Shown here piece by piece: positions 1-64,000 of a stretch of DNA of 64,000 nucleotides (position 1 is its first letter; every line of letters begins with the position of its first letter). The position numbers and the translations under genes were made by a program. The notes under the pieces are model-generated. The model searched no databases, was not told the origin of the DNA, and saw nothing but the letters and a program-made list of their open reading frames with translations. The stretch lies in NCBI GenBank assembly GCA_900100245.1, contig FNEU01000001.1:124001-188000 (forward strand), written 5' to 3'. The stretch comes from Lachnospiraceae bacterium G41 (GTDB lineage Bacteria > Bacillota > Clostridia > Lachnospirales > Lachnospiraceae).

Positions 1-2
1 TT

Positions 3-665
3 TTAGACCTTGCACTCGTACTTCATATGGAGCATGGCGGCGGTAACAATTCAACCTTTACGACTCATGTTGTAACTTCAACTTTAACCGATACATATTC
101 CGCTATCGCAGCTGCTATCGGATCTCTTAAAGGACCTCGTCACGGTGGCGCAAACATCAAGGTGGTTCAGATGTTTGAAGAAATGAAAAAAGAAGTTGCA
201 GACTGGGATGACGAAGACGAGATAAGCGAATACTTAAGAAAAATCCTTCACAAAGAAGCATTTGACCATCAGGGTCTTATCTACGGAGTCGGACATGCTA
301 TTTATTCAACCAGTGATCCGAGAGCTCAGGTATTTAAGAGTTATGTTGAAATGCTCTCAAAAGAAAAAGGCCTCGAAAAAGAATTCGGTCTTTATTCGAA
401 AGTTGAAGAACTCGCACCCAAGATTATCGCTTCCGAAAGAAAGATGTACAAGGGCGTTTGTATAAACGTCGACTTCTATTCCGGATTTGTATATGACATG
501 CTTGGTCTTCCTTCAGAACTTTTCACACCTATGTTTGCAATCGCAAGAATCGTTGGCTGGTCCGCACACAGACTTGAAGAGCTTTCAAATAACGGAAAGA
601 TTATAAGACCCGCATACAAGCCTATTATGGAAGATCAGAAATACATTCCGATGTACAAACGATAA
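3..665 (+). CDS. gltA: Citrate synthase, C-terminal part (5' end outside window)
   Basis: Condenses oxaloacetate and acetyl-CoA to citrate. The reading frame is open from base 3, so the gene runs in from the left edge; the first ATG at 27 is internal. The family motifs are visible: the H-rich LHMEHGGGNNS segment, GPRHGGAN (catalytic His at 141-143), GVGHAIYSTSDPRA (second catalytic His) and NVDFYSG (catalytic Asp). The usual GHRVY is GHAIY here, so the residue after the His is Ala rather than Arg. The protein ends normally at TAA and is followed by a palindrome with a short T-run. Citrate synthase is clear; a methylcitrate activity cannot be excluded from the C-terminal part alone. Confidence 0.93.
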   Translation, partial: LDLALVLHMEHGGGNNSTFTTHVVTSTLTDTYSAIAAAIGSLKGPRHGGANIKVVQMFEEMKKEVADWDDEDEISEYLRKILHKEAFDHQGLIYGVGHAIYSTSDPRAQVFKSYVEMLSKEKGLEKEFGLYSKVEELAPKIIASERKMYKGVCINVDFYSGFVYDMLGLPSELFTPMFAIARIVGWSAHRLEELSNNGKIIRPAYKPIMEDQKYIPMYKR

Positions 666-671
666 ATCAAC

Positions 672-706
672 AGGTGCCAGACACGCTTCGCGAGTCAGGC
701 ACCTTT
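672..706 (+). repeat. GTGCC-type palindromic repeat doubling as gltA terminator
   Basis: AGGTGCC and GGCACCT arms with GAC/GTC inside enclose a CGCTTCGCG loop and are followed by TTTT. The same unit, including the ACGCTTCGCGAG core, recurs at 24715-24745 beside topA. It stands where a terminator for citrate synthase would be expected, so it may serve both roles. Confidence 0.75.
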
Positions 707-727
707 TCAATTTCAACAATAAAAAAT

Positions 728-760
728 TGGTGCCTGGCACGCGTGTCGTGCCTGGCACCA
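728..760. repeat. GTGCC-type palindromic repeat
   Basis: TGGTGCCTGGCAC and GTGCCTGGCACCA are perfect inverted arms around a GCGTGTC loop. It lies 22 bases from the preceding copy, in the tail-to-tail gap between citrate synthase and the diguanylate cyclase gene, immediately after the latter's stop. Confidence 0.75.
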
Positions 761-766
761 TTCATT

Positions 767-2110
767 TTACTTAGGTACAATATTCTTTAAATCATATGTC
801 AGAGTCATGTATTTATCGTCTGACAATTCCTGCCAGGTAAGGATAATTCTCTGAGCAATTCCTCTTGAATCTTCCTCGTTGGCATTCATAAGAAGCGTTA
901 CATACTGGAAGGATGAATACTGAGTTGTAACATCCCCCATTCTAAGAGACACTACTATAGCTCTTTCAACCTGCTGCATTGCTTCTTCAAGCTGTTCGGT
1001 AGAGAGTTTCTCAGGTCCCGAATGAGTAAGTGTAAATAGAATCATCCATACGGTCTGATTTGATCTTGCAATCGTTCTTTGTACGAAATGAACGATATTC
1101 TTAAATCCCTCGTATTCAACTCTTAACGCACCATTCTCATAACTCTTCTCTTTCATAAATCCTTCAAGTCTTGAAAGATCCTGTTCGCTGTTGAAGTTTT
1201 CAATGGTATTGTTAAGATATTCTTCTCTCTGCTTGTAGTAATGATAGGAATCTTTGCCGTTCTGCTTTACATAGTAAAGAGCCTTGTCTGCTCTGTGGTA
1301 AAGCGTATAGAAATCGATTCCGTCATCGGGAGATACTGAAATACCGATTGAGATTGAAGGATTGTAGGAAAGCTCTGTTTGATCCTTCATATCATTGTGA
1401 ACGGCTTTCATGATGATATCGCAATATGAATTGATTTCATCGTCGGTATATTCGCCTTTTAAGAATACTGCAAATTCATCCCCGCCTATACGTCCGGCCA
1501 TGTCTCTCGGTCCGACATTGCTCTTTAAAATCTTTGCGAAATTGCAAAGAACATTATCGCCGAAAACATGTCCGTAGGTATCATTTACGAATTTAAAATT
1601 ATCTATATCACAAAGAAGGAAAACACCTTTATTCTTTGTAATAAAATACTTCTCAATATCGTCTTCCAAAAACTTTCTGTTCCAAAGTCCCGTGAGCGGA
1701 TCTTTTTTGGCAGAATTTGAAAGATTTCTTCTTAAATCTTCAATCTGAAGAATTTTCTCAATTCTAGAAAGCATTATTTCAGGCTCGAAAGGCTTTAAAA
1801 TAAAGTCCATTGCACCCATTTTAAGACCTTTAATCTCACTTTCTCTCTGATCGTCTACGGTCAGAAATACAACAGGGATATTTGCAGTCTCAGTATTTGC
1901 TTTAATATGTTCAAGTGTTTCATAGCCGTCCATTCCTGGCATTCTTACATCAAGCAAAATAAGATCGGGCTTTGCTTTCTTTAAGAAATCAAGAGCCTGC
2001 TGTCCGGATTTGGCCATTGAAAGCTGATAGTTATCTTTCAAAACATCAGCAGCCACTTTTAAGTTTGTAGTTACGTCATCGACGATAAGAATATGTTTCT
2101 TACGGTCCAT
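767..2110 (-). CDS. Response regulator with GGDEF diguanylate cyclase domain
   Basis: Predicted phosphorylation-controlled enzyme making cyclic di-GMP. Residues 1-120 are a receiver domain with D11/D12, phosphoacceptor D54 (LLDVRMPG), T84 and K106. Residues 135-290 are a GGDEF domain with an intact GGDEF at 209-213. The position expected for the Arg of the RxxD inhibitory site (residue 200) is Gly, so product inhibition at that site is probably absent. Residues about 335-447 resemble a second, degenerate GGDEF fold: an LRMGD...QYSSFQYVTLL segment sits where the signature would be. The start is ATG with GAGGG upstream. It lies 24 bases after threonine synthase and is probably cotranscribed with it; no partner kinase is visible. 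Confidence 0.9.
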   Translation of the reverse strand: MDRKKHILIVDDVTTNLKVAADVLKDNYQLSMAKSGQQALDFLKKAKPDLILLDVRMPGMDGYETLEHIKANTETANIPVVFLTVDDQRESEIKGLKMGAMDFILKPFEPEIMLSRIEKILQIEDLRRNLSNSAKKDPLTGLWNRKFLEDDIEKYFITKNKGVFLLCDIDNFKFVNDTYGHVFGDNVLCNFAKILKSNVGPRDMAGRIGGDEFAVFLKGEYTDDEINSYCDIIMKAVHNDMKDQTELSYNPSISIGISVSPDDGIDFYTLYHRADKALYYVKQNGKDSYHYYKQREEYLNNTIENFNSEQDLSRLEGFMKEKSYENGALRVEYEGFKNIVHFVQRTIARSNQTVWMILFTLTHSGPEKLSTEQLEEAMQQVERAIVVSLRMGDVTTQYSSFQYVTLLMNANEEDSRGIAQRIILTWQELSDDKYMTLTYDLKNIVPK

Positions 2111-2134
2111 ATTTCCCTCATTCAGTATATTTTT

Positions 2135-3625
2135 TTAAAATGCAAGAAAGCTTTCAACTTCGCTCTTCATATCTTCCTTATCACATACGGTATTATGAAG
2201 AATTACTGCGTTTCTTATGTCATTAACAGCCTTGGGAATTTCAATACCCGAAAGCTCGTTTAACTTATCAACCAATACGAAATCATCTTCGTCATGTTTG
2301 ATACCGTCAATTGATGAAAGTACGGCTCTTGTAAACTTGTAAGGAGAAGCTGTGGAAACGATTACGGAAGTTGTATCATCCTTAGTCTCGTTCTCATAAT
2401 TCTCATATACGGCACTTGCAACCGCAGTATGTGTATCAAGCACATAACCTGTCTTATCAAATACATTCTTAATGCGTTTAGAAACCATTTCTTCCGAAGC
2501 AAATCCGCCGATAAAGCTTTCGTCAATAAACTGCTTCATATCATCAGTTACAGTATAAACGCCTTTTTCTTTAAGATCATTCATGAACTGAATGTTCTTA
2601 TCGGCATCACAACCGCATGATAAGTAAATCAGTCTCTCAAAGTTCGAAGAAATCAGAATATCCATTGAAGGTGATGTAGTAAGGATAAAGTCTCTGTTTC
2701 TGTCATAAACCTTTGACTCAAAGAAATCATAGAGAACTTTGTTCTCGTTTGAAGCACAGATAAGTTTGTTTATGGGAATACCGATTCTCTTTGCAAAATA
2801 TCCGGCTAAAATATTTCCGAAGTTACCTGTGGGTACTACGAAATTAATCAAATCGCCTTCTTCAATCTTTCCGTTCTTTAAAAGATTTGCGTATGCATAA
2901 ACATAATATGCAACCTGAGGAATGAGTCTGCCTATATTAATAGAGTTTGCGGATGAAAATCTGTAGCCTGCGGCATTAATCTTTTCATTAAATTCCTTAT
3001 CAGCAAAGATATTCTTAACACCGGTCTGGGCATCGTCAAAGTTTCCGGTAATACCTACAACCTTAACATTATCTCCAACCTGTGTAACCATCTGCTTTTC
3101 CTGGATAGCAGATACGCCGCCCTTCGGATAAAAGACAACAATCTTAACGCCTTCAACACCTGCGAAGCCTGCAAGAGCAGCTTTACCTGTATCACCGCTT
3201 GTAGCGGTTAAGATAACGATCTCTTCGTTTATATTATTCTTCTTTGCTGCTGTCTTCATAAGATAAGGCAGGATTGAAAGAGCCATATCCTTAAAAGCTA
3301 TGGTTGAGCCGTGGAATAATTCAAGATAATAAGCACCGTCAACAAAAGACATAGGCACTATTTCTTCAGTATCAAATTTAGAATCATAAGCATGCTCTAT
3401 ACAGTAACGTAACTCTTCTTCGGTAAAATCGGTAAAGAAAAGTTTCATTACTTCATAAGCCACGCCTTTATAATCAAGTTTGGAAAGTTCTTCAAGACTG
3501 ATTTCCAATGAAGGAAACTGATTGGGCATAAACAAACCGCCGTCCTCAGCGATACCTTTTATAATTGCATAAGAAGCACTTACAGACTTAGATGAATCCC
3601 TCGTGCTTTTGTAAAGTATTTCCAT
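2135..3625 (-). CDS. thrC: Threonine synthase
   Basis: PLP enzyme converting O-phosphohomoserine to threonine. The N-terminal MEILYKSTRDSSKSVSASYA and the FHGSTIAFKDMAL motif with the PLP lysine (K112) identify the family, and about 496 residues fits the longer ThrC class. The frame is open to an ATG at 3655, but the ATG at 3625 is preferred. It has GGAG five bases upstream, whereas the 3655 start has no ribosome site and lies just upstream of the predicted transcription start. No other threonine-pathway gene is adjacent; its operon partner is the diguanylate cyclase gene. Confidence 0.94.
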   Translation of the reverse strand: MEILYKSTRDSSKSVSASYAIIKGIAEDGGLFMPNQFPSLEISLEELSKLDYKGVAYEVMKLFFTDFTEEELRYCIEHAYDSKFDTEEIVPMSFVDGAYYLELFHGSTIAFKDMALSILPYLMKTAAKKNNINEEIVILTATSGDTGKAALAGFAGVEGVKIVVFYPKGGVSAIQEKQMVTQVGDNVKVVGITGNFDDAQTGVKNIFADKEFNEKINAAGYRFSSANSINIGRLIPQVAYYVYAYANLLKNGKIEEGDLINFVVPTGNFGNILAGYFAKRIGIPINKLICASNENKVLYDFFESKVYDRNRDFILTTSPSMDILISSNFERLIYLSCGCDADKNIQFMNDLKEKGVYTVTDDMKQFIDESFIGGFASEEMVSKRIKNVFDKTGYVLDTHTAVASAVYENYENETKDDTTSVIVSTASPYKFTRAVLSSIDGIKHDEDDFVLVDKLNELSGIEIPKAVNDIRNAVILHNTVCDKEDMKSEVESFLAF

Positions 3626-3658
3626 GATGTCTCCAATTTCTTTATTTTTGTTCATAAT

Positions 3659-3687
3659 ATTATATCACGAAGCAAATATGAGGGCAA
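3659..3687 (-). promoter_or_regulatory. Promoter of thrC
   Basis: Reading the minus strand: TTGCCC (3682-3687), a 17-base spacer, then TATAAT (3659-3664). This predicts a start site near 3652 and a leader of about 27 bases before the ATG at 3625. Confidence 0.6.
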
Positions 3688-3696
3688 ATGGTTGTC

Positions 3697-3729
3697 AAAA
3701 AAAATCGGGACCTCTTTCGAAGTCCCGAT
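3697..3729 (-). terminator. Rho-independent terminator after the flotillin gene
   Basis: On the minus strand ATCGGGAC and GTCCCGAT arms (3722-3729 and 3704-3711) form a stem followed by eight T. It lies 31 bases past the flotillin stop codon. Confidence 0.88.
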
Positions 3730-3759
3730 ACTTTAGTTTACTTTATGAAGATTGGAAGA

Positions 3760-5247
3760 TTACTCTTCTGTTTCAACTTCTTTGAAGTTATCTTCTTTAA
3801 CTGTTGTGCTTTCATCAGCCTTTGCCTTAGCATTGGTTGCTGCAGAATATGCTACTCCGCCAAGCGCTCCGCTAAGGAGTGTCTTGATATCGATACCTAA
3901 TCCCTGAGTCAAACCTTCTGAGATCTGAGTTGTGGAATTAACGATATCTGATACCATCTTAGCTGAATTGCCTTCGCCGTACATAGTAATTTTGTCTACG
4001 CTTGCGAGAGGTTTAGCAACATTCTCTGCGATTTGAGGAAGTACTGAGAAGTACATTTCGAGGATTGAAGCCTCTTTCATCTTTGCCTGAGCAAGAGCTT
4101 TCTTTTCAATACCTTCTGCTTCAGCGATTGCTTTAGCTCTGATAGCTTCAGCTTCTGCAATACCTTTTACTCTGATAGCTTCAGCTTCCTGCTCTGCTGC
4201 ATACTTAGCTGCATCAGCCTGTGCACGCATAGCTTCTGCTTCCTGCTGTTTTCTATAGAGTTCAACGTCAGCCATCTGCTGTGCTTCGTATTTGTCTGCA
4301 TCAGCTTTCTTTCTGATTGTAGCAGCAAGTTCCTGTTCCTTAACGGAAGCCTCTTTCTGCTTGAGTTCAATCTCTCTTTCCTGTTTTGCAATGTCTGCGT
4401 TAGCAGATGCAACTTCGATGGATTTACGCTGTTCCTCTTCCTGAATACGATATGCTGCGTCAGCCTCAGCCTTCTTGATGTCGGCTTCTCTCTTAAGTTC
4501 AGCCTGCTTAATTGCGAGCTGGTTGTTTCTCTCAGCGATATCTGTTTCAGCATTAACGTTTGCTTCGTTTGCAAGCTGTTTTGCTTTAGCCTGCTCGATT
4601 GCTACGTCCTTTTCAGCCTGAGCACGTGCGATTGAAGCGCTCTTCTGAATCTGTGACATGTTGTCCTGACCAAGGGCATTGATGAGGTCGTTCTTATCTT
4701 CAATTCTCTGGATGTTACATGAAATAATCTCGATACCGAGGTTGTTCATGTCGATCTGAGCTTTAGTCTGAACTTCATCACCGAATTTCTTACGGTCATT
4801 ACAAAGTTCCTTAAGTGAAACCGTACCGATAATCTCACGCATGTTACCCTGAAGGGAATCAGTTAACGCTTCGGCTATCTGTTTCTCGTTCATGTTAAGG
4901 AAGTTCTTCATCGCAAGCTTGATGCCTTTATCGTCCGTCATGATACGAACTTTTGCGATTGCGTCGATATCTACACCGATGAAATCGAGTGTCGGGATAT
5001 AACCGTTTGTCTTGATATCGATAGACATCTGTTTTACGAGCAGCATATCTTTTCTTTCAAGGAAAGGTAATTTGATACCTGCTCTACCGATTAATACCTT
5101 GGGCTCTTTTTTGAAACCTGAAATAATATATGCTGTATCAGGGGGAGCCTTAACATAGCCTGATGCAATAATAACTGCCAACAAAGCTATAAAGATTAGT
5201 AATACTACTGCGATAACGCAAATTAATGTTCCAACTGTCTCGGGCAT
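3760..5247 (-). CDS. floT: Flotillin-like SPFH/band 7 protein
   Basis: Membrane scaffold protein of the flotillin family, thought to organise lipid microdomains. An N-terminal hydrophobic segment (about residues 6-30) is followed by an SPFH/PHB domain starting near YVKAPPDTAYIISGFKKEPKV. A long Ala/Glu/Lys/Gln-rich coiled coil then spans about residues 200-400, with AEAIRAKAIAEAEG-type repeats. The C-terminal region is Gly/Ala-rich and ends in an acidic tail. Length (495) is normal for bacterial FloT. The ATG has GGAGG at good spacing. It stands alone, with its own promoter and terminator. Confidence 0.92.
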   Translation of the reverse strand: MPETVGTLICVIAVVLLIFIALLAVIIASGYVKAPPDTAYIISGFKKEPKVLIGRAGIKLPFLERKDMLLVKQMSIDIKTNGYIPTLDFIGVDIDAIAKVRIMTDDKGIKLAMKNFLNMNEKQIAEALTDSLQGNMREIIGTVSLKELCNDRKKFGDEVQTKAQIDMNNLGIEIISCNIQRIEDKNDLINALGQDNMSQIQKSASIARAQAEKDVAIEQAKAKQLANEANVNAETDIAERNNQLAIKQAELKREADIKKAEADAAYRIQEEEQRKSIEVASANADIAKQEREIELKQKEASVKEQELAATIRKKADADKYEAQQMADVELYRKQQEAEAMRAQADAAKYAAEQEAEAIRVKGIAEAEAIRAKAIAEAEGIEKKALAQAKMKEASILEMYFSVLPQIAENVAKPLASVDKITMYGEGNSAKMVSDIVNSTTQISEGLTQGLGIDIKTLLSGALGGVAYSAATNAKAKADESTTVKEDNFKEVETEE

Positions 5248-5293
5248 TTTGAATTCCTCCTTCTAAAAATTTCAAATCCTTGACTTGTATTGA

Positions 5294-5322
5294 ATTATAG
5301 CAAAAATAAAGCTTCTAAACAA
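5294..5322 (-). promoter_or_regulatory. Promoter of the flotillin gene
   Basis: Minus strand TTGTTT (5317-5322), 17 bases, TATAAT (5294-5299), about 47 bases before the flotillin ATG. Confidence 0.55.
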
Positions 5323-5458
5323 TGTGTAAAATAGAGACATTAGAGGGTCATATTTTAGTTACCGAAGAAAAATACAAACACTTATAAATTCTCTATTATA
5401 TTAAAAATCGCAAATTATAATATTTATCATAAAAGATATATAAAGTATTAGATATCTG

Positions 5459-8400
5459 TTAAATATCAAAAATACTTAATTGATCAGATTTGGGCAAATC
5501 TTTTATGATTCCAAGGCCTACAAGCTTATCAACTACAGCATCACCAATCTTACATTTCTTCTTAAGATCAGCCTGTGAAGAAAATGAAGCATCTCTGCAG
5601 CCTTCTACGATATTCTTCGCTGCGGTATCAGCAATACCTTCGATACTCTTTAAGGAAGGCATTAGTTTTCCGTCGATTATCTGGAACTTATCCGGCTTTA
5701 CAACCTTTAAATCTATAGGTGTAAATTCAAATCCGCGAACATAAAACTCTTCAACCAGTCTCATATCGTCCAAAGTATCTTCTTCTGTCTTTGACATTTT
5801 TGGCAGGCTCTGTAAGAACTGCATGTTCTGTCTTAAGAACTGAAGACCGTTGCACATTGTTTCATACGAAAACTTAGTTGCTCTGATGGAAAAATAAGCT
5901 GCGTAATAAGCCAACGGATAATATACCTTATAATATGCAACTCTCCAGCCCATGGTAACATATGCGGCAGCATGTGCTTTAGGGAACATGTACTGAATCT
6001 GCTCGCAGGACCATATGTACCATTCGGGAACATCGCACTTAAGCATATCTTCTTTCCAGACTTTCCACTTGTCTTCGACTTTATGCTTGGCAACTTTACC
6101 TTTACGTACATTTTCCATGATACTGAATGCTTCGGAGCTTTCAACACCCTTGTCTATAAGGTAAGTCATAATATCGTCACGTGTTGAAATAACACCCGTG
6201 ATATCGGCCTTTCCTTCGTCAATCAGTCGCTCGGCATTTTTATCCCAAACACCTGTACCGTGTGTAAGACCTGAAATTCTGATAAGGTCGGTGAAAGTCT
6301 GAGGTTTGGTCTTTAATAGAACATTCATTGTATTTCTGGTACCAAACTCAGGAATACCGAGGCATCCTAAAACAAGACCGTCTATATCATTGGGTTCATA
6401 TCCGAGTTCTGTGGTAGTCTGGAAAATACTCATAACTCTCTTGTCATCAAGAGGGATTTCACGGCAGTTTGTACCTGTTAAGTCTTCAAGACATTTCATC
6501 ATTGTAGGATCGACATGTCCTAAAATATCAAGTTTAAGAAGGTTTTTATCGATGTCATGATACTCGTAATGAGTGGTAATGACATCGGTATTCATATCAT
6601 TTGCAGGCTTTTGGATAGCCGTAAATTCGTATATTTCACGACCGTGAGGAAGTACAACGATACCGCCGGGATGCTGGCCTGTAGTTTTTCTTACACCTTC
6701 AACGCCTTTGGCAATACGTTTAATCTCACAGTTTCTTTTATGAATACCTTTAGACTCAAAGAAATCATGCACATAGGCAATACTCATTTTATCTGCGACA
6801 CCGGACATGGTTCCCGCATGGAAAGTATGACCTTTGCCGAATAAAACTTCTGTATATCTGTGAGCCTTGCCCTGATATTCACCCGAGAAGTTTAAGTCGA
6901 TATCAGGCTCCTTGTCTCCCGAGAAGCCAAGGAATGTCTGGAAAGGAATATCGAAACCCGATTTGGTCAGTTTTGTGCCGCATACGGGGCAGTCTTTGTC
7001 AGGTAAATCATATCCCGCCATACATGCAAAACTTTTTATAACCTCAGAATCAAAATCATAGTAATGACAGTTCTTGCAATAATAATGTGCGTGCAAAGGA
7101 TTAACCTCTGTTACGCCGGACATGGTTGCGACAAATGAAGAACCTACCGAACCTCTTGAACCTACGAGATAACCGTCCTCTTCAGATTTAAGCACCAGTT
7201 CTCTTGCAATCATATACAGAACTGCATAACCGTTGTTGATAATACCGGTAAGTTCAGTTTCAAGACGTTCTTCAACTTCCTTGGGAAGGTTTTCACCATA
7301 TATTTGATGAGCGGTATCATAACAACATTTTCTAAGTTTTTCCTCCGAATTTTCAAGCTCCGGAGGACATTTTTCATTTGATGTCGGACAAACGTCATCA
7401 CACATATCCGCAATCAAATTGGTATTTGTAATAACAACCTCTTCTGCTTTCTGTGCTCCGAGATAATCAAACTCAGATAACATTTCGGCTGTAGTCCTGA
7501 GGAACAAAGGCGGCTGTTTTTCTTCCAATTCTTTTTGGAGTTTGGATACGTTTAAAGTCTTTTCATCATCGCTTGACTCTTCGAGATCCTCTTTCTTTAC
7601 AGTCTTTTTGTTGAACTTATTCATATGAATAATATCTCTGTAAATTTCATCTTCGGGATTTAAGAAATGAGCATCTCCGGTAGCACAAACTATTTTATTA
7701 AACTGTTCTCCGAGTTTAATGATGGTTCTGTTAATATCCCTTAAGTCTTCGTCAGTCTGAATATTTCGATATGTGGGATTCGTCTTGTATTTCATGAACT
7801 CATTATTTGCAATGGGCATGATTTCAAGATAATCATAAAAGTCAACAATATGTGAAATCTCTGCGTCGGATTTTTCTTCAAGAATAGCTTCCATCAGTTC
7901 GCCTCTTTCACATGCAGAGCCGATTATAAGTCCTTCTCTGTACTTTTGTAATAAAGATCTCGGTATTTTAGGAGATTTGTAATAATAATTAATATGCGAT
8001 TCGGAAACCAGTCGGTTTAAATTAATTCTTCCTGTCTCATTTTTTACGAGAATAGAAACATGGTAAGGCCTGAGTTTCCTGATGGTTTCGGGAGAATTTT
8101 TAACAAAGTCGTTTAATTCTTTTAGGGATAAAACTTTCTGTCCTAAAAGCATATGAATAAATTCAACGAAAATCTTGGCTGTAACATCGGCATCGTTTAC
8201 TGCCCTATGATGTTCTTCTTTGCCAAATTTAAGTTTAAGCTTATGGGCAACTGCCTCAAGGCCAAACTTAGACGAATCTTTCAAGAGAGCTCTTGCCATA
8301 ACAATCGTATCAAGCCATGTTTTATCAAAAGAAATGCCAAGACGACGACAATTCTCTTTAATAAATGAAACATCAAACTTAGCATTATGAGCAACAAGAG

Positions 8401-10045
8401 AACATCCCTCGCAAAACTCCATGAATTTAGGTAAAACCTCTGAAATATCCGGAGCATCGCAAACCATATTCTCATGAATTCCGGTTAACTGTTCAATTTC
8501 GAAAGGAATCGGAACATGAGGATTTACAAATGATGAGAATGTATTCTTAATAGCACCGTTAACAACTTTAACAGCTCCTATTTCTATAATCTGATGCTTA
8601 TAAGGCGAAAGACCTGTGGTTTCAATATCAAAGACCACAAAAGAATCTGCCAGTGTCTGGTCTTTTACATCAACAGCAGCATCAAAATCGTCATCCACCA
8701 GATAACCTTCCATACCGCAGATAAGTTTGAAAGGCTTATCCTTGAACTTATCATGCATAATATGGTCAACTTTAGGCAGAGCCTGAACTACGCCATGATC
8801 TGTTACGGCGATTGCCGGCCATCCCCAGTCTGCAACGAGATTTACGAGATCTTCTTCTTTGGATACACCGTCCATTTCGGAAAATCTTGTATGGCAATGG
8901 AGTTCGACTCTTTTCTTAAGCGAAATATCATGTCTCTCGTGTTTTTCGATACTTGTTGCTTCAATGCCCTTGATTCTTGACAAAACAAGTTCGTTATTAT
9001 CGTATTTATCCATTGAAACACTGCCTTTGACAGCTATTTCAATGCCTTCTCTTATTAGGTTTTTACCCTGCTCATAAAACTCAGGATAAAGCATAAGCTT
9101 GGCACTGATAGAATCAGTCATATCATACAAATCAAAAAGAATCATATGATTTTCATTCTTAAGCGCCTTATCTTCAAAAGCAATAACCTTACCCTTGACG
9201 CAGACACCCTCAATTTCACTCTTTATATCAACCAAATCTGTAAAAGGACCGTCAACGGAATCGCCGTACAGTACGCCCGGTTTGTCGGAACGCACAAACT
9301 TTCTGCCGTAACCGGAAACCGAAGCCTGTGAAGAATTCTTTTTATATTTCATTCTTTCGGGAAGAGGCTTGTTTTCAATAGTTTCTGCCTTTGTCTCAAC
9401 GGCTTTCTCTGCCACAGGTTTAACCGTAGTCTCACCAAGCATTTCTTCATCGCCGTCCACTTCGACCTTTGTATGCTTTTTAGCATAATTTTGCACGATC
9501 ATATCTACTTCATGGTCGAATTCTTCTTTCACTTCATGCATTGACGATTCTTTAAATTCAATTGCTATGCTTCCCTCAACATTAGTACGTCCTAAAAGAT
9601 ATGTTTTAAGTGCTTTTTCCAGTCTGGACGAATTGCTTTCGGAAATCATTCCTTCTTCAATGTAAATAAACATGTGATTGACATCTTCGAAAATCACATC
9701 ACTTCTTGAGAGCATAGTATATAAAAGAGGCGATTGTTCCTTTAATTCAAATAGAACCGTCTCCGAATACTCATCCCAAAGATTCTGTAAATTGTACTGT
9801 GAGGATAATACAAACTGAGGATAGATTTCGACCTTCGAGTACTCTTCAAAATACCATTTCGAAAGAAGAGACTCAAGTTTGTCAATATTCTTGTATGAAA
9901 TAAGATATTTCGATTCAAGCAGAATACGGACTGTATCGGACTCTTTGCTTTTGGAAATTTTTAAAATTTTGCACTGAGCTGCTATTTCTTTTATTTTAGA
10001 ATCAAGTTTTACCTCGGGGAAAACTTCCAAAAACAAATTATCCAT
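5459..10045 (-). CDS. polC: DNA polymerase III alpha subunit, PolC type
   Basis: Replicative DNA polymerase of low-GC Gram-positives, carrying its own 3'-5' proofreading exonuclease. Visible in order: an N-terminal region; an OB-fold near residues 280-360; a PHP domain beginning ELHCHTRFSEMDG (about 381) that is split by the exonuclease insert with its DIETTGLSPY motif (about 469); PHP continuation; the polymerase core with EPDIDLNFSGEYQ (about 1046); and two CxxC pairs (CKNC...CPVC) just before it. A helix-hairpin-helix-like tail ends the protein. The length of 1528 is slightly above the typical 1440-1460, mostly from a charged N-terminal linker. The ATG has GGAG six bases upstream. ispG lies nine bases upstream, so the two are in one operon. 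Confidence 0.97.
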   Translation of the reverse strand: MDNLFLEVFPEVKLDSKIKEIAAQCKILKISKSKESDTVRILLESKYLISYKNIDKLESLLSKWYFEEYSKVEIYPQFVLSSQYNLQNLWDEYSETVLFELKEQSPLLYTMLSRSDVIFEDVNHMFIYIEEGMISESNSSRLEKALKTYLLGRTNVEGSIAIEFKESSMHEVKEEFDHEVDMIVQNYAKKHTKVEVDGDEEMLGETTVKPVAEKAVETKAETIENKPLPERMKYKKNSSQASVSGYGRKFVRSDKPGVLYGDSVDGPFTDLVDIKSEIEGVCVKGKVIAFEDKALKNENHMILFDLYDMTDSISAKLMLYPEFYEQGKNLIREGIEIAVKGSVSMDKYDNNELVLSRIKGIEATSIEKHERHDISLKKRVELHCHTRFSEMDGVSKEEDLVNLVADWGWPAIAVTDHGVVQALPKVDHIMHDKFKDKPFKLICGMEGYLVDDDFDAAVDVKDQTLADSFVVFDIETTGLSPYKHQIIEIGAVKVVNGAIKNTFSSFVNPHVPIPFEIEQLTGIHENMVCDAPDISEVLPKFMEFCEGCSLVAHNAKFDVSFIKENCRRLGISFDKTWLDTIVMARALLKDSSKFGLEAVAHKLKLKFGKEEHHRAVNDADVTAKIFVEFIHMLLGQKVLSLKELNDFVKNSPETIRKLRPYHVSILVKNETGRINLNRLVSESHINYYYKSPKIPRSLLQKYREGLIIGSACERGELMEAILEEKSDAEISHIVDFYDYLEIMPIANNEFMKYKTNPTYRNIQTDEDLRDINRTIIKLGEQFNKIVCATGDAHFLNPEDEIYRDIIHMNKFNKKTVKKEDLEESSDDEKTLNVSKLQKELEEKQPPLFLRTTAEMLSEFDYLGAQKAEEVVITNTNLIADMCDDVCPTSNEKCPPELENSEEKLRKCCYDTAHQIYGENLPKEVEERLETELTGIINNGYAVLYMIARELVLKSEEDGYLVGSRGSVGSSFVATMSGVTEVNPLHAHYYCKNCHYYDFDSEVIKSFACMAGYDLPDKDCPVCGTKLTKSGFDIPFQTFLGFSGDKEPDIDLNFSGEYQGKAHRYTEVLFGKGHTFHAGTMSGVADKMSIAYVHDFFESKGIHKRNCEIKRIAKGVEGVRKTTGQHPGGIVVLPHGREIYEFTAIQKPANDMNTDVITTHYEYHDIDKNLLKLDILGHVDPTMMKCLEDLTGTNCREIPLDDKRVMSIFQTTTELGYEPNDIDGLVLGCLGIPEFGTRNTMNVLLKTKPQTFTDLIRISGLTHGTGVWDKNAERLIDEGKADITGVISTRDDIMTYLIDKGVESSEAFSIMENVRKGKVAKHKVEDKWKVWKEDMLKCDVPEWYIWSCEQIQYMFPKAHAAAYVTMGWRVAYYKVYYPLAYYAAYFSIRATKFSYETMCNGLQFLRQNMQFLQSLPKMSKTEEDTLDDMRLVEEFYVRGFEFTPIDLKVVKPDKFQIIDGKLMPSLKSIEGIADTAAKNIVEGCRDASFSSQADLKKKCKIGDAVVDKLVGLGIIKDLPKSDQLSIFDI

Positions 10046-10054
10046 AAAACACTC

Positions 10055-11107
10055 CTATTTCCAGTTGTCAAGCTCCGCTTTGAGTGCTCCTAAAAGTTCG
10101 CTTTGAGGGAGCTTTTTGACAATTTCGCCTTTTTTGATAAGCAGGCCTTCGTTGATACCGCCTGCGATTCCTATATCCGCTTCTTTTGCTTCGCCCGGAC
10201 CGTTAACCGCACAGCCCATAACCGCAACCTTTATATTAAGCGGATAATCTTTTACCATTTCTTCTACCTGATTGGCAAGACCGATTAAATCGATTTTGGT
10301 TCTGCCACAGGTCGGACATGAAATAACTTCAATGCCCTCTTTTCTTATGCCTAACGAACGAAGAATCGCTTTTGCGGACTTAATCTCCTCTAAGGGATCT
10401 CCGGTTAGGGAAACTCTTATGGTATCGCCTATTCCTTCGTGTAAGAGAATTCCGAGACCGACTGCGGATTTTATATTACCCGCATAAATCGTACCTGCTT
10501 CGGTTATACCAACATGCAAAGGATAGTCGCTCACTTCACTGATTCTCTCATATGCTTCAACGCACATCGGAACATTCGAAGATTTAATACTGATGACTAT
10601 ATTTTCATAGCCTTCATCTTCTATCATTCTGACTTTATCAAGAGCCGATTCTACAAGGCCTTCTGCGGTTACACCGTTATATTTTGCAACAAGGTCTTTT
10701 TCAAGAGAACCCGAGTTCACGCCGACGCGGATGGGTATGTTTCTTTCTTTCGCAACCTTTACTACTTCGGCTAACTTTTCTTTACCGCCGATATTGCCGG
10801 GATTGATTCGAATCTTATCCGCACCGTTTTCCATAGCTGCAATAGCCATTTTATAATCAAAATGTATATCTGCAACACAGGGAATATGTACTCTTTTTTT
10901 AATCTCTCCGAAAGATTTTGCAGCCTCTAATGTAGGAACCGTAAGTCTTATAATCTCACAGCCTGCTTTTTCTAAAGCAAGTATCTGCTCTACGTTCTTT
11001 TCTGTATCTTCCGTAGGGAAATTGCACATTGACTGAATCGCTATGGGATTGTTACCACCGATAGCTACATTACCAATTTTTATTTCCCTCGTAAATTTTC
11101 TTTGCAT
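10055..11107 (-). CDS. ispG: 4-hydroxy-3-methylbut-2-enyl diphosphate synthase
   Basis: Iron-sulfur enzyme of the MEP isoprenoid pathway, converting MEcPP to HMBPP. The TREIKIGNVAIGGNNPIAIQSM start and NPGNIG segment are typical. Two cluster cysteines are in SCPTCGRTKIDL (C264, C267) and the third is in GCAVNGPGEAKEADIG near 299. The length of 350 matches the bacterial short form. It sits between rseP and polC, with dxr of the same pathway two genes upstream. Confidence 0.96.
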   Translation of the reverse strand: MQRKFTREIKIGNVAIGGNNPIAIQSMCNFPTEDTEKNVEQILALEKAGCEIIRLTVPTLEAAKSFGEIKKRVHIPCVADIHFDYKMAIAAMENGADKIRINPGNIGGKEKLAEVVKVAKERNIPIRVGVNSGSLEKDLVAKYNGVTAEGLVESALDKVRMIEDEGYENIVISIKSSNVPMCVEAYERISEVSDYPLHVGITEAGTIYAGNIKSAVGLGILLHEGIGDTIRVSLTGDPLEEIKSAKAILRSLGIRKEGIEVISCPTCGRTKIDLIGLANQVEEMVKDYPLNIKVAVMGCAVNGPGEAKEADIGIAGGINEGLLIKKGEIVKKLPQSELLGALKAELDNWK

Positions 11108-11166
11108 ATTATATTCCTTTCATATGTCCAATTGTACGGACAGTTTACATAATATCAGAAAGTTTT

Positions 11167-12270
11167 TTAATATCTGAAGAATTTTGTAATGTCATTAACC
11201 AGCACAAATACCGATAAAATCAAAAGAATAATGATTCCGGCAACATGAATATACGCTTCAACTTTTCTCGGTACCTTTTTGCCGATAATCGCTTCTATAA
11301 AAAGGAACAATAATCTTCCGCCGTCCAGTGCAGGGAAAGGCAGAAGGTTCATGATTCCAAGGTTAACTGATAAAAGAAGTGCAATATTAACCATATTAAG
11401 CACTACGGTTGCAACACCGTACTGCTTGGTTTCTTCAATTGTTGTATCAATAACCTGGGCTACACCTACAGGTCCTGCGAGATCGTCTTTTTTAAGTTTG
11501 CCTGTAAAGAGCATCTTTAAGGATTTGAATGTAACCTTTAGCCAATATCTAACTTCAAGTGCAGAATACTTAAATACTTTGAAGTTTGAACAGTCTACGA
11601 AATCCTTTGACTGAATACCGATTAATCTCTGCTGACCGTTAGCCTTAGGTACAAGTGTAGTAGAATAAATCTGTCCGTCTCTTTTATACTCGATTACAAA
11701 TTCATCTGCATTATCAAGAAATGTTATTAGTCTTATTTCCGAGAAAAGATAAACTCTCTCTCCGTTTACTTTGATAATCTCATCACCGGCTTTAATACCT
11801 GCTTCTTCTGCGGGATAACCGGGCGTTACCAGATCAACTTTTGTTCCTACTTCACCACAGAAAAATACAACGATAAGTCCGAGGAAATAAGCCAGAATAA
11901 TATTGAAAATAGGTCCTGCAAAAACTGTTGCAATTCTTGAAAATACGCTTGCTTCACGGAAGGATTTGTTTCTTTTATCAATATCAATATCCTTGATAAG
12001 TTTTTCTTCTTCCTCTTTTTCTTCTTCCTCTTCTTCAAGCTCATCGGGATTTTCAAAAATACAAGCACCGCCGAAAGGCAATGCACGTAAAGAAAACTCG
12101 GTACCGCCCTTTTTAAAATGAAAAATCTTGGGTCCGAGTCCTACCGTGAATTCAATAACTCTGATTCCGTTTAATCTTGCAATCAGAAAATGACCGCCTT
12201 CGTGACAGATGACGATTACACTGAAAATCACTATGAAAGATAATATAGTCCAAAGAATTGATAAATCCAT
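11167..12270 (-). CDS. rseP: Site-2 intramembrane metalloprotease RseP/RasP
   Basis: Cleaves membrane-embedded substrates such as anti-sigma factors and signal-peptide remnants. The first membrane segment carries the zinc motif HEGGH (H23, E24, H27). A PDZ domain follows (about 140-220, with GYPAEEAGIKAGDEIIKVNG), and the second active-site element is FPALDGGRLLF. An unusual acidic stretch (about residues 76-90, almost all Glu) interrupts the loop after the first conserved block. The frame extends to a TTG at 12276, but the ATG at 12270 is better placed after AAAAGG. Sits between dxr and ispG. Confidence 0.94.
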   Translation of the reverse strand: MDLSILWTILSFIVIFSVIVICHEGGHFLIARLNGIRVIEFTVGLGPKIFHFKKGGTEFSLRALPFGGACIFENPDELEEEEEEKEEEEKLIKDIDIDKRNKSFREASVFSRIATVFAGPIFNIILAYFLGLIVVFFCGEVGTKVDLVTPGYPAEEAGIKAGDEIIKVNGERVYLFSEIRLITFLDNADEFVIEYKRDGQIYSTTLVPKANGQQRLIGIQSKDFVDCSNFKVFKYSALEVRYWLKVTFKSLKMLFTGKLKKDDLAGPVGVAQVIDTTIEETKQYGVATVVLNMVNIALLLSVNLGIMNLLPFPALDGGRLLFLFIEAIIGKKVPRKVEAYIHVAGIIILLILSVFVLVNDITKFFRY

Positions 12271-12289
12271 GTACAAGCCTTTTCAAACA

Positions 12290-12316
12290 GAGCCAGGCAC
12301 ATAAATGAGCCGGGTA
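12290..12316. repeat. Degenerate GAGCC-type repeat
   Basis: GAGCCAGGCAC and GAGCCGGGTAC lie in the same orientation six bases apart, in the rseP-dxr gap. They resemble half-units of the palindromes at 672, 728, 23784 and 24715, but no clean hairpin forms. Confidence 0.5.
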
Positions 12317-12323
12317 CTGAAAA

Positions 12324-13472
12324 TCAATATTTTGAAGAAATATATTCGTAAACTTTGCTCTCGACATCGAGTATTTCATCAAGTGTCGGAGTCTTGCAAT
12401 AATCAAAGTTAAGCGTTAAAGCATCTTCGATAATGTCATAAATCTGAAGGAACTTAATGCGTCCTTCCTGAAAATACCTGTTGGCAATTTCATTTGCGGC
12501 ATTAAATACCGTCGTATAAATATAGCCTCTGTTATAAGAATCAACCGCAAGCTTAATGCCTTTAAATGTCTCATGATCGGGCTTTAAGAAATCAAGTTTC
12601 GAGAGTGAAAAGAAATCAATTTTTCTCTCAGGCATGGGCTGTCTGTTGCCCTCATACAAAGCATACTGAATAGGCAGTTTCATATCGGGTAATCCGAGCT
12701 GTGCAAGTACTGCATTATCTTTAAACTGAACCATCGAATGAATTATGCTTTGAGGATGAATGATTACTTCAACGTCTTCAATATCTACATCAAAAAGCCA
12801 CTTTGCTTCAATTACTTCAAGGCCTTTGTTTACGAGAGATGCGGAATCAATCGTAATCTTTTTGCCCATAGCCCAGTTAGGATGGTTTAATGCATCTTTT
12901 AGGGATACATCTTTTAATTCATCATACTTTCTGCCAAGGAAAGGCCCGCCGCTTGCTGTAAGAAGTATCTTATCAACCATCTTTCTGTCCTGTGCTTTTA
13001 AGCACTGGTAAATGGCCGAATGTTCACTGTCAACGGGGTAAAGATTTACATTGTTTTCTTTGCACAAAGGAACAATAATATGACCTGCGGTTACAAGTGT
13101 TTCCTTGTTTGCAAGCGCAATATCTTTTCCTGCCTTAACCGCGGCAATTGTAGGTCTGATACCAATCATTCCTACCATTGCTGCAACAAGCATATCGCAT
13201 GCATCAAGAGTGGAAATATATTCAAGACCTTCCATTCCCGATAAAACATTGACGTTTAAATCTTTTATGCGCTCTTTCAGGTCATTGGCCGCGCTCTCAA
13301 CATATAAAACTACATGTGAAGGCATAAACTCTCTAACCTGCTTTTCCATCAAATCCACATTAGAATAAGCGGCAAGCGCAAGCACTTTAAAATCGTCTTT
13401 TTTATCATTTACAATCTCTAAGGTCTGTGTTCCGATGGAACCGGTGGACCCTAAAATAACAAGATTTTTCAT
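12324..13472 (-). CDS. dxr: 1-deoxy-D-xylulose 5-phosphate reductoisomerase
   Basis: NADPH-dependent second step of the MEP pathway. The N-terminal GSTGSIGTQTLEIV is the nucleotide-binding loop. NKETLVTAG, PVDSEHSAIYQCL and TASGGPFLGR are family motifs, the latter two around the metal and substrate site. The length of 382 is normal. The ATG follows GAGGATGAT. It is part of the cdsA-dxr-rseP-ispG-polC run. Confidence 0.97.
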   Translation of the reverse strand: MKNLVILGSTGSIGTQTLEIVNDKKDDFKVLALAAYSNVDLMEKQVREFMPSHVVLYVESAANDLKERIKDLNVNVLSGMEGLEYISTLDACDMLVAAMVGMIGIRPTIAAVKAGKDIALANKETLVTAGHIIVPLCKENNVNLYPVDSEHSAIYQCLKAQDRKMVDKILLTASGGPFLGRKYDELKDVSLKDALNHPNWAMGKKITIDSASLVNKGLEVIEAKWLFDVDIEDVEVIIHPQSIIHSMVQFKDNAVLAQLGLPDMKLPIQYALYEGNRQPMPERKIDFFSLSKLDFLKPDHETFKGIKLAVDSYNRGYIYTTVFNAANEIANRYFQEGRIKFLQIYDIIEDALTLNFDYCKTPTLDEILDVESKVYEYISSKY

Positions 13473-13509
13473 ATCATCCTCGTATTAAACTATTTCAAGT
13501 ACTACAAGA

Positions 13510-14403
13510 TTATTTATTCACAAGGAACAAAACTATCATAAAATACACGGTCGGAGCGGTGAAAAGAACCGAATCAAATCTGTCCAAAATTCCGCCGTGT
13601 CCGGGAATTACGTTTCCAAAATCCTTTACATTATTATTTCTTTTAACAGCTGAAGCAACCAAATCGCCGCACATTGAAATGAATGCGCCGATACATCCTA
13701 TTAAGAAGAAAATAGGAATCATTGCGAATCTTTTATCATGGTTAATCTCGTAAATAAGGCCAAATACAGCGGTTGCAATACCCGAGCCGATAATACCGCC
13801 GACAGCGCCTTCCCAGCTTTTCTTAGGAGAAAGTCTCGGAGTCATCTTATGCTTGCCCCACGCAGAGCCTACAAAGTACGCACAGGTATCGGAAACCCAT
13901 GATGTGATAAAGATAACCCATATAAACCAAACGCCGTCTACAGACTCTCTGGTGTAGTATATAAACGACATCATAAAAGTAGTATAAATAAGTCCGAAAA
14001 TACCACCCGCAACCTGATTGGCGTTAAATTTCGGATACCAGAAAATATAGGTGCAAAGTATGCAAATAACGCCGGTAGTAAATATACCGAGCAAAACAAT
14101 CGTGTAATTTGTAAAGAATCCGTTGGAAGTGAATAACCAGTCAGCCATTCCCTTGGGAAGAAAATCCACAATTGAGAATAAAAGAAGCATGCCGTAATAA
14201 AGGATAATCGTAACTACTCCCACATATTCGAAACCGTTTACACGATGTCCTTCTTCACGTACTCTGCTGGCTTTAGTATATTCAAGATAAGCGGCTGAGG
14301 ATAATACTCCTAATGCAAGTGCGAGGAACGGTCCTCCCAAATATCCGAATAATACCGTTAAAGAAAGTACTACCGCACCGCTAAAAAATCTTTTCCAAAA
14401 CAT
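13510..14403 (-). CDS. cdsA: Phosphatidate cytidylyltransferase
   Basis: Membrane enzyme making CDP-diacylglycerol from phosphatidic acid and CTP. It is polytopic, with about eight hydrophobic segments. The C-terminal CdsA signature is present in pieces: SWVSDTCAYFVGSAWGKHK, LSPKKSWEGAVGG and the Asp-containing NVIPGHGGILDRFDS. The length of 297 is near the family norm. uppS is 11 bases upstream, so the two are tightly coupled. Confidence 0.96.
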   Translation of the reverse strand: MFWKRFFSGAVVLSLTVLFGYLGGPFLALALGVLSSAAYLEYTKASRVREEGHRVNGFEYVGVVTIILYYGMLLLFSIVDFLPKGMADWLFTSNGFFTNYTIVLLGIFTTGVICILCTYIFWYPKFNANQVAGGIFGLIYTTFMMSFIYYTRESVDGVWFIWVIFITSWVSDTCAYFVGSAWGKHKMTPRLSPKKSWEGAVGGIIGSGIATAVFGLIYEINHDKRFAMIPIFFLIGCIGAFISMCGDLVASAVKRNNNVKDFGNVIPGHGGILDRFDSVLFTAPTVYFMIVLFLVNK

Positions 14404-14414
14404 TGTAAGTCCCC

Positions 14415-15125
14415 TTATTTTGCGTTACCGAAACGCCTGTCTCTTTTATTGTATTCTTCTATGGCTTTGATAAGTTCCTCTTTGTTAAAATCAGGCCAAT
14501 GGCAATCCGCAATATAAAACTCACTGTATGCAATCTGCCAGAGTAAAAAGTTGGATAATCTCTGTTCGCCGCTGGTTCTAATCAGCAAATCGGGATCGGG
14601 AATATCCTTTGTATCAAGATTATTTGAGATAAATTCTTCGTTAATGTCTTCAGGATTTACTTTTCCGCTCTTAACATCTTCAGCGGTTTTTCTCATCATT
14701 CTTACGATTTCATCTCTTCCGCCGTAATTGATGGCAATTTGAAACTGCAAACCTGTATTGTTCTTAGAATCTTCTTCAAGATCTTCAATAAGCTTTTGAA
14801 TATCGGGTGCAAGTCTTGTTCTGTCGCCGATAATACGAATACGAACATTGTTCTTAGCAGCCTTTTTAAAGCCTGATGAAAGATAACTTCTAAGAAGTGT
14901 CATAAGAGCCGCTACTTCATCTTCGCTTCTTTTCCAGTTTTCTGTGGAAAAAGCATATACCGTAAAATATTTAATGCCCAGGTCGTCGCAGACATAAAGT
15001 AAATCTTCAACGTTTTTGCCACCCTGTACATGTCCCATTTTTCTGGGAAGACCTTTAGCCTTCGCCCATCTTCCGTTACCATCCATTATGACCGCCACGT
15101 GACGCGGAATCACTAGATTATCCAT
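14415..15125 (-). CDS. uppS: Undecaprenyl diphosphate synthase (cis-prenyltransferase)
   Basis: Builds the C55 carrier lipid for wall and surface glycans from isoprenoid units supplied by the neighbouring dxr/ispG pathway. HVAVIMDGNGRWAK holds the catalytic Asp. FSTENWKR and the PDLLIRTSGEQRLSNFLLWQ block are diagnostic. The length of 236 is normal. The ATG has GAGGA upstream. Confidence 0.97.
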   Translation of the reverse strand: MDNLVIPRHVAVIMDGNGRWAKAKGLPRKMGHVQGGKNVEDLLYVCDDLGIKYFTVYAFSTENWKRSEDEVAALMTLLRSYLSSGFKKAAKNNVRIRIIGDRTRLAPDIQKLIEDLEEDSKNNTGLQFQIAINYGGRDEIVRMMRKTAEDVKSGKVNPEDINEEFISNNLDTKDIPDPDLLIRTSGEQRLSNFLLWQIAYSEFYIADCHWPDFNKEELIKAIEEYNKRDRRFGNAK

Positions 15126-15156
15126 TATATTTCCTCGATTAGTTCTCCATAAAATT

Positions 15157-15187
15157 ATAAGCGTTCAATCATACATTGAACGCTTAT
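15157..15187 (-). terminator. Hairpin between frr and uppS
   Basis: A perfect 12-base stem ATAAGCGTTCAA/TTGAACGCTTAT is followed on the minus strand by AATTTTAT. The T-tract is short, so this may be a partial terminator that lowers expression from frr into uppS. Confidence 0.55.
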
Positions 15188-15221
15188 ATCAAAGGTAATT
15201 ATATCATAAAAAACAATTATT

Positions 15222-15773
15222 TTAAACTGTAAGGATTTCCTTAGCTTTCTCTTCAATAAGGTTGTCAATGTCCTTAATATACTTGTCTGTCAGTTTCTGA
15301 AGATCGTCCTGTAATTCTTTGATTTCATCTTCTGAAATTTCAGTCTTGGAAAGCTTCTTAAATGCATCATTGCCGTCACGTCGAATATTTCTGATGGCAA
15401 CCTTGCCTTCTTCACCTTTCTTTCTGACTTCTTTTACGAGATCCTTACGTCTTTCCTCTGTAAGCTCGGGGAATACGAGACGGATAACGTTTCCGTCGTT
15501 AGAAGGTGTAATTCCTACATCTGAAGCCATGATAGCTTTTTCAATATCTTTTATGAGCTTCTTCTCCCAAGGAGCAATCTGGATTACTCTGGGCTCGGGA
15601 ACGGAAATATTTCCTACACCCTGAAGCTGAGTCATTGTTCCGTAATAATCAACCATTACTCTGTCAAGAACATGAGGATTGGCTCTTCCTGCACGGATTG
15701 TCTGATAATCAGCGGAAAGATGCTCTATGGTTTTTTTCATCTTTTCATCATAAATAACGAGTTGTTCTTTCAT
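15222..15773 (-). CDS. frr: Ribosome recycling factor
   Basis: Splits post-termination ribosomes together with EF-G. Typical elements are the MKKTIEHLSADYQTIRAGRANP opening, the VPEPRVIQIAPWEKK middle, the FPELTEERRKDLVK block and a charged helical tail. The length of 183 is normal. A strong ribosome site (GGGGG) precedes the ATG. It lies after pyrH, its usual neighbour. Confidence 0.97.
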   Translation of the reverse strand: MKEQLVIYDEKMKKTIEHLSADYQTIRAGRANPHVLDRVMVDYYGTMTQLQGVGNISVPEPRVIQIAPWEKKLIKDIEKAIMASDVGITPSNDGNVIRLVFPELTEERRKDLVKEVRKKGEEGKVAIRNIRRDGNDAFKKLSKTEISEDEIKELQDDLQKLTDKYIKDIDNLIEEKAKEILTV

Positions 15774-15856
15774 AAAACCCCCTTGTATATGAAATTTTTT
15801 ATATTCAAAACTACCTAAATATTATACTATATTTTTAAATTATTTCCAATGCAGTT

Positions 15857-16549
15857 TTATACTGTGATTTTGGTTCCGTTGAACTTTCCGTAAAGCGTGT
15901 TTACGATGGAATTTTCCTCATAAAGAGGGAATACCCAAAGTTCCATTTTGTTGTCTCTTGCGAGGATGGACGCCGTCATATCAACGACCTGAAGGTTCTT
16001 TGCGATGACTTCGTCGATTGAGATTTCATCGTATTTAACAGCCGTGGGATCTTTTTTAGGATCGCCGCTGTATACACCGTCGATAGATTTTGCAAGAAGT
16101 ACTGCGTCTGCATCAACTTCGATTGCTCTTAAAACAGCGGGTGTATCTGTTGAGAAATAAGGATGTCCCGAGCCGCCCGCGAAGAATACAACGTTTCCTC
16201 TCTTAAAATATTTATTCGCTCTGTCCTTTGAGAAAAGCTTCGTAAAAGAGCCGACCTCAAAAGGTGTGAGGATGTTTGTCTCAAGGCCTACACTTCTGAA
16301 AATTTCTGAAACATAGATGCAATTCATTACAGTTGCAAGCATACCAATCTGATCTGCTTTAGTTCTGTCGATGTTTTCGCTGCTTCTTCCTCTCCAGAAG
16401 TTGCCGCCGCCGATAACAATTCCGACTTCGGTACCTTTATCCACGATTTCTTTTACCTGACGTGCTACCATCAAAACAGTTTCTTCGTCAAATCCGAATT
16501 TCTTTTCGCCGGCTAAAGCTTCGCCACTTAATTTCAAAAGTATACGCAT
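15857..16549 (-). CDS. pyrH: UMP kinase
   Basis: Amino acid kinase-fold enzyme phosphorylating UMP to UDP. KLSGEALAGEKKFGFD, VIGGGNFWRGR and LLAKSIDGVYSGDPKKDPTA are diagnostic. The length of 230 is normal. In most relatives pyrH follows tsf directly. Here about 2.5 kb carrying a toxin-antitoxin-like module, a bactofilin gene and a deacetylase gene separate them. Confidence 0.97.
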   Translation of the reverse strand: MRILLKLSGEALAGEKKFGFDEETVLMVARQVKEIVDKGTEVGIVIGGGNFWRGRSSENIDRTKADQIGMLATVMNCIYVSEIFRSVGLETNILTPFEVGSFTKLFSKDRANKYFKRGNVVFFAGGSGHPYFSTDTPAVLRAIEVDADAVLLAKSIDGVYSGDPKKDPTAVKYDEISIDEVIAKNLQVVDMTASILARDNKMELWVFPLYEENSIVNTLYGKFNGTKITV

Positions 16550-16730
16550 AATAAGTAAATTCCAAAGTGTTCAAATGAACAAATCGGTTTCCTTTCTTTA
16601 ATATATTTGATATTTATTATCCGTATATTATTATAACAAATTATATATTTACAAACTATATTAAATTAAAAAGAAAGTAATTAATTTATTGTTGGTATTT
16701 ACCATTATATTGGATTTTTATTGTATATTA

Positions 16731-16759
16731 TTTACAATATTACGATTATTTGTTAAACT
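16731..16759 (+). promoter_or_regulatory. Promoter of the 31-residue toxin-like gene
   Basis: TTTACA (16731-16736), 17 bases, TAAACT (16754-16759). The predicted start is 16766, so the RNA would begin AGGTGTTACC, nearly the same as the opposing RNA (AGGTGCTACC). Confidence 0.6.
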
Positions 16760-16845
16760 CTTTTTAGGTGTTACCTTTAAAACGGTAGGCGGTTACCCTT
16801 TCTGAAGGGTGCTCACCCTTCAATCTTAGGAAAGGGGGTGATGCG

Positions 16846-16941
16846 ATGAACGTTACTTTAACTGATTTGATTCAGTTAATAATAATGATAATCGCTCTTA
16901 TTGGTCTTGTTTACAAGATCATAAAAGATGCAAAAAAATAA
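16846..16941 (+). CDS. Small holin-like toxin candidate (31 aa)
   Basis: A 31-residue peptide, MNVTLTDLIQLIIMIIALIG followed by LVYKIIKDAKK: a short polar start, one membrane-spanning stretch (about residues 8-24) and a Lys-rich tail. This is the shape of type I toxins of the Fst and holin-like families. It has a very strong ribosome site (AAAGGGGGTG) seven bases before ATG. An earlier ATG at 16841 hits a stop after two codons. The roughly 80-base leader can fold (ACCCTT/AAGGGT and GGGTG/CACCC hairpins), which could control access to the ribosome site. An opposing promoter downstream would make an antisense RNA. No sequence search was possible, so membership of a named family is inference. 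Confidence 0.72.
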   Translation: MNVTLTDLIQLIIMIIALIGLVYKIIKDAKK

Positions 16942-17011
16942 CCGCCCATTGCAGCTGAGCGGTTAAAAACTATTATTTAATCTCTTGGGCAACCGTCTAT
17001 CGGTAGCACCT
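16932..17011 (-). ncRNA. Candidate antisense RNA antitoxin
   Basis: A consensus minus-strand promoter at 17018-17045 predicts an RNA starting near 17011 (AGGTGCTACCG...). It would end after the AACCGC/GCGGTT hairpin in a run of seven T near 16932, giving about 80 nt. The RNA is fully complementary to the 3' end of the toxin mRNA. Its CTACCG near the 5' end can also pair with CGGTAG in the toxin leader. This convergent layout with a shared terminator is that of Fst/par-type loci. Confidence 0.65.
16940..16964. terminator. Shared bidirectional terminator of the toxin-antitoxin-like module
   Basis: AACCGC(C)CA and TG(A)GCGGTT arms enclose a short loop directly after the toxin stop codon. On the minus strand it is followed by ATTTTTTT (strong); on the plus strand only by an A-rich stretch (weak). 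Confidence 0.7.
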
Positions 17012-17017
17012 AATTTT

Positions 17018-17045
17018 ATTATAAATAATATATTTCATTTGTCAA
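17018..17045 (-). promoter_or_regulatory. Consensus promoter of the antisense RNA
   Basis: Minus strand TTGACA (17040-17045), 16 bases, TATAAT (17018-17023): both hexamers match consensus exactly. No open reading frame of note lies immediately downstream on this strand, only the proposed antisense RNA. Confidence 0.78.
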
Positions 17046-17050
17046 TAAAA

Positions 17051-17908
17051 CTACAAATTCTCAAAGAATGCACTCGGTGAAACATCTGCATATTTCTGTG
17101 AGCATTTGCCTTCGATAACTGCGCCATTATTAATCTGTACGCTCTTGCAGTCTATATCTCCTAAAACTTTGGCTTCGGATTTAAGAACTACCGGTCCGTT
17201 TACATCAATCTTACCCTTAACGGCTCCGCCGATCTCGGCTTCGGTTGATTCGATGTCTCCGATAAGAACAGAATCTTCGCTGATATAGATACCGTTGTAT
17301 GCTTTTACGTTTCCGCGAATCTTTCCTGCATTAACAGAAATAATTAGGGCTTCAACGTTTCCTGTAACAGAGCCCGATAAAATAAGTTCACCGTTGGCCT
17401 TAACCGGACCTTCTACTACGCCGTTAATCTCAATACTTCCTGTAGTATCGATACCGCCGTGAACAACGGTTCCTTTACTGATTACGCTAAAATCATTGCT
17501 GTCAGCCTGGTAATCTGCAGTTATTTGATTAGATGAAAAAGTATTATCCATAGTTTCCTCTACAATAGTTTCTGTTGCACTTGCTGTTTCAGCAGTTTCA
17601 AATGTTACAGGTGCTTCATTTTCATCTGCATTTGTCTCAGCCGCATTTTCAAAAGCAACTTCATTCTGTTCTGAATTCTCTTCTGTATCTTCAGCTTCGG
17701 TTGCCTCGTCGGAAACATTCAGATAATTCTTGATTTCACGCTCAAGATTTTCGTTGTTTCTTTTATCTTTTTTATTCTTCTTTTCTTTTTTTGCTATTTC
17801 ATCTTTCATCTGCTTTGACGAAATCTCGATATCATTCTCTGATCTGTCGTCGGTGAGCTGATTTACCGCAGAAGCAAGATCTTCTCTTAAATCATTAAAA
17901 AACCCCAT
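17051..17908 (-). CDS. Bactofilin-family protein with charged N-terminal extension
   Basis: Bactofilins are beta-helical proteins that polymerise without nucleotide and position wall or appendage machinery. Residues about 145-275 show the repeating beta-helix pattern (GTVVHGGIDTTGSIEINGVVEGPVKANGELILSG and so on). The first 140 residues are a Lys/Glu-rich, then Glu/Thr-rich, low-complexity extension, longer than in simple bactofilins; it may be a flexible linker. It lies six bases after the polysaccharide deacetylase gene, so the two are likely one operon and may act together on the cell wall. Confidence 0.88.
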   Translation of the reverse strand: MGFFNDLREDLASAVNQLTDDRSENDIEISSKQMKDEIAKKEKKNKKDKRNNENLEREIKNYLNVSDEATEAEDTEENSEQNEVAFENAAETNADENEAPVTFETAETASATETIVEETMDNTFSSNQITADYQADSNDFSVISKGTVVHGGIDTTGSIEINGVVEGPVKANGELILSGSVTGNVEALIISVNAGKIRGNVKAYNGIYISEDSVLIGDIESTEAEIGGAVKGKIDVNGPVVLKSEAKVLGDIDCKSVQINNGAVIEGKCSQKYADVSPSAFFENL

Positions 17909-17914
17909 AATACA

Positions 17915-18853
17915 CTATTCCTCTGTTTTCTTTTTTACATGCTGAACCGGTTCGGTATATTCCGTAATCGGCAAAAATACAACGTTATCCTTTGTCTGAA
18001 GGCTTTCGAAAACTATTTCAAGCGCTTCGATTGTTGAATGCTTGTCATTTGCATCATGCATTAAAACAACCGCTTCTTCCTTGCCTTCTATATTTTTTAG
18101 GATGTTATTTGCAATCTGGCTCTTTGAAAGGCCGCCGTAAGTCGCATCATTGCTCGTGACATTCCAGTCGTAATGAACAAGATTTTTTTCCAAAAGATAA
18201 TCTATAAGTTCCTGCTTGTCGCCCTTATAAATTGTATTTGAGCTTCCGCCGGGGAATCTGTAGAATAAAGGCTTTTCACCTGTTTTCTCTTCAACAAACG
18301 CGTAAATCGAGTCTACATCTTCCTTAAAACCGTCGAGGCTTGAATAAACATCTCCGTAAACATGCTTGTAAGAATGGATTCCTAAAGTATGACCGTCATT
18401 AACGATTCTCTGATATTCTTCATCATATCCGTCCTGTGCGAGTACAAAGAATGTAGCCTTGGCATTGTACTTATCAAGCACATCCAAAAGTTCGTTGGTA
18501 TATTTACTCGGGCCGTCATCAAATGTAAGATAAATTCTCTGATAGCCTTCGTATTCTTCTGCATCGGTTTTAACTCTTAAAACATAGTCCTGTTCTACAT
18601 TCGCAGTAACAACAGGAGTTGAATTGACTTCGTTTGAAGCCACCATCTCCGTTTCGGTAATCTTTAAAATATTCAATTCTTCAGCCAGGGAAGAAATAGA
18701 TGTGTTCGTTTTATAGAGATAATATAAATTCAGAACGCATAAAACATTAGGAACAGCGATAAAAAAACACACCAAAAAAACGATGAGTCTTTTGAAGAAT
18801 TTTATTCTTTTTTTGCGGAATTCAGTATATTGAATATTATCGTTAGATTCCAT
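17915..18853 (-). CDS. Membrane-anchored polysaccharide deacetylase (NodB domain)
   Basis: Predicted extracellular de-N-acetylase acting on wall glycan. Residues 18-45 are an N-terminal membrane anchor, followed by a linker and then the NodB domain: TFDDGPSKY (D112, D113) and HTLGIHSYKH (metal ligands H160 and H164). The frame is open to an earlier start at 18910. The ATG at 18853 is chosen because AGAGGT lies seven bases upstream and the protein then begins with the positive-inside segment before the anchor. It is cotranscribed with the bactofilin gene. Confidence 0.9.
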   Translation of the reverse strand: MESNDNIQYTEFRKKRIKFFKRLIVFLVCFFIAVPNVLCVLNLYYLYKTNTSISSLAEELNILKITETEMVASNEVNSTPVVTANVEQDYVLRVKTDAEEYEGYQRIYLTFDDGPSKYTNELLDVLDKYNAKATFFVLAQDGYDEEYQRIVNDGHTLGIHSYKHVYGDVYSSLDGFKEDVDSIYAFVEEKTGEKPLFYRFPGGSSNTIYKGDKQELIDYLLEKNLVHYDWNVTSNDATYGGLSKSQIANNILKNIEGKEEAVVLMHDANDKHSTIEALEIVFESLQTKDNVVFLPITEYTEPVQHVKKKTEE

Positions 18854-19033
18854 ATCAAGACCTCTAGAATTATGTAAAGCAATGGGTGTGCAAAAGTTAT
18901 GATAACACAATAAAAAGCACTATTCAAATGGTATTTTTTCATATTAGTTTTGGCTAAATATGTTAACCACAATATATTGTAACAGCTCATAAAAAAAGTG
19001 ACAGAACATAGCCAAACGTTTCTTTTATGAGAA

Positions 19034-19064
19034 TAAAAAAAGCACCATGCATAAGCATGATACT
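19034..19064 (-). terminator. Terminator of the rpsB-tsf operon
   Basis: Minus strand AGTATCATGC-TTAT-GCATGGTGCT forms a ten-pair stem (two G-U pairs) followed by seven T, 22 bases after the tsf stop. Confidence 0.85.
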
Positions 19065-19085
19065 TTAAATATCTTTTATGAGTAA

Positions 19086-20165
19086 TTATGCGTTAGCCTG
19101 AGCTGCAACTTCTGCTGCGAAGTCGTCATTTCTCTTTTCCATGCCTTCACCAACTTCGAAACGAACGAACTTGGAAATAACGATGTTTGCATCAACGCTC
19201 TTAAGGTATGCTGCAACGCTCTGCTTTCCGTCTTCAGCCTTTACATAAACCTGATCAAGTAAGCAGATTTCCTTGAGTTGCTTGGAAATACGACCTTCTA
19301 CAAGACCTGCGAAAATCTTATCTGCAGAAATCTCATCCTTCTTAGCAAGTGCAAGTTGTGCAAGTGCTGCCTTACCTGCATCTGAAATGAAGTTAGGAAG
19401 ATACTTGTTTGTCTTGTTCTCTTCATAAGCCTTCTTGTCATCATCACTCCAAGCTGAACCGTTAACTGCTTCTTCAAGAAGCTTGTTAAGGATGGGCTTA
19501 GGTAATGTGAATGCATCGTTTAATGCGCTCTCAAGTGTAATGTCTTTAATCTTTGCAAGTTCATCTGCTGAGATGTCGTTTCTTGAGATGTATGTAGGAT
19601 TCATAGCTGCAACCTGCATAGCTACGTTTGTAAGTGCTTCCTTAACTGCATCGCCGTTAGCGCCTGAAGCAGCAACAAGAACGCCGATCTTTCCGCCGCC
19701 GTGAATGTATGTAGCAACTTCGTCGCCTGATACTCTTTCGAATCTTCTGAAGGAAAGCTTCTCACCGATCTTAAGAGTCTTGTCTGCGAATTCAGCCTGA
19801 AGTCCGCCGTCAAGTAATGCTGCAACGTCTTCGCCGTTTGCACCGCCGTTTAAACCGCTTGCAAGTGCCTTATCTGCAACATCCTGTACGAATGTCTGGA
19901 ATACTTCGTTCTTAGCTACGAAGTCAGTCTCTGAGTTAACTTCAACTACAACTGCAACTCCGTTGTCACAAGCAACTCTTGCAATACCTTCTGCTGCAAT
20001 TCTGCTTGCTTTCTTTTCCATTTTAGCTGCACCTGATTTTTTAAGTATATCTACGGCTGCATCCATGTTGCCGTCAGCTTCTGTAAGAGCCTTCTTGCAA
20101 TCCATCATTCCTGCGCCGGTCATTTCTCTTAAATCTTTTACCATTGCTGCTGTAATAGCTGCCAT
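19086..20165 (-). CDS. tsf: Translation elongation factor Ts
   Basis: Nucleotide exchange factor for EF-Tu. The start MAAITAAMVKDLREMTGAGMMDCKKALTEA and VEVNSETDFVAKN are diagnostic. At 359 residues it is longer than the usual 290-310. The extra length lies mainly in the second half, around WSDDDKKAYEENKTNKYLPNF, in the dimerisation/coiled-coil part. GGAGG precedes the ATG. It follows rpsB, its normal partner. Confidence 0.97.
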   Translation of the reverse strand: MAAITAAMVKDLREMTGAGMMDCKKALTEADGNMDAAVDILKKSGAAKMEKKASRIAAEGIARVACDNGVAVVVEVNSETDFVAKNEVFQTFVQDVADKALASGLNGGANGEDVAALLDGGLQAEFADKTLKIGEKLSFRRFERVSGDEVATYIHGGGKIGVLVAASGANGDAVKEALTNVAMQVAAMNPTYISRNDISADELAKIKDITLESALNDAFTLPKPILNKLLEEAVNGSAWSDDDKKAYEENKTNKYLPNFISDAGKAALAQLALAKKDEISADKIFAGLVEGRISKQLKEICLLDQVYVKAEDGKQSVAAYLKSVDANIVISKFVRFEVGEGMEKRNDDFAAEVAAQANA

Positions 20166-20199
20166 ATTAAATTCCTCCTGTTTCTTTTATGTATTTTAA

Positions 20200-20949
20200 T
20201 TATGCTTCTTCTGCATCAAGTTCTGCATCTGCTTCTGCAGATTCAGCTTCGATATCTGACATAATTTCGCCCTGGTTAGCTTCGATGATAGCGTCAGCCA
20301 TCTTGCTTACGATAAGTTTTACGGCACGAATTGCATCGTCGTTTCCGGGAATTACATAGTCAAGATCTTCGGGATCGCAGTTTGTATCAGCAATACCGAT
20401 AAGAGTAATGCCGAGTGAATGAGCTTCCTGTACGCAGATCTTTTCCTTCTTGGGATCTACTACAAAGATAGCATCGGGAATTCTTGTCATTTCCTTGATA
20501 CCGCCAAGGTTCTTCTCAAGCTTGTCCCATTCTTTCTGAAGCTTAGCAACTTCCTTCTTTGTAAGAACTTCGAATGTTCCGTCCTGGCTCATCTTCTCGA
20601 TAGCTTTAAGTCTTTCGATTGAAGACTGGATGGTCTTGAAGTTTGTAAGCATACCGCCAAGCCATCTCTCATTAACATAATACATACCGCAACGCTCAGC
20701 TTCTGTCTTAACAGCATCCTGTGCCTGCTTCTTTGTACCAACAAAAAGAACAGTTCCTCCAGCCTGTGCAATTTCAGAAATTGCATTGTATGCTTCGTCA
20801 ACTTTTCCAACAGACTTCTGAAGATCGATAATATAAATACCGTTTCTCTCGGTATAAATATAAGGAGCCATCTTAGGGTTCCATCTTCTAGTCTGGTGTC
20901 CGAAGTGCACACCTGCCTCGAGTAACTGTTTCATAGAAATAACGCTCAT
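20200..20949 (-). CDS. rpsB: Ribosomal protein S2
   Basis: Small-subunit protein S2. [34 protein letters not shown]-type and FVGTKKQAQ motifs are diagnostic. The length of 249 is normal, with an acidic C-terminal tail typical of clostridial S2. AGGAGG precedes the ATG. A structured leader lies just upstream. Confidence 0.98.
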
Positions 20950-20976
20950 TTAATTTTCCTCCTTGGTTTTTCCTCC

Positions 20977-21030
20977 GTATGCTTAATGCTTAGCCAAACC
21001 CATTGGGCACCAAGGCTTAAAACAGCATAC
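20977..21030 (-). promoter_or_regulatory. Structured 5' leader of rpsB, candidate autoregulatory element
   Basis: On the minus strand an outer stem GTATGCT/AGCATAC closes a region holding a second stem AGCC/GGCT and a G/C-rich apex with the conserved-looking TTGGTGCCCAATGGG. It ends about 27 bases before the rpsB ATG and has no T-run, so it is not a terminator. S2 leaders in other bacteria bind S2; whether this one does is inference. Confidence 0.5.
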
Positions 21031-21056
21031 GTGTGTATTTATAGCGCAACGTATGG

Positions 21057-21086
21057 ATTATAACATAAGAAAACCCCTTTATGCAA
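21057..21086 (-). promoter_or_regulatory. Possible rpsB promoter
   Basis: Minus strand TTGCAT (21081-21086), 18 bases, TATAAT (21057-21062). It places the start just before the structured leader but overlaps the terminator hairpin of the upstream gene. Confidence 0.45.
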
Positions 21087-21094
21087 GGGGTTTT
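21067..21094 (-). terminator. Terminator after the MltG-like gene
   Basis: AAAACCCCTT/AAGGGGTTTT stem, six-base loop, with further T and A residues following on the minus strand. It begins seven bases after the stop of the gene ending at 21101. Confidence 0.7.
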
Positions 21095-21100
21095 GTAAAC

Positions 21101-21679
21101 TTATTTAATTCCGCAAAGCGATTTGGCGATCGTTTCGAAATCCGCATCTTTCGGTATATCAAAAGACCCAACTCTCAGTCTCTTGTCATACCCTTCAGAG
21201 CAAAGATACTTGTTAAACTCTGTATCGCTCTCAACAAGTCCCGCATTCTTAACCGCGAGTGCTGCAGATTCAGAGCTCATTCCGGATTTGATTTCAACTT
21301 TTACGGTTTCGGAAGATGTTGCGTTGTTGTCAGCGGTTTTATCTGAATCGTCTGAAACAGTAGCGTCATTAGTTGTATTTGCTGTTTCTGTAGCATTGTC
21401 TGCATTAACCGAATCAGTAGCATTATCAGTATTTGCATCATTTTTCTCAGTTGATTCAACTTTTTCGCTATCTTCAATTTTATTTTGTTCTGTGTTTGAT
21501 GAAGTATTGTCAACCACCTCAGGTTGGGAAACAGAAGTGCTTTGAACATAACCGAGTTCTTTTGCCCTTGCAATTACATCTTCATCAGACACTTTATTCA
21601 TATTTCCGGCTATTATCAGTATCAGAGAAGCAACAATCATTCCGACTCCGATACCTTTTAAATATGATTTAACATTCAT
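21101..21679 (-). CDS. MltG-like LysM-fold membrane protein lacking the catalytic domain
   Basis: 192 residues: a membrane segment (about 10-27), a long Asn/Asp/Thr/Ser-rich linker (about 55-125), and a C-terminal domain VKVEIKSGMSSESAALAVKN...GLVESDTEFNKYL...LRVGSFDIPKDADFETIAKSL. That pattern matches the LysM-like N-terminal module of MltG (YceG) endolytic transglycosylases. The YceG catalytic domain is absent. Automatic annotation might call it MltG, but it cannot be an active transglycosylase alone. It may bind wall glycan. It sits between the coiled-coil protein gene and rpsB. Confidence 0.75.
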   Translation of the reverse strand: MNVKSYLKGIGVGMIVASLILIIAGNMNKVSDEDVIARAKELGYVQSTSVSQPEVVDNTSSNTEQNKIEDSEKVESTEKNDANTDNATDSVNADNATETANTTNDATVSDDSDKTADNNATSSETVKVEIKSGMSSESAALAVKNAGLVESDTEFNKYLCSEGYDKRLRVGSFDIPKDADFETIAKSLCGIK

Positions 21680-21718
21680 GTTTTTATCCTCATAAAAGAT
21701 ATCCTAAAAGAAAAGCAA

Positions 21719-22834
21719 TCACATATTTGCCAAATCGATTACAAGCTTAACTTCGCCAACACCGATGCCGAGTTCTTTGGCGATAGCCACATTGCTCTTG
21801 CCTTCTTTGTAAAGGCGAAGAATTTCATCTGTATTTTTGCTTGCAAAAGAAATGGATTCAGCGCTTCTTTTAACAGTCTTCTTAGTATTTCTCTTAGATT
21901 TTTTAGATTTCTTTGAATCAGAATTTTCTTCAGACTGTACATTTGTTTCATCAGAAATACCTGTTTCATTTTCATCAAGACCTTCTTTTAAGATCTTAAT
22001 CAAATCATCTTCAGGATCGTCTGATAAAACTCCGGTAAATCCGTCGTCTGAATAATCTGTAACTGTTTCGGAAATTACTTCTTCAACATTGACTTCTGAA
22101 TCAGCATTAATAACAGCCTCTTCTATCACTGTTTCTGTAACTTCAACAGGCTGTACAGATTCTGTTTCTAATTCAGCATTCTCGTTCTCAAAAGATTCAG
22201 ATACAACTTCAACCTTAGGCTCTACAGCTTTCTCAGCTTCAGCCTTTATTTCAGTTTCTTTCTGCTCAATCTCACTAATAAGCTCTGACTTAGTCTTCTC
22301 AATATCAGCCTTGGCTTCATCTTTTGCAGACTCAATTGCCTTCAGAGTATCTTTTGCTTCATCAAGCTCGGACTTTGTTTTTTCGATATCAGCTTTAGCC
22401 TCATCTTTAACTGATTCAATAGCCTTCAGAGTATCTTTTGCTTCGTCGAGTGCGGATTTACTTTTTTCAAAACCTGCGTTGGCTTCATCCTTCGCAGTTT
22501 CAATAGCCTTTAAAGTATCTTTTACTTCGTCATGGTTTTTGTTGATACTGCCGATAGCATTCTCGCCACATTCTGTAACTGCTTTTATTTTCTCATCAGA
22601 TAAACTCTCGATTCCCTTCTGAGCATTTTCCATATACTCATTCATTTCGTCTTCGAGAGATTTTTTTAAGTTTTCTTTGTATTTCTCAAGATCGCTGTCG
22701 ATTAAATCGTGCATTCTCTTGATTTCTTTTTTCTCTTCCCAGCTGGCTTTGGTTTTAGGTTTTTCCGGAATAAAGAATCCGGCCACAAGGCATCCTGAGC
22801 CTATTATCAGTAAAATTATTTCAAGTAAAGTCAT
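21719..22834 (-). CDS. Membrane-anchored coiled-coil protein with C-terminal HTH-like segment (DUF6115-like)
   Basis: 371 residues, of unknown function. A single N-terminal membrane segment (LLEIILLIIGSGCLVAGFFI) is followed by a long Lys/Glu/Ala coiled coil containing a 28-residue repeat present about three times, then an acidic linker. The last 40 residues, NTDEILRLYKEGKSNVAIAKELGIGVGEVKLVIDL, look like a helix-turn-helix. In relatives such proteins lie between the flagellar sigma factor gene and rpsB, which is the arrangement seen here. The DUF6115 label is from memory of the family layout. Confidence 0.7.
   Translation of the reverse strand: MTLLEIILLIIGSGCLVAGFFIPEKPKTKASWEEKKEIKRMHDLIDSDLEKYKENLKKSLEDEMNEYMENAQKGIESLSDEKIKAVTECGENAIGSINKNHDEVKDTLKAIETAKDEANAGFEKSKSALDEAKDTLKAIESVKDEAKADIEKTKSELDEAKDTLKAIESAKDEAKADIEKTKSELISEIEQKETEIKAEAEKAVEPKVEVVSESFENENAELETESVQPVEVTETVIEEAVINADSEVNVEEVISETVTDYSDDGFTGVLSDDPEDDLIKILKEGLDENETGISDETNVQSEENSDSKKSKKSKRNTKKTVKRSAESISFASKNTDEILRLYKEGKSNVAIAKELGIGVGEVKLVIDLANM
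22284..22535. repeat. 84-bp in-frame repeats within the coiled-coil gene
   Basis: Three imperfect 84-base units encode copies of LDEAKDTLKAIES(V/A)KDEAKA and the residues after it. The two units nearest the C-terminus are closest to identical; the first has diverged. Confidence 0.75.
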
Positions 22835-22877
22835 ACCCTTAACTCCTAAAAAATAATTTGATCATAAAACAAATCAT

Positions 22878-23642
22878 TTAGTCAAAGACCATTGTGTACT
22901 TTCCAAGGATTCCCTTCATCTTAAACAAAGCTTTGGTATGAAGCTGCGATACACGGCTTTCCGAAACTTCAAGTACATTACTGATTTCTTTTAAGGTGAG
23001 TTCCTCGTAGTAGTATAAAACAACCACGCTTTTCTCTTTTTCGGTCAGAATTTCAAGCGCTTCAACAAGCTTTTTCTTTAGTTCTTCTTTTAGGAAAGCA
23101 TTTTCCGGCGAATCGAAATGTCTGCTTGCGCCACCTGATTCGTTTGAAATATCGGCGCCGGTCTCAAGATATTCATTCAAAGAAACCACATTGCTGGCTT
23201 TGCACTGTGTCTGCCATTCGGTCAGTTCATCTTCGCTGATACCGATTCTTTCGGCTATTTCGTTCTCATTCGCAGGCCTGCCGAGTTCGTTTTCCAGATC
23301 TCGCATTGCAGCATCAATCTGTTTCTGACGCTGTCTGACGGTACGGGGAATCCAGTCCAATTTTCTAATCTGATCAAGTATTGCGCCACGAATTCTTAAA
23401 GATGCATAGGTTTCAAACTTTACATCTTTTTCACTGTCGTACTTGTCAATCGCATCAATCAGTCCGAAAATTCCGTAACTGCAAAGGTCCTCGTAATCGA
23501 CACTGTAGCCCAAATACATACTGAGTCTTCCGGCAACTGCCTTTACGAGAGGAATGTACTCAACTATAAGTTTATCCCTGGAAGCATCGGATTTATCAGT
23601 TTTGTAGTTTTCCCATAATTCTTTTTTTGAAGTCTCGTCCAT
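22878..23642 (-). CDS. sigD: FliA/WhiG-family sigma factor
   Basis: Alternative sigma factor of the sigma-28 type. Region 2 shows DYEDLCSYGIFGLIDAIDKYD, FETYASLRIRGAILDQIRKLDW and PRTVRQRQKQID. Region 3 is GRPANENEIAERIGISEDEL, and region 4 is LTEKEKSVVVLYYYEELTLKEISNVLEVSESRVSQLH. The frame extends to a TTG at 23663, but the ATG at 23642 has GGGG nine bases upstream (254 aa). In motile relatives this gene closes a long flagellar/chemotaxis operon. Here the next gene upstream is only a PilZ protein and then topA, so no flagellar targets are nearby. Confidence 0.92.
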   Translation of the reverse strand: MDETSKKELWENYKTDKSDASRDKLIVEYIPLVKAVAGRLSMYLGYSVDYEDLCSYGIFGLIDAIDKYDSEKDVKFETYASLRIRGAILDQIRKLDWIPRTVRQRQKQIDAAMRDLENELGRPANENEIAERIGISEDELTEWQTQCKASNVVSLNEYLETGADISNESGGASRHFDSPENAFLKEELKKKLVEALEILTEKEKSVVVLYYYEELTLKEISNVLEVSESRVSQLHTKALFKMKGILGKYTMVFD

Positions 23643-23688
23643 TAAGCATATCCCCAAATTCAAGTAAGATAATCTTCCACAACTTAAT

Positions 23689-23717
23689 ATTATACCACAT
23701 TCATACCTGTCATGTAA
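23689..23717 (-). promoter_or_regulatory. Promoter of the sigma factor gene
   Basis: Minus strand TTACAT (23712-23717), 17 bases, TATAAT (23689-23694), with a TG extended -10 element. This is a vegetative-type promoter. Confidence 0.6.
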
Positions 23718-23783
23718 TCAAAGAAAGTTTGTCCATGTAGAATATTATTTAAATGCATTGTATATTTTGACGAAATCGGGAAC

Positions 23784-23830
23784 GAGCCAGGCACGTTGTC
23801 TGTGCCTGGCTCCTTCAGGTGCCTGGCTCC
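23784..23830. repeat. GAGCC/GTGCC palindromic repeat, one and a half units
   Basis: GAGCCAGGCAC and GTGCCTGGCTC are perfect inverted arms around GTTGTCT, followed five bases later by another GTGCCTGGCTCC arm. It lies between the PilZ gene terminator and the sigma factor promoter. Confidence 0.75.
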
Positions 23831-23837
23831 AATAGAA

Positions 23838-23868
23838 AAGCCTCAGGCGGTAATTTCGCCCGAGGCTT
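23838..23868 (-). terminator. Terminator after the PilZ gene
   Basis: Minus strand AAGCCTCGGGCG and CGCCTGAGGCTT arms with a short loop, then TTTC; 15 bases past the stop codon. Confidence 0.75.
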
Positions 23869-23882
23869 AATCTTTTATGATC

Positions 23883-24617
23883 TTATCTTTCCAATTTACG
23901 TTTCTTTCGTTCTTCCTCGAAGATGTATTTTATAATCTGGACTCTTTCGTCATTCGCAATATTAACGAACTGGCATCTAATTTCAAAATCCGCATCCTTT
24001 GAAGGATTGTCCAGTGGCTTTACTGCAAGAATCTTGGCTATATGTGCGAATTCTTTACCTTCGATGATTGAATAATTAGTGATAATCAGGTCATTTACTT
24101 CGCAAATATCTTTTGTAAGAAATCTCATACCGCCGCCGGAGATATTGACTATCTCGGCATCCGACATAGGAAGCTCGATGAATTTAACTTCTCTCTTTTC
24201 GTTAAAATCAGCCTTCTCATCCTGAGTTAAATGTCTAAACTTCACAGGTAGCATGCACGAATAACGATAATATTCTCTACGCTGGTATTTGACCAGATTG
24301 GAAATGATTTCAATTTCTAAAAGAGACTTCTCTCCCTCTTTGTAACGGTTAACCACACGCACGATACACTGGAATAGTCCTTCGGGCGTGAAGATGTGAA
24401 TATCGTATTCACTGCCCACAGGTAAAAGAACCGTATTGCCCTGCTCAACAGGCATATTAACGACCAGACGGTCATCGGAGATTATATCAACTACCTTGGA
24501 TTCGTATTTTTTCTTAAGATAACTGCCGTCATCCTGAAGAACCCTATCAATGACTTCAAGTTCAACCTTGGAGCCGAGAGCGATATATTTGCTTAAAAGT
24601 AACCCGTTATCTTTCAT
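23883..24617 (-). CDS. PilZ-domain c-di-GMP receptor, YcgR-like
   Basis: Predicted cyclic di-GMP effector. Residues about 1-105 are a YcgR-type N-terminal domain (GSKVELEVIDR...). Residues about 106-230 are the PilZ domain, with the ligand motifs RREYYRY and NISGGGMRF (N-x-S-x-x-G) intact. YcgR-type proteins usually act as flagellar brakes. No flagellar genes are in the window, so here it might act on other envelope processes. GAGGGG precedes the ATG. It fits functionally with the diguanylate cyclase at 767-2110. Confidence 0.88.
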   Translation of the reverse strand: MKDNGLLLSKYIALGSKVELEVIDRVLQDDGSYLKKKYESKVVDIISDDRLVVNMPVEQGNTVLLPVGSEYDIHIFTPEGLFQCIVRVVNRYKEGEKSLLEIEIISNLVKYQRREYYRYSCMLPVKFRHLTQDEKADFNEKREVKFIELPMSDAEIVNISGGGMRFLTKDICEVNDLIITNYSIIEGKEFAHIAKILAVKPLDNPSKDADFEIRCQFVNIANDERVQIIKYIFEEERKKRKLER

Positions 24618-24675
24618 ATTTACCCCTCTACAAACAATATGAAACTCAACCCATACAACTATTTAATTATACATC

Positions 24676-24706
24676 AAAAAAGGAAAAGTATCAAAACTTT
24701 TCCTTT
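24676..24706 (-). terminator. Terminator after topA
   Basis: Minus strand AAAGGAAAAGT/ACTTTTCCTTT stem with a six-base loop, followed by TTTTT. Confidence 0.75.
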
Positions 24707-24714
24707 AATCTTTT

Positions 24715-24745
24715 GGAGCCAGGCACGCTTCGCGAGCCAGGCACC
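24715..24745. repeat. GAGCC-type palindromic repeat next to topA stop
   Basis: GGAGCCAGGCAC and GAGCCAGGCACC flank GCTTCGC. The core CACGCTTCGCGAG is identical to the copy at 672-706. It ends three bases before the topA stop codon and precedes the topA terminator. Confidence 0.75.
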
Positions 24746-24747
24746 TA

Positions 24748-26796
24748 TTATTCAATATAATCGCAGCCTTCTTTGGTGCAGACCTTTTTATTTCCTCGTT
24801 TAGTAAGAGGATAAGAGCACTTCTGACATTTCTCCGCCAAAGGTCTCTGCCATGACATGTAATCGCAATCAGGAGCACCTTCACAGCCGTAATATGTTCT
24901 GCCCTTCTTGGTCTTTCTTACAACGATATCCTTACCACACTTGGGGCAAGCTACACCGATCTTTTCAAGGAATGATTTGGTATTGCGACATTCGGGGAAG
25001 CCGGGACAAGCTAAAAACTTACCGTGAGGTCCGAACTTAAATACCATCTTACGTCCGCAAAGCTCGCAGACTTCATCACTTTCCTCATCCTGGACTTTAA
25101 CATGCTCAAGCTCTTTTGTAGCTTTGTTAACTGCTTCGTCAAGATCGGGATAAAAGTTTGCAACTACTGTCTTCCACTGAACGGTACCTTCTTCGATAGC
25201 ATCTAGAAGCTGCTCCATATTGGCGGTAAAGCTTACATCAACGATGGTAGGGAACGCATCCTCCATCATCTTATTAACGACTTCACCTAAATCGGATACA
25301 TAGAGATTCTTGTTTTCCTTAAGAACATAATGTCTTGCCATAATGGTTGTAATCGTAGGTGCATAAGTGGAAGGACGGCCGATGCCCTGCTCTTCCATTG
25401 CTTTTACGAGGCCTGCTTCCGTAAAATGTGCGGGAGGCTGTGTAAAATGCTGTTCGCCTTCGAGTTTATCAAGCGATAGTTTAGATTTCTTATCAAGTTT
25501 ATTTACAAGAGCATTCTTATCATCCTTTTCGTCTTCGTCGGATGTGTAAACTGCTCTGTAGCCGTCAAATGCAATCTTTGAAGCGCAAACTCTGAATGTG
25601 TAATCCTTAGCCGCAATCTTGGTGGATACGGTATCGAATACGCAGGGTGCCATTCTGGAGGCAAGGAATCTCTTGTAGATAAGTGTATAAAGTCTTAACT
25701 CGTCTCTGCCGAGATACTCTTTCATCATCTCCGGAGTTCTTAAAAGATCCGTAGGTCTGATGGCTTCGTGAGCATCCTGAATCTTCTTGCCTGTGCCTTT
25801 GCTCTGCTCTGTGGGATTAACGTAATTCTCGCCAAAGTTCTTTGTAACATAATCTTTCGCAGACTTTAATGCCTCATCAGATACTCTGGTTGAATCTGTA
25901 CGAAGGTATGTAATCACACCGACTGTGCTTTTGCCGACATTAACACCTTCGTAAAGGCTCTGAGCAATACGCATGGTCTTCTGAGTAGAAAATCCGAGTA
26001 CCTTGCTGGCTTCCTGCTGAAGTGTTGAAGTTGTAAAAGGAAGCGGTGAGTTTTTCTTTCTAGAGCCGCTTTTAACTTCGGCTACCTTAAACTCTGCGCC
26101 CTTTAAATCTTTTTTAATTGCCTCTACCTGAGCTTTTTCGGTTAATTCGACTTTCTCATCGCCTTTACCATAAAAAGCTGCTACAAGAGGCTTTTTCTCG
26201 CCTTCAACGTTAAGAATTGCATCAAGCGACCAGAATTCCTTGGGAATAAAAGCATTTATCTCAGCTTCTCTGTCGCAAATCATCTTTAAAGTAACCGACT
26301 GAACTCGTCCAGCGGATAAACCTCTTTTAATCTTCGCCCATAAAAGAGGGGAAATTCTGTATCCAACCATACGATCGAGTACACGACGGGTCTGCTGAGC
26401 ATCCACTAAGTTCATATCGATATCACGCGGATTTTTTAAAGCTTCTTTAACTGCAGACTGGGTAATTTCGTTAAATGTAATACGGGCAACTTTCTTTTCT
26501 TTTAGATTTAAAGCTTCGTAAAGATGCCAGCTGATTGCTTCTCCCTCACGGTCAGGGTCGGTTGCGAGATAAATCTTGTCGGCCTTCTTAACTTCCTTAC
26601 GAAGATTTGAAAGCACATCGCCTTTACCGCGAATCGTTATATATTTAGGATTGAAATTTTCGTCAAAACCGAGCTGGCTCTTGGGCATATCTCTGACATG
26701 TCCCTGTGAAGCAACAACTTCATAATTTGAACCCAAAAATTTTTTAATTGTCTTTACCTTGGCAGGTGATTCCACTATTACCAAATATTTTGCCAT
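24748..26796 (-). CDS. topA: DNA topoisomerase I
   Basis: Type IA topoisomerase relaxing negative supercoils. MAKYLVIVESPAKVKTIKKFLG opens the Toprim domain, with ATDPDREGEAISWH carrying the metal-binding acidic residues. The active-site Tyr is Y297 in GVITYLRTDSTR. The C-terminus holds three four-cysteine zinc modules (CELCGRK..., CPKCGKD..., CQKCSYP...). The frame extends to a TTG at 26808, but the ATG at 26796 has GGAG six bases upstream. 682 residues is normal. Confidence 0.97.
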   Translation of the reverse strand: MAKYLVIVESPAKVKTIKKFLGSNYEVVASQGHVRDMPKSQLGFDENFNPKYITIRGKGDVLSNLRKEVKKADKIYLATDPDREGEAISWHLYEALNLKEKKVARITFNEITQSAVKEALKNPRDIDMNLVDAQQTRRVLDRMVGYRISPLLWAKIKRGLSAGRVQSVTLKMICDREAEINAFIPKEFWSLDAILNVEGEKKPLVAAFYGKGDEKVELTEKAQVEAIKKDLKGAEFKVAEVKSGSRKKNSPLPFTTSTLQQEASKVLGFSTQKTMRIAQSLYEGVNVGKSTVGVITYLRTDSTRVSDEALKSAKDYVTKNFGENYVNPTEQSKGTGKKIQDAHEAIRPTDLLRTPEMMKEYLGRDELRLYTLIYKRFLASRMAPCVFDTVSTKIAAKDYTFRVCASKIAFDGYRAVYTSDEDEKDDKNALVNKLDKKSKLSLDKLEGEQHFTQPPAHFTEAGLVKAMEEQGIGRPSTYAPTITTIMARHYVLKENKNLYVSDLGEVVNKMMEDAFPTIVDVSFTANMEQLLDAIEEGTVQWKTVVANFYPDLDEAVNKATKELEHVKVQDEESDEVCELCGRKMVFKFGPHGKFLACPGFPECRNTKSFLEKIGVACPKCGKDIVVRKTKKGRTYYGCEGAPDCDYMSWQRPLAEKCQKCSYPLTKRGNKKVCTKEGCDYIE

Positions 26797-27035
26797 AAAT
26801 AACTCCAATCAATATTTCACTATTTATATAGAAGAAAAAGCGAAATATTATTCCCTTTCTACATTACACAATAAATGAATTTACACTATAAAAATGCATT
26901 TGACAAGTAAAAGATTTATAAAATACGGAATATTATCTTTTAGAAAAAATGTCATTTGTATGACAAATACGGAGATTATTAATATATATATTAATAAAAG
27001 AATGAGAAAAATATAAGAATGCTTTAAAAATATTT

Positions 27036-27066
27036 CAAAAAAGCCCGAAGAAAATTTTCTTCGGGC
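27036..27066 (-). terminator. Terminator after the 99-residue hydrophobic protein gene
   Basis: Minus strand perfect palindromic stem GCCCGAAGAAAA/TTTTCTTCGGGC followed by TTTTTT. Confidence 0.88.
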
Positions 27067-27083
27067 GGATTCTTTTATGGTTT

Positions 27084-27383
27084 TTACGAGGTTTTTATAA
27101 AACTTGAAATTAAGTTTACAGGATAAGTCGTCGAAAGTTTCTTTTTTAATACTTTCGGGAAAGTAACCGTAAAATATTTCTTTAACATCTTCGGCAGAGT
27201 CTTGGTAAATGCATGTTTAAACGAAAGTTTAAAAACAAACCAGCTAAGAGGTCCCACAAGTATAATGAAGAACCATTTAACGAAAAATCCGATGAACAAC
27301 ATCAGGTTTTTTACGAGGAATTTCGTAACCGGATTGTTTACCAGACGATATACACTTTTAATTGTTTTAAAAAATCTGATCAT
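27084..27383 (-). CDS. Small basic hydrophobic protein, function unknown
   Basis: 99 residues; not recognised. A hydrophobic centre (about residues 28-55, KNLMLFIGFFVKWFFIILVGPLSWFVF) is flanked by Lys-rich amphipathic stretches (KTLPKMLKKYFTVTFPKVLKKKL). That looks like a one- or two-pass membrane protein with a basic cytoplasmic tail. Three starts are possible within 12 bases. The ATG at 27383 sits six bases after GGGG and is preferred over the ATG at 27389 and TTG at 27395. An extended -10 (TGGTATAAT on the minus strand, around 27415) and a clear terminator support it being a real single-gene unit. Confidence 0.7.
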   Translation of the reverse strand: MIRFFKTIKSVYRLVNNPVTKFLVKNLMLFIGFFVKWFFIILVGPLSWFVFKLSFKHAFTKTLPKMLKKYFTVTFPKVLKKKLSTTYPVNLISSFIKTS

Positions 27384-27443
27384 ATCCATCCCCAAAATTT
27401 AAACTGTATATATTATACCATAAAAACTGTCTGCAATGAATCC

Positions 27444-29159
27444 TTAAGTTGAGTAAATAGTCAGATAAATCGGAATGAGTATATAAAGGTAAATAACATA
27501 TCTGACAAGTGCAACAGGTCCTAAAAGAAACGTTGCAAAATACATGATTGAAAAAAAGAAAAGCGGGAAATACTTAAACTTCTTCTTTTCGATTACATAT
27601 CCGAAGAAAGTAAGGAACAGCCAGAAAAACGAGCCCGGCGATACCAGATAGGACGAAATCGACCATTTTCTTGCAAAAATCGATTCCTCGATATTCTGAT
27701 GATATTTCTGAACGAAATCAATCTGGGAATTCATCACGGCCGGTTCATAGCATGTAACGGGCCAGTAACCTTTTTCGCCGTCGGGATACAAAGTCAGTTC
27801 AAAACCGGGATACCAGAGACCACAGTTTAAGCAAAGGAATGCATCAGCGAATATACCCTTGTTATCTTTCATAAGGCGGAAATACATTTCTTTTACGGCT
27901 TTTTTGTTTTCCTTATAATATGCCATGTCTACCGTGGACTTGGGAATGTCTGCAATGTAAGGCAGATATTCTCTACCCTCTTCGGGAATAAGCCTTTCAA
28001 TCATCGCTCTGTCGGAGTCAGAAACATGCGCATCTTCTCTGGTGTATACAGCCATTATCTGCTGAATCGGAACCGAATACATTTCACGTCCGTCGGGCTT
28101 GTACGAAGCAAATGACGGAACGAAAACAAGCTTGTAGATAAGAAACATTACAACGAATACCGTAGCTGTAATTCCGACGAGCCATTTCTTTTTCTTTAAA
28201 ACAAACACAAGAGGAATGATAAAGAAAGGTATCACATATACACAATTATTTCTGAAAATGCACATTCCTGTAACGCAGAGACCGATCATAATCGATATCG
28301 CAACCAGAACTATGGGTTTATTACCGCGATTACCGGGCATCTGTGCGGGTTTATTAACGATATCAAGGAGCATTAAGGATAAAATAACCGCAAATATAAA
28401 TTCGATCATAAAATAAGTATCTTTGGTGACCGACAAAACCTCCCAGACGATGGGCGGAAACATACCCAGATAGATAATCGCAATGAAATAAATGACCGGA
28501 TTGCGGGCTTTTTTAAACAAATAGGAAATAATACACGAGAAAGCCATCACGCACTGAAACGCCTGAATGATAACGAAAACGGCGACGCCGTGGTTGATGG
28601 AATACGGATCCTTCGAAACGGCTTTAATAATGGAACCGAGCAAGACCGTATGGAGAATCGGATGAAATTCCGACATATTATTATTTAAATAACTTATATA
28701 CTGTGTTCTAGCATCAAACGCAAAAATGCCGGGGTAAAGTCCCAGGAACTGTATGGTATATATGGTTCCGAGCAGTAAAAATGCAATTAAAAATCTGTAT
28801 CTGAAAAGAATTCCAATAAAGCCCTTCTGCTTTTCGGGACCTTTGAAAACTCTTCCTTCTTCTCTCGCTTTTTGAGCCGCCTGCATTGCAGCTTCCATGG
28901 CTTCTTTTTCTTTGCCTTTTACGAGTTCGGAAATATCGTCAAGATGCGAATAAACGGTGTAAAGAATAATAAGATGCAGCGCAAAGAGAACAAATAAAAC
29001 AAAAAAATAAACGTAGGAGAAATTGTAACGTGAGTATTTGTCAAACTGGATACCGAAAACGGCGAAAATAGAAAAAAGATAAGATAATACAATAATTATT
29101 ACCTTTCTCTGCCAGGAAATATTTTTCAGTTTGAAAAAATATGATTTTTCTTTATCCAT
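27444..29159 (-). CDS. Multi-pass membrane protein, DUF6020-like
   Basis: 571 residues with about twelve predicted membrane segments and a charged cytoplasmic loop early on (ELVKGKEKEAMEAAMQAAQKAREEGRVFKG). A conserved-looking periplasmic part has FAFDARTQYISYLNNNMSEFHPILHTVLLGS, reminiscent of GT-C-type glycosyltransferases or ligases in which acidic and His residues follow the first helices. The DUF6020 name comes from overall resemblance and was not verified. It follows rfbH at about 100 bases. A role in surface polymer assembly is inference from context. Confidence 0.65.
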   Translation of the reverse strand: MDKEKSYFFKLKNISWQRKVIIIVLSYLFSIFAVFGIQFDKYSRYNFSYVYFFVLFVLFALHLIILYTVYSHLDDISELVKGKEKEAMEAAMQAAQKAREEGRVFKGPEKQKGFIGILFRYRFLIAFLLLGTIYTIQFLGLYPGIFAFDARTQYISYLNNNMSEFHPILHTVLLGSIIKAVSKDPYSINHGVAVFVIIQAFQCVMAFSCIISYLFKKARNPVIYFIAIIYLGMFPPIVWEVLSVTKDTYFMIEFIFAVILSLMLLDIVNKPAQMPGNRGNKPIVLVAISIMIGLCVTGMCIFRNNCVYVIPFFIIPLVFVLKKKKWLVGITATVFVVMFLIYKLVFVPSFASYKPDGREMYSVPIQQIMAVYTREDAHVSDSDRAMIERLIPEEGREYLPYIADIPKSTVDMAYYKENKKAVKEMYFRLMKDNKGIFADAFLCLNCGLWYPGFELTLYPDGEKGYWPVTCYEPAVMNSQIDFVQKYHQNIEESIFARKWSISSYLVSPGSFFWLFLTFFGYVIEKKKFKYFPLFFFSIMYFATFLLGPVALVRYVIYLYILIPIYLTIYST

Positions 29160-29259
29160 AATATATATCTGTCCAAAAATAATTTAATGGTATTATAACA
29201 TACTAATATATATCAAAAAAACCAAAAATTGCCTTCGACATATACATATTTTATGAGAA

Positions 29260-30594
29260 TTATTGGGCACTTTTTACAGCCTCAATTATCATGTCTGCCA
29301 TATAGTCAATCATATCGTCAGTCATACCCGGATAAACGCCCACCCAGAATGAATTGTTCATGATAATATCGGTATTCGTATGCTCACCGACTATACGGTA
29401 TCCTCTGCCTTCTTTTCTCATTTGATCAAAGCAGGGATGCTTGGTAAGATTTCCGGCAAAAAGCATTCTCGTCTGAATACCCTTGGACTCGATGAAAGGA
29501 ACGACAAACGAACGCTTAACATCGCCTTTACAGGTAATCATAAATCCGAACCAGCTGGGATTTGAATTTTCACATGCTTCGGGCAAAATAACCTTATCTT
29601 CTATTACTTTTAATCTGTCATAAAGTCTCTTAAAATTCGCTCTTCTTTTCTCAACGAAAGAAGGGAATTTTTCAAGCTGTGCAACGCCTACGGCTGCCTG
29701 CATGTCAGTAGCCTTTAAATTATAGCCGAAGTGAGAATAAACGTATTTATGATCGTAGCCTAAAGGCAGTTCTCCGTACTGTCTGTCAAATCTGTGACCG
29801 CAGAGATTGTCTTTGCCCGAAGGACATGAGCAGTCTCTGCCCCAGTCGCGAAGAGACCTCATAATCTTGTGAAGCAAAGGATTGTCTGTATAAACTGCTC
29901 CGCCTTCGCCCATTGTCATATGATGAGGCGGATAAAAGGATGATGTTCCGATGTCTCCTATGGTACCGGTTAATTTACCTTCATATTCGGAACCCAGGGC
30001 ATCGCAGTTATCTTCGATAAGCCAGAGATTGTGCGCATCGCAGAATTCTTTAACGGTTTTTAAATCAAAAGGATTGCCTAACGTATGTGCTGCCATTACA
30101 ACTTTGGTTTTGTCTGATAAAGCCTTTTCAAGCATCGTGACATCCATGTTATATTGAGGGATTGTAACGTCAATAAATACAGGCACCACACCATACTGAA
30201 TCGCAGGCGTAACCGTGGTCGGAAAGCCTGCAGCTACGGTAATCATTTCATCACCGGGTTTAACCTGTCTCTCTCCTAAAAGAGGAGAAGTCAAAGTCAT
30301 GAAAGCGAGCAAATTGGCTGAAGATCCCGAATTAACAAGCGAGCAAAATCTGACATTTAAATACTCGGCAAACTTCTTTTCAAACGCTGCTGTAAATCTG
30401 CCTGAAGTAAGCCAGAATTCAAGTGCGGAATCAACCAAATTACACATCTCTTTATCATCAAAAACTCTAGATGCATAATTAATTCTGTCACCGGGCTCGA
30501 AAGGCTTCTTAGGAGCCTTAAACTGATTGTAATAATCTTCTACCAGTTTTAATATTTCATTTTTAGCTTCTGCTTCGTTAGTCCATCTGCTCAT
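29260..30594 (-). CDS. rfbH: CDP-4-keto-6-deoxy-D-glucose 3-dehydrase (E1)
   Basis: PMP- and [2Fe-2S]-dependent enzyme that removes the 3-hydroxyl of CDP-4-keto-6-deoxyglucose, giving 3,6-dideoxyhexoses. It has the DegT/AHBA aminotransferase fold (NSGSSANLLAF), but the PLP lysine is replaced by His in FYPPHHMTMGEGG (224/225), the hallmark of E1. The family's cluster motif C-X57-C-X1-C-X7-C is exact here: C197, C255, C257, C265. 444 residues is normal. Its substrate-forming partners are rfbG (31839) and rfbF (56112). The separate reductase (E3) that E1 usually needs is not in the window. Confidence 0.95.
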   Translation of the reverse strand: MSRWTNEAEAKNEILKLVEDYYNQFKAPKKPFEPGDRINYASRVFDDKEMCNLVDSALEFWLTSGRFTAAFEKKFAEYLNVRFCSLVNSGSSANLLAFMTLTSPLLGERQVKPGDEMITVAAGFPTTVTPAIQYGVVPVFIDVTIPQYNMDVTMLEKALSDKTKVVMAAHTLGNPFDLKTVKEFCDAHNLWLIEDNCDALGSEYEGKLTGTIGDIGTSSFYPPHHMTMGEGGAVYTDNPLLHKIMRSLRDWGRDCSCPSGKDNLCGHRFDRQYGELPLGYDHKYVYSHFGYNLKATDMQAAVGVAQLEKFPSFVEKRRANFKRLYDRLKVIEDKVILPEACENSNPSWFGFMITCKGDVKRSFVVPFIESKGIQTRMLFAGNLTKHPCFDQMRKEGRGYRIVGEHTNTDIIMNNSFWVGVYPGMTDDMIDYMADMIIEAVKSAQ

Positions 30595-30665
30595 GTTGTT
30601 TAATCCTTTTACACATTTTATTCTTTAAGATTATAACATTTTTAATTATAATTCACTATATTATT

Positions 30666-31721
30666 TTATGGTTTGTAATGTATTGCATGCAAATACATCC
30701 ATTCAATGTCTTTATTCATATTAGTAGGTATAAGTTTTACTTCGGGATTTTCGTTTTGAAATACCCTGAATAATTCGTCCGCAAAACCTTGTGCCATAAT
30801 TTCAGTATTTGAAAAATCTAATTCAACTTCTTTGAATTTATCTAATCTTTCAGCAATCCTTCTCGCCTGAGACCTTGCAATAGGATTTCTTTCCCGACAA
30901 GCTTCAAAAACTGGAATACGCGTTTTTATGAGCCCTTCATCAATATTCGAAAACTCATCAAAAACTTCTATAGCTTTTCTCGTTGTTTCATTTTCCAATT
31001 CCATAACTACTACCGTTCCTTTCTTTGTAAACTTCATAGCATACGAAAGCAAGTGAGAATTAATTAATTCAAAATCGCCCTCATAGCCCGTCTTGAAAAT
31101 AGCACCGTCTGAAACCAAAGCAAATTTATCAAGCATTTTAGACGTGAAAAAGATACCTTCTCCGGAATGATTTTTAGGGCATGAAGTAAACTTTCCTTTA
31201 TACAGTTCCAAAACAGCTTCTCTTAAATCATTTTCCTTTTTTGCATTTTTATATTTATAATCGAGAATACTTTTAAAAACCCCAATACCATCATCAACAA
31301 TTGTAATTTTTGTAAACAAACAACACATGGTAATATTTACAGTAACCTTTTTGCCAAAGGAATGCTCTATAGAATTATTAAATATCTCCGAAAGGGTATA
31401 ACTCCATATATTTAAAGCATTTTTATTTGTTTTAATTAGTGGTAAAACATCTTCATATATTATTTCATCATCATTTTCAGATAATTGTTTCAAATCATAT
31501 ACAAAATCATATCTTTCAAACACAAAATTATATTTACATTTCCTATCAGAATCTAAACAAATGTGATTATCTGAAATTTCTGAATCAATATATCTTTTTA
31601 CACTTGTCATTGATACGCCAAAAGCATCAGCAACTTTAGATACAACGAATTCATCATCTTCTTGGATTTTACGTAAAAGATATAATTTTATTTCATTTCT
31701 TTTATTCTCATCGAACGACAT
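30666..31721 (-). CDS. HTH - GHKL ATPase - STAS-like (DUF4325) protein
   Basis: 351 residues combining three modules. A winged-helix/HTH segment (about 8-50, FVVSKVADAFGVSMTSVKRYI) is followed by a histidine-kinase-type ATPase (about 90-245) with an N-box EIFNNSIEHS (112-121), a G1 box DDGIGV (143-148) and a G2 box HSGEGI (185-190). A STAS-like DUF4325 domain (about 267-340) then shows NPIARSQARRIAERLDKF...LDFSN...GFADELF. There is no phosphoacceptor His domain. The layout suggests a one-protein partner-switch regulator, which is inference. It has its own promoter right after the rfbG terminator and lies upstream of rfbH, so it may control this surface-sugar region. Confidence 0.8.
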   Translation of the reverse strand: MSFDENKRNEIKLYLLRKIQEDDEFVVSKVADAFGVSMTSVKRYIDSEISDNHICLDSDRKCKYNFVFERYDFVYDLKQLSENDDEIIYEDVLPLIKTNKNALNIWSYTLSEIFNNSIEHSFGKKVTVNITMCCLFTKITIVDDGIGVFKSILDYKYKNAKKENDLREAVLELYKGKFTSCPKNHSGEGIFFTSKMLDKFALVSDGAIFKTGYEGDFELINSHLLSYAMKFTKKGTVVVMELENETTRKAIEVFDEFSNIDEGLIKTRIPVFEACRERNPIARSQARRIAERLDKFKEVELDFSNTEIMAQGFADELFRVFQNENPEVKLIPTNMNKDIEWMYLHAIHYKP

Positions 31722-31758
31722 ATTTATTCCTCACTATGAATTTTGTATCGCTAACTTT

Positions 31759-31786
31759 ATTTTACTATTTACTAACCATAAGTCAA
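31759..31786 (-). promoter_or_regulatory. Promoter of the HTH-ATPase gene
   Basis: Minus strand TTGACT (31781-31786), 16 bases, TAAAAT (31759-31764), directly downstream of the rfbG terminator. Confidence 0.6.
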
Positions 31787-31791
31787 GCGAA

Positions 31792-31818
31792 ATAAAAAAA
31801 GGATGCATTAGCATCCTT
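31792..31818 (-). terminator. Terminator after rfbG
   Basis: Minus strand AAGGATGC-TAAT-GCATCCTT stem followed by TTTTTT, 20 bases past the rfbG stop. Confidence 0.88.
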
Positions 31819-31838
31819 TAAATAGAACATAAAGAATA

Positions 31839-32960
31839 TTATTCTTTAGTTATAAATTCTTTTATCTGTTTTAATGAGAAATCCCTGACATCTCCACCGC
31901 CAAGATAAACATCAGTCCATTCAATAATTTTATCAAGTGCTTCATTTATACTCCATCGTGGAGTCCAAGATAAAGCATTACGCACTTTGGATGAATCGAG
32001 TTTAAGAAAAGCTGCTTCATGAGGTCCGTTATCGCTTAAGTTTTTCCAGCATAATTCCTTCATCTTGCAATTATCTTTGTTACTCTGGTATTTATTCCAT
32101 TTGTCGCAGAATTTTGTAACCATATCTCCAGTAGTAATGCAGTCACAATCATTCGGACCTACATTATAAGCACCTGCAAACGAAGGATTATTGAATTGTT
32201 CCATTGCAACCGAAAGATACACAAATAAAGGCTCCAGCACATGCTGATAAGGTCTGATAGAGAAGGGATTTCGAACAATAATATCCTTTCCTGCTTCTAT
32301 TGCACGAACACAGTCGGGAATAATACGGTCATTAGCAAAATCGCCACCGCCAATCACATTTCCTGCACGACATGTGCTGATTGAAACAATTCTTCCATCG
32401 CTCATCTGACCTGATTCACCACCAAAGAATGAATTCTTATAGGAGTAAGTCACAAGTTCAGAACAGGATTTTGAATTCGAATAAGGATCAAAACCACAGA
32501 GTTCTTCATTTTCTTTGAATGATTCATTTAACTCACGATTAAGATAAACTTTGTCTGTAGTAACATTTACAAAACTCTTTACAGAATCAGTCAGACGTAC
32601 ACATTCTAAAACATTTACTGTGCCCATCACATTAACATCATATGTATAAACAGGCTCTTTATAGGAATCACGTACAATTGGCTGCGCAGCCATATGAATA
32701 ACTATCTCGGGCTTAACCTGATTGAATACATATTTTAAAGTATCCAAATCTCTCACATCTCCGGTAAAATGTGTAATCATGCTCTTAATATCGCAAAGTT
32801 CAAACAACGAAGGATTTGTAGGAGCATTCAAAGAATATCCATACACATCAGCATCAAGAGACTCAAGCAAAAGGCAAATCCAAGATCCCTTAAAACCTGT
32901 GTGTCCGGTTATTAATACTTTTTTATTTTTATAAAATGATTTGAGTTTTTCTATATCCAT
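31839..32960 (-). CDS. rfbG: CDP-glucose 4,6-dehydratase
   Basis: SDR enzyme making CDP-4-keto-6-deoxyglucose from CDP-glucose. The nucleotide loop is ITGHTGFKGSW, which is characteristic of RfbG rather than RmlB. VTTDKVYLN and the catalytic YSNSK (YxxxK) follow. The C-terminal half has PWTPRWSINEAL-type closure. The frame extends to a GTG at 32966; the ATG at 32960 is five bases after GGGG. It supplies RfbH; the first enzyme, RfbF, is 23 kb away at 56112-56894. Confidence 0.94.
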   Translation of the reverse strand: MDIEKLKSFYKNKKVLITGHTGFKGSWICLLLESLDADVYGYSLNAPTNPSLFELCDIKSMITHFTGDVRDLDTLKYVFNQVKPEIVIHMAAQPIVRDSYKEPVYTYDVNVMGTVNVLECVRLTDSVKSFVNVTTDKVYLNRELNESFKENEELCGFDPYSNSKSCSELVTYSYKNSFFGGESGQMSDGRIVSISTCRAGNVIGGGDFANDRIIPDCVRAIEAGKDIIVRNPFSIRPYQHVLEPLFVYLSVAMEQFNNPSFAGAYNVGPNDCDCITTGDMVTKFCDKWNKYQSNKDNCKMKELCWKNLSDNGPHEAAFLKLDSSKVRNALSWTPRWSINEALDKIIEWTDVYLGGGDVRDFSLKQIKEFITKE

Positions 32961-32985
32961 AATCACCCCAATTAATCCATAAAGT

Positions 32986-33015
32986 ATTATACTATATTAT
33001 CAAAAATTTTAACAA
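32986..33015 (-). promoter_or_regulatory. Possible promoter of rfbG
   Basis: Minus strand TTGTTA (33010-33015), 18 bases, TATAAT (32986-32991), about 26 bases before the rfbG ATG. It suggests rfbG can be read separately from the phosphonate genes. Confidence 0.5.
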
Positions 33016-33069
33016 ATTATATTTTCCTTTATCACACGCAAATTAAAATCATAAAAGATATATATAATT

Positions 33070-34191
33070 CTAAAGAGTACTCAGATAATCCATAAAGTTT
33101 TGTTTATTTTCAAGAGCTGTGGTCGTTGGTCTTCCAAGGTCTTCTCTTGCGCCAATAGAACATTTAACTTCTATCAGACTAAGTTCATTTCTTCTCTTTG
33201 CAAGTTCAAGTTCTTTATCTAAATCTTCAAAAGAATTTACTGATACTGCATAAGGATAACCACACACCTTAGCTACACCTACCAAATCTATATTTGAAGC
33301 AACCGTAGGCATTCCTCCTACTGTTTCATGTGCACCGTTATTGATGACAACATGCATTAAGTTATTAGGTTTATTAGAACCAATGACAGCCATTGAGCCC
33401 ATATGCATGAGTACTGCTCCGTCGCCGTCTATGCACCATATACGCTGCTCGGGTTTATTGATTGCAACGCCGAGAGCAATCGATGAACTATGGCCCATGG
33501 AACCGACTGTAAGGAAGTCGTACTTATGACTCTGCTTATTTGCAACTCTTGTCTCAAACAGTTCTCTTGAGGCTTTTCCTGTGGTACTTACAATAGGATC
33601 TTCTCCGCTTGCATCAACTATATGTTTAATGATTTCTTCGCGAATCATTTTGTTGTCGTTTTTATATTCAACTTTGGGAGCATCGGTTAATGCGCCTTTT
33701 CGAATAACAAAAGCTACATCTTTGCCGGAATTAAGTATCTTCCTGAATTCAGTCATCTTTGAAGATAATTCTTCCTCTGTGGTTTCAGGACCAATTATAA
33801 AAGAAGCAATATCCATGTCTTCAAGAAGCTTGACCGTTACCTCGCCCTGAAATATATGCTGAGGTTCATCATGAATGCCAGGTTCGCCTCTCCAGCCGAC
33901 CACAAATATTACTGGAATTGCATATACTTTATCATTTAAAAGAGACGCAACGGGATTGATAATATTTCCTTCGCCCGAATTTTGCATATAAACAACAGGA
34001 ACCTTCCCTGTTGCTAGATGATAACCTGCAGCCAAAGCCGTACAGTTGCCTTCATTCGCAGCAATTATGTGATGCTTAGGATTGATACCATATTTATCCA
34101 TCAGGAAATTACAAAGAGCCTTTAACTGGCTGTCAGGAACACCGGTATAGAAGTCGGAACCAATTATATTTACAAAATTTTCTACTTTCAT
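33070..34191 (-). CDS. ppd: Phosphonopyruvate decarboxylase
   Basis: TPP enzyme that decarboxylates phosphonopyruvate to phosphonoacetaldehyde, pulling the unfavourable PEP mutase step forward. FYTGVPDSQLKAL, HIIAANEGNCTALAAGYHLATG (with the catalytic-type Glu) and QNSGEGNIINPVASL are diagnostic. The TPP site is WCIDGDGAVLMHMG...INNGAHETVGG. The frame is open to 34254, but the ATG at 34191 has AGAGGA six bases upstream and starts at the family's normal N-terminus. It follows pepM. Confidence 0.95.
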   Translation of the reverse strand: MKVENFVNIIGSDFYTGVPDSQLKALCNFLMDKYGINPKHHIIAANEGNCTALAAGYHLATGKVPVVYMQNSGEGNIINPVASLLNDKVYAIPVIFVVGWRGEPGIHDEPQHIFQGEVTVKLLEDMDIASFIIGPETTEEELSSKMTEFRKILNSGKDVAFVIRKGALTDAPKVEYKNDNKMIREEIIKHIVDASGEDPIVSTTGKASRELFETRVANKQSHKYDFLTVGSMGHSSSIALGVAINKPEQRIWCIDGDGAVLMHMGSMAVIGSNKPNNLMHVVINNGAHETVGGMPTVASNIDLVGVAKVCGYPYAVSVNSFEDLDKELELAKRRNELSLIEVKCSIGAREDLGRPTTTALENKQNFMDYLSTL

Positions 34192-34304
34192 TTCAAGTCC
34201 TCTAAAATTTCCAAAAAAATAGTATTCATAAAAGAAGCAAATCGCCGTGAGCATAAAAAGTATATGAAAATCTAATTAGCGATGCTCGATCATCATTTGA
34301 TACA

Positions 34305-35600
34305 TTAAATTTCATCAATAAGCGTAATAATCTTACTTATAGGCATAAGTCTGTCATCAACTTCTTTTGCACGATGATATTTTAATATATCCTCGGCGGT
34401 CTGCTGCATTGCAGGAAATGCTGAACGCGTAAGCTGGTTGGCGTAAATAACAACATTTACTCCGTGCTCGGACAATTCATCTTCAGTAATCGAATTAAAA
34501 CTCGTAGGAACGACTACAATAGGCGTAGTCTTATCTTCCTCACGGAATTTATCACAGAATTCAAGGATTTCCGAAGGGTCTTTTTGCCTCGAGTGAATCA
34601 TGATGCCGTCAGCACCTGCTTCAACGAACGCTTTGGCTCTCAGAAGAGCGTCTTCCATTCCCTTTTCGAGAATCAGAGACTCAATTCGGGCAATAATCAT
34701 AAAATCATCAGTAAGCTGTGCTTTTTTGCCTGCCGAAATTTTAGCGCTAAACTCTTCTATCGAAGCCTGCGTCTGTTCAACTTCAGTTCCGAACAGTGAG
34801 TTCTTTTTAAGTCCGGTCTTATCTTCTATAATCACAGCACTGACGCCTAATCTTTCGAGGCTTCGAACTGTATATACAAAATGCTCGGTCAGTCCACCTG
34901 TATCTCCGTCAAATATTATAGGCTTGGTCGTAACTTCCGTAATATCTTCAATCGTTCTAAAACGGCTTGTCATATCTACGAGCTCGATATCTGGCTTTCC
35001 CTTTGCTGTCGAATCACAAAGAGACGAAATCCACATCGCATCAAACTGATCGAGTTTACCGTCGCATTCAACTACAGTTTTTTCAACAATAAGTCCTGTA
35101 AGACCGCTGTGCGCTTCCATTGCTTTTACGATAGGAGTCATCTTTAATAAATCATGCAGGCGTTTTCTCCTGTATTCAGGCATGGCGAGTTTTTCCCTGA
35201 GCTGTAAGTCTATTTTTCTTACCTTTTCATTATAAGTATAAGGAACATCGATTAGTTCGCCGCCATATTCTTTTATGAGTTCTTCTACGTGGGTTCGGAT
35301 GGTCTTTTCGGGACCGGTAACCCAGTTGTCACCATGGATGATATAATCGGGCTTTATCAGACTTATCACATCATCATAAAGCATATCGTCCTGAATCACG
35401 ACTTCATCTACGCCCTCGAGTGAACGGTAGAGTTTCACTCGTTCATCCTGGCTGACCGTCGGAAATTTGTTGTAGCGAATTAAGGCTTTGTCAGACAAAG
35501 CGCCTATAATCACTCGGCCGTATTTCCGAGTCTCATTAACAATATTCAAATGTCCTTCATGAATTACATCGGTGCAAAAACATGTATATGCTGTCTTCAT
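34305..35600 (-). CDS. pepM: Cytidylyltransferase - phosphoenolpyruvate mutase fusion
   Basis: The C-terminal domain (about 150-431) is PEP mutase, forming the C-P bond of phosphonopyruvate. FDAMW, FDGDTGG (D231) and the signature EDKTGLKKNS (259-268) are all present. The N-terminal domain (1-135) is a nucleotidyltransferase of the TagD/cytidylyltransferase type, with HEGH (14-17) as its HxGH motif. This order is that of Fom1 in fosfomycin synthesis, where the N-terminal domain attaches CMP to a phosphonate. Here the neighbouring transaminase and decarboxylase point to 2-aminoethylphosphonate as product. AAAGGA precedes the ATG. Confidence 0.93.
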   Translation of the reverse strand: MKTAYTCFCTDVIHEGHLNIVNETRKYGRVIIGALSDKALIRYNKFPTVSQDERVKLYRSLEGVDEVVIQDDMLYDDVISLIKPDYIIHGDNWVTGPEKTIRTHVEELIKEYGGELIDVPYTYNEKVRKIDLQLREKLAMPEYRRKRLHDLLKMTPIVKAMEAHSGLTGLIVEKTVVECDGKLDQFDAMWISSLCDSTAKGKPDIELVDMTSRFRTIEDITEVTTKPIIFDGDTGGLTEHFVYTVRSLERLGVSAVIIEDKTGLKKNSLFGTEVEQTQASIEEFSAKISAGKKAQLTDDFMIIARIESLILEKGMEDALLRAKAFVEAGADGIMIHSRQKDPSEILEFCDKFREEDKTTPIVVVPTSFNSITEDELSEHGVNVVIYANQLTRSAFPAMQQTAEDILKYHRAKEVDDRLMPISKIITLIDEI

Positions 35601-35683
35601 AAATGTCCTTTTCTATATATCTTTCAGTAATAATTTGCCTGAATGTCTGTCTTTTATTAACAGAACTTTACTTTCAAATCAAC

Positions 35684-36814
35684 TTACTTATACTGTACAG
35701 GAATCTGAACTCCCGTATTAACCAATGCTTCTTTAAATACTACAAAGAAATCCTTAATATCCGCTTCATCGATAGCACCGAGTGCGCAGAGGCGGAATGT
35801 ATTTGTGGTTGAAATCTTACCGGGATAAATAGTAAATCCTCTCTCATAGCAGTAATCATGAACCTTTTCAAAACTCCAGTTAGGATCGTCAGGGTAAATC
35901 GCAGAGGATACCAATCCAGCACGGAGTTCAGGTTTAATTACCTGTTTAAATCCAAGTTCATCAAGTCCTTCATTAATAGCATTAAATACTCTGGTATGAC
36001 GCGCCCACTTGGCTTCTTCGCCTTCCGCCCAGTATTCTTTTAGTGCTTCAATGGTTGCATAAATCGTCTGAACAGGCGGAGTAAAATGCATCTCTCCGGT
36101 CTTCTCAAAGTACTCATACTGAAGATACAAATTACAGTAATAACTGCGTTTGGGATAATTCTTAGATTCTTCTATGATAGCTCTGTTTCCGACCACAAAA
36201 CTTAATCCCGTAAAAGCCATAAGCCCCTTCTGAGCTGAAGCCATACAAAAATCGATATTATCTCTCTCTATATCAATAGGTCGCATAGCATATGTGCTTG
36301 TCGTATCAACTGTGAAGACAGCTCCATATCTGTGAGCCAAAGCACCGATTTCACGAATAGGATTTAAAATACCTGTTCCGGTTTCGTTATGCGTAGTATG
36401 AACGAGCGATATATCAGGATTATTCTTTAAAGTCTCTTCAACTATTTTTAAATCAGGCTGTTCGTCTACGGGAAACTTTAAATCTATATGAGGCAGATTA
36501 TAATATTCACAGACTTCTACTGCTCTTGTTGAGTAAGCACCATTGTTAACCACAAGAACTTTCTTACCTTCAGGAAGAAGCGAATTAATACAAACATCAA
36601 TATTAATGGTTCCACTGCCGCAAAATAAGACAGATGTATATTTATCAGTATCTCCGTGAACAATTTTCACAAGATCTTCGCGAAGTCCTTTCATAAGACC
36701 CGCAAATTCTTTTTCACGAGGACAAATATCAGGAACAACCTGAGCGTATTTAACAGTATCCGTTGTTGTAGAGGGACCGGGATTTAATAAGATGTTTCTT
36801 TTAATTGCGTTCAT
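35684..36814 (-). CDS. phnW: 2-aminoethylphosphonate transaminase-like class V aminotransferase
   Basis: PLP enzyme of the PhnW type, here likely in the synthetic direction, converting phosphonoacetaldehyde to 2-aminoethylphosphonate. The opening LLNPGPSTTTDTVKYAQVVPDICPREKEF matches the family, and the PLP lysine is in SAQKGLMAFTG. The frame extends to a TTG at 36829; the ATG at 36814 has AAAGG seven bases upstream. It lies between the nucleotidyltransferase gene and pepM in one operon. Confidence 0.92.
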   Translation of the reverse strand: MNAIKRNILLNPGPSTTTDTVKYAQVVPDICPREKEFAGLMKGLREDLVKIVHGDTDKYTSVLFCGSGTINIDVCINSLLPEGKKVLVVNNGAYSTRAVEVCEYYNLPHIDLKFPVDEQPDLKIVEETLKNNPDISLVHTTHNETGTGILNPIREIGALAHRYGAVFTVDTTSTYAMRPIDIERDNIDFCMASAQKGLMAFTGLSFVVGNRAIIEESKNYPKRSYYCNLYLQYEYFEKTGEMHFTPPVQTIYATIEALKEYWAEGEEAKWARHTRVFNAINEGLDELGFKQVIKPELRAGLVSSAIYPDDPNWSFEKVHDYCYERGFTIYPGKISTTNTFRLCALGAIDEADIKDFFVVFKEALVNTGVQIPVQYK

Positions 36815-36831
36815 TTTATTACCTTTCAAGT

Positions 36832-37722
36832 TTATACATCATAAGTTTTATCAATCGCTTTAAGTTCATTAAATGTGTCTATTTCAACAATATCTTCATC
36901 ACGACATTCCCTAACTTCTACGGCATAATGGTCTTTCTTATATACAAGCGGTACCTGTTCCCAATAACGCTCTTTCCCGCCCGGAGACGAATAAACCTTA
37001 GGAATATCATCCGCAAGTTTTTTTCCGTCCTCTTCGCTCCAGTAGGAAATACCAACCATCTGGTAACAATCAATACCGCCAACCTTCTCTTCTTTGATAA
37101 TTCCGTCCTTTACCATAAAGCACCAGTCATCGGTTCTTTCCTTGGGAATAGTAAGAAAATCTGAAGTGTAATGATATTTCTTAATAATATCAGGATTGGA
37201 CAAATACAAATCTGCTTCGAATACGTAAGCGTTAGATAATAAGTTCCTAGCAATCATTCCTGAACTAATATTATTCGCTTCGTTGTACACTGGATTTTCC
37301 AGAAACTTAATCATTGGATACTTATATAAAAGCTGATCAAACTGTTCAGCCAGATAGCCACGAACTATATAAATCTCATTAATCCCCGCCTGAAGACAAG
37401 CATCTAAAAGAGTATCAATGATACGTGTACCTTTTACTCTCACTAACGGCTTAGGAGTATTAAGAGTAATAGGCGCTAACCTGGAACCAAAGCCTGCAGC
37501 AATAAAAATAGCTCTTTTAGCGCGATAAGGTTCAAGCGCCAAAAGACCTTCTTTAGTTATCTTACCGTCTTTCATCAATCCGTTATCGTTCAATTCTTTC
37601 ACGATTTTGTTCACCGAGCCAAGAGAATGAACACTTTTATCCTTAATTTCTCTCTGAGATAAAGGTTCTTCTGAAGAAGCTAAAATTTCGAGTATATCAA
37701 ATTGTTTTCTTGAAATAGACAT
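36832..37722 (-). CDS. HTH-fused nucleotidyltransferase, LicC/PntC-like
   Basis: Residues 1-65 are a winged-helix domain (QFDILEILASSEEPLSQREIKDKSVHSLGSVNKIVKEL). Residues about 68-296 are a nucleotidyltransferase with AAGFGSRLAPITLNTPKPLVRV, NPVYNEANNISSGM and the metal-binding EADLYLS. This two-part design is seen in phosphocholine cytidylyltransferases of the LicC type. In a phosphonate operon the likelier substrate is 2-aminoethylphosphonate, giving CMP-AEP as PntC does; that is inference. It is the first gene of the phosphonate operon, 17 bases before phnW. No LicD-type transferase is in the window. Confidence 0.85.
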   Translation of the reverse strand: MSISRKQFDILEILASSEEPLSQREIKDKSVHSLGSVNKIVKELNDNGLMKDGKITKEGLLALEPYRAKRAIFIAAGFGSRLAPITLNTPKPLVRVKGTRIIDTLLDACLQAGINEIYIVRGYLAEQFDQLLYKYPMIKFLENPVYNEANNISSGMIARNLLSNAYVFEADLYLSNPDIIKKYHYTSDFLTIPKERTDDWCFMVKDGIIKEEKVGGIDCYQMVGISYWSEEDGKKLADDIPKVYSSPGGKERYWEQVPLVYKKDHYAVEVRECRDEDIVEIDTFNELKAIDKTYDV

Positions 37723-37766
37723 ATAATCACCAATAAGATAATAATGATAGAGTTCTGTTCAATTTA

Positions 37767-37800
37767 TAAAAAAATATAACCGTTTTTGAACGGTTATATT
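37767..37800 (-). terminator. Terminator after the broken membrane-protein gene
   Basis: Minus strand AATATAACCGTT/AACGGTTATATT stem with a four-base loop and a following run of T. It isolates the phosphonate operon from upstream transcription. Confidence 0.82.
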
Positions 37801-37831
37801 ATATCATTACGTATACTATATGTCAAAATAA

Positions 37832-38370
37832 CTAATGGTTTAATTTTTCTATTTCATTTTTATCAAGATATACGATTCTATTTTCTGGAATTTCATTTTT
37901 TAAATGATACTCTTTGTATGCCTTAATAATAAACGCAGGAATAAATCTGAATTTACTTGTTTCATTCTTATTTTTCCCAAAAAGAAACAAAATAAAAACA
38001 ATAGATATAATTAAACCCAAAAAATAAAACGGAAATAAGATTTTATGTCTTAAACAATAATTTATATCAAAAAATTCTATTTTGGTTTCCCCAAAATACA
38101 TCCAAACAAACCACAACAAAAATACAAACAAAAGTAATATTATAAAGATTTTTGAATTTTTATCAATATATGATATGTATCGATTGGTAAAAAAATAAGC
38201 TAAGGAAAAAATAATAAAAAATACAGAAGAAATAAATAATAAATAATATTATTTATACCTTTTTCAAAAAACAACGAATATAAAAATGTATGTACAATAA
38301 ATACAACAAACGTTCCAAGCATACTTGGCAAAACAACTTTTTTTCCATATTTTTCCTTTCTTTTAAACAT
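37832..38370 (-). pseudogene. Membrane-protein gene interrupted by a frameshift
   Basis: Two overlapping minus-strand frames make one plausible protein. From ATG 38370: MFKRKEKYGKKVVLPSMLGT, continuing through a hydrophobic stretch to a stop near 38200. In the next frame, from about 38218 to 37832, come ...SLAYFFTNRYISYIDKNSKI, more membrane segments and a charged tail ending EIEKLNH. The joint lies in a T-rich run at about 38205-38222, and the shift corresponds to one missing base. The intact product would have about four membrane segments. Function unknown. A sequencing error or programmed slippage is possible. Confidence 0.65.
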
Positions 38371-38654
38371 AAAATATATGAAACTTTTTATACAAAACTA
38401 ATAAATACTCCAAGTAAAACATTTTATTAATGAAAAAATAAAATCGTAAAAATATAAAGAATTATTAAAGCCAAAATTGTATATAAAAAACTATTGAAAA
38501 ATAAAAATACTTCAATCAAAGCAATATAATATTGCCTATTTATCAAAATAAAAATGCCCAACTAATAATATGATTGTTTTCAAAAATCATAGTGAAAGTA
38601 AAAAACGAAAAATATTTCAAAGAGCGTCATTTATAAAAATATTTAGAAAAATTA
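38371..38654. other. AT-rich intergenic stretch with no recognisable feature
   Basis: About 280 bases of very high AT content between the sulfatase-family gene and the frameshifted gene. I see no open frame with a ribosome site and no strong hairpin. Confidence 0.5.
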
Positions 38655-40739
38655 TTAAAGTAAATCTTTGAAATCAAATTCAACATTATCTACACTTTCA
38701 TATATATTTTCATTTACCACTCTTTCTAATTCTGTGGTATCACCGCTATATGTGTATTTTCTTGTATCTTTGCCAATATCCGAATCAAACCAAACCCTTT
38801 TTCTAATTTCATCTTCAGAAAAATCATCTATTGTTTTTCCAAATAACTCATAATCTTCGGAATTATATAATCCCGAATATTTCAGAACAGTAGCCTGAAT
38901 ATCTTGAAAATAAAAGGGTTTATTAGATATTACTATTTTATCATGTTTTTCATTCTTTCCTTTAATCAAAAACATTGGAGTACTAGCCGTAGGGTATGGA
39001 TATCCTTCTACTCCATCATGAATTCCATGATCGGAAGCAATTATAATAACAGAATTATCGTAAACTCCTAGTTCTTTTAATTGATATATATATTTTTTAA
39101 ATATACTTAAACAATATTTTGATTCATTAACACAATCATCACAAGGATAATGAGCTCCCTCAATATGTTGATATATAAAACATTTTGAAGAATATTCATT
39201 ATAAGAAAGAGCTAACGATTGATCAAATTCAATATTTGCAATTTTATATATATATTTATCATCTTTAGGAAACTCTAAACAAATATCAAAATTTACCTTA
39301 TTTATCTCGGCTGAATTTTTCAAAATGCATGGTAAAATTTGGTAAAAAACAATTCGTAAATAACATTCCCTAACATTTTTTTTATTTATGTACATAACAG
39401 AACTTGCATCTTCCAAATATTTGTAATTTGAAATAAATTGCTCTGGATTTCCTGGTGCATCTAATACAGAATGACAATAAAATAAAAAACGATAACCATT
39501 ATTTGAAAAACGACTCATAAATGGAATGGTTTTTTCAGTTCCTTTTTTTTGAGTATATCCATATAACATTTGTGGAACAGAATAACTAGTCCAATCATAT
39601 ACACTGCATGTATTGGAATATAATGTAAAATCACTAAGTTCATCAAAAAAAGACGGATCATCATTTAATATTGTTTTAACAAAAGAATTATCAACTGCAT
39701 CCGCAATTAGAAATATAACATTTTCGTCATTACCAACCGTAAACTGTTCCGTACTATCAAAATAATAAAAATCTTTCTCGCTTCTACTAATAATAGATTC
39801 TTTAGGAGATACAATAAATAAATATGAAAGTGAAGTAAATAATATAAAAATAATAGCAATATTAAGATAAATATATATTTTATTTGTCTTAGAAAAACAC
39901 AAAAAAATTACGGCAACTAAAATAATAAAAAGACAAATTGATAGATTTATCAAAGAATATGTCTTATGGTCTCTCCAAATATAATTTCCGCCTATTAATA
40001 AACCTATATATTTGTTAAAAAAAAGCAATTGAATATATGAACAAACAATAAACGAAGAAAATATCGCCGTAATTATCTTGACTATAAATGTTGGTAAGCA
40101 TACCAATAAAAACAGGAAAAGTAAAAAAACGGGAAAATAATATATCATAGATATAAATGAATCCCAAAGAGATATAGGAATCTCATCATAATTATTTAAA
40201 TAAATATCGCAAGGTTGAATAAAGAAGATAAACAAAAACAAAAATACATAAGGCAAGAAAAAAATATATCTATCAGAGAGTAAAGATTTATTATATTTTT
40301 CATATTTTTTTTCAAAATACGAATGTATAAGAACAAACAAAGGTAACGAAAACAAGAACAAAAATATAATTAATAGAAAAGAAATACTATCAAATGAGGG
40401 GTTTAAAAGATTTTCAATCAAATACCACATAATAAAAGAAATACCAATTGATCCAAAAAAACCAAGTAAAATATTCTTAAAATCAAATAATAATTCTTTT
40501 TTCTTCCATATTTTTTTTAATGGAAAATAATTAAATAAGGAAATAACAACAACTATACCAAATCCTAATACAGGACCTAAATAGATTGACAATAAACCAC
40601 CTAATATAAATGCAATTATAATTTCGGTTATCAAGCAAAAAATATATTTATTATGTTTTATTTTTATGACTTTTTTTTCCATAGAAATATTTCTCAATAA
40701 ATATAATAACACAGACGTCCAACTTATATTATTAATCAT
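38655..40739 (-). CDS. Membrane-anchored sulfatase/alkaline phosphatase superfamily transferase
   Basis: 694 residues. The first half is about ten membrane segments; the second half (about 340-640) is an extracellular hydrolase-fold domain. It shows NVIFLIADAVDNSFV (metal-binding Asp), a nucleophile region DWTSYSVPQML, HIEGAHYPCDD and ASDHGIHDG. This layout resembles LTA synthases and phosphoethanolamine transferases, which move phospho-groups from lipids to glycans. A role adding phospho- or phosphono-substituents to a surface polymer would fit the nearby phosphonate operon but is inference. The start is uncertain: an internal ATG at 40682 is also possible and neither start has a good ribosome site. 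Confidence 0.78.
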   Translation of the reverse strand: MINNISWTSVLLYLLRNISMEKKVIKIKHNKYIFCLITEIIIAFILGGLLSIYLGPVLGFGIVVVISLFNYFPLKKIWKKKELLFDFKNILLGFFGSIGISFIMWYLIENLLNPSFDSISFLLIIFLFLFSLPLFVLIHSYFEKKYEKYNKSLLSDRYIFFLPYVFLFLFIFFIQPCDIYLNNYDEIPISLWDSFISMIYYFPVFLLFLFLLVCLPTFIVKIITAIFSSFIVCSYIQLLFFNKYIGLLIGGNYIWRDHKTYSLINLSICLFIILVAVIFLCFSKTNKIYIYLNIAIIFILFTSLSYLFIVSPKESIISRSEKDFYYFDSTEQFTVGNDENVIFLIADAVDNSFVKTILNDDPSFFDELSDFTLYSNTCSVYDWTSYSVPQMLYGYTQKKGTEKTIPFMSRFSNNGYRFLFYCHSVLDAPGNPEQFISNYKYLEDASSVMYINKKNVRECYLRIVFYQILPCILKNSAEINKVNFDICLEFPKDDKYIYKIANIEFDQSLALSYNEYSSKCFIYQHIEGAHYPCDDCVNESKYCLSIFKKYIYQLKELGVYDNSVIIIASDHGIHDGVEGYPYPTASTPMFLIKGKNEKHDKIVISNKPFYFQDIQATVLKYSGLYNSEDYELFGKTIDDFSEDEIRKRVWFDSDIGKDTRKYTYSGDTTELERVVNENIYESVDNVEFDFKDLL

Positions 40740-40810
40740 AATCTAGTATTATTGTTATATTCAACTTCTTATTCTTAATTAATATATAGTTGAAAAGTAT
40801 TTCTAATAAA

Positions 40811-40839
40811 TTTGGGCTTGACTTATTGTCAAGCCCAAA
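40811..40839 (-). terminator. Hairpin after the pilus gene cluster
   Basis: A 12-base stem TTTGGGCTTGAC/GTCAAGCCCAAA with a five-base loop, followed on the minus strand by TTTATT. Probable terminator of the pilus operon, 28 bases past its last stop. Confidence 0.7.
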
Positions 40840-40866
40840 CAACAACATATAAAATATTATATATAA

Positions 40867-42375
40867 TTATAATCCAGTACCTAAAGCAGTATATTTTACA
40901 GTAAATACAGGAAGATCGTAAGTAAATCCCTGACCCTCAATGTCAACATCATAATAAATCCACAGGTCTTTCTTACCTATTAATGATTTTCCTTGTCCAT
41001 CACTATTCAATCTGGAGTTGGGACCGATTGCCATTAATCCTCCGCTAAAAGGATCCGGAGCTAAACCAAATTTAGGATTGTCAGAATACGAAGTATTATA
41101 AATACTTTGTTTAATTTTATATTCCCAAACATAATCAGAATAATCAGATATTCTTCCATCAAAACATGCGGAAATAGGATTAAAAGAATTAAACTCATTT
41201 ACACCAATAGTACCCGAGCTATTTTTAAACCCATACCTGGCCTTCATGTTTATTCCGCCATTATCTTTACCTATTTTTAAACCTTCATTTATATCAATGC
41301 CTGTAACTTCAATTGGAGATTGAAAGCCTTCGCCATTAACATCTCCATCTTTATGTTGCTGAGCAAGAACACCATCGGATTTTATACTAATATCAACAAC
41401 ATCCAAATTAATAACAACCTGCTGTGTTTTTGCTTTATCTTTATAACCAGTTATCTTAAAGCTCTTTCCCTGTAAGGCAGAACTTTTAAGTTTATTTACA
41501 CCAGAAGATGTTTTTAAATAATAAGTAGTTGCATCTTCATAACCGGAAGTTAATTTAGGACCATCATTAGCAGCAGATAACGTAAAAAATGTATCATCGT
41601 ATACTGCAGTAGTAGGATCAGACCCAACAGAAGGACCACCTTCTTCAACTTCATCTTTATATATTTTACAATCATATCGTATTTGATAATCAGCAGTTAA
41701 ATTATAGGTATGGAATCTCTTAACATCAAGACTAATTGAGCCATCGTTGTTTCCACCGGAATTTGAACCGCCTTTAAAATTATCAATAGAATTAAAAGCA
41801 ACATTTTCAACAGGATTTCTAAAATATACATTTCTACTAAGATTATAAGTAGTTTCTTTATTATCAAAAGTAATCTTAATAACAGCTTGATTATAAAGTT
41901 CAGAATCCGAACCAAGAGTAACTTGTTTATCCTGATTATAATTTTCTATAGTGAAATACTTAACATTAGAAGCAAGCAGAACCGGACTACCACCATTTAA
42001 AATATAATATAATTTATTATTTAATGTATAAAAGAAATAACGATCCTTACCTGGCGTGCTCCATTTATTCTGTGTCGCATTATAATTCAACTTAACACAT
42101 TCGCATTTATATCCACTAACACCCACTTCGGTATTTGTAACATCATTATGTACAGTACTTGAACCAGTACTAATTGAAGTAGCATCACACAATATTTCCT
42201 CTAAAGTATTTGCTACTATTTGAGCGTCTTCTTGAATAGAAACATCAAGATTTCCTTTAGAATAAACGCTAACTGAAGTAGACATAATTGAAACAATACC
42301 TACCATAACAATTGCAAACACAGCAATAGAAACTAATAATTCTATTAAGGTATAACCTTTAGTATTTTTTTTCAT
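40867..42375 (-). CDS. Large prepilin-like protein, PilW/GspJ-type
   Basis: It carries a class III signal, KGYTLIELLVSIAVFAIVMVG, with the cleavage after Gly and Glu at +5, so it is processed by the prepilin peptidase at 48124. At 502 residues it is far larger than a typical minor pilin. The C-terminal 350 residues are Ser/Thr/Gly/Asn-rich beta-type sequence of unknown fold, possibly a tip adhesin; that role is inference. GGAGG precedes the ATG. It is last of a tightly packed operon. Confidence 0.82.
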   Translation of the reverse strand: MKKNTKGYTLIELLVSIAVFAIVMVGIVSIMSTSVSVYSKGNLDVSIQEDAQIVANTLEEILCDATSISTGSSTVHNDVTNTEVGVSGYKCECVKLNYNATQNKWSTPGKDRYFFYTLNNKLYYILNGGSPVLLASNVKYFTIENYNQDKQVTLGSDSELYNQAVIKITFDNKETTYNLSRNVYFRNPVENVAFNSIDNFKGGSNSGGNNDGSISLDVKRFHTYNLTADYQIRYDCKIYKDEVEEGGPSVGSDPTTAVYDDTFFTLSAANDGPKLTSGYEDATTYYLKTSSGVNKLKSSALQGKSFKITGYKDKAKTQQVVINLDVVDISIKSDGVLAQQHKDGDVNGEGFQSPIEVTGIDINEGLKIGKDNGGINMKARYGFKNSSGTIGVNEFNSFNPISACFDGRISDYSDYVWEYKIKQSIYNTSYSDNPKFGLAPDPFSGGLMAIGPNSRLNSDGQGKSLIGKKDLWIYYDVDIEGQGFTYDLPVFTVKYTALGTGL

Positions 42376-42392
42376 AATTATCCTCCTATTAA

Positions 42393-42938
42393 TTACTGTA
42401 TTTGAATATTACCTAACTCATTAACTTTAATAACGCTTTTCGTGTTGCCTTTTTCAACTACTATCGTAAATCCATCTTTAGCATAGACAGTTGAACCTGC
42501 ATATGGAGTTTTAAATCCTCTTAATTGACCCGTGGATTGTTTGAAACCTATTGATATTAAAGTACCGTTTGTCATAAAAAGAGTATTATTTACTGATCCA
42601 ATTTTATATTTAAAATATATCTCATCAATATTATTCGAAATAATCTCTCTTTGTCTGGTATCAGTAGAAAAATTAAAAGTATCGTCAGTTTCGGAACCAA
42701 TTATTGAATATAAAGTTCCATCTAAATAATATAAATTTAAATATCCATTAGCAGATCCACGTGAAATAGCATTGTTTTTTGCCGCTTTTAACGAGGTTTC
42801 AAGTTTATCGGTAGCCCTTTTAGCATTATTATTATATACAGTACCAATACCGATAGAAGTAAAACCAACCATTAATGACATAATAGCAATTACAATAATC
42901 AATTCATAATACGAAAGACCTTTATAATTCTTATTCAT
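42393..42938 (-). CDS. Minor prepilin, GspH/FimT-like
   Basis: The prepilin signal is KGLSYYELIIVIAIMSLMVG, with Tyr-Tyr in place of the common Thr-Leu but the +5 Glu kept. The rest is a short beta-rich domain (NNNAKRATDKLETSLKAAKNNAISRG helix, then strands), as in GspH/FimT proteins. The frame extends to 42983 inside the upstream gene's end. The ATG at 42938 has GGAG six bases upstream and puts the signal at the N-terminus. Confidence 0.82.
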   Translation of the reverse strand: MNKNYKGLSYYELIIVIAIMSLMVGFTSIGIGTVYNNNAKRATDKLETSLKAAKNNAISRGSANGYLNLYYLDGTLYSIIGSETDDTFNFSTDTRQREIISNNIDEIYFKYKIGSVNNTLFMTNGTLISIGFKQSTGQLRGFKTPYAGSTVYAKDGFTIVVEKGNTKSVIKVNELGNIQIQ

Positions 42939-42948
42939 ACAAGACTCC

Positions 42949-44694
42949 TTAATTCTCAAAATCAAAATCTCTAGAATAATCACTCATTGATAATGCACTA
43001 GAATAAGTCTTCGATGAATTACCACCGCCTCCGCCAGAATACGTAAACATATTATCAACGTACGAATTGCAATCCTTCTCGAAGATTTTTCCAAATTTAC
43101 CGTTAATCTGATAACTTCCTAATGTCATACTTACATGATTAAATGGATTATAATCATTATCATAAGCAGCACTTTCATCATCACCTTTTCCTGCAGTAAT
43201 ATAATTAAACTGATCAGTTCCTATGTTTGATAAAGTTACACCGTGCTGAATATGTCCACAAACATTTGTTTTAGAGATCCAAGTTGTGTTTGGAGTGGAT
43301 TGTGTTAACTCTATATCACGACCACCAACATAAATAATTAGTTTATTTGTAAAATCTGATCCACCATTAACTCTATGTTTATTAGTATCCCAAGGGTTAC
43401 CGGGAATTATACGTAAACCAAATTTATCAAAATTATAAATACTGCTATTCATTTCATATGCTACACCATCATTACCATCCGAATCTACAGAAAGACCGCC
43501 TTGATAAGTGTTCGCAACAGTATTAAAAGTAATGGAGCCAGTATTAACGTTCGGCAAATCACATATTCTTTTATTACCAGGGAAACAAGGCTTGAAAATT
43601 TTATTTATTAAACCATAATTACTAGGATCGTTTGCATTAACAGATTCTGCAAAACTAATAAAATTTTCCTTTGTAACATAATTTACTGTATAGGAAGCAG
43701 GATAAATGCCATTAGGATTGCCGTTAGTATTGATTGAACAAAAAGTATTTCTGCCTGGAAGATATGTATCATGATTAAGCATATATAATTCAGAACCATC
43801 TGCTAATACCAAATTGGAACTATCAGTAACTTTAATATCTCCAAAAACTGTTAATTTACCATAAACAGCTACGCAAGAGCCACCCTCTAATACCATATCA
43901 CCATAAATAACATTATTTGAACCAACAAGGTTTATTCTGCTTTGACTACTTAAATGAAGGGCTTCAGTTCCAGGTTTAACAAAAGTTCCATATTCATTTC
44001 CGTCCTTATCTTTTCCTACACCCGTAGCACCATTACTGAAGTCAGCAATAAAACTGTTTCCCTGTAGAGTCATCATCTTAAACTGAGCCTCAGATGTTGA
44101 TAATTTTGCATCCAAAAGCATAGACATCGAGCCTACTCCACCCGCAGATCCACCGGCGGATGTTTTTTCAAAAATATCAATTTTCAAATCAGTTTTTACT
44201 GAATTTGTGAAGCCTTCTGAATTTGTATGAATTACTTCGATGTCTTTAAAAGTATATGTAGTAACATTATTAGTAGGACCGGTAACAACAATCTGATTAT
44301 TTAAAGATTGGTAAGTATAATCTCCATCTACACATTTTGTTGCAGTACCGCTTAAACTAGTTCCATTAATCTTATTGACAATAGTAGTAATGTTATAATT
44401 ACCGGGATTATCCTTGTCCAAAGGAAGTGTTGAATCTGTTGTTAACTCCTTAATATGTGTCACAGGATCCCCACCACTCATGGCTTCATTTCTGATACCG
44501 GTAACAACTTCAACCAAAGCCGCGTCTGTTTGATAAAAATTCTTCTTTCCATTAACATTAGCGGTCTTCATTGCATAATTAGTTGAACTAATATAAAGCA
44601 TCGTAGTTGCAATAATAGATAAAAACATAATGGTAATCATAACAGTAACCATTGCAATACCTTTATGTTTTTTTTCGTAAAAAGTCTTAATCAT
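42949..44694 (-). CDS. PilX-like pilus assembly protein
   Basis: 581 residues. The N-terminus KKHKGIAMVTVMITIMFLSIIATTMLYISSTNYAM is a PilX-type hydrophobic helix without the canonical Gly-Phe-x4-Glu signal. It is followed by a long Asn/Ser/Gly-rich domain that includes a run of beta-helix-like turns (about 240-330, SRINLVGSNNVIYGDMVLEGG...GKLTVFGDIKVTD). It ends in a Gly-rich segment. It may be a minor or tip component. GGAG precedes the ATG. Sits between two minor prepilin genes. Confidence 0.75.
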   Translation of the reverse strand: MIKTFYEKKHKGIAMVTVMITIMFLSIIATTMLYISSTNYAMKTANVNGKKNFYQTDAALVEVVTGIRNEAMSGGDPVTHIKELTTDSTLPLDKDNPGNYNITTIVNKINGTSLSGTATKCVDGDYTYQSLNNQIVVTGPTNNVTTYTFKDIEVIHTNSEGFTNSVKTDLKIDIFEKTSAGGSAGGVGSMSMLLDAKLSTSEAQFKMMTLQGNSFIADFSNGATGVGKDKDGNEYGTFVKPGTEALHLSSQSRINLVGSNNVIYGDMVLEGGSCVAVYGKLTVFGDIKVTDSSNLVLADGSELYMLNHDTYLPGRNTFCSINTNGNPNGIYPASYTVNYVTKENFISFAESVNANDPSNYGLINKIFKPCFPGNKRICDLPNVNTGSITFNTVANTYQGGLSVDSDGNDGVAYEMNSSIYNFDKFGLRIIPGNPWDTNKHRVNGGSDFTNKLIIYVGGRDIELTQSTPNTTWISKTNVCGHIQHGVTLSNIGTDQFNYITAGKGDDESAAYDNDYNPFNHVSMTLGSYQINGKFGKIFEKDCNSYVDNMFTYSGGGGGNSSKTYSSALSMSDYSRDFDFEN

Positions 44695-44709
44695 AACTTT
44701 CTCCTTCTA

Positions 44710-45414
44710 TCAATACTTATTAGCAATTTTCGTTGTAGCTGAAGACAAGAATTTACCTGTATTATAATCATATACTTCAACTAATACATCATAACAATAA
44801 TAATTATTACTTTTATAATCTGAACAGTCAGTATCTGAAATCTTACCATCAAAATACGTGGTAATAACCATATTAAACTTAAAACCATCAGCTTCAATTT
44901 CTTCTAATTTAAGGGATCTGTTATAATCCGAATTGTTGCTTCTGTGACCATTATCATTATCGGTATAAATACTTAAATAATAAGCTTCCGGTCCACCGGG
45001 ATATACCAAACCAGAATGAAGATCTTCATGAGTACCATCAGTATTAAATACAGTTTTCTGCTTAGTTCCTTTATTGTATAAAATCAATTTATTGATCTTT
45101 TTTGTTTCATCGCTAAAATAATACGATTTCAAACCAGGAACATTTTTATCAGTTTTTGTAGCACCAACAGTCTTTTTATAATTATAATCATCAAAAACAA
45201 GTCCAGAAATAAATTCGCATGTATCAGATGTTAAATCAGCAGCAGCTAACAATTTTCTTGATTTAATATTCAAGCTTAAACCAGAATAAAATGCTTGAAG
45301 AATCGGAGTTGCAATAAGAGCCAATAAAACAATCGCACAAAGAACTTCAACAAGAGAAAATGCTTTATTGTTCTTTTTCTTTTTGAAAAACATTATCGCA
45401 TTTCTTTTTTTCAA
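44710..45414 (-). CDS. Minor prepilin, PilV/GspI-like
   Basis: Prepilin signal NKAFSLVEVLCAIVLLALIATPI with Glu at +5, preceded by a Lys-rich leader. The usual Gly before the cleavage site is Ala, which prepilin peptidases tolerate. The rest is a small soluble domain. The start is a TTG at 45414: a perfect AAAGGAGGT lies six bases upstream (45421-45429), whereas the first in-frame ATG (45393) is 27 bases away. Confidence 0.82.
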   Translation of the reverse strand: MKKRNAIMFFKKKKNNKAFSLVEVLCAIVLLALIATPILQAFYSGLSLNIKSRKLLAAADLTSDTCEFISGLVFDDYNYKKTVGATKTDKNVPGLKSYYFSDETKKINKLILYNKGTKQKTVFNTDGTHEDLHSGLVYPGGPEAYYLSIYTDNDNGHRSNNSDYNRSLKLEEIEADGFKFNMVITTYFDGKISDTDCSDYKSNNYYCYDVLVEVYDYNTGKFLSSATTKIANKY

Positions 45415-45517
45415 TTTTTTACCTCCTTTAGATTAAATTATTATTACTAATTCAATCTTTTATATATTCACAAGAAAATTGTAAATATATAAAAAACCAA
45501 TTAACAATCATTAATTT

Positions 45518-45557
45518 GTTATTATTGCGTTTCAAAATCATGAAACGCAATAATAAC
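45518..45557 (-). other. Strong hairpin between pilO and the prepilin genes
   Basis: A perfect 17-base stem GTTATTATTGCGTTTCA/TGAAACGCAATAATAAC with a six-base loop starts 14 bases after the pilO stop. No T-run follows at once, so it looks more like an mRNA processing or stability site, or a leaky terminator, separating the assembly genes from the pilin genes. Confidence 0.55.
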
Positions 45558-45570
45558 AGAAATACAAACA

Positions 45571-46332
45571 CTATTCTTCAGTGTTTTCAATCACTTCAAC
45601 TTCTTCTTCAATTTCCTCTTCATCAACCTTAATACCTAATTTGCTTTCAGGTGTCAAAGGATTACCATCATTATCAAGAACAAGCTCAAATAATCTATCA
45701 GTGCCGTGTTCCATAGAAGGAATATTGGCGTTTTTAACATCCTTTCCATTTCCAGAAATAGCATATTGATCAAGAGTAAACGAACCGTTTATTTCGTTAG
45801 TTGAATGATCTAATGATAAAGAAATAGAAGAAATATTCATTTTATCTTCATAATTATAGATAAAGTTTATAAATTCCTTAACATCATCATATTGACCCTT
45901 ATAAACAACATTTGCAGAAGATTTTATCGCTACCAAAGGTTCAACATATTCACCATTTTCGTTAACACTGGCTTCAGTAATAGGAGTTTCCTCATCAGCC
46001 ATGAAAGAAATAACCATCGATCTTACTGGTGAATCAGATAACTCAACCCCTCTTAAAAACATAATAGTGTTTTCTAACTTAATACCGCCAGCAAATTCTT
46101 GAATCATTTTATCTCTTTCTTGATTCAATTCTGCAATTTTTGCTTCATACCCAGGTTGTTTTTCAGATAATTCTTTCAGATAATTGTATCTGTCATTCAA
46201 TCCAACCAATTCAGCATCTAAATCTTTAATACTCTGATTTTTAGGTTTGATAAAAAGAAAGATGGGTAAAGCAATAACTGCAACAAGTAAAACAAAAAGA
46301 ATTAATTTTTTATCTCTATCAGATATTTTCAT
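45571..46332 (-). CDS. pilO: PilO-like pilus alignment protein
   Basis: 253 residues: short cytoplasmic tail, one membrane segment (about 8-28), a coiled coil (KNQSIKDLDAELVGLNDRYNYLKELSEK...), then a ferredoxin-like domain, with an acidic tail ending EEEIEEEVEVIENTEE. This topology and its place right after the PilM-PilN gene identify PilO, a link between the inner-membrane platform and the pilus. Its ATG overlaps the previous stop by one base (TAATG), implying translational coupling. Confidence 0.8.
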   Translation of the reverse strand: MKISDRDKKLILFVLLVAVIALPIFLFIKPKNQSIKDLDAELVGLNDRYNYLKELSEKQPGYEAKIAELNQERDKMIQEFAGGIKLENTIMFLRGVELSDSPVRSMVISFMADEETPITEASVNENGEYVEPLVAIKSSANVVYKGQYDDVKEFINFIYNYEDKMNISSISLSLDHSTNEINGSFTLDQYAISGNGKDVKNANIPSMEHGTDRLFELVLDNDGNPLTPESKLGIKVDEEEIEEEVEVIENTEE

Positions 46333-48047
46333 TATTCTTCACCCCCTTCATTATTTGTTTCAGGAGTCTCGTCAGTAACTTTAACAGCTTCTGAAGAACC
46401 CATAATATAATTTGGATCTCTAACGACTACAATAATATTGTATTCATCATAATGATCTGTATAATTATAAGGATCTTCTTCACGCATCAAAGCTTCTTCT
46501 TCATCAATTAAAATTTCACCTTTATCACTGACTACAATGTCTTTATCGTATTCATTAATAGTTCTCAACTCGGTGCTGACAACATAATCAAGATTGTTTA
46601 ATTTTACATATGTATCAGCAACTGCTTCTTTACTTTGAGATTTTACATTAAATGTTATAATTCCTTCGTTTGCGACAATATTATCTACTACAGTACCGGT
46701 AGGAATTATATCTTCTAAATCATTTAAAAACTTGTAAAGCATAATGTTTTCAGAATGTGTTGTATCCACAAATACCTTCACAGTATTATATGCTTCTACA
46801 GTAGCCTCGTATTCATTAGCGACTTTTTCGGCAATTTCCATTTCGGAAATCTTCTGTTTCTTGAAATCAACATCAGCTTTCTTAAATACATACTTAAATT
46901 GATATGAAGCACAAATGGCAGCCATTACAAGAAAAGCAACTATAACAACTGCAATCAATATTTTATCAAGAAGTGCGCTCGAAGCTTCTTTATTCTTTTC
47001 TTTTCCAATCTTAAGACCGATGGGGCTCAAAACAGCGCCAAAACAAGCAAGAAATCTCAAAGCCTGATCAGAAGATAAATATGATTTCTGAGAAACCCTA
47101 ACGCCATTAAGAGTATTAAATCTGGTAACTTCTGCGCCAAGTTCCTGTCTTAAAACTTCATCGATTCCGGCAATAGACGCACCTTCACCAAACACTTTAA
47201 TGCCGTCAATAATTCTCTCAGGGTTACGTGATCTATGGTATTCTACGATACGTCCAATTGAAGAAATCAAATAACGTACAGCTTCCGAATACTCTTCATC
47301 AGATACACTCCTGTCCATTCTGTCCTTATCTCTAAGGAGTTCAATAGCCTCCTTTTCAGTAAGTTTTTTGATCTCCATTATCGAATTAATAACAGCATTT
47401 TTACCATAAGGAACAGATCGCTGAAGGATGATATCCTTACCTGCCATTATGTTAACGAATGTGGCATCTTTTTCAATCTGCAATACAAGATTTGTCTCAT
47501 TCTCATTGCTGCTCATCTGAAGCTTCAAAAGCTGCTGAACAGAGTTTCCGACATAATCAATATCGTAAACAGAAAGTTTCAATTCATCAGCTACTTCATA
47601 ATAACACTCAACTAAATCCTTAGGAGCAGCAACAGCATTAATTCTTAGTTTTTTGCCTTCATCATCTTGGAAAGTTTCCATTACATTGTATGCAAAAAGA
47701 AAATCTCCAGTAGTCGACATCGGGAAATATTCACTCGAATTTGCTGTGAGTACAGAATCAATCTTCTTTTTACCATTAACAAAAGGAATAACTACTTCCT
47801 TGCTGGCTATTTTCTTGGAAGAAATGGTAAAAATAGCCTTAGCCTTACTGGCCTTTCCAATGATTTTTCCGCGAATAGCACTGGCGATTTCAAGTATATC
47901 GGTGATATAACCATCGTCAAAGCTACCTGCAGGTGTACTGACTTCATCAACGCTGTTGACAGTAATATTAGTTGCCGACTTTCGCGTAGCATCAACAACT
48001 CTGATGACCTCAGCGCCGATATAAATGGACAACAACCTTTGATCCAT
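46332..48047 (-). CDS. PilM-PilN fusion protein
   Basis: Residues about 1-350 are an actin-like PilM domain (RLLSIYIGAEVIRVVDA..., IDYVGNSVQQLLKLQ, VFGEGASIAGIDEVL). A membrane segment (KILIAVVIVAFLVMAAICA, about 362-382), a coiled coil and a PilN-type domain (about 400-520) follow, then an acidic tail. In most type IV pilus systems these are two proteins that bind each other through the PilN N-terminus, so the fusion fixes that contact. The frame extends to a TTG at 48065; the ATG at 48047 has GGGG eight bases upstream. Confidence 0.86.
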   Translation of the reverse strand: MDQRLLSIYIGAEVIRVVDATRKSATNITVNSVDEVSTPAGSFDDGYITDILEIASAIRGKIIGKASKAKAIFTISSKKIASKEVVIPFVNGKKKIDSVLTANSSEYFPMSTTGDFLFAYNVMETFQDDEGKKLRINAVAAPKDLVECYYEVADELKLSVYDIDYVGNSVQQLLKLQMSSNENETNLVLQIEKDATFVNIMAGKDIILQRSVPYGKNAVINSIMEIKKLTEKEAIELLRDKDRMDRSVSDEEYSEAVRYLISSIGRIVEYHRSRNPERIIDGIKVFGEGASIAGIDEVLRQELGAEVTRFNTLNGVRVSQKSYLSSDQALRFLACFGAVLSPIGLKIGKEKNKEASSALLDKILIAVVIVAFLVMAAICASYQFKYVFKKADVDFKKQKISEMEIAEKVANEYEATVEAYNTVKVFVDTTHSENIMLYKFLNDLEDIIPTGTVVDNIVANEGIITFNVKSQSKEAVADTYVKLNNLDYVVSTELRTINEYDKDIVVSDKGEILIDEEEALMREEDPYNYTDHYDEYNIIVVVRDPNYIMGSSEAVKVTDETPETNNEGGEE

Positions 48048-48123
48048 TATTTTGTCCCCTTTCAATGAGTAATTTTTTATTTCCGATTATTTCGGATATA
48101 TTTCAAGCTTTAAAGCTTAAAAA

Positions 48124-48906
48124 TCAATGAACTAAAAACGATATGTACCATTTCAATATTGGGTTTCCAAAAAGGATTGTAAGATATATGCCTAAACAAA
48201 GGTATGGCCCAAAAGCTAGTTCTTTACCCTTTTTGCTTATCTTCATTCGAATCAAATGAATTATGCTTCCCAAAGTACAACCAATAACCGTGGCTAATAA
48301 AACATGTTTCCATCCAAGCAGCAATCCGGCTGCAGCCATTAGGTAGACATCTCCGAGGCCCATGGCTCTTTCCTTAGATACAATTACAATAATTAGAAAT
48401 GGAATGCTTACAGCAAATAAGCCAATCACAAAATATAACCAATTTCTATAGTCTAATACTACTCTAGCAATTCCTAAAAGACCTATAAACAAATTCAAGC
48501 CTAAATTAATCTCTTTAGTGCGTTCATCAATAATAGAAATAACTATCATACACGAAGCACATGCACAATATAGAATCGTAACAGGTCTGAATCCCCATAT
48601 CGCCAAGATTGCCATCCAGCTAAGAGCATTTCCAAGTTCAACAATAGGATATTGAATTGATATCTTCTCTTTGCAGGATCTGCACTTGCCACCCTGAATC
48701 AGCCAGCTGAAAAGAGGAATCAGTTCGTACCATTTAAGAACATGTCCACATTTCATACAATGTGATCTGCTGATAGCTATATTCTGTCCGAGCGGAATCC
48801 TGTATATACAAACATTTAGAAAACTACCAATAAGTAAACCTAATATAAATATAACAGCCACTGCATATATGATAAAGAATGGGTTCAGCCACAAATAGTC
48901 GGACAT
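48124..48906 (-). CDS. pilD: Prepilin peptidase / N-methyltransferase
   Basis: Membrane aspartic protease that removes pilin leaders and methylates the new N-terminus. Motifs: GSFLNVCIYRIP; zinc cysteines C50, C53, C75, C78 (CMKC...CRSC), usual for bifunctional enzymes; catalytic Asp D127 (IDERTKEI) and D186 (GLGDVYLM); and FGPYLCLG. The ATG at 48906 has GGGAG ten bases upstream. An ATG at 48933 in the same frame lacks a ribosome site and is less likely. First gene of the pilus cluster. Confidence 0.93.
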   Translation of the reverse strand: MSDYLWLNPFFIIYAVAVIFILGLLIGSFLNVCIYRIPLGQNIAISRSHCMKCGHVLKWYELIPLFSWLIQGGKCRSCKEKISIQYPIVELGNALSWMAILAIWGFRPVTILYCACASCMIVISIIDERTKEINLGLNLFIGLLGIARVVLDYRNWLYFVIGLFAVSIPFLIIVIVSKERAMGLGDVYLMAAAGLLLGWKHVLLATVIGCTLGSIIHLIRMKISKKGKELAFGPYLCLGIYLTILFGNPILKWYISFLVH

Positions 48907-49040
48907 AGACGCACTACTCCCGTCACATAACATTCCAGTTAAAATTATTATACCAAAGGGTAAATCTTAATTAAACCCCCATTTCATTAAATATTTATAA
49001 ACATTTTGTTTACAATTAATTCATATTTATCGTTAAATTG

Positions 49041-49088
49041 TATGAACAGGATACGTGATGCTACGCTTCATCACGAATCCTGTTCATA
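49041..49088. repeat. Long inverted repeat upstream of pilD
   Basis: Twenty-base arms TATGAACAGGATACGTGATG and CATCACGAATCCTGTTCATA, with one mismatch, enclose CTACGCTT. It sits in a 447-base gap (48907-49353) that otherwise holds only the terminator at 49263. It has no T-run. A mobile palindromic repeat or a regulatory structure in the pil leader are both possible. Confidence 0.6.
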
Positions 49089-49262
49089 TTGAAAGGGTTT
49101 ATTAACTTATAGTGTCTAACAAGATTCGCGAACGGATTAAATATATATTCTGCTCGCTTTTTACACTTTTATTTTACCATATGTATAATCTTTGTCATTA
49201 TTCATTCATATCGAAAAGTGTCTATTTCATAAACAATTTCCAACATAATATACTCATCCAAC

Positions 49263-49290
49263 AAAAAAGCCACGGGTTGTCCCGTAGCTT
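49263..49290 (-). terminator. Terminator of the glycan operon ending with the acetyltransferase
   Basis: Minus strand AAGCTACGGG-ACAA-CCCGTGGCTT stem (one G-U pair) followed by TTTT. Confidence 0.82.
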
Positions 49291-49353
49291 CTAAATATTT
49301 CATCTATTAATTAATTTCAATATTGCTGTACAATCTCTTTAATGCAAAGATAA

Positions 49354-49842
49354 TTATATTGTTAATTCAAAAACATTAAAATGACCATCATTATTTACAA
49401 GTTCAAAATTCAATTTTCTAATCAAAGAAATCGAAGGCATATTTGATTCATGTATCTCAGCAAAAATATAATGAACCCTTTTATTATTTTTTATATAATT
49501 AATAATACCTGAAAGTGCCTCATAAGCATATCCTTTGTGTTGTTCTTCTGGCGCTAGAATGTAATGCAATTCAGCCTTATCATTATCGATTGAATAACCA
49601 AAAACACCGATTTTAGAATAATTGTTTTTTGAAATACATATCCAATCTAATCGATCAAAATTTTTTAAATAAATATTATGATACCAATTTAGATGCTCTT
49701 GAAGCGTAATTTTATGAGAAGATTTAAAATACTTATAAACATCAGAATTTGATCGCCATTTAACTATCGAATCGGCATCATTTTCATCAATACCTCTCAA
49801 CAACAATCTATCGGTTTCAATAACGTCTAAAACCTTTTTCAT
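49354..49842 (-). CDS. GNAT acetyltransferase, PseH/RimJ-like
   Basis: N-acetyltransferase of the RimJ/RimL type: DRLLLRGIDENDADSIVKWRSN at the start, the acetyl-CoA loop EEQHKGYAYEAL, and SLIRKLNFELV at the end. It follows pseB by 16 bases, so a sugar N-acetyltransferase role like PseH is reasonable; this is inference from context. The frame extends to 49872 but the ATG at 49842 begins at the domain and has AGAGGT upstream. Confidence 0.82.
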   Translation of the reverse strand: MKKVLDVIETDRLLLRGIDENDADSIVKWRSNSDVYKYFKSSHKITLQEHLNWYHNIYLKNFDRLDWICISKNNYSKIGVFGYSIDNDKAELHYILAPEEQHKGYAYEALSGIINYIKNNKRVHYIFAEIHESNMPSISLIRKLNFELVNNDGHFNVFELTI

Positions 49843-49858
49843 ATGCAAGCTACCTCTA

Positions 49859-50857
49859 TTATATGCTGCCAATTTTTTTAGAATTCTCGCTAATCCAATC
49901 TTTCAACTGCGGAATAGACATCCATTCTGTATTATTGTCCGAAGTATAACTAAATCCTTTCGGAACAAGTTCCCCGCCTTTAATCATGTCTTTAATATCA
50001 CCCCAATTACATATCTGCGGTAAGATTTTAAAATGTTCAGGATACTCATAAGTAAACGGAGCATCTTCAACTCCAATCATTTGTTCATGAAGTTTTTCAC
50101 CGGGTCTGATTCCTACTTCAATCTGTTCAGCAGACGAATCAACAGCAGTAGCTATGTCACATATATTCATTGATGGTATCTTTTTAACATATATCTCTCC
50201 GCCTTCCATATCATCAAACGCATGCCAAACTAATTCTACACCTTGTTCTAACGATATCATAAATCTTGTCATTCGTTTATCTGTTATTGTCAGTTTTCCG
50301 GTTTTTGACGTTTCAATAAAATAAGGAATAACAGAGCCTCTTGACCCCATAACATTTCCGTAACGAACTACAGAAAATTTTGTTCTGCCGCCAGAATAAG
50401 AATTGCCTGCAATAAACAGTTTATCTGAACAAAGTTTGGTTGCACCGTATAAATTTATAGGTTGACTGGCTTTATCGGTTGATAACGCAACCAAACGCTT
50501 TACACGCATATCTATACAAGCATCAATAAGGTTCATTGCTCCGTTTACATTTGTTTTTATGCATTCAAACGGATTATATTCTGCTGTCGGAACAATTTTA
50601 GTTGCTGCGGCATGAACAACAAAATCAACTCCATCAAGAGCTCTATAAAGTCTTTCTTTATCCCTGACGTCACCTATAAAAAATCTAACTCTGGAATCGT
50701 TAGGAAACTTTTTAGCCATATTCCATTGTTTCATTTCATCGCGGCTATAAATAATTATTTTTTTAGGATTAAATTTTGCAAGTGTCATAGGAACGAAAGT
50801 ATTTCCAAAAGATCCAGTGCCACCCGTTATCAATATAGTTGAGTTGTTTAGCATCAT
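49859..50857 (-). CDS. pseB: UDP-N-acetylglucosamine 4,6-dehydratase (inverting), PseB-like
   Basis: SDR enzyme converting UDP-GlcNAc to a 4-keto-6-deoxy sugar. ILITGGTGSFGNTFV is the NAD loop. FFIGDVRDKERLYRAL, VHAAATKIVPTAEYNPFE, LSTDKAS and the unusual catalytic Lys context NLYGATKLCSDK match PseB. The ATG at 50857 has GGAG six bases upstream. The remaining pseudaminic acid genes (pseC, pseF, pseG, pseI) are not seen in the window, so its sugar may go into another product. Confidence 0.9.
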   Translation of the reverse strand: MMLNNSTILITGGTGSFGNTFVPMTLAKFNPKKIIIYSRDEMKQWNMAKKFPNDSRVRFFIGDVRDKERLYRALDGVDFVVHAAATKIVPTAEYNPFECIKTNVNGAMNLIDACIDMRVKRLVALSTDKASQPINLYGATKLCSDKLFIAGNSYSGGRTKFSVVRYGNVMGSRGSVIPYFIETSKTGKLTITDKRMTRFMISLEQGVELVWHAFDDMEGGEIYVKKIPSMNICDIATAVDSSAEQIEVGIRPGEKLHEQMIGVEDAPFTYEYPEHFKILPQICNWGDIKDMIKGGELVPKGFSYTSDNNTEWMSIPQLKDWISENSKKIGSI

Positions 50858-50913
50858 TTTAGTCTCCTTAAATATTTGAAATAATTATAACATAAAAATT
50901 TTCTCTTAAAAAA

Positions 50914-52167
50914 TCAACTCCAAATTTTTCCTAAAAGTGTTTTTATCATTAATGCACCGAGCATTATAGTTAATAAAACTATACACAAAATATTTATTAT
51001 TGTAATCATCAACATTTCAGAGTGAGAAAAAACAACATTAACTAAAGCAAAAAGCACAATAGAAACAAATAAATATACAAACATTGACGCTATTTGTTTT
51101 CTCATAATTGTTAAAACTGATACAAACATTCCAAGAAAGGCTAAAGATATACTGCCGTATACTAATATCATAAAACAGAGTTTATAATCATTTAAATCTA
51201 AGCCATACAATAAAGACAATAGTGGAATACCAGCAAAAAATGCAAAAAACGTGTATCCTAAACAAATAATAGCAATAAAAGAAGACAATTTAATTAATTT
51301 ATTAATTATGGATTTATACTTTTCTTTATTCCAATCCTGCGAAATTTCAAGCAATAGCGGTTGAAATACAACAAATGATACTATATCTAAAACAAAAATT
51401 GGCATAGAAATATATCCAAATATTGCTTGAACACTTTCATTCATATTATTATCTATTGCATACTTAGCAGCATTAGGAATATACATTGATAATGTTAGCA
51501 TAGCGCATAATGGAAAGCATTCTTTTAAAATCATTAAAGACTTTTTTTTATCAAATTTGTCTCTTTTCATAACATTTTTAAAAATATAAGTGCATGTAAC
51601 AGAGGCAAAAATCAAATCTATTAAAAAAGAAATCAACGAAGAAATAAAGATATCTTTAAAAACAACTAATCCAATAATCCAAGCAAAAATAGTAATCAAC
51701 CAGCGAAAAGAGAAAAGCATAGCTCCAATATCAAGTCGTCCTTTTCTTTGAAATTCTGCAACAAAAACATCTTCAAAAGCTTCAATCTGATAAATAAAAA
51801 TAATTATCAAAGTGGAAAATAATTTTTTTAAACTATAATCATTCAATAATACAGAGAAAAAAGCAAAAATAGAAATAGCAACCAGCGCAAATATTATAGT
51901 CATTAGCCTAGACAAAAAATAATCATAAAACGAATAATCATAATTCACATCAGACACTTGGAAATTTCTAACGCCATATTTACTTATACAGAGCATAAGG
52001 TTCGCTATAACAAATCCAAATGTCAAAATGCCAACATCATCTAGTGACACAATTCTAGATGCAAATGCTAAAACCAACACCGCCTCTGATGCATTTATAG
52101 TAGTTGCTATAAAATTCCATATGTAACTTTTTCTTTTTATACAAGTATAATCTTTATTATCTCCCAT
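50914..52167 (-). CDS. Polysaccharide flippase, Wzx-like
   Basis: About 12 membrane segments over 417-421 residues, with the SYIWNFIATTINASEAVLVLAFASRIVSLDDVG opening typical of oligosaccharide flippases of the MOP superfamily. It would move lipid-linked glycan units across the membrane. The start is uncertain: the ATG at 52167 and a TTG at 52179 are both weakly supported. It lies in the operon GT2 - TPP enzyme - flippase - pseB - GNAT. Confidence 0.82.
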   Translation of the reverse strand: MGDNKDYTCIKRKSYIWNFIATTINASEAVLVLAFASRIVSLDDVGILTFGFVIANLMLCISKYGVRNFQVSDVNYDYSFYDYFLSRLMTIIFALVAISIFAFFSVLLNDYSLKKLFSTLIIIFIYQIEAFEDVFVAEFQRKGRLDIGAMLFSFRWLITIFAWIIGLVVFKDIFISSLISFLIDLIFASVTCTYIFKNVMKRDKFDKKKSLMILKECFPLCAMLTLSMYIPNAAKYAIDNNMNESVQAIFGYISMPIFVLDIVSFVVFQPLLLEISQDWNKEKYKSIINKLIKLSSFIAIICLGYTFFAFFAGIPLLSLLYGLDLNDYKLCFMILVYGSISLAFLGMFVSVLTIMRKQIASMFVYLFVSIVLFALVNVVFSHSEMLMITIINILCIVLLTIMLGALMIKTLLGKIWS

Positions 52168-52194
52168 TTCTCTGTTCAAACCACTATTAAATTT

Positions 52195-54000
52195 TTATCC
52201 TAATAATAGTTTTCTTATAAAATCCCTTTCCAATAATGGACTAAGATCATATAAAGGAGGAGTATAAAATTTTCCTTCTTCATCCATAACCGATGCTAGT
52301 TTGGGTCCCTTTATCTCATCAATTCTTTCACATATTTCCAAAATACACGAATTATTTTGAGAAACAATCCAATCAATTGCTTCATCTAATTCTCCAATAT
52401 TTAAACATTTCCTAAATGAAAGTCCAAAAGTTTTAGCCACATCTTCAAAGTTCGGAAAGCTTATTCCGCTCTCAGGCGTACAACCATTATAAACTCCATC
52501 GAAAAAGTTTTCGCATGTGTTTCTTATCCCACCATATCCATTATTACTAAACACAACTGTTTTAATCGGAAAACCATAATGACGAATAGTCTGAAATTCT
52601 TGAATATTCATCATTACAGAACCATCTCCAGTTATACAGTATTGAGGAACAGTAGAATTGTATGTTGCAGCGCCTATGGCTTGAGTAATATCGTCTCCCA
52701 TAGATCCACATTTATAATTTATCAAAACCCTTTGATCTGGATAATCAATCCCTTCCTGAAGAAGACCAGTGACACTACTGCTATTTCCTAAATTAATAAC
52801 AGCGTTATTTTGAACACGCTTCATAAAGTATTGCCAAAACAGAAGTGCAGGAACTCTTTCGTTATCTTCAAAAGATCCATGTCGTTCTAACATTTCATAC
52901 TTTGAAAAAGAACTTTTGATATAATTACAATGATTCATCCACTCTTCTGAAGATGTATAATGAATTCCATGTTCAACTGCTTTTTCAAAAAATTCTTTTA
53001 TATCACAAATAATACTTAAGTCAATATGAAGCCCTTCTTTTTTTGCCTCATCTTCTTCTGCGTCTACCATAATAAACTTTGCATTTGCAGCAAAATTAAA
53101 CACTTCATGCCCGGTTTGTGTATAAGGCAAACTATTAGCCAATACAATAATTAAGTCTGATTTTTCTAAAATAAAATTTCCAGCCCTCGGACCTACAGAA
53201 CCCGACATTCCAAAATAATTTTTTTCACCATTATAATTTATATCTGATTGAAGCGCTCCTCCTACTATAGGAATATCAATTGTATTTATAAATTGTTTAT
53301 AAAGATTAATAGCATTTCCGGTTCTAATTCCAGAGCCAGTTAGAATAACCGGTCGTTCGGAATTATCTAGAATATGTTGAAATGTATTTAACTGTTCTGA
53401 AGTAATATGTTTAGTTTTATATTCAATCTCTTTTTCAGCGTCAAAGGAAATAAGCAAATCTTCCTCTACTAAAGCACCCTGAACATTAAGAGGAACATTT
53501 ATCCAAACCGGTCCTCTTCTACCAGCGAGAGAAATATAAATAGCTTTTTCTATTTCATATTTAACCGTCACAGGATCAAGAATTGTTTTTGCATACTTTG
53601 TAATTCCAGATACCATGGATACTATATCATTTTCCTGGACCCCCCTCGAACGAAGGTTTAAACCGCAAAAAGGAACAGTGGTTTCATATCTGGGATAACC
53701 AGAAATAACTATCATTGGAACGCTATCAACCCATGCTCCCTGAACACCATTTAATGCATTCACGCTGCCTGGACCACTTGTAACGCAAACTGCAGCCATT
53801 TTCCCGGAGAGCCTTGCATACCCTTCTGCAGCCATCGAGCATGCCTGTTCGTGATGATTATATATTGTTCTAATTAAGTCTTTCTTAAGCACAAATGCAT
53901 TATTTAAATGCATAGCACCTCCACCAACAACAGAAAAACAATCCGTTATTCCTAATTTAATTAATGTTTCAACTAATATATCCGCTACTCTTTTTTTCAT
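52195..54000 (-). CDS. Acetohydroxyacid synthase-like TPP enzyme of a sugar cluster
   Basis: 601-residue three-domain TPP enzyme. The catalytic Glu is in YNHHEQACSMAAEGYARL, VTSGPGSVNALNG follows, and the TPP/Mg site is ITGDGSVMMNIQE...VFSNNGYGG. It resembles IlvB but lies within surface-sugar genes and has no regulatory subunit gene beside it. YerE, a related enzyme, adds a two-carbon branch from pyruvate to a CDP-4-keto-3,6-dideoxyhexose. RfbF, RfbG and RfbH in this window would make that substrate, so a similar role is a reasoned guess. A housekeeping acetolactate synthase is less likely. Confidence 0.8.
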   Translation of the reverse strand: MKKRVADILVETLIKLGITDCFSVVGGGAMHLNNAFVLKKDLIRTIYNHHEQACSMAAEGYARLSGKMAAVCVTSGPGSVNALNGVQGAWVDSVPMIVISGYPRYETTVPFCGLNLRSRGVQENDIVSMVSGITKYAKTILDPVTVKYEIEKAIYISLAGRRGPVWINVPLNVQGALVEEDLLISFDAEKEIEYKTKHITSEQLNTFQHILDNSERPVILTGSGIRTGNAINLYKQFINTIDIPIVGGALQSDINYNGEKNYFGMSGSVGPRAGNFILEKSDLIIVLANSLPYTQTGHEVFNFAANAKFIMVDAEEDEAKKEGLHIDLSIICDIKEFFEKAVEHGIHYTSSEEWMNHCNYIKSSFSKYEMLERHGSFEDNERVPALLFWQYFMKRVQNNAVINLGNSSSVTGLLQEGIDYPDQRVLINYKCGSMGDDITQAIGAATYNSTVPQYCITGDGSVMMNIQEFQTIRHYGFPIKTVVFSNNGYGGIRNTCENFFDGVYNGCTPESGISFPNFEDVAKTFGLSFRKCLNIGELDEAIDWIVSQNNSCILEICERIDEIKGPKLASVMDEEGKFYTPPLYDLSPLLERDFIRKLLLG

Positions 54001-54066
54001 ATCTATAAGTCCTTAAATATTATATGTAATACTTCAATAAGATATTAATTTTATCTATAATATGAT

Positions 54067-55050
54067 TTATTTATCATCAATTGCATCGGGAATTTTAAAT
54101 AAATAGGGATCATTATCAATATCCTCAAAGTTAATTAACTCTTTAACAATCGGTGGCGCTTGTTTTGTGACAGTTTTCAATATTATTCCAACATATTCCC
54201 CTACAACGCCTATAAAAAATAATAACACAGACCCTAAAAAAAACATACCTATAACCATTGGCGCTGTTCCAACAACAAAGCTGTCCCAAAAAATTAATTT
54301 ATAAATTAAATATATGAAACCTATAATTAAGCAACCAAAAGAACTAATAAAACCTAAAACCGAAGCTAATCTTAATGGCGCAGTAGAAACAGAAACCAAC
54401 GAATCAATCGCAAATGATAAATATCTCCAAATATTATATGATGATTTTCCCGATTTCCTTTTTTGTTGTTCATATTCTATGAATTTTACTTCATATCCAA
54501 TATCCGCTATAAAATATCTAAAATATGAATCATTGTACTTTGTACTCAAATCATATAGGCGCCTTGACATCAATACAATCCCAGAAATATTACTATACTG
54601 AGGTGTATCAGAAAAATTTTCAATTATACTATAAAATATTTGTCTTAATCCATATTTTATAAAGCCTTCTTTGCTGGCAATCTTTTTTCCGCAAACCGCT
54701 TCATATCCCTTTTCCCACCAACTAATAAAATCAGGAATAAGTTCTGGAGGGTCTTGAAAATCACAAGCAATCGATATAACAACATCGCCTGATACTCTAC
54801 CGCAAAAAGAATCTTTTTTTGTATTTGTTCCGTAATTTCTAGCATTAGCTATTACCTTAATATTTTTATTTTTTTGAGCTAATTCTCTCATAACATTCAG
54901 CGTATTATCGATAGAAGCATTGTCCCTTAAAATAACCTCATAAAAATATTTTCCAGAATACTGTTCCATGATTTTTATTATTGTCGACACCATAGGTTCT
55001 ACATTTTTCTCTTCGTTGAAGCAAGGTATCAAAATAGAAATTTTTTTCAT
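54067..55050 (-). CDS. Glycosyltransferase family 2 with two C-terminal membrane helices
   Basis: GtrB/ArnC/DPM-type enzyme that loads a sugar on a polyprenyl phosphate carrier. ISILIPCFNEEKNVEPMV and VILRDNASIDNTLNVM open the GT2 fold. The metal-binding segment is ACDFQDPPELIPDF (DxQDPP is typical), and RKSGKSSYNIWRYLSFA precedes two membrane helices. First gene of its operon, with a promoter at 55113-55142. Confidence 0.9.
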   Translation of the reverse strand: MKKISILIPCFNEEKNVEPMVSTIIKIMEQYSGKYFYEVILRDNASIDNTLNVMRELAQKNKNIKVIANARNYGTNTKKDSFCGRVSGDVVISIACDFQDPPELIPDFISWWEKGYEAVCGKKIASKEGFIKYGLRQIFYSIIENFSDTPQYSNISGIVLMSRRLYDLSTKYNDSYFRYFIADIGYEVKFIEYEQQKRKSGKSSYNIWRYLSFAIDSLVSVSTAPLRLASVLGFISSFGCLIIGFIYLIYKLIFWDSFVVGTAPMVIGMFFLGSVLLFFIGVVGEYVGIILKTVTKQAPPIVKELINFEDIDNDPYLFKIPDAIDDK

Positions 55051-55112
55051 ATTAATTCTTTATCCTTTATTCAATATAACTTTAGTTTGAATTTTAAAAC
55101 AAATATATAACT

Positions 55113-55142
55113 ATTATACGAAATAAAAATAATAATTTACAA
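55113..55142 (-). promoter_or_regulatory. Promoter of the GT2 - TPP enzyme - flippase - pseB - GNAT operon
   Basis: Minus strand TTGTAA (55137-55142), 18 bases, TATAAT (55113-55118), in the divergent gap between the GT2 gene and the plus-strand epimerase gene. Confidence 0.6.
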
Positions 55143-55206
55143 TTATACTATATTATCTACATTCAAAAATATTTACCAATTACTGCTATGGTGATATATT
55201 TAAAAT

Positions 55207-56115
55207 ATGAAAAATTTTAAAAGTGCAATTGTAACAGGCGCTGCTGGATTTACGGGTGCCACATTAGTAACTGAATTATTATTGGAAGGAATTGAAGTTT
55301 TTGCTATAGTAAGACCAAATTCTCTTCACAACTTTAGACTCCCTTCATCAAACCCTCTGTTGCATATAATCGAACTAGAACCAGATAATTATTTGTATAT
55401 TAATCAGTATATTAACAATCGTTGCGATATATTTTATCACTTAATGTGGACAGATGGAGTTTCTATCAATGATCAAAGAAAAAACATTGATTATTCTCTT
55501 TATGCCATTAAATCCGCTGTTCAATGCGGTTGTTCGCGTTTTATATGTACTGGCTCACAAGCGGAATATGGAATTGTCCCAATGAATACTTTGACCACTG
55601 AAGATTTAACTGCAAATCCTATTACGGCATATGGAAAAGCAAAATACGAAGCTTGTGTGAAAACAAAAACTTTTGCACAAAAAAACGATATAGATTGGAT
55701 CTGGGCGAGAATATTCTCGCTGATAGGCAAATATGAACCTCCTAAACGTATGTTGCCAACATTATTTTTAAATCTAAATTCAAATAAAATCACCTATTTA
55801 TCATCTTGTCATCAAAATTGGGATTATTTAGATGTTCACGATGCAGCAAGTGCTTTAATCGCCTTAGGCAAAAAGGGGGCAAATGGCGAAATCTATAATA
55901 TAGCTAACGGAAATTACAAACCTTTAAAAGAATACACAGAACAACTAAAATCCTTAGTCTCAACAGAGGCAACTATCGTTTATGGAAAAGATCCTGACCC
56001 TTTTATTTCTTTGCAGCCCTCAATTATTAAAATCAATCAAGATACAGATTGGTTTCCTTTTCGTTCGTTTAAAGAAAGTATCGATGATTACTATGTTGAT
56101 TTGTTAAATAATTAG
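55207..56115 (+). CDS. NAD-dependent epimerase/reductase (RfbJ/YerF-like candidate)
   Basis: 302-residue extended SDR: VTGAAGFTGATLV loop, TGSQAEYG, catalytic YGKAK (YxxxK), and NWDYLDVHDAASALIAL before a short C-terminal domain. The length and pattern fit 4-ketoreductases that finish CDP-3,6-dideoxyhexoses (abequose/paratose type) or yersiniose; the exact sugar cannot be told. It is the only plus-strand gene for 38 kb on its left. Its stop overlaps the end of rfbF on the other strand by four bases. No clear ribosome site precedes the ATG. Confidence 0.82.
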   Translation: MKNFKSAIVTGAAGFTGATLVTELLLEGIEVFAIVRPNSLHNFRLPSSNPLLHIIELEPDNYLYINQYINNRCDIFYHLMWTDGVSINDQRKNIDYSLYAIKSAVQCGCSRFICTGSQAEYGIVPMNTLTTEDLTANPITAYGKAKYEACVKTKTFAQKNDIDWIWARIFSLIGKYEPPKRMLPTLFLNLNSNKITYLSSCHQNWDYLDVHDAASALIALGKKGANGEIYNIANGNYKPLKEYTEQLKSLVSTEATIVYGKDPDPFISLQPSIIKINQDTDWFPFRSFKESIDDYYVDLLNN

Positions 56116-56894
56116 TCTGTCCATTTTTTCCAAGGGGCCATCCCCGCATCCCAAATATTCTCCAAAATAGTTTTTTCTCTTGCATTATCCATGCATTGCC
56201 AAAAACCCTTATGCATATATGACATGAGTTGACCTTCATTTGCCAATAACTCTAATGGTTCTCTTTCCAAAATAGTATCATCACCTTCAATATAATTAAA
56301 TATTTCTGGTTGAACAACCATATATCCAGCATTTATCAACGCTCCGTCAGAAAGGCTTTTTTCGCGAAACGAACGAACAGAATTATTTTCTGCTATATCC
56401 AAAATACCTTTTTGTTGCTCTATCATTACAGCTGTAAGAGTCGCAATTTTACCATGCGACTTATGAAAGTCTACCAATTTATTAATATCAACATCACAAA
56501 CCCCATCCCCATAAGTTATCATAAAGGGAGCATTTTCAACATATTGTTCAATTCTTTTTATTCTCCCGCCAGTCATTGTACTATAACCGGTGTCTACTAT
56601 AGTAACCTTCCAAGGTTCAATATTGGTATGATGAATAATAATATCATTTCTATCACCTGAATAATCAAAAGTTATGTCAGAACAGCGAAGAAAATAATTA
56701 GAAAACCATTCTTTTATCATATGTTGTCGATATCCAGCACAAATAATAAAATCGTTAAATCCATAATAAGAATACTCTTTCATAATATGCCATAAAATAG
56801 GCTTACCACCAATCTCAATCATGGGTTTGGGCTTAAACTGACTCTCCTCACTTATTCTGGTTCCATAGCCTCCGGCAAGAATAACAACTTTCAT
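56112..56894 (-). CDS. rfbF: Glucose-1-phosphate cytidylyltransferase
   Basis: Makes CDP-glucose from CTP and glucose 1-phosphate, the entry step of the CDP-dideoxyhexose route. ILAGGYGTRISEESQFKPKPMIEIGGKPILWHIMK is the nucleotide-binding start. WKVTIVDTGYSTMTGGRIKR and MITYGDGVCDVD are specific to this family and distinguish it from RmlA. 260 residues is normal. Its downstream enzymes, rfbG and rfbH, lie 23-25 kb away in another transcription unit. Confidence 0.95.
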   Translation of the reverse strand: MKVVILAGGYGTRISEESQFKPKPMIEIGGKPILWHIMKEYSYYGFNDFIICAGYRQHMIKEWFSNYFLRCSDITFDYSGDRNDIIIHHTNIEPWKVTIVDTGYSTMTGGRIKRIEQYVENAPFMITYGDGVCDVDINKLVDFHKSHGKIATLTAVMIEQQKGILDIAENNSVRSFREKSLSDGALINAGYMVVQPEIFNYIEGDDTILEREPLELLANEGQLMSYMHKGFWQCMDNAREKTILENIWDAGMAPWKKWTD

Positions 56895-56954
56895 ATAGTA
56901 ACCCCTTAATTATATATTTTCTAAAACATTATTTAACTATACTATTTTAACATA

Positions 56955-57010
56955 AAAAATGATTATTTATTACATAAGCCACCAAATCGGTGGCTTATGT
57001 AATAAATAAT
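56955..57010 (-). terminator. Terminator after the methyltransferase gene
   Basis: A perfect 22-base stem ATTATTTATTACATAAGCCACC with its complement, five-base loop, followed on the minus strand by a run of six T. Ends the yfhO - radical SAM - methyltransferase unit and precedes rfbF. Confidence 0.9.
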
Positions 57011-57029
57011 AAAAACATATATATTTAAA

Positions 57030-58187
57030 CTAAGAAAATAATAAAATAATCTCATTTTTTAAACCCATACTCTTTATTTGATTAATTATAGATTTTTCGG
57101 CTCCTTGCGAAGCAATTAGTATAGGATAATCATTATTATTTTTTAACACACTGGGACTCTCAATCACTTTATCATATGCTTTCAAACCCAGATAATTCGG
57201 ATTAGAATCAACTATACAATATATATTATCTTTAAGAATCACATTTTTTTGTATTAACATTGCTAAAACAGAACCGGCACCCCAAACATTAATTTTCAAG
57301 TCCTTATAAAAATAAAATTTCGCTTTGATACTACTACAATAATCATCACATAAAGATATATACTTAATAATATCATTTTCTGAATTAGGACAGTCAAATT
57401 TTAGCGGCGATAAATTATTTTTTTGCCACAAGCCACGAATAGATTGATATGTTTCATTTCTATGATAAGCTGAAAGGCCAAAACCAAACTTCGATATTAA
57501 TTTATCGAGTGAATCTAACCCAAAAAAATTAATATGTTCAACAGAAAACTCTTGATACAGATTATTTTTTAAAGAAAATAATGACACATCCGGAACTTCT
57601 ATGAATAAATAACCCTTTTCATAAAGATGTTTTTCACACCAAGTAATTGCCTGGACAATATTGTCAATATGTTCAAGCACCCCAGTCATAATAATCAAAT
57701 TAAATTTCAAATCACCAAGTTTTTCTTCACATATGTCGCCACCGAGTGAATCATTTATTACATCAATTCCATATTGTTTTTTTGCAAATTCACAATTTGC
57801 TTTCGAAATCTCCAATCCTAAAACATTATTTATGCCAGCAATATTCAAAAAATGCAGCAACGTCCCTCCTGCACATCCAACATCTAGTACAGATATGTTT
57901 TTATTTTTTATATTGTCTAGCAACAAATCTGATTCTTCCTTATAATATTTGTCATTTCCAAGATTATATGATTCAGTTTCATATTTTGAATATTTAGAAT
58001 AATATTCATCCAATGATATTCTATAATCTATATCACCTGAATATATAAATCCACATTCTTTACATATATATACTATATAATTTTTCATAGGAGCAAGAAA
58101 ACTAGAATCGAAATAATCTCTTTCAAATATTTTATCGTTATTGTAATTATTTCTTCCACAAATCGGGCAACATTTTCTGTTTATCAA
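57030..58187 (-). CDS. Sugar C-methyltransferase-like SAM enzyme
   Basis: Three parts are visible. An N-terminal zinc-binding module has CCPICGRN and CKECGFIYSG. A SAM-binding Rossmann domain (about 95-220) has VLDVGCAGGTLLHFL and MTGVLEHIDN, and a C-terminal nucleotide-binding-like domain shows NVWGAGSVLAMLIQ. This is the layout of nucleotide-sugar C-methyltransferases. The motif VEHINFF occurs where such enzymes have EHxxYF-type sequence. The start is a TTG at 58187. GGAGGT lies seven bases upstream and is itself inside the longer frame that begins at 58202, which rules out the longer start. Confidence 0.83.
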   Translation of the reverse strand: MINRKCCPICGRNNYNNDKIFERDYFDSSFLAPMKNYIVYICKECGFIYSGDIDYRISLDEYYSKYSKYETESYNLGNDKYYKEESDLLLDNIKNKNISVLDVGCAGGTLLHFLNIAGINNVLGLEISKANCEFAKKQYGIDVINDSLGGDICEEKLGDLKFNLIIMTGVLEHIDNIVQAITWCEKHLYEKGYLFIEVPDVSLFSLKNNLYQEFSVEHINFFGLDSLDKLISKFGFGLSAYHRNETYQSIRGLWQKNNLSPLKFDCPNSENDIIKYISLCDDYCSSIKAKFYFYKDLKINVWGAGSVLAMLIQKNVILKDNIYCIVDSNPNYLGLKAYDKVIESPSVLKNNNDYPILIASQGAEKSIINQIKSMGLKNEIILLFS

Positions 58188-58209
58188 AAGTTTTACCTCC
58201 AATTTTTAC

Positions 58210-59223
58210 TTAATCCAACTTGCAAAGTCTATTATATATTTCGTCAAGATGTTCATCTAAATTATCTTCGGGAAATGAACCAAAACTGTTAATAGACTTA
58301 CAATTCTTACAGATATCAATTGAGCCTCTGTTTCCTTTTGCGTGCTCTATCATTATCTTTTTGTGCACTTCTCCATTCCATATTTTTGATATCGGTTTGT
58401 CATAAACATTACCTATATACAACGGTGGATACTTGCATCCACAGCAATCGACATCACCATTTGAATGAATATTTAAATACATAAATAATGTATCACAACA
58501 CTTTTTTTCGTTATACGAGCCCCCATAACGAGTTTCATGACTTATATCTTTATTTGTAATTGATGAATAATCAACGTTTTCGCATGCATCAATTATCTTT
58601 TCAACACAAGTCACATCGCTTATCGGTTTAAAAGTATCATAAAACTTCTTTTCGTCATCACTATTATCTAATGCAATATCTACAGTTTTAACAAACAGTC
58701 CACACGAGCCCTTATTATCATAAAAATACTTAATCTGATCAACAAATCTATCATAATCAATATTAAATCCACAAATATCTTGATATTTTTTTGAAGAGGT
58801 ACCTTGAACAGATATCAAAAGCCTTGTTAATCCAGCATCAATCAATTGATCGCTCATCTTATTCGTCAATAAGCTTCCATTAGTAGTGACTTCTATTCTA
58901 TTGCATATCTTTTTTTCAGAAATATAACGAATCATGTCTGGTAATTTCTTATTAACTAGCGGTTCACCATTACCGATGAATCTAATTATTTTTAAATCAT
59001 CTTTACCATTCTTAAGCAAATCCTCTATTTGATTTATTATCAAAATAAAATTATCCCATGTTAATACCTGAGCATCTTTTATTCCTTCAATTGTAGACTG
59101 ATTACAGTATACACATCTAAAATTACATATATCACTTGAAGTTATACCAATCGCAAAGGGGACAGACCTAGGAACAACACGCCATAATTCAACTCTATTT
59201 AAATCCCTTCCTTCATTACTCAT
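58210..59223 (-). CDS. Radical SAM protein with SPASM-type C-terminus
   Basis: Residues 24-45 hold the cluster motif CNFRCVYC (CxxxCxxC), followed by IRFIGNGEPLVNK and EVTTNGSLL, as in the SPASM/twitch group. The C-terminus is Cys-rich (KKCCDTLFMYLNIHSNGDVDCCGCKYPPLYIGN, CKNCKS), consistent with one or two auxiliary clusters. No small peptide substrate is seen beside it. Between a membrane glycosyltransferase-like protein and a methyltransferase it may modify a sugar or lipid intermediate; this is inference. Confidence 0.86.
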   Translation of the reverse strand: MSNEGRDLNRVELWRVVPRSVPFAIGITSSDICNFRCVYCNQSTIEGIKDAQVLTWDNFILIINQIEDLLKNGKDDLKIIRFIGNGEPLVNKKLPDMIRYISEKKICNRIEVTTNGSLLTNKMSDQLIDAGLTRLLISVQGTSSKKYQDICGFNIDYDRFVDQIKYFYDNKGSCGLFVKTVDIALDNSDDEKKFYDTFKPISDVTCVEKIIDACENVDYSSITNKDISHETRYGGSYNEKKCCDTLFMYLNIHSNGDVDCCGCKYPPLYIGNVYDKPISKIWNGEVHKKIMIEHAKGNRGSIDICKNCKSINSFGSFPEDNLDEHLDEIYNRLCKLD

Positions 59224-59240
59224 AAAATCACTCCTAACTT

Positions 59241-61838
59241 TTATTTTTTTACCTTAAATTTTTTTTCAAATATTACAGACAATAAAGCAACAACGCCCAG
59301 TAGAGAAACAATCTTACCTATAAATAAACCAGGAACTTCGTATTTAAACGAAACATTATAATCTCCTTCTGTAGGAAACATAATTCCTAAAAAAGCTCCT
59401 TCAAAGAGTCTGACGGTTTCAACTTCTTTTCCATCTATATAAGCATGCCAACCCGGATCATAAGGAATAGATGTGAAAAGAACCCTTTTATCCTTTGAAA
59501 CACTAACATGACCATCAATATAGCCATCACTCCAATTAGCAACTTTTAATACTCCTTTCGACAATTTATCGTATTGTTTTTGAAGTATCTCTTTATCTAA
59601 ACCATAGATATTTATAGAATCGCATACAAAATACTCCGGTGAAATACCTTCCGCAGAATATAAAACACATTTATGCACATCCCCATCCTTGGCGAAAAGA
59701 GCACTATGCGAAGTTGAAGCATTTTGAACATCTATCTTCCCCATATTAGGTGAATACAAAATATACAAATCCGAACTCTTCAAAACAGGCTCAGCAACCT
59801 CAATCTGTAAATAGTATTCATCATATAAATCATCATCTATCATTATAGTTGAAACACCTGCATCGTAGTTTTTGGATATAATATACTGTCCAAATCTATT
59901 TTCTTCAATATTCATATACTCATTATCAATAATAACATCATCTAAATCAATCCTATAGAAGCAATCCTCATCAAATCCAGTCATACTATTTATTATATAG
60001 TTAGTGTTTTCAAATACATTATTTCCGGGATATTCACAAAAAACAACATTCCCTGAAACCATATATCCAATACCTAAATAATATGGGTTAACAAAAACAC
60101 TTCCATCGACAACTTCATCGTTTTCAATTACTGGACTATTCAAAATATATTTTACTCCTAAAATCATTTCTGATGCAGGATTGTAACCGGTTTCAAGAGT
60201 TACTCTCGGCGATGCCGCAAATCCAATTTTAGAGAGAAACTTTCTGACAGGATATTTTTCTTGACTGCCAAAATCTGATATTCCATTATAACTAAACCAA
60301 GAGTCAGAGTCATATATTGGAGAATTTGAGTTAATCATTCGAAAAAGATCTTTGTCGGCCAATTTTATATTATCAACATTTTCATTCATGAAATTTTCCC
60401 AAATATAATGTTCCTTTGCATCGATTTTTTCATGAACCAAAAATTTGGAATTAGATACAATTTCAGACCCCAAAATTAAAACTGACAAAAGAAAAAATAG
60501 TATTTTCTTGTTTGCTCTTTTATAAATAAATATAACTAACGTCCACAATAATAAAAATATTAGATTAACCAACAACCCTGTATTATTATTTAAAGAATCC
60601 CCAATTAATCCAGTAATATTTCCTTGTTGAACAAGTAAATAAAAAGAAATAATTGATATTATTACTATAAAATATTTCTTAAAAGAAAAAATATCATCAA
60701 AAGAAAAATATCTAGATGCTATTGCACAGAACACAAAAGAAAAAATGAAAGAATATCTAAACCAAAAGAAATCAGGCTGATCAAATCCATGCATAAGCAT
60801 ATTTAATGGAGTAAAAATAGTGCACAAAAACAAAAATGCAGTAACAAGAGAACTAAAAATCTTTTCCTTTTTTTCAATTTTTGAATGGATAAAATATAGA
60901 GGGATTAAAAGAAGAACCAAAAGTCCACTATAAATATACGAATAGGTTCCTTCAATATTATAATCCATTCCCCAGAACAAACCGTTAATTACTTGAATTA
61001 AAGATATTGAAATTTCATTAGTTTTTGTAGAATCAGGAGCTCTATTTCCAAGCAAGAAAAAGAGAGTAGGAACCCATACAACTGCAGACACCATGATTGA
61101 AATCACTACACATAATACCCAATTTATTATTATATTTATAAGTTCTTTAATGGATATTTTTTTATAATGATAGATAGCAATATATATCACAAAAACAACA
61201 AGAGAAAAAACTCCAACCATATATCCCAGATAGAAATTGGTTATAAATAAATAAGTATACGCGATTATTAATAAAGGCCTCTTTCCTTTTTTAAGAAACC
61301 AATAAAATGCAATGAAAAATAAAGGTAATGTATATAAAGTATCAAGCCAAGAAATTTGAATCATTGCATAAGAAATAGAGTAAGCGCTGAGAGAATAAAA
61401 TACAGAAATAATGACAGCAAAAAAATTTTTATTCTTCAATACTATATTTGAGAACAGAAAAAAAGAAACAGAAACTAATCCGACTTTTAGACATATAACA
61501 GCAAGAGTAACTATATTTACATCACATTTATAAAATAATACATAAAGAAAACTAAATGGGCTTAAAACTCCGGTAGATAATCCTAAAGCATTATTAACCC
61601 CAAGATTTGAAGAAAATGAAAACATAAGATTCTTATGATTTATAATATTGTTGGCAATATCTCTTAATCCACCAGCAACGCCCAAATATAAATCTGTCGA
61701 CATAACAATATAATCTTTGCCATACATCTTGTTATACAAGAAAATCAAAAAAACAAAAATAACAGGCAACACAAATGATAAAAATATATATATACAAAAG
61801 ATTAATCTATTTTTTTTATTTTCATTTTCTATAAACAT
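59241..61838 (-). CDS. YfhO-family membrane protein
   Basis: 865 residues. About 12-14 membrane helices run from residue 14 to about 440, then a large extracellular domain (about 460-835) and a final helix. YfhO proteins are GT-C-like, and those studied in other Firmicutes attach sugars to wall polymers such as lipoteichoic acid. The N-terminal DLYLGVAGGLRDIANNIINHKNLMFSF and the closing VLFTSIPYDPGWHAYIDGKEVETVRLFEGAFLGI segment are typical. AGGAG precedes the ATG. It is the first gene after the pilin terminator. Confidence 0.88.
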   Translation of the reverse strand: MFIENENKKNRLIFCIYIFLSFVLPVIFVFLIFLYNKMYGKDYIVMSTDLYLGVAGGLRDIANNIINHKNLMFSFSSNLGVNNALGLSTGVLSPFSFLYVLFYKCDVNIVTLAVICLKVGLVSVSFFLFSNIVLKNKNFFAVIISVFYSLSAYSISYAMIQISWLDTLYTLPLFFIAFYWFLKKGKRPLLIIAYTYLFITNFYLGYMVGVFSLVVFVIYIAIYHYKKISIKELINIIINWVLCVVISIMVSAVVWVPTLFFLLGNRAPDSTKTNEISISLIQVINGLFWGMDYNIEGTYSYIYSGLLVLLLIPLYFIHSKIEKKEKIFSSLVTAFLFLCTIFTPLNMLMHGFDQPDFFWFRYSFIFSFVFCAIASRYFSFDDIFSFKKYFIVIISIISFYLLVQQGNITGLIGDSLNNNTGLLVNLIFLLLWTLVIFIYKRANKKILFFLLSVLILGSEIVSNSKFLVHEKIDAKEHYIWENFMNENVDNIKLADKDLFRMINSNSPIYDSDSWFSYNGISDFGSQEKYPVRKFLSKIGFAASPRVTLETGYNPASEMILGVKYILNSPVIENDEVVDGSVFVNPYYLGIGYMVSGNVVFCEYPGNNVFENTNYIINSMTGFDEDCFYRIDLDDVIIDNEYMNIEENRFGQYIISKNYDAGVSTIMIDDDLYDEYYLQIEVAEPVLKSSDLYILYSPNMGKIDVQNASTSHSALFAKDGDVHKCVLYSAEGISPEYFVCDSINIYGLDKEILQKQYDKLSKGVLKVANWSDGYIDGHVSVSKDKRVLFTSIPYDPGWHAYIDGKEVETVRLFEGAFLGIMFPTEGDYNVSFKYEVPGLFIGKIVSLLGVVALLSVIFEKKFKVKK

Positions 61839-61854
61839 AAGAATTCTCCTTTAA

Positions 61855-61884
61855 ATAAAAAAGGGTACATTTAAGTACCCTTTT
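61855..61884 (-). terminator. Terminator of the major pilin gene
   Basis: Minus strand AAGGGTAC-TTAAAT-GTACCCTT stem followed by TTTTTT, 22 bases after the pilin stop. Confidence 0.88.
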
Positions 61885-61905
61885 CTTGAATAAAAAATTA
61901 TTTAA

Positions 61906-62316
61906 TTAATTTCCAGAGAAGATACTAGCATCACCATCTGACCAAACTTTAATCTGATTGCCCTGTAATGAATAATTAATAGCGCAACCCTTAGCATTCT
62001 TAGATTTCATCTGATTCTTAGCACTACCTAATTCAACACCTAAAATCTCATCAGCAATAGTCTTAACAGAACCAGTAACGTTAGCGATATCATCACCAGT
62101 TGTAGATCCAAGAGCACAACCTGCTTTAACTACATCGGGATCCATAGTAGCTGTAGTAAGTGCAGTTCTAATAGAATCGCAAAGCTGAACGTCAGAAGCT
62201 ACGTTTGTCTTCTCAATATACTTAATAAGCTGAGGTGCCATAACACCAACGAGGATTGCCATGATAGCAATAACGATGATAAGTTCTACTAAAGAGAAAC
62301 CTTTGTTGTTTTTCAT
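61906..62316 (-). CDS. pilA: Major type IV pilin-like protein
   Basis: 136-residue prepilin. MKNNKG is a short leader, cleaved before F7. FSLVELIIVIAIMAILVGVMAP is the canonical N-terminal helix with Glu at +5. The small globular part has two cysteines (ADxVKAGCALG... and KGCAINYSL) that could form a disulfide. The strong promoter, AAAGGAG ribosome site and single-gene terminator fit a highly expressed structural subunit. It lies 13 kb from the rest of the pilus genes, across the glycan locus. Confidence 0.9.
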   Translation of the reverse strand: MKNNKGFSLVELIIVIAIMAILVGVMAPQLIKYIEKTNVASDVQLCDSIRTALTTATMDPDVVKAGCALGSTTGDDIANVTGSVKTIADEILGVELGSAKNQMKSKNAKGCAINYSLQGNQIKVWSDGDASIFSGN

Positions 62317-62369
62317 TTTTTAATCTCCTTTTAACAATTTTTTGTGACGTTTGTTTTTTCTGTAAACCT

Positions 62370-62398
62370 AATATAACAAAATAAAAACAAATTGTAAA
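62370..62398 (-). promoter_or_regulatory. Promoter of the pilin gene
   Basis: Minus strand TTTACA (62393-62398), 17 bases, TATATT (62370-62375). Leader of about 45 bases to the pilin ATG. Confidence 0.62.
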
Positions 62399-62582
62399 CA
62401 TTTATTTATATTTTTTTTATATTTAAGCTTATTTTTATACAAAAAAACCAATAGTTTTAAAAAATAATTGGTTGTATTGTATATAAACGTATTTGAAATT
62501 ATTAATAATGTGTTAATAAAATGTCATGAACTAAAATTTAAAAAACAAATTCAAAATAAAGGGTCGAATGCACTTTGTATTT

Positions 62583-62833
62583 CCAGTTTGCAAAACTTAC
62601 TTCCGCATTTAATCTTTTTGCAAGACTTACTTCAGATTATACTCTTCCCGAACGGAAATTAGTATTGCAAAAACTGGCCCAAATGGAAATAAGTTTTGCA
62701 GTAACGGAAGTTAGTCTTGCAAACTGCTTGAAATAAGTGTTTATTACGTGGTAATCTTTTTATGAGGTCATATTTCTTTGCACGCAAATAAGAAGTCGAG
62801 GCTTCGTTTACGTGTTTGCAAGAGAAACTTCCA
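62583..62833. repeat. Cluster of TTGCAA(A/G)ACTTACTTCC repeats at the IS element end
   Basis: Direct copies of roughly TTTGCAAxACTTACTTCC at 62587 and 62616, inverted copies at 62653, 62684 and 62705, and a weaker direct copy at 62814. The outermost pair is nearly complementary over 22 bases. Spacing is irregular. They lie next to the transposase gene and look like terminal/subterminal transposase-binding sites. Confidence 0.65.
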
Positions 62834-62879
62834 CTTCATTTTCTGAAATATTTTTCAGGAGATGGCTATGTTTTATTTT

Positions 62880-64000
62880 TTATTTCATTAGTTCAGGTTT
62901 GAGAATGATCTCATTTGCGGGAATAGCTTCCATTTTTAGTTTGTCAGCTATTTCATCGCCATACAGGAAGCTAAACAGTTGATATGCGGATCGATTGTTT
63001 AGCTTTTTCCTTGTATAAGAGTTTATGTGATTCATCATAAGCTGCACCTTATCCTGTGTAAGGTCCTTAAACGAAGTTCCTTTTGGAATAATGCGTCTTA
63101 TGAATTCATGTGTAACTTCTATCCCGCCTTTTTGATTTGATCTTTGAGGGTCACAATAAAAAACATAAGTCCTTCTGTTTCCTTCTTTATCGAATTCTAA
63201 TGAAGCAGGATCCGTAAACTCGCTCCCTCTATCCGTAAGTATCACTTGAAACATTTCGCAGAAACGCTCACGGCCAAGAAGATTATAAAGATTGTTAATG
63301 ATTTCAGTCACAGACCTGGCAGTATTGGCTTCTCTTAAGAAAGCAAGCATGCATGTACTGTTTCTAAAGAATAAAGTTAATAGCACTTTAGTCGAATCTC
63401 TCTTCCCTTCTACGGAATCCATTTCAACCACAGCATAATCCGGATGTTCTTCCATGAAAGCCAGAAAATCTTCATACGTTCTCCCTACATGACATTTTTT
63501 ATCAATACGTACGGTTTTCTTCTTTTTTCTTTTCCTGTGTCCAACTTTACGCGGAAGATCTAAATTTCCTATTGATAAAAGTCCTGCATCTATATAGTTA
63601 TATATTGTCCTTTCATCCACCATTATCAAATCTGCATTGTTTGAGCATATCTGATGAATCGACTGTCCTTGCTTTACCAAAGGAGATACCACTTCATCTA
63701 GTCTTTTTAATTCTTCCGGTGTAAGGTCTATGCCCTGTCTTGATTCGCTGCGTTTCTTTTCATATGCTTTCTGTGCTTCCTTGGCATCATACATTTTCTT
63801 TTCGAGAGTACATGATTTTATATGGCTGCACGAATTGCACACATAAGGCGCTTTTGCAAGTTTAACGCATTTATGCTCAACAAAGTCAGGACAGTTTTCA
63901 TTACAATCAGCACATAATGAACAGTAATTCTGATGGTGGCGGAGAAAATGGGTTACATGGCAATCTGCTCCGCAAATATACGTCTTGGTGCATTTCCTTC
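62880..64000 (-). CDS. IS30-family transposase (5' end outside window)
   Basis: The frame stays open from the GTG at 63842 to the window edge, so the gene starts beyond 64000. The extra N-terminal part is Cys/His-rich (CTKTYICGADCHVTHFLRHH..., CSLCADCNENCPDF), probably zinc-binding, followed by CNSCSHIKSC. A helix-turn-helix region (LTPEELKRLDEVVSPLVKQGQSIHQIC...DERTIYNYIDAG) and the DDE core follow: VVEMDSVEG, ILTDRGSEF and the Glu in NQKGGIEVTHEFIRR. The catalytic core is complete. The stop codon lies about 50 bases from the repeat cluster. Confidence 0.9.
   Translation of the reverse strand, partial: RKCTKTYICGADCHVTHFLRHHQNYCSLCADCNENCPDFVEHKCVKLAKAPYVCNSCSHIKSCTLEKKMYDAKEAQKAYEKKRSESRQGIDLTPEELKRLDEVVSPLVKQGQSIHQICSNNADLIMVDERTIYNYIDAGLLSIGNLDLPRKVGHRKRKKKKTVRIDKKCHVGRTYEDFLAFMEEHPDYAVVEMDSVEGKRDSTKVLLTLFFRNSTCMLAFLREANTARSVTEIINNLYNLLGRERFCEMFQVILTDRGSEFTDPASLEFDKEGNRRTYVFYCDPQRSNQKGGIEVTHEFIRRIIPKGTSFKDLTQDKVQLMMNHINSYTRKKLNNRSAYQLFSFLYGDEIADKLKMEAIPANEIILKPELMK

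Follow-up and report, generated by a model that had tools for sequence, protein, structure and literature searches.

A solitary HTH-GHKL-DUF4325 protein family with likely self-regulation through direct repeats in its own promoter and a STAS-like domain lacking the usual phosphate acceptor

A gene on the minus strand of Lachnospiraceae bacterium G41 (30666..31721 of the window, i.e., of the whole 64,000-nucleotide stretch of DNA that was analysed) encodes a protein in which a winged HTH, a GHKL ATPase and a STAS-like DUF4325 domain are joined. We consider this protein to be probably an autorepressor in which the ATPase and STAS domains together sense a signal without phosphorylation of the STAS domain. 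The data suggest that it mainly switches its own gene and not the adjoining sugar genes.

Few bacterial switches have been studied as well as the pairing of a kinase with a STAS partner. Only in 2026 was this type of switch extended to DNA-binding repressors of immunity genes, with CapK/CapS (PMC13373217). The family described here brings such parts together in a single chain; it has lost the phosphate acceptor, and its operator is readable from sequence. It may serve as a compact test of GHKL-STAS switching without phosphoryl transfer, and its matched HTH and operator sequences are ready to be used as a set. Our literature search, which left most subscription papers outside, found no description of the HTH-GHKL-DUF4325 family or its operator. 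DUF4325 itself gets passing mention in a table of a Francisella prophage and among fungal genes listed as transferred; a prophage list for Paenibacillus larvae uses the term STAS-like.

Domain composition and fold

The gene starts with ATG and is a single open reading frame of 351 amino acids, to which none of the NCBIfam and PADLOC models gave a match. The original prediction of an HTH, an ATPase with intact N, G1 and G2 boxes and a DUF4325 domain in one chain was borne out by Pfam, by AlphaFold2 and by the conservation of the boxes in 84/84 sequences. The AlphaFold2 model of the whole protein, based on an alignment of 84 homologues, has a mean pLDDT of 94.8 and a pTM of 0.90.

The winged HTH (residues 1-66; 31524..31721, minus strand) was assigned from this model and from weak PDB profile matches. 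In the model, helices cover residues 5-20, 26-34 and 38-50, with wing strands at 54-56 and 64-66; the predicted recognition helix (about residues 38-50) contains the sequence SMTSVKRYI. A profile of the N-terminal alignment gave weak PDB matches to MarR/Lrp-type regulators (best E 0.0008), and in Pfam the HTH stayed below significance, with DUF977 (E 0.083) as best match and HTH_7 at E 0.25.

Residues 67-247 (30981..31523, minus strand) form a GHKL domain of the SpoIIAB/RsbW type according to structural alignment and residue counts. Its HATPase_c match in Pfam (residues 109-180, E 1.1e-5, 26.2 bits) is barely below the cut-off of 26.4. The N box (E112..N115 N116..H120), which contains the presumed catalytic Glu112, the G1 box (D143xG145xG147) and the G2 box (G187xG189) are invariant in 84/84 homologues. 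Alignment with SpoIIAB (1tid_C, 134 aa) by VIA-align gave a Z of 14.9 and an rmsd of 1.9 over 126 aligned residues, and the top nine structural matches are SpoIIAB, RsbW and UsfX entries (Z 14.9 to 12.0). The modelled fold is of the anti-sigma-kinase type.

The STAS-like DUF4325 domain (residues about 265-348; 30678..30929, minus strand) was delimited from Pfam, a domain model, STAS matches and residue counts. The PF14213 match itself covers residues 285-339 (E 4.9e-16, 58.6 bits against a cut-off of 23). When modelled alone (pLDDT 87.6), the C-terminal domain found mostly STAS domains as structural matches, with RsbS first (Z 8.1) and RsbV (7.7) and SpoIIAA (7.0) among the next; these Z values are modest and the list is consistent. 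Judged from the model, the domain is a STAS fold. CapS and VapS were absent from the VIA-align and Foldseek lists, an absence that carries no weight.

Distribution of the family

The joining of the three domains is a family trait and not a chance reading frame, since matches were found in 33 of 397 genomes in the family-level survey and at least 529 loci were confirmed in species genomes by a scan with a 29-sequence alignment (A1). The host genome has a single copy, and six of the 31 genomes of the genus gave a match, five of them full-length and one a fragment. From the at least 529 loci, 80 were kept, which belong mostly to Lachnospiraceae and other Clostridia and further to Burkholderiaceae, Rhodanobacter, a Coxiellaceae chromosome, Planctomycetota, Anaerolineae, Polyangia, Omnitrophota and Lentisphaerae. 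Relatives were also found at 25 loci on viral contigs when an alignment was used for the scan; the window protein alone found nothing there. Likewise, tblastn searches of phage and plasmid records gave no hits, whether run with the window protein or, once each, with two relatives, and a fold search of BFVD was empty at an E threshold of 0.001.

The resulting 105 loci yielded 104 focal reading frames (L116 and L163 had none and L144 had two pieces). Six fell short of the full profile and were dropped, and 83 of the remaining 98 were combined with the window protein in alignment A2 (n = 84), the 15 omitted by eye being mostly near-duplicates.

In the sister genome G009, a decayed C-terminal remnant of about 55 residues (L012:7864-8028, 87% identical) sits syntenic with the intact gene of G015 (L010), and nothing more of the gene was found there. 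The HTH-GHKL-DUF4325 gene, which occurs here and there among gut bacteria, is patchy, dispensable and solitary.

Direct repeats in the promoter

The rfbG terminator (31798..31819, minus strand) insulates the gene from upstream. A sigma-70-like promoter scan placed a -35 element TTGACT at 31781..31786 and a -10 element TAAAAT at 31759..31764 (both minus strand), separated by a 16-bp spacer. The scan yielded 6 sites against a shuffle mean of 8.8 and so no excess, but this promoter (TTGACT-16-TAAAAT, 31786-31759) is conserved in L008, which carries a 75%-identical orthologue. A promoter of its own between the rfbG terminator and rfbH, which follows at 30594, had been proposed for the gene, and this proposal is upheld by the conservation in L008.

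Three predicted operator units are arranged along this promoter on the minus strand. Unit 1, TATGGTT (31774..31780), directly follows the -35 element; unit 2, TAAAGTT (31753..31759), lies 21 bp past unit 1 and overlaps the end of the -10 element. A weaker, probable unit 3, CATAGTG (31732..31738), lies another 21 bp past unit 2 and has TATAGTG as its L008 counterpart. All three units also occur in L008. Units that abut the -35 element, overlap the -10 element and follow it have the layout predicted for a self-repressor.

Since the direct repeat was first spotted by eye and the first k-mer counts were therefore post hoc, a motif-free lag test was used, which counts, lag by lag, how many promoters contain a 7-bp repeat (one mismatch) of whatever sequence. 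For this purpose 118 upstream regions were reduced to 100 at 80% protein identity; because the methionine closest to where the profile begins was taken as the start codon, the ends of some upstream regions may be misplaced. The controls were 471 other promoters of the same loci. A repeat at lag 21 or 22 was found in 88 of the 100 family promoters and in 140 of the 471 controls (Fisher p 5.8e-28), the measure being lax in that about 30% of the controls show such a repeat. With lag 21 alone the counts were 70/100 and 91/471. Lags 42-44 were raised as well (36, 24 and 21% vs 15, 13 and 13%), third operator units being seen as the rise at lag 42, and the remaining lags were close to the controls. 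The other 12 family promoters had no repeat at the threshold used.

The sequence TATAGTT occurs in 47 of the 118 upstream regions (3.1 expected from shuffles) and is strand-oriented, its reverse complement being present in 8/118. Of the exact TATAGTT pairs, 14 are spaced by 21 bp, two by 22 bp and one by 13 bp. A palindromic operator was rejected, as the best palindrome family covered 6 loci vs 3-5 in shuffles.

The units vary with the recognition helix. TATAGTT-like units go with the xxRRY (23/24) and YRY (16/21) helix classes, ACGAATA-like units with VHxY (16/25), TTTGGAA-like units with VYNY (6/7) and TTGACAA-like units, which overlap the -35 consensus, with RQA (10/14); the classes and units were picked after viewing the lag-scan data, and both helix class and unit track common descent, which makes their match only partly independent as evidence. 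The nine promoters (of 100) that fall outside every helix class are nearly devoid of the listed units. Operator-like repeats in the gene's own promoter that go with the HTH class, as expected of an autoregulated repressor, are what the 88/100 vs 140/471 comparison and the helix classes together revealed. Because the direct-repeat operator with its 21/22-bp spacing occurs family-wide in the gene's own promoter, self-regulation via these repeats is likely.

Elsewhere in the genome the pattern is rare. Two units spaced 21 bp apart gave two exact matches, one in the gene's own promoter and one within a coding sequence, which we take to encode an RNase J-like protein; read backwards, the pattern gave five matches. 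Twelve carrier genomes contained 13 matches, five of them at own promoters, and eight non-carriers contained four, so there is no excess, with the strict pattern recovering the own promoter in only 5 of the 12 carrier genomes searched. With up to two mismatches allowed, the window contained 32 matches vs 16.5 expected, exceeding all 100 shuffles in a window of uneven composition, so further weak operator sites there are possible.

Neighbouring genes

Among 30 loci with a full or near-full-length copy, the commonest neighbour cluster other than that of the window occurs in nine. Across the 105 further loci (80 genomic and 25 viral, some of the genomic ones being contigs already among the 30), the most widespread cluster was found in 10; its representative is presumably an ABC-transporter ATPase. 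Operon membership was rejected: of 89 downstream genes, 55 share the strand of the focal gene, vs 565 of 810 other adjacent pairs, which is no enrichment and so no sign of an operon. PADLOC-matching families, counted as families and not as proteins, numbered 45 in 144 near neighbours (of 306 eligible) vs 79 in 148 proteins (of 190) from random stretches. The idea of a defence island was rejected, as neighbours showed no excess of matches over random stretches.

With no neighbour recurring in the 30 and 105 loci and no PADLOC enrichment, a fixed neighbour partner of any kind is thus absent, be it a defence nuclease or a sugar gene. A comparison of neighbourhoods had been foreseen as a way to uncover a fixed unrelated partner such as a defence nuclease; in these loci it did not. 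A sigma factor or other switch partner also did not recur among the neighbours in the 30 and 105 loci, although one encoded at a distance may exist, and the arrangement of capK, then capS, then an immune operon was absent, there being no recurring neighbour and no PADLOC enrichment.

These observations bear on a reading in which the protein would be a CapK-like kinase acting in trans: self-repressed until a signal, e.g., single-stranded DNA, leads it to phosphorylate another STAS protein or cell protein in a stress or phage response. The invariant Glu112 and N, G1 and G2 boxes (84/84) are consistent with this, as is the kinase activity of CapK and VapK, relatives by domain make-up. The 25 relatives on viral contigs also fit, with integrase families leading their neighbour list (2-4 of 118 proteins each). 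On the other hand, no partner gene recurs in the 30 and 105 loci, and the PADLOC counts of 45 in 144 neighbours vs 79 in 148 random-stretch proteins do not point to a defence role. We regard a kinase acting in trans as rather unlikely; it is compatible with self-repression and does not exclude it.

Surface-sugar and phosphonate genes

According to NCBIfam, the gene is flanked by RfbH (29260-30594) and a CDP-glucose 4,6-dehydratase (RfbG, 31839-32966), after which come a phosphonopyruvate decarboxylase, a PEP mutase and a 2-aminoethylphosphonate aminotransferase. The original prediction held that the protein is a local regulator of these surrounding surface-sugar and phosphonate genes. Its place between rfbG and rfbH in both the window and the 75%-identical orthologue locus L008 favors this view, and no terminator was found between the gene and rfbH. 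However, upstream of rfbH, rfbG and three further cluster genes no operator pair with fewer than three mismatches was present (best 3-5), and elsewhere the pattern lies in a coding sequence. An extended -10 of rfbH, read by eye as TGTTATAAT (30630..30638, minus strand), is conserved as TGCTATAAT in L008, and therefore rfbH probably has its own promoter. Among the 30 loci, the rfbH/rfbG/phosphonate context is found, besides the window, only in the nearest orthologue (L008, genome G007), the 28 other full-length loci having different neighbours, and downstream genes show no same-strand enrichment (55/89 vs 565/810). Because the gene is patchy (33/397) and has no fixed neighbour, and because rfbH has its own conserved extended -10, control of the sugar and phosphonate genes is unsupported, and we consider it very unlikely.

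Nine other genomes of the genus have a close RfbH. Within up to 1.5 kb on their flanks these loci have neither rfbG nor the focal gene, and an empty rfbG-rfbH site was therefore not found among them.

Other features of this region may be mentioned. The 431-aa chain at 34305-35600 joins a cytidylyltransferase-like part at its N-terminus to a PEP mutase at its C-terminus, i.e., two phosphonate-building steps in one chain. At 36832-37722 a nucleotidyltransferase-like protein is encoded, of which an N-terminal stretch weakly resembles MarR-type EPS-associated regulators. The G+C content drops from about 0.35-0.40 to 0.24-0.35 in the last 26 kb of the window (38000-64000), which suggests foreign DNA adjoining the phosphonate genes.

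The STAS acceptor position

In CapS, VapS and SpoIIAA a serine of the STAS protein is phosphorylated by the kinase, and in CapS this serine is in the second helix (PMC13373217). In the AlphaFold2 model of the window protein, the helix after the central strand of the STAS domain begins at Gln311, and residue counts place the acceptor position at Gln311-Gly312 (encoded on the minus strand). Among the 84 sequences, position 311 is Q in 81, R in two and P in one, and position 312 is G in 56 and A in 28, so a Ser or Thr at the N-terminus of STAS helix 2, as in canonical partner switches, occurs in 0/84. DUF4325 proteins outside the family, in contrast, have a Ser at one of the two positions in 13 of 14 cases, as read off alignments of the 14 alignable members of a set of 16 loci from the PF14213 search. 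Among PDB sequences, the C-terminal profile matched Escherichia VapS (9z7o) best, if weakly (E 0.31), with a VapS serine opposite Gln311; this serine would be Ser48 if the 9z7o chain carries an 18-residue tag.

Since the acceptor is missing in 84/84, an ordinary partner-switch phosphorylation inside the chain is unlikely. The ATP boxes, like Glu112, do not vary, and the invariant Ser284 is a possible alternative phosphate acceptor. A complete one-chain partner switch, in which the GHKL domain would phosphorylate its own STAS domain and so free or block DNA binding, is hardly credible: the domain make-up, the anti-sigma-kinase fold, the adjoining or overlapping GHKL and DUF4325 genes of other lineages and the precedent of Rv1364c, which does so in cis (PMC7693655), argue for it, whereas the residues found at 311 and 312 (Q/R/P and G/A in 84/84, against Ser in 13/14 non-family DUF4325 proteins) argue against it, even if the VapS alignment behind this comparison is weak (E 0.31) and Ser284 could still take the phosphate. 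Of the self-contained switch that had been proposed, the self-contained regulator with its own promoter and repeats stands, and the in-chain phosphorylation switch (0/84 Ser/Thr) lacks support.

Proposed mechanism and known systems

For the autorepressor that we favor, we propose that the winged HTHs of several protomers bind the direct repeats, which are 21 bp or two helical turns apart, so that the protomers would assemble head-to-tail on one face of the DNA. As the repeats overlap and follow the gene's own promoter, the bound gene would be almost silent. The SpoIIAB-type GHKL domain with the attached STAS domain would be the sensor: its nucleotide state or a ligand may alter the seating of the STAS domain on the GHKL domain and hence the stacking of protomers on DNA. 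The gene would move, and be lost, as a solitary unit together with its operator. A gene that controls only itself, as the promoter repeats suggest, leaves the benefit unexplained; there is no evident second target in the genome, so the benefit to the cell would have to come from the de-repressed protein itself.

A more far-reaching and tentative proposal, to which we give well under even chances, is that the family comprises widespread, solitary, mobile one-protein switches, in which an anti-sigma-type kinase domain with a permanently attached STAS pseudo-substrate that cannot be phosphorylated gates the head-to-tail assembly of a winged-HTH repressor on the 21-bp direct repeats of its own promoter. 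It would be a one-gene counterpart of CapK/CapS, released from the DNA by ATP binding or single-stranded DNA and not by phosphorylation.

The autorepressor mechanism would differ from that of CapK/CapS, SpoIIAB/SpoIIAA and VapK/VapS because the STAS domain is not phosphorylatable at the usual place. The assumption that kinase and STAS antagonist are separate in known switches was partly wrong, since Rv1364c of M. tuberculosis carries GHKL and STAS in one chain together with sensor and PP2C domains (PMC7693655), and GHKL/STAS pairs that regulate DNA binding are known from CapK/CapS. Rv1364c shares the GHKL-STAS chain with the window protein, but it has a sensor and a PP2C phosphatase, its STAS domain is phosphorylated and no HTH is named for it.

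CapK/CapS (EMBO J 2026, PMC13373217) also joins HTH, STAS and an anti-sigma-kinase type GHKL for control of DNA binding, and CapS represses its own promoter. CapK is an HTH-STAS-GHKL protein with CapS as a separate STAS-wHTH repressor, whereas the window protein is one HTH-GHKL-STAS chain. Furthermore, CapS recognises palindromes built of TTAA half-sites, takes its phosphate on Ser54 and in most cases precedes immune operons, whereas the window family has predicted 21-bp direct repeats, no acceptor serine and no immune operon. Judged by sequence, the window protein works like CapK/CapS in joining GHKL-STAS to an HTH, yet it is not a member, because of the different domain order, the direct repeats and the lack of both acceptor and immune operon.

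VapK, VapS and VapC (PMC13373217) resemble the window protein in combining a GHKL kinase with a STAS partner, but VapS is a separate protein and the STAS domain of the window protein is fused to the kinase domain; as no neighbour recurs, the window family has no VapC-like partner. In SpoIIAB/SpoIIAA, RsbW/RsbV and UsfX/RsfB, the GHKL fold is similar (Z 14.9 for SpoIIAB, about 12 for RsbW and UsfX) and the C-terminal domain shares the STAS fold of RsbS, RsbV and SpoIIAA. These are separate proteins that act on a sigma factor, whereas the window protein adds an HTH and is without the acceptor serine.

GHKL and DUF4325 in other lineages

A PF14213 search in the phylum gave hits in 20 of 398 genomes. 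Four of the 20 regions have both domains in one chain, two of the window's kind (L088, L101) and two longer (L096, L097). In three regions (L091, L098, L100) a clear GHKL gene overlaps or directly precedes a stand-alone DUF4325 gene, and two (L094, L099) have a weak GHKL neighbour, Pfam being blank for that of L099. By the same test, 10 of the 20 have no GHKL neighbour. The remaining region, L093, holds a broken family copy with GHKL and DUF4325 pieces in separate frames (4654-5242).

The longer chains (L096:4874-6136 and L097:3943-5229) are GHKL-DUF4325 proteins of 420-430 aa in which a longer N-terminal part replaces the HTH; the L097 gene overlaps another that encodes Fic and DeoR-type HTH domains. 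At L098:4028-5220, a 298-aa protein with weak STAS and GHKL matches overlaps a stand-alone DUF4325 gene, forming a VapK/VapS-like pair. Downstream of this pair is an amidase gene on the opposite strand and no PIN toxin gene. The weak STAS match of the L098 kinase is N-terminal, which is the domain order of published VapK.
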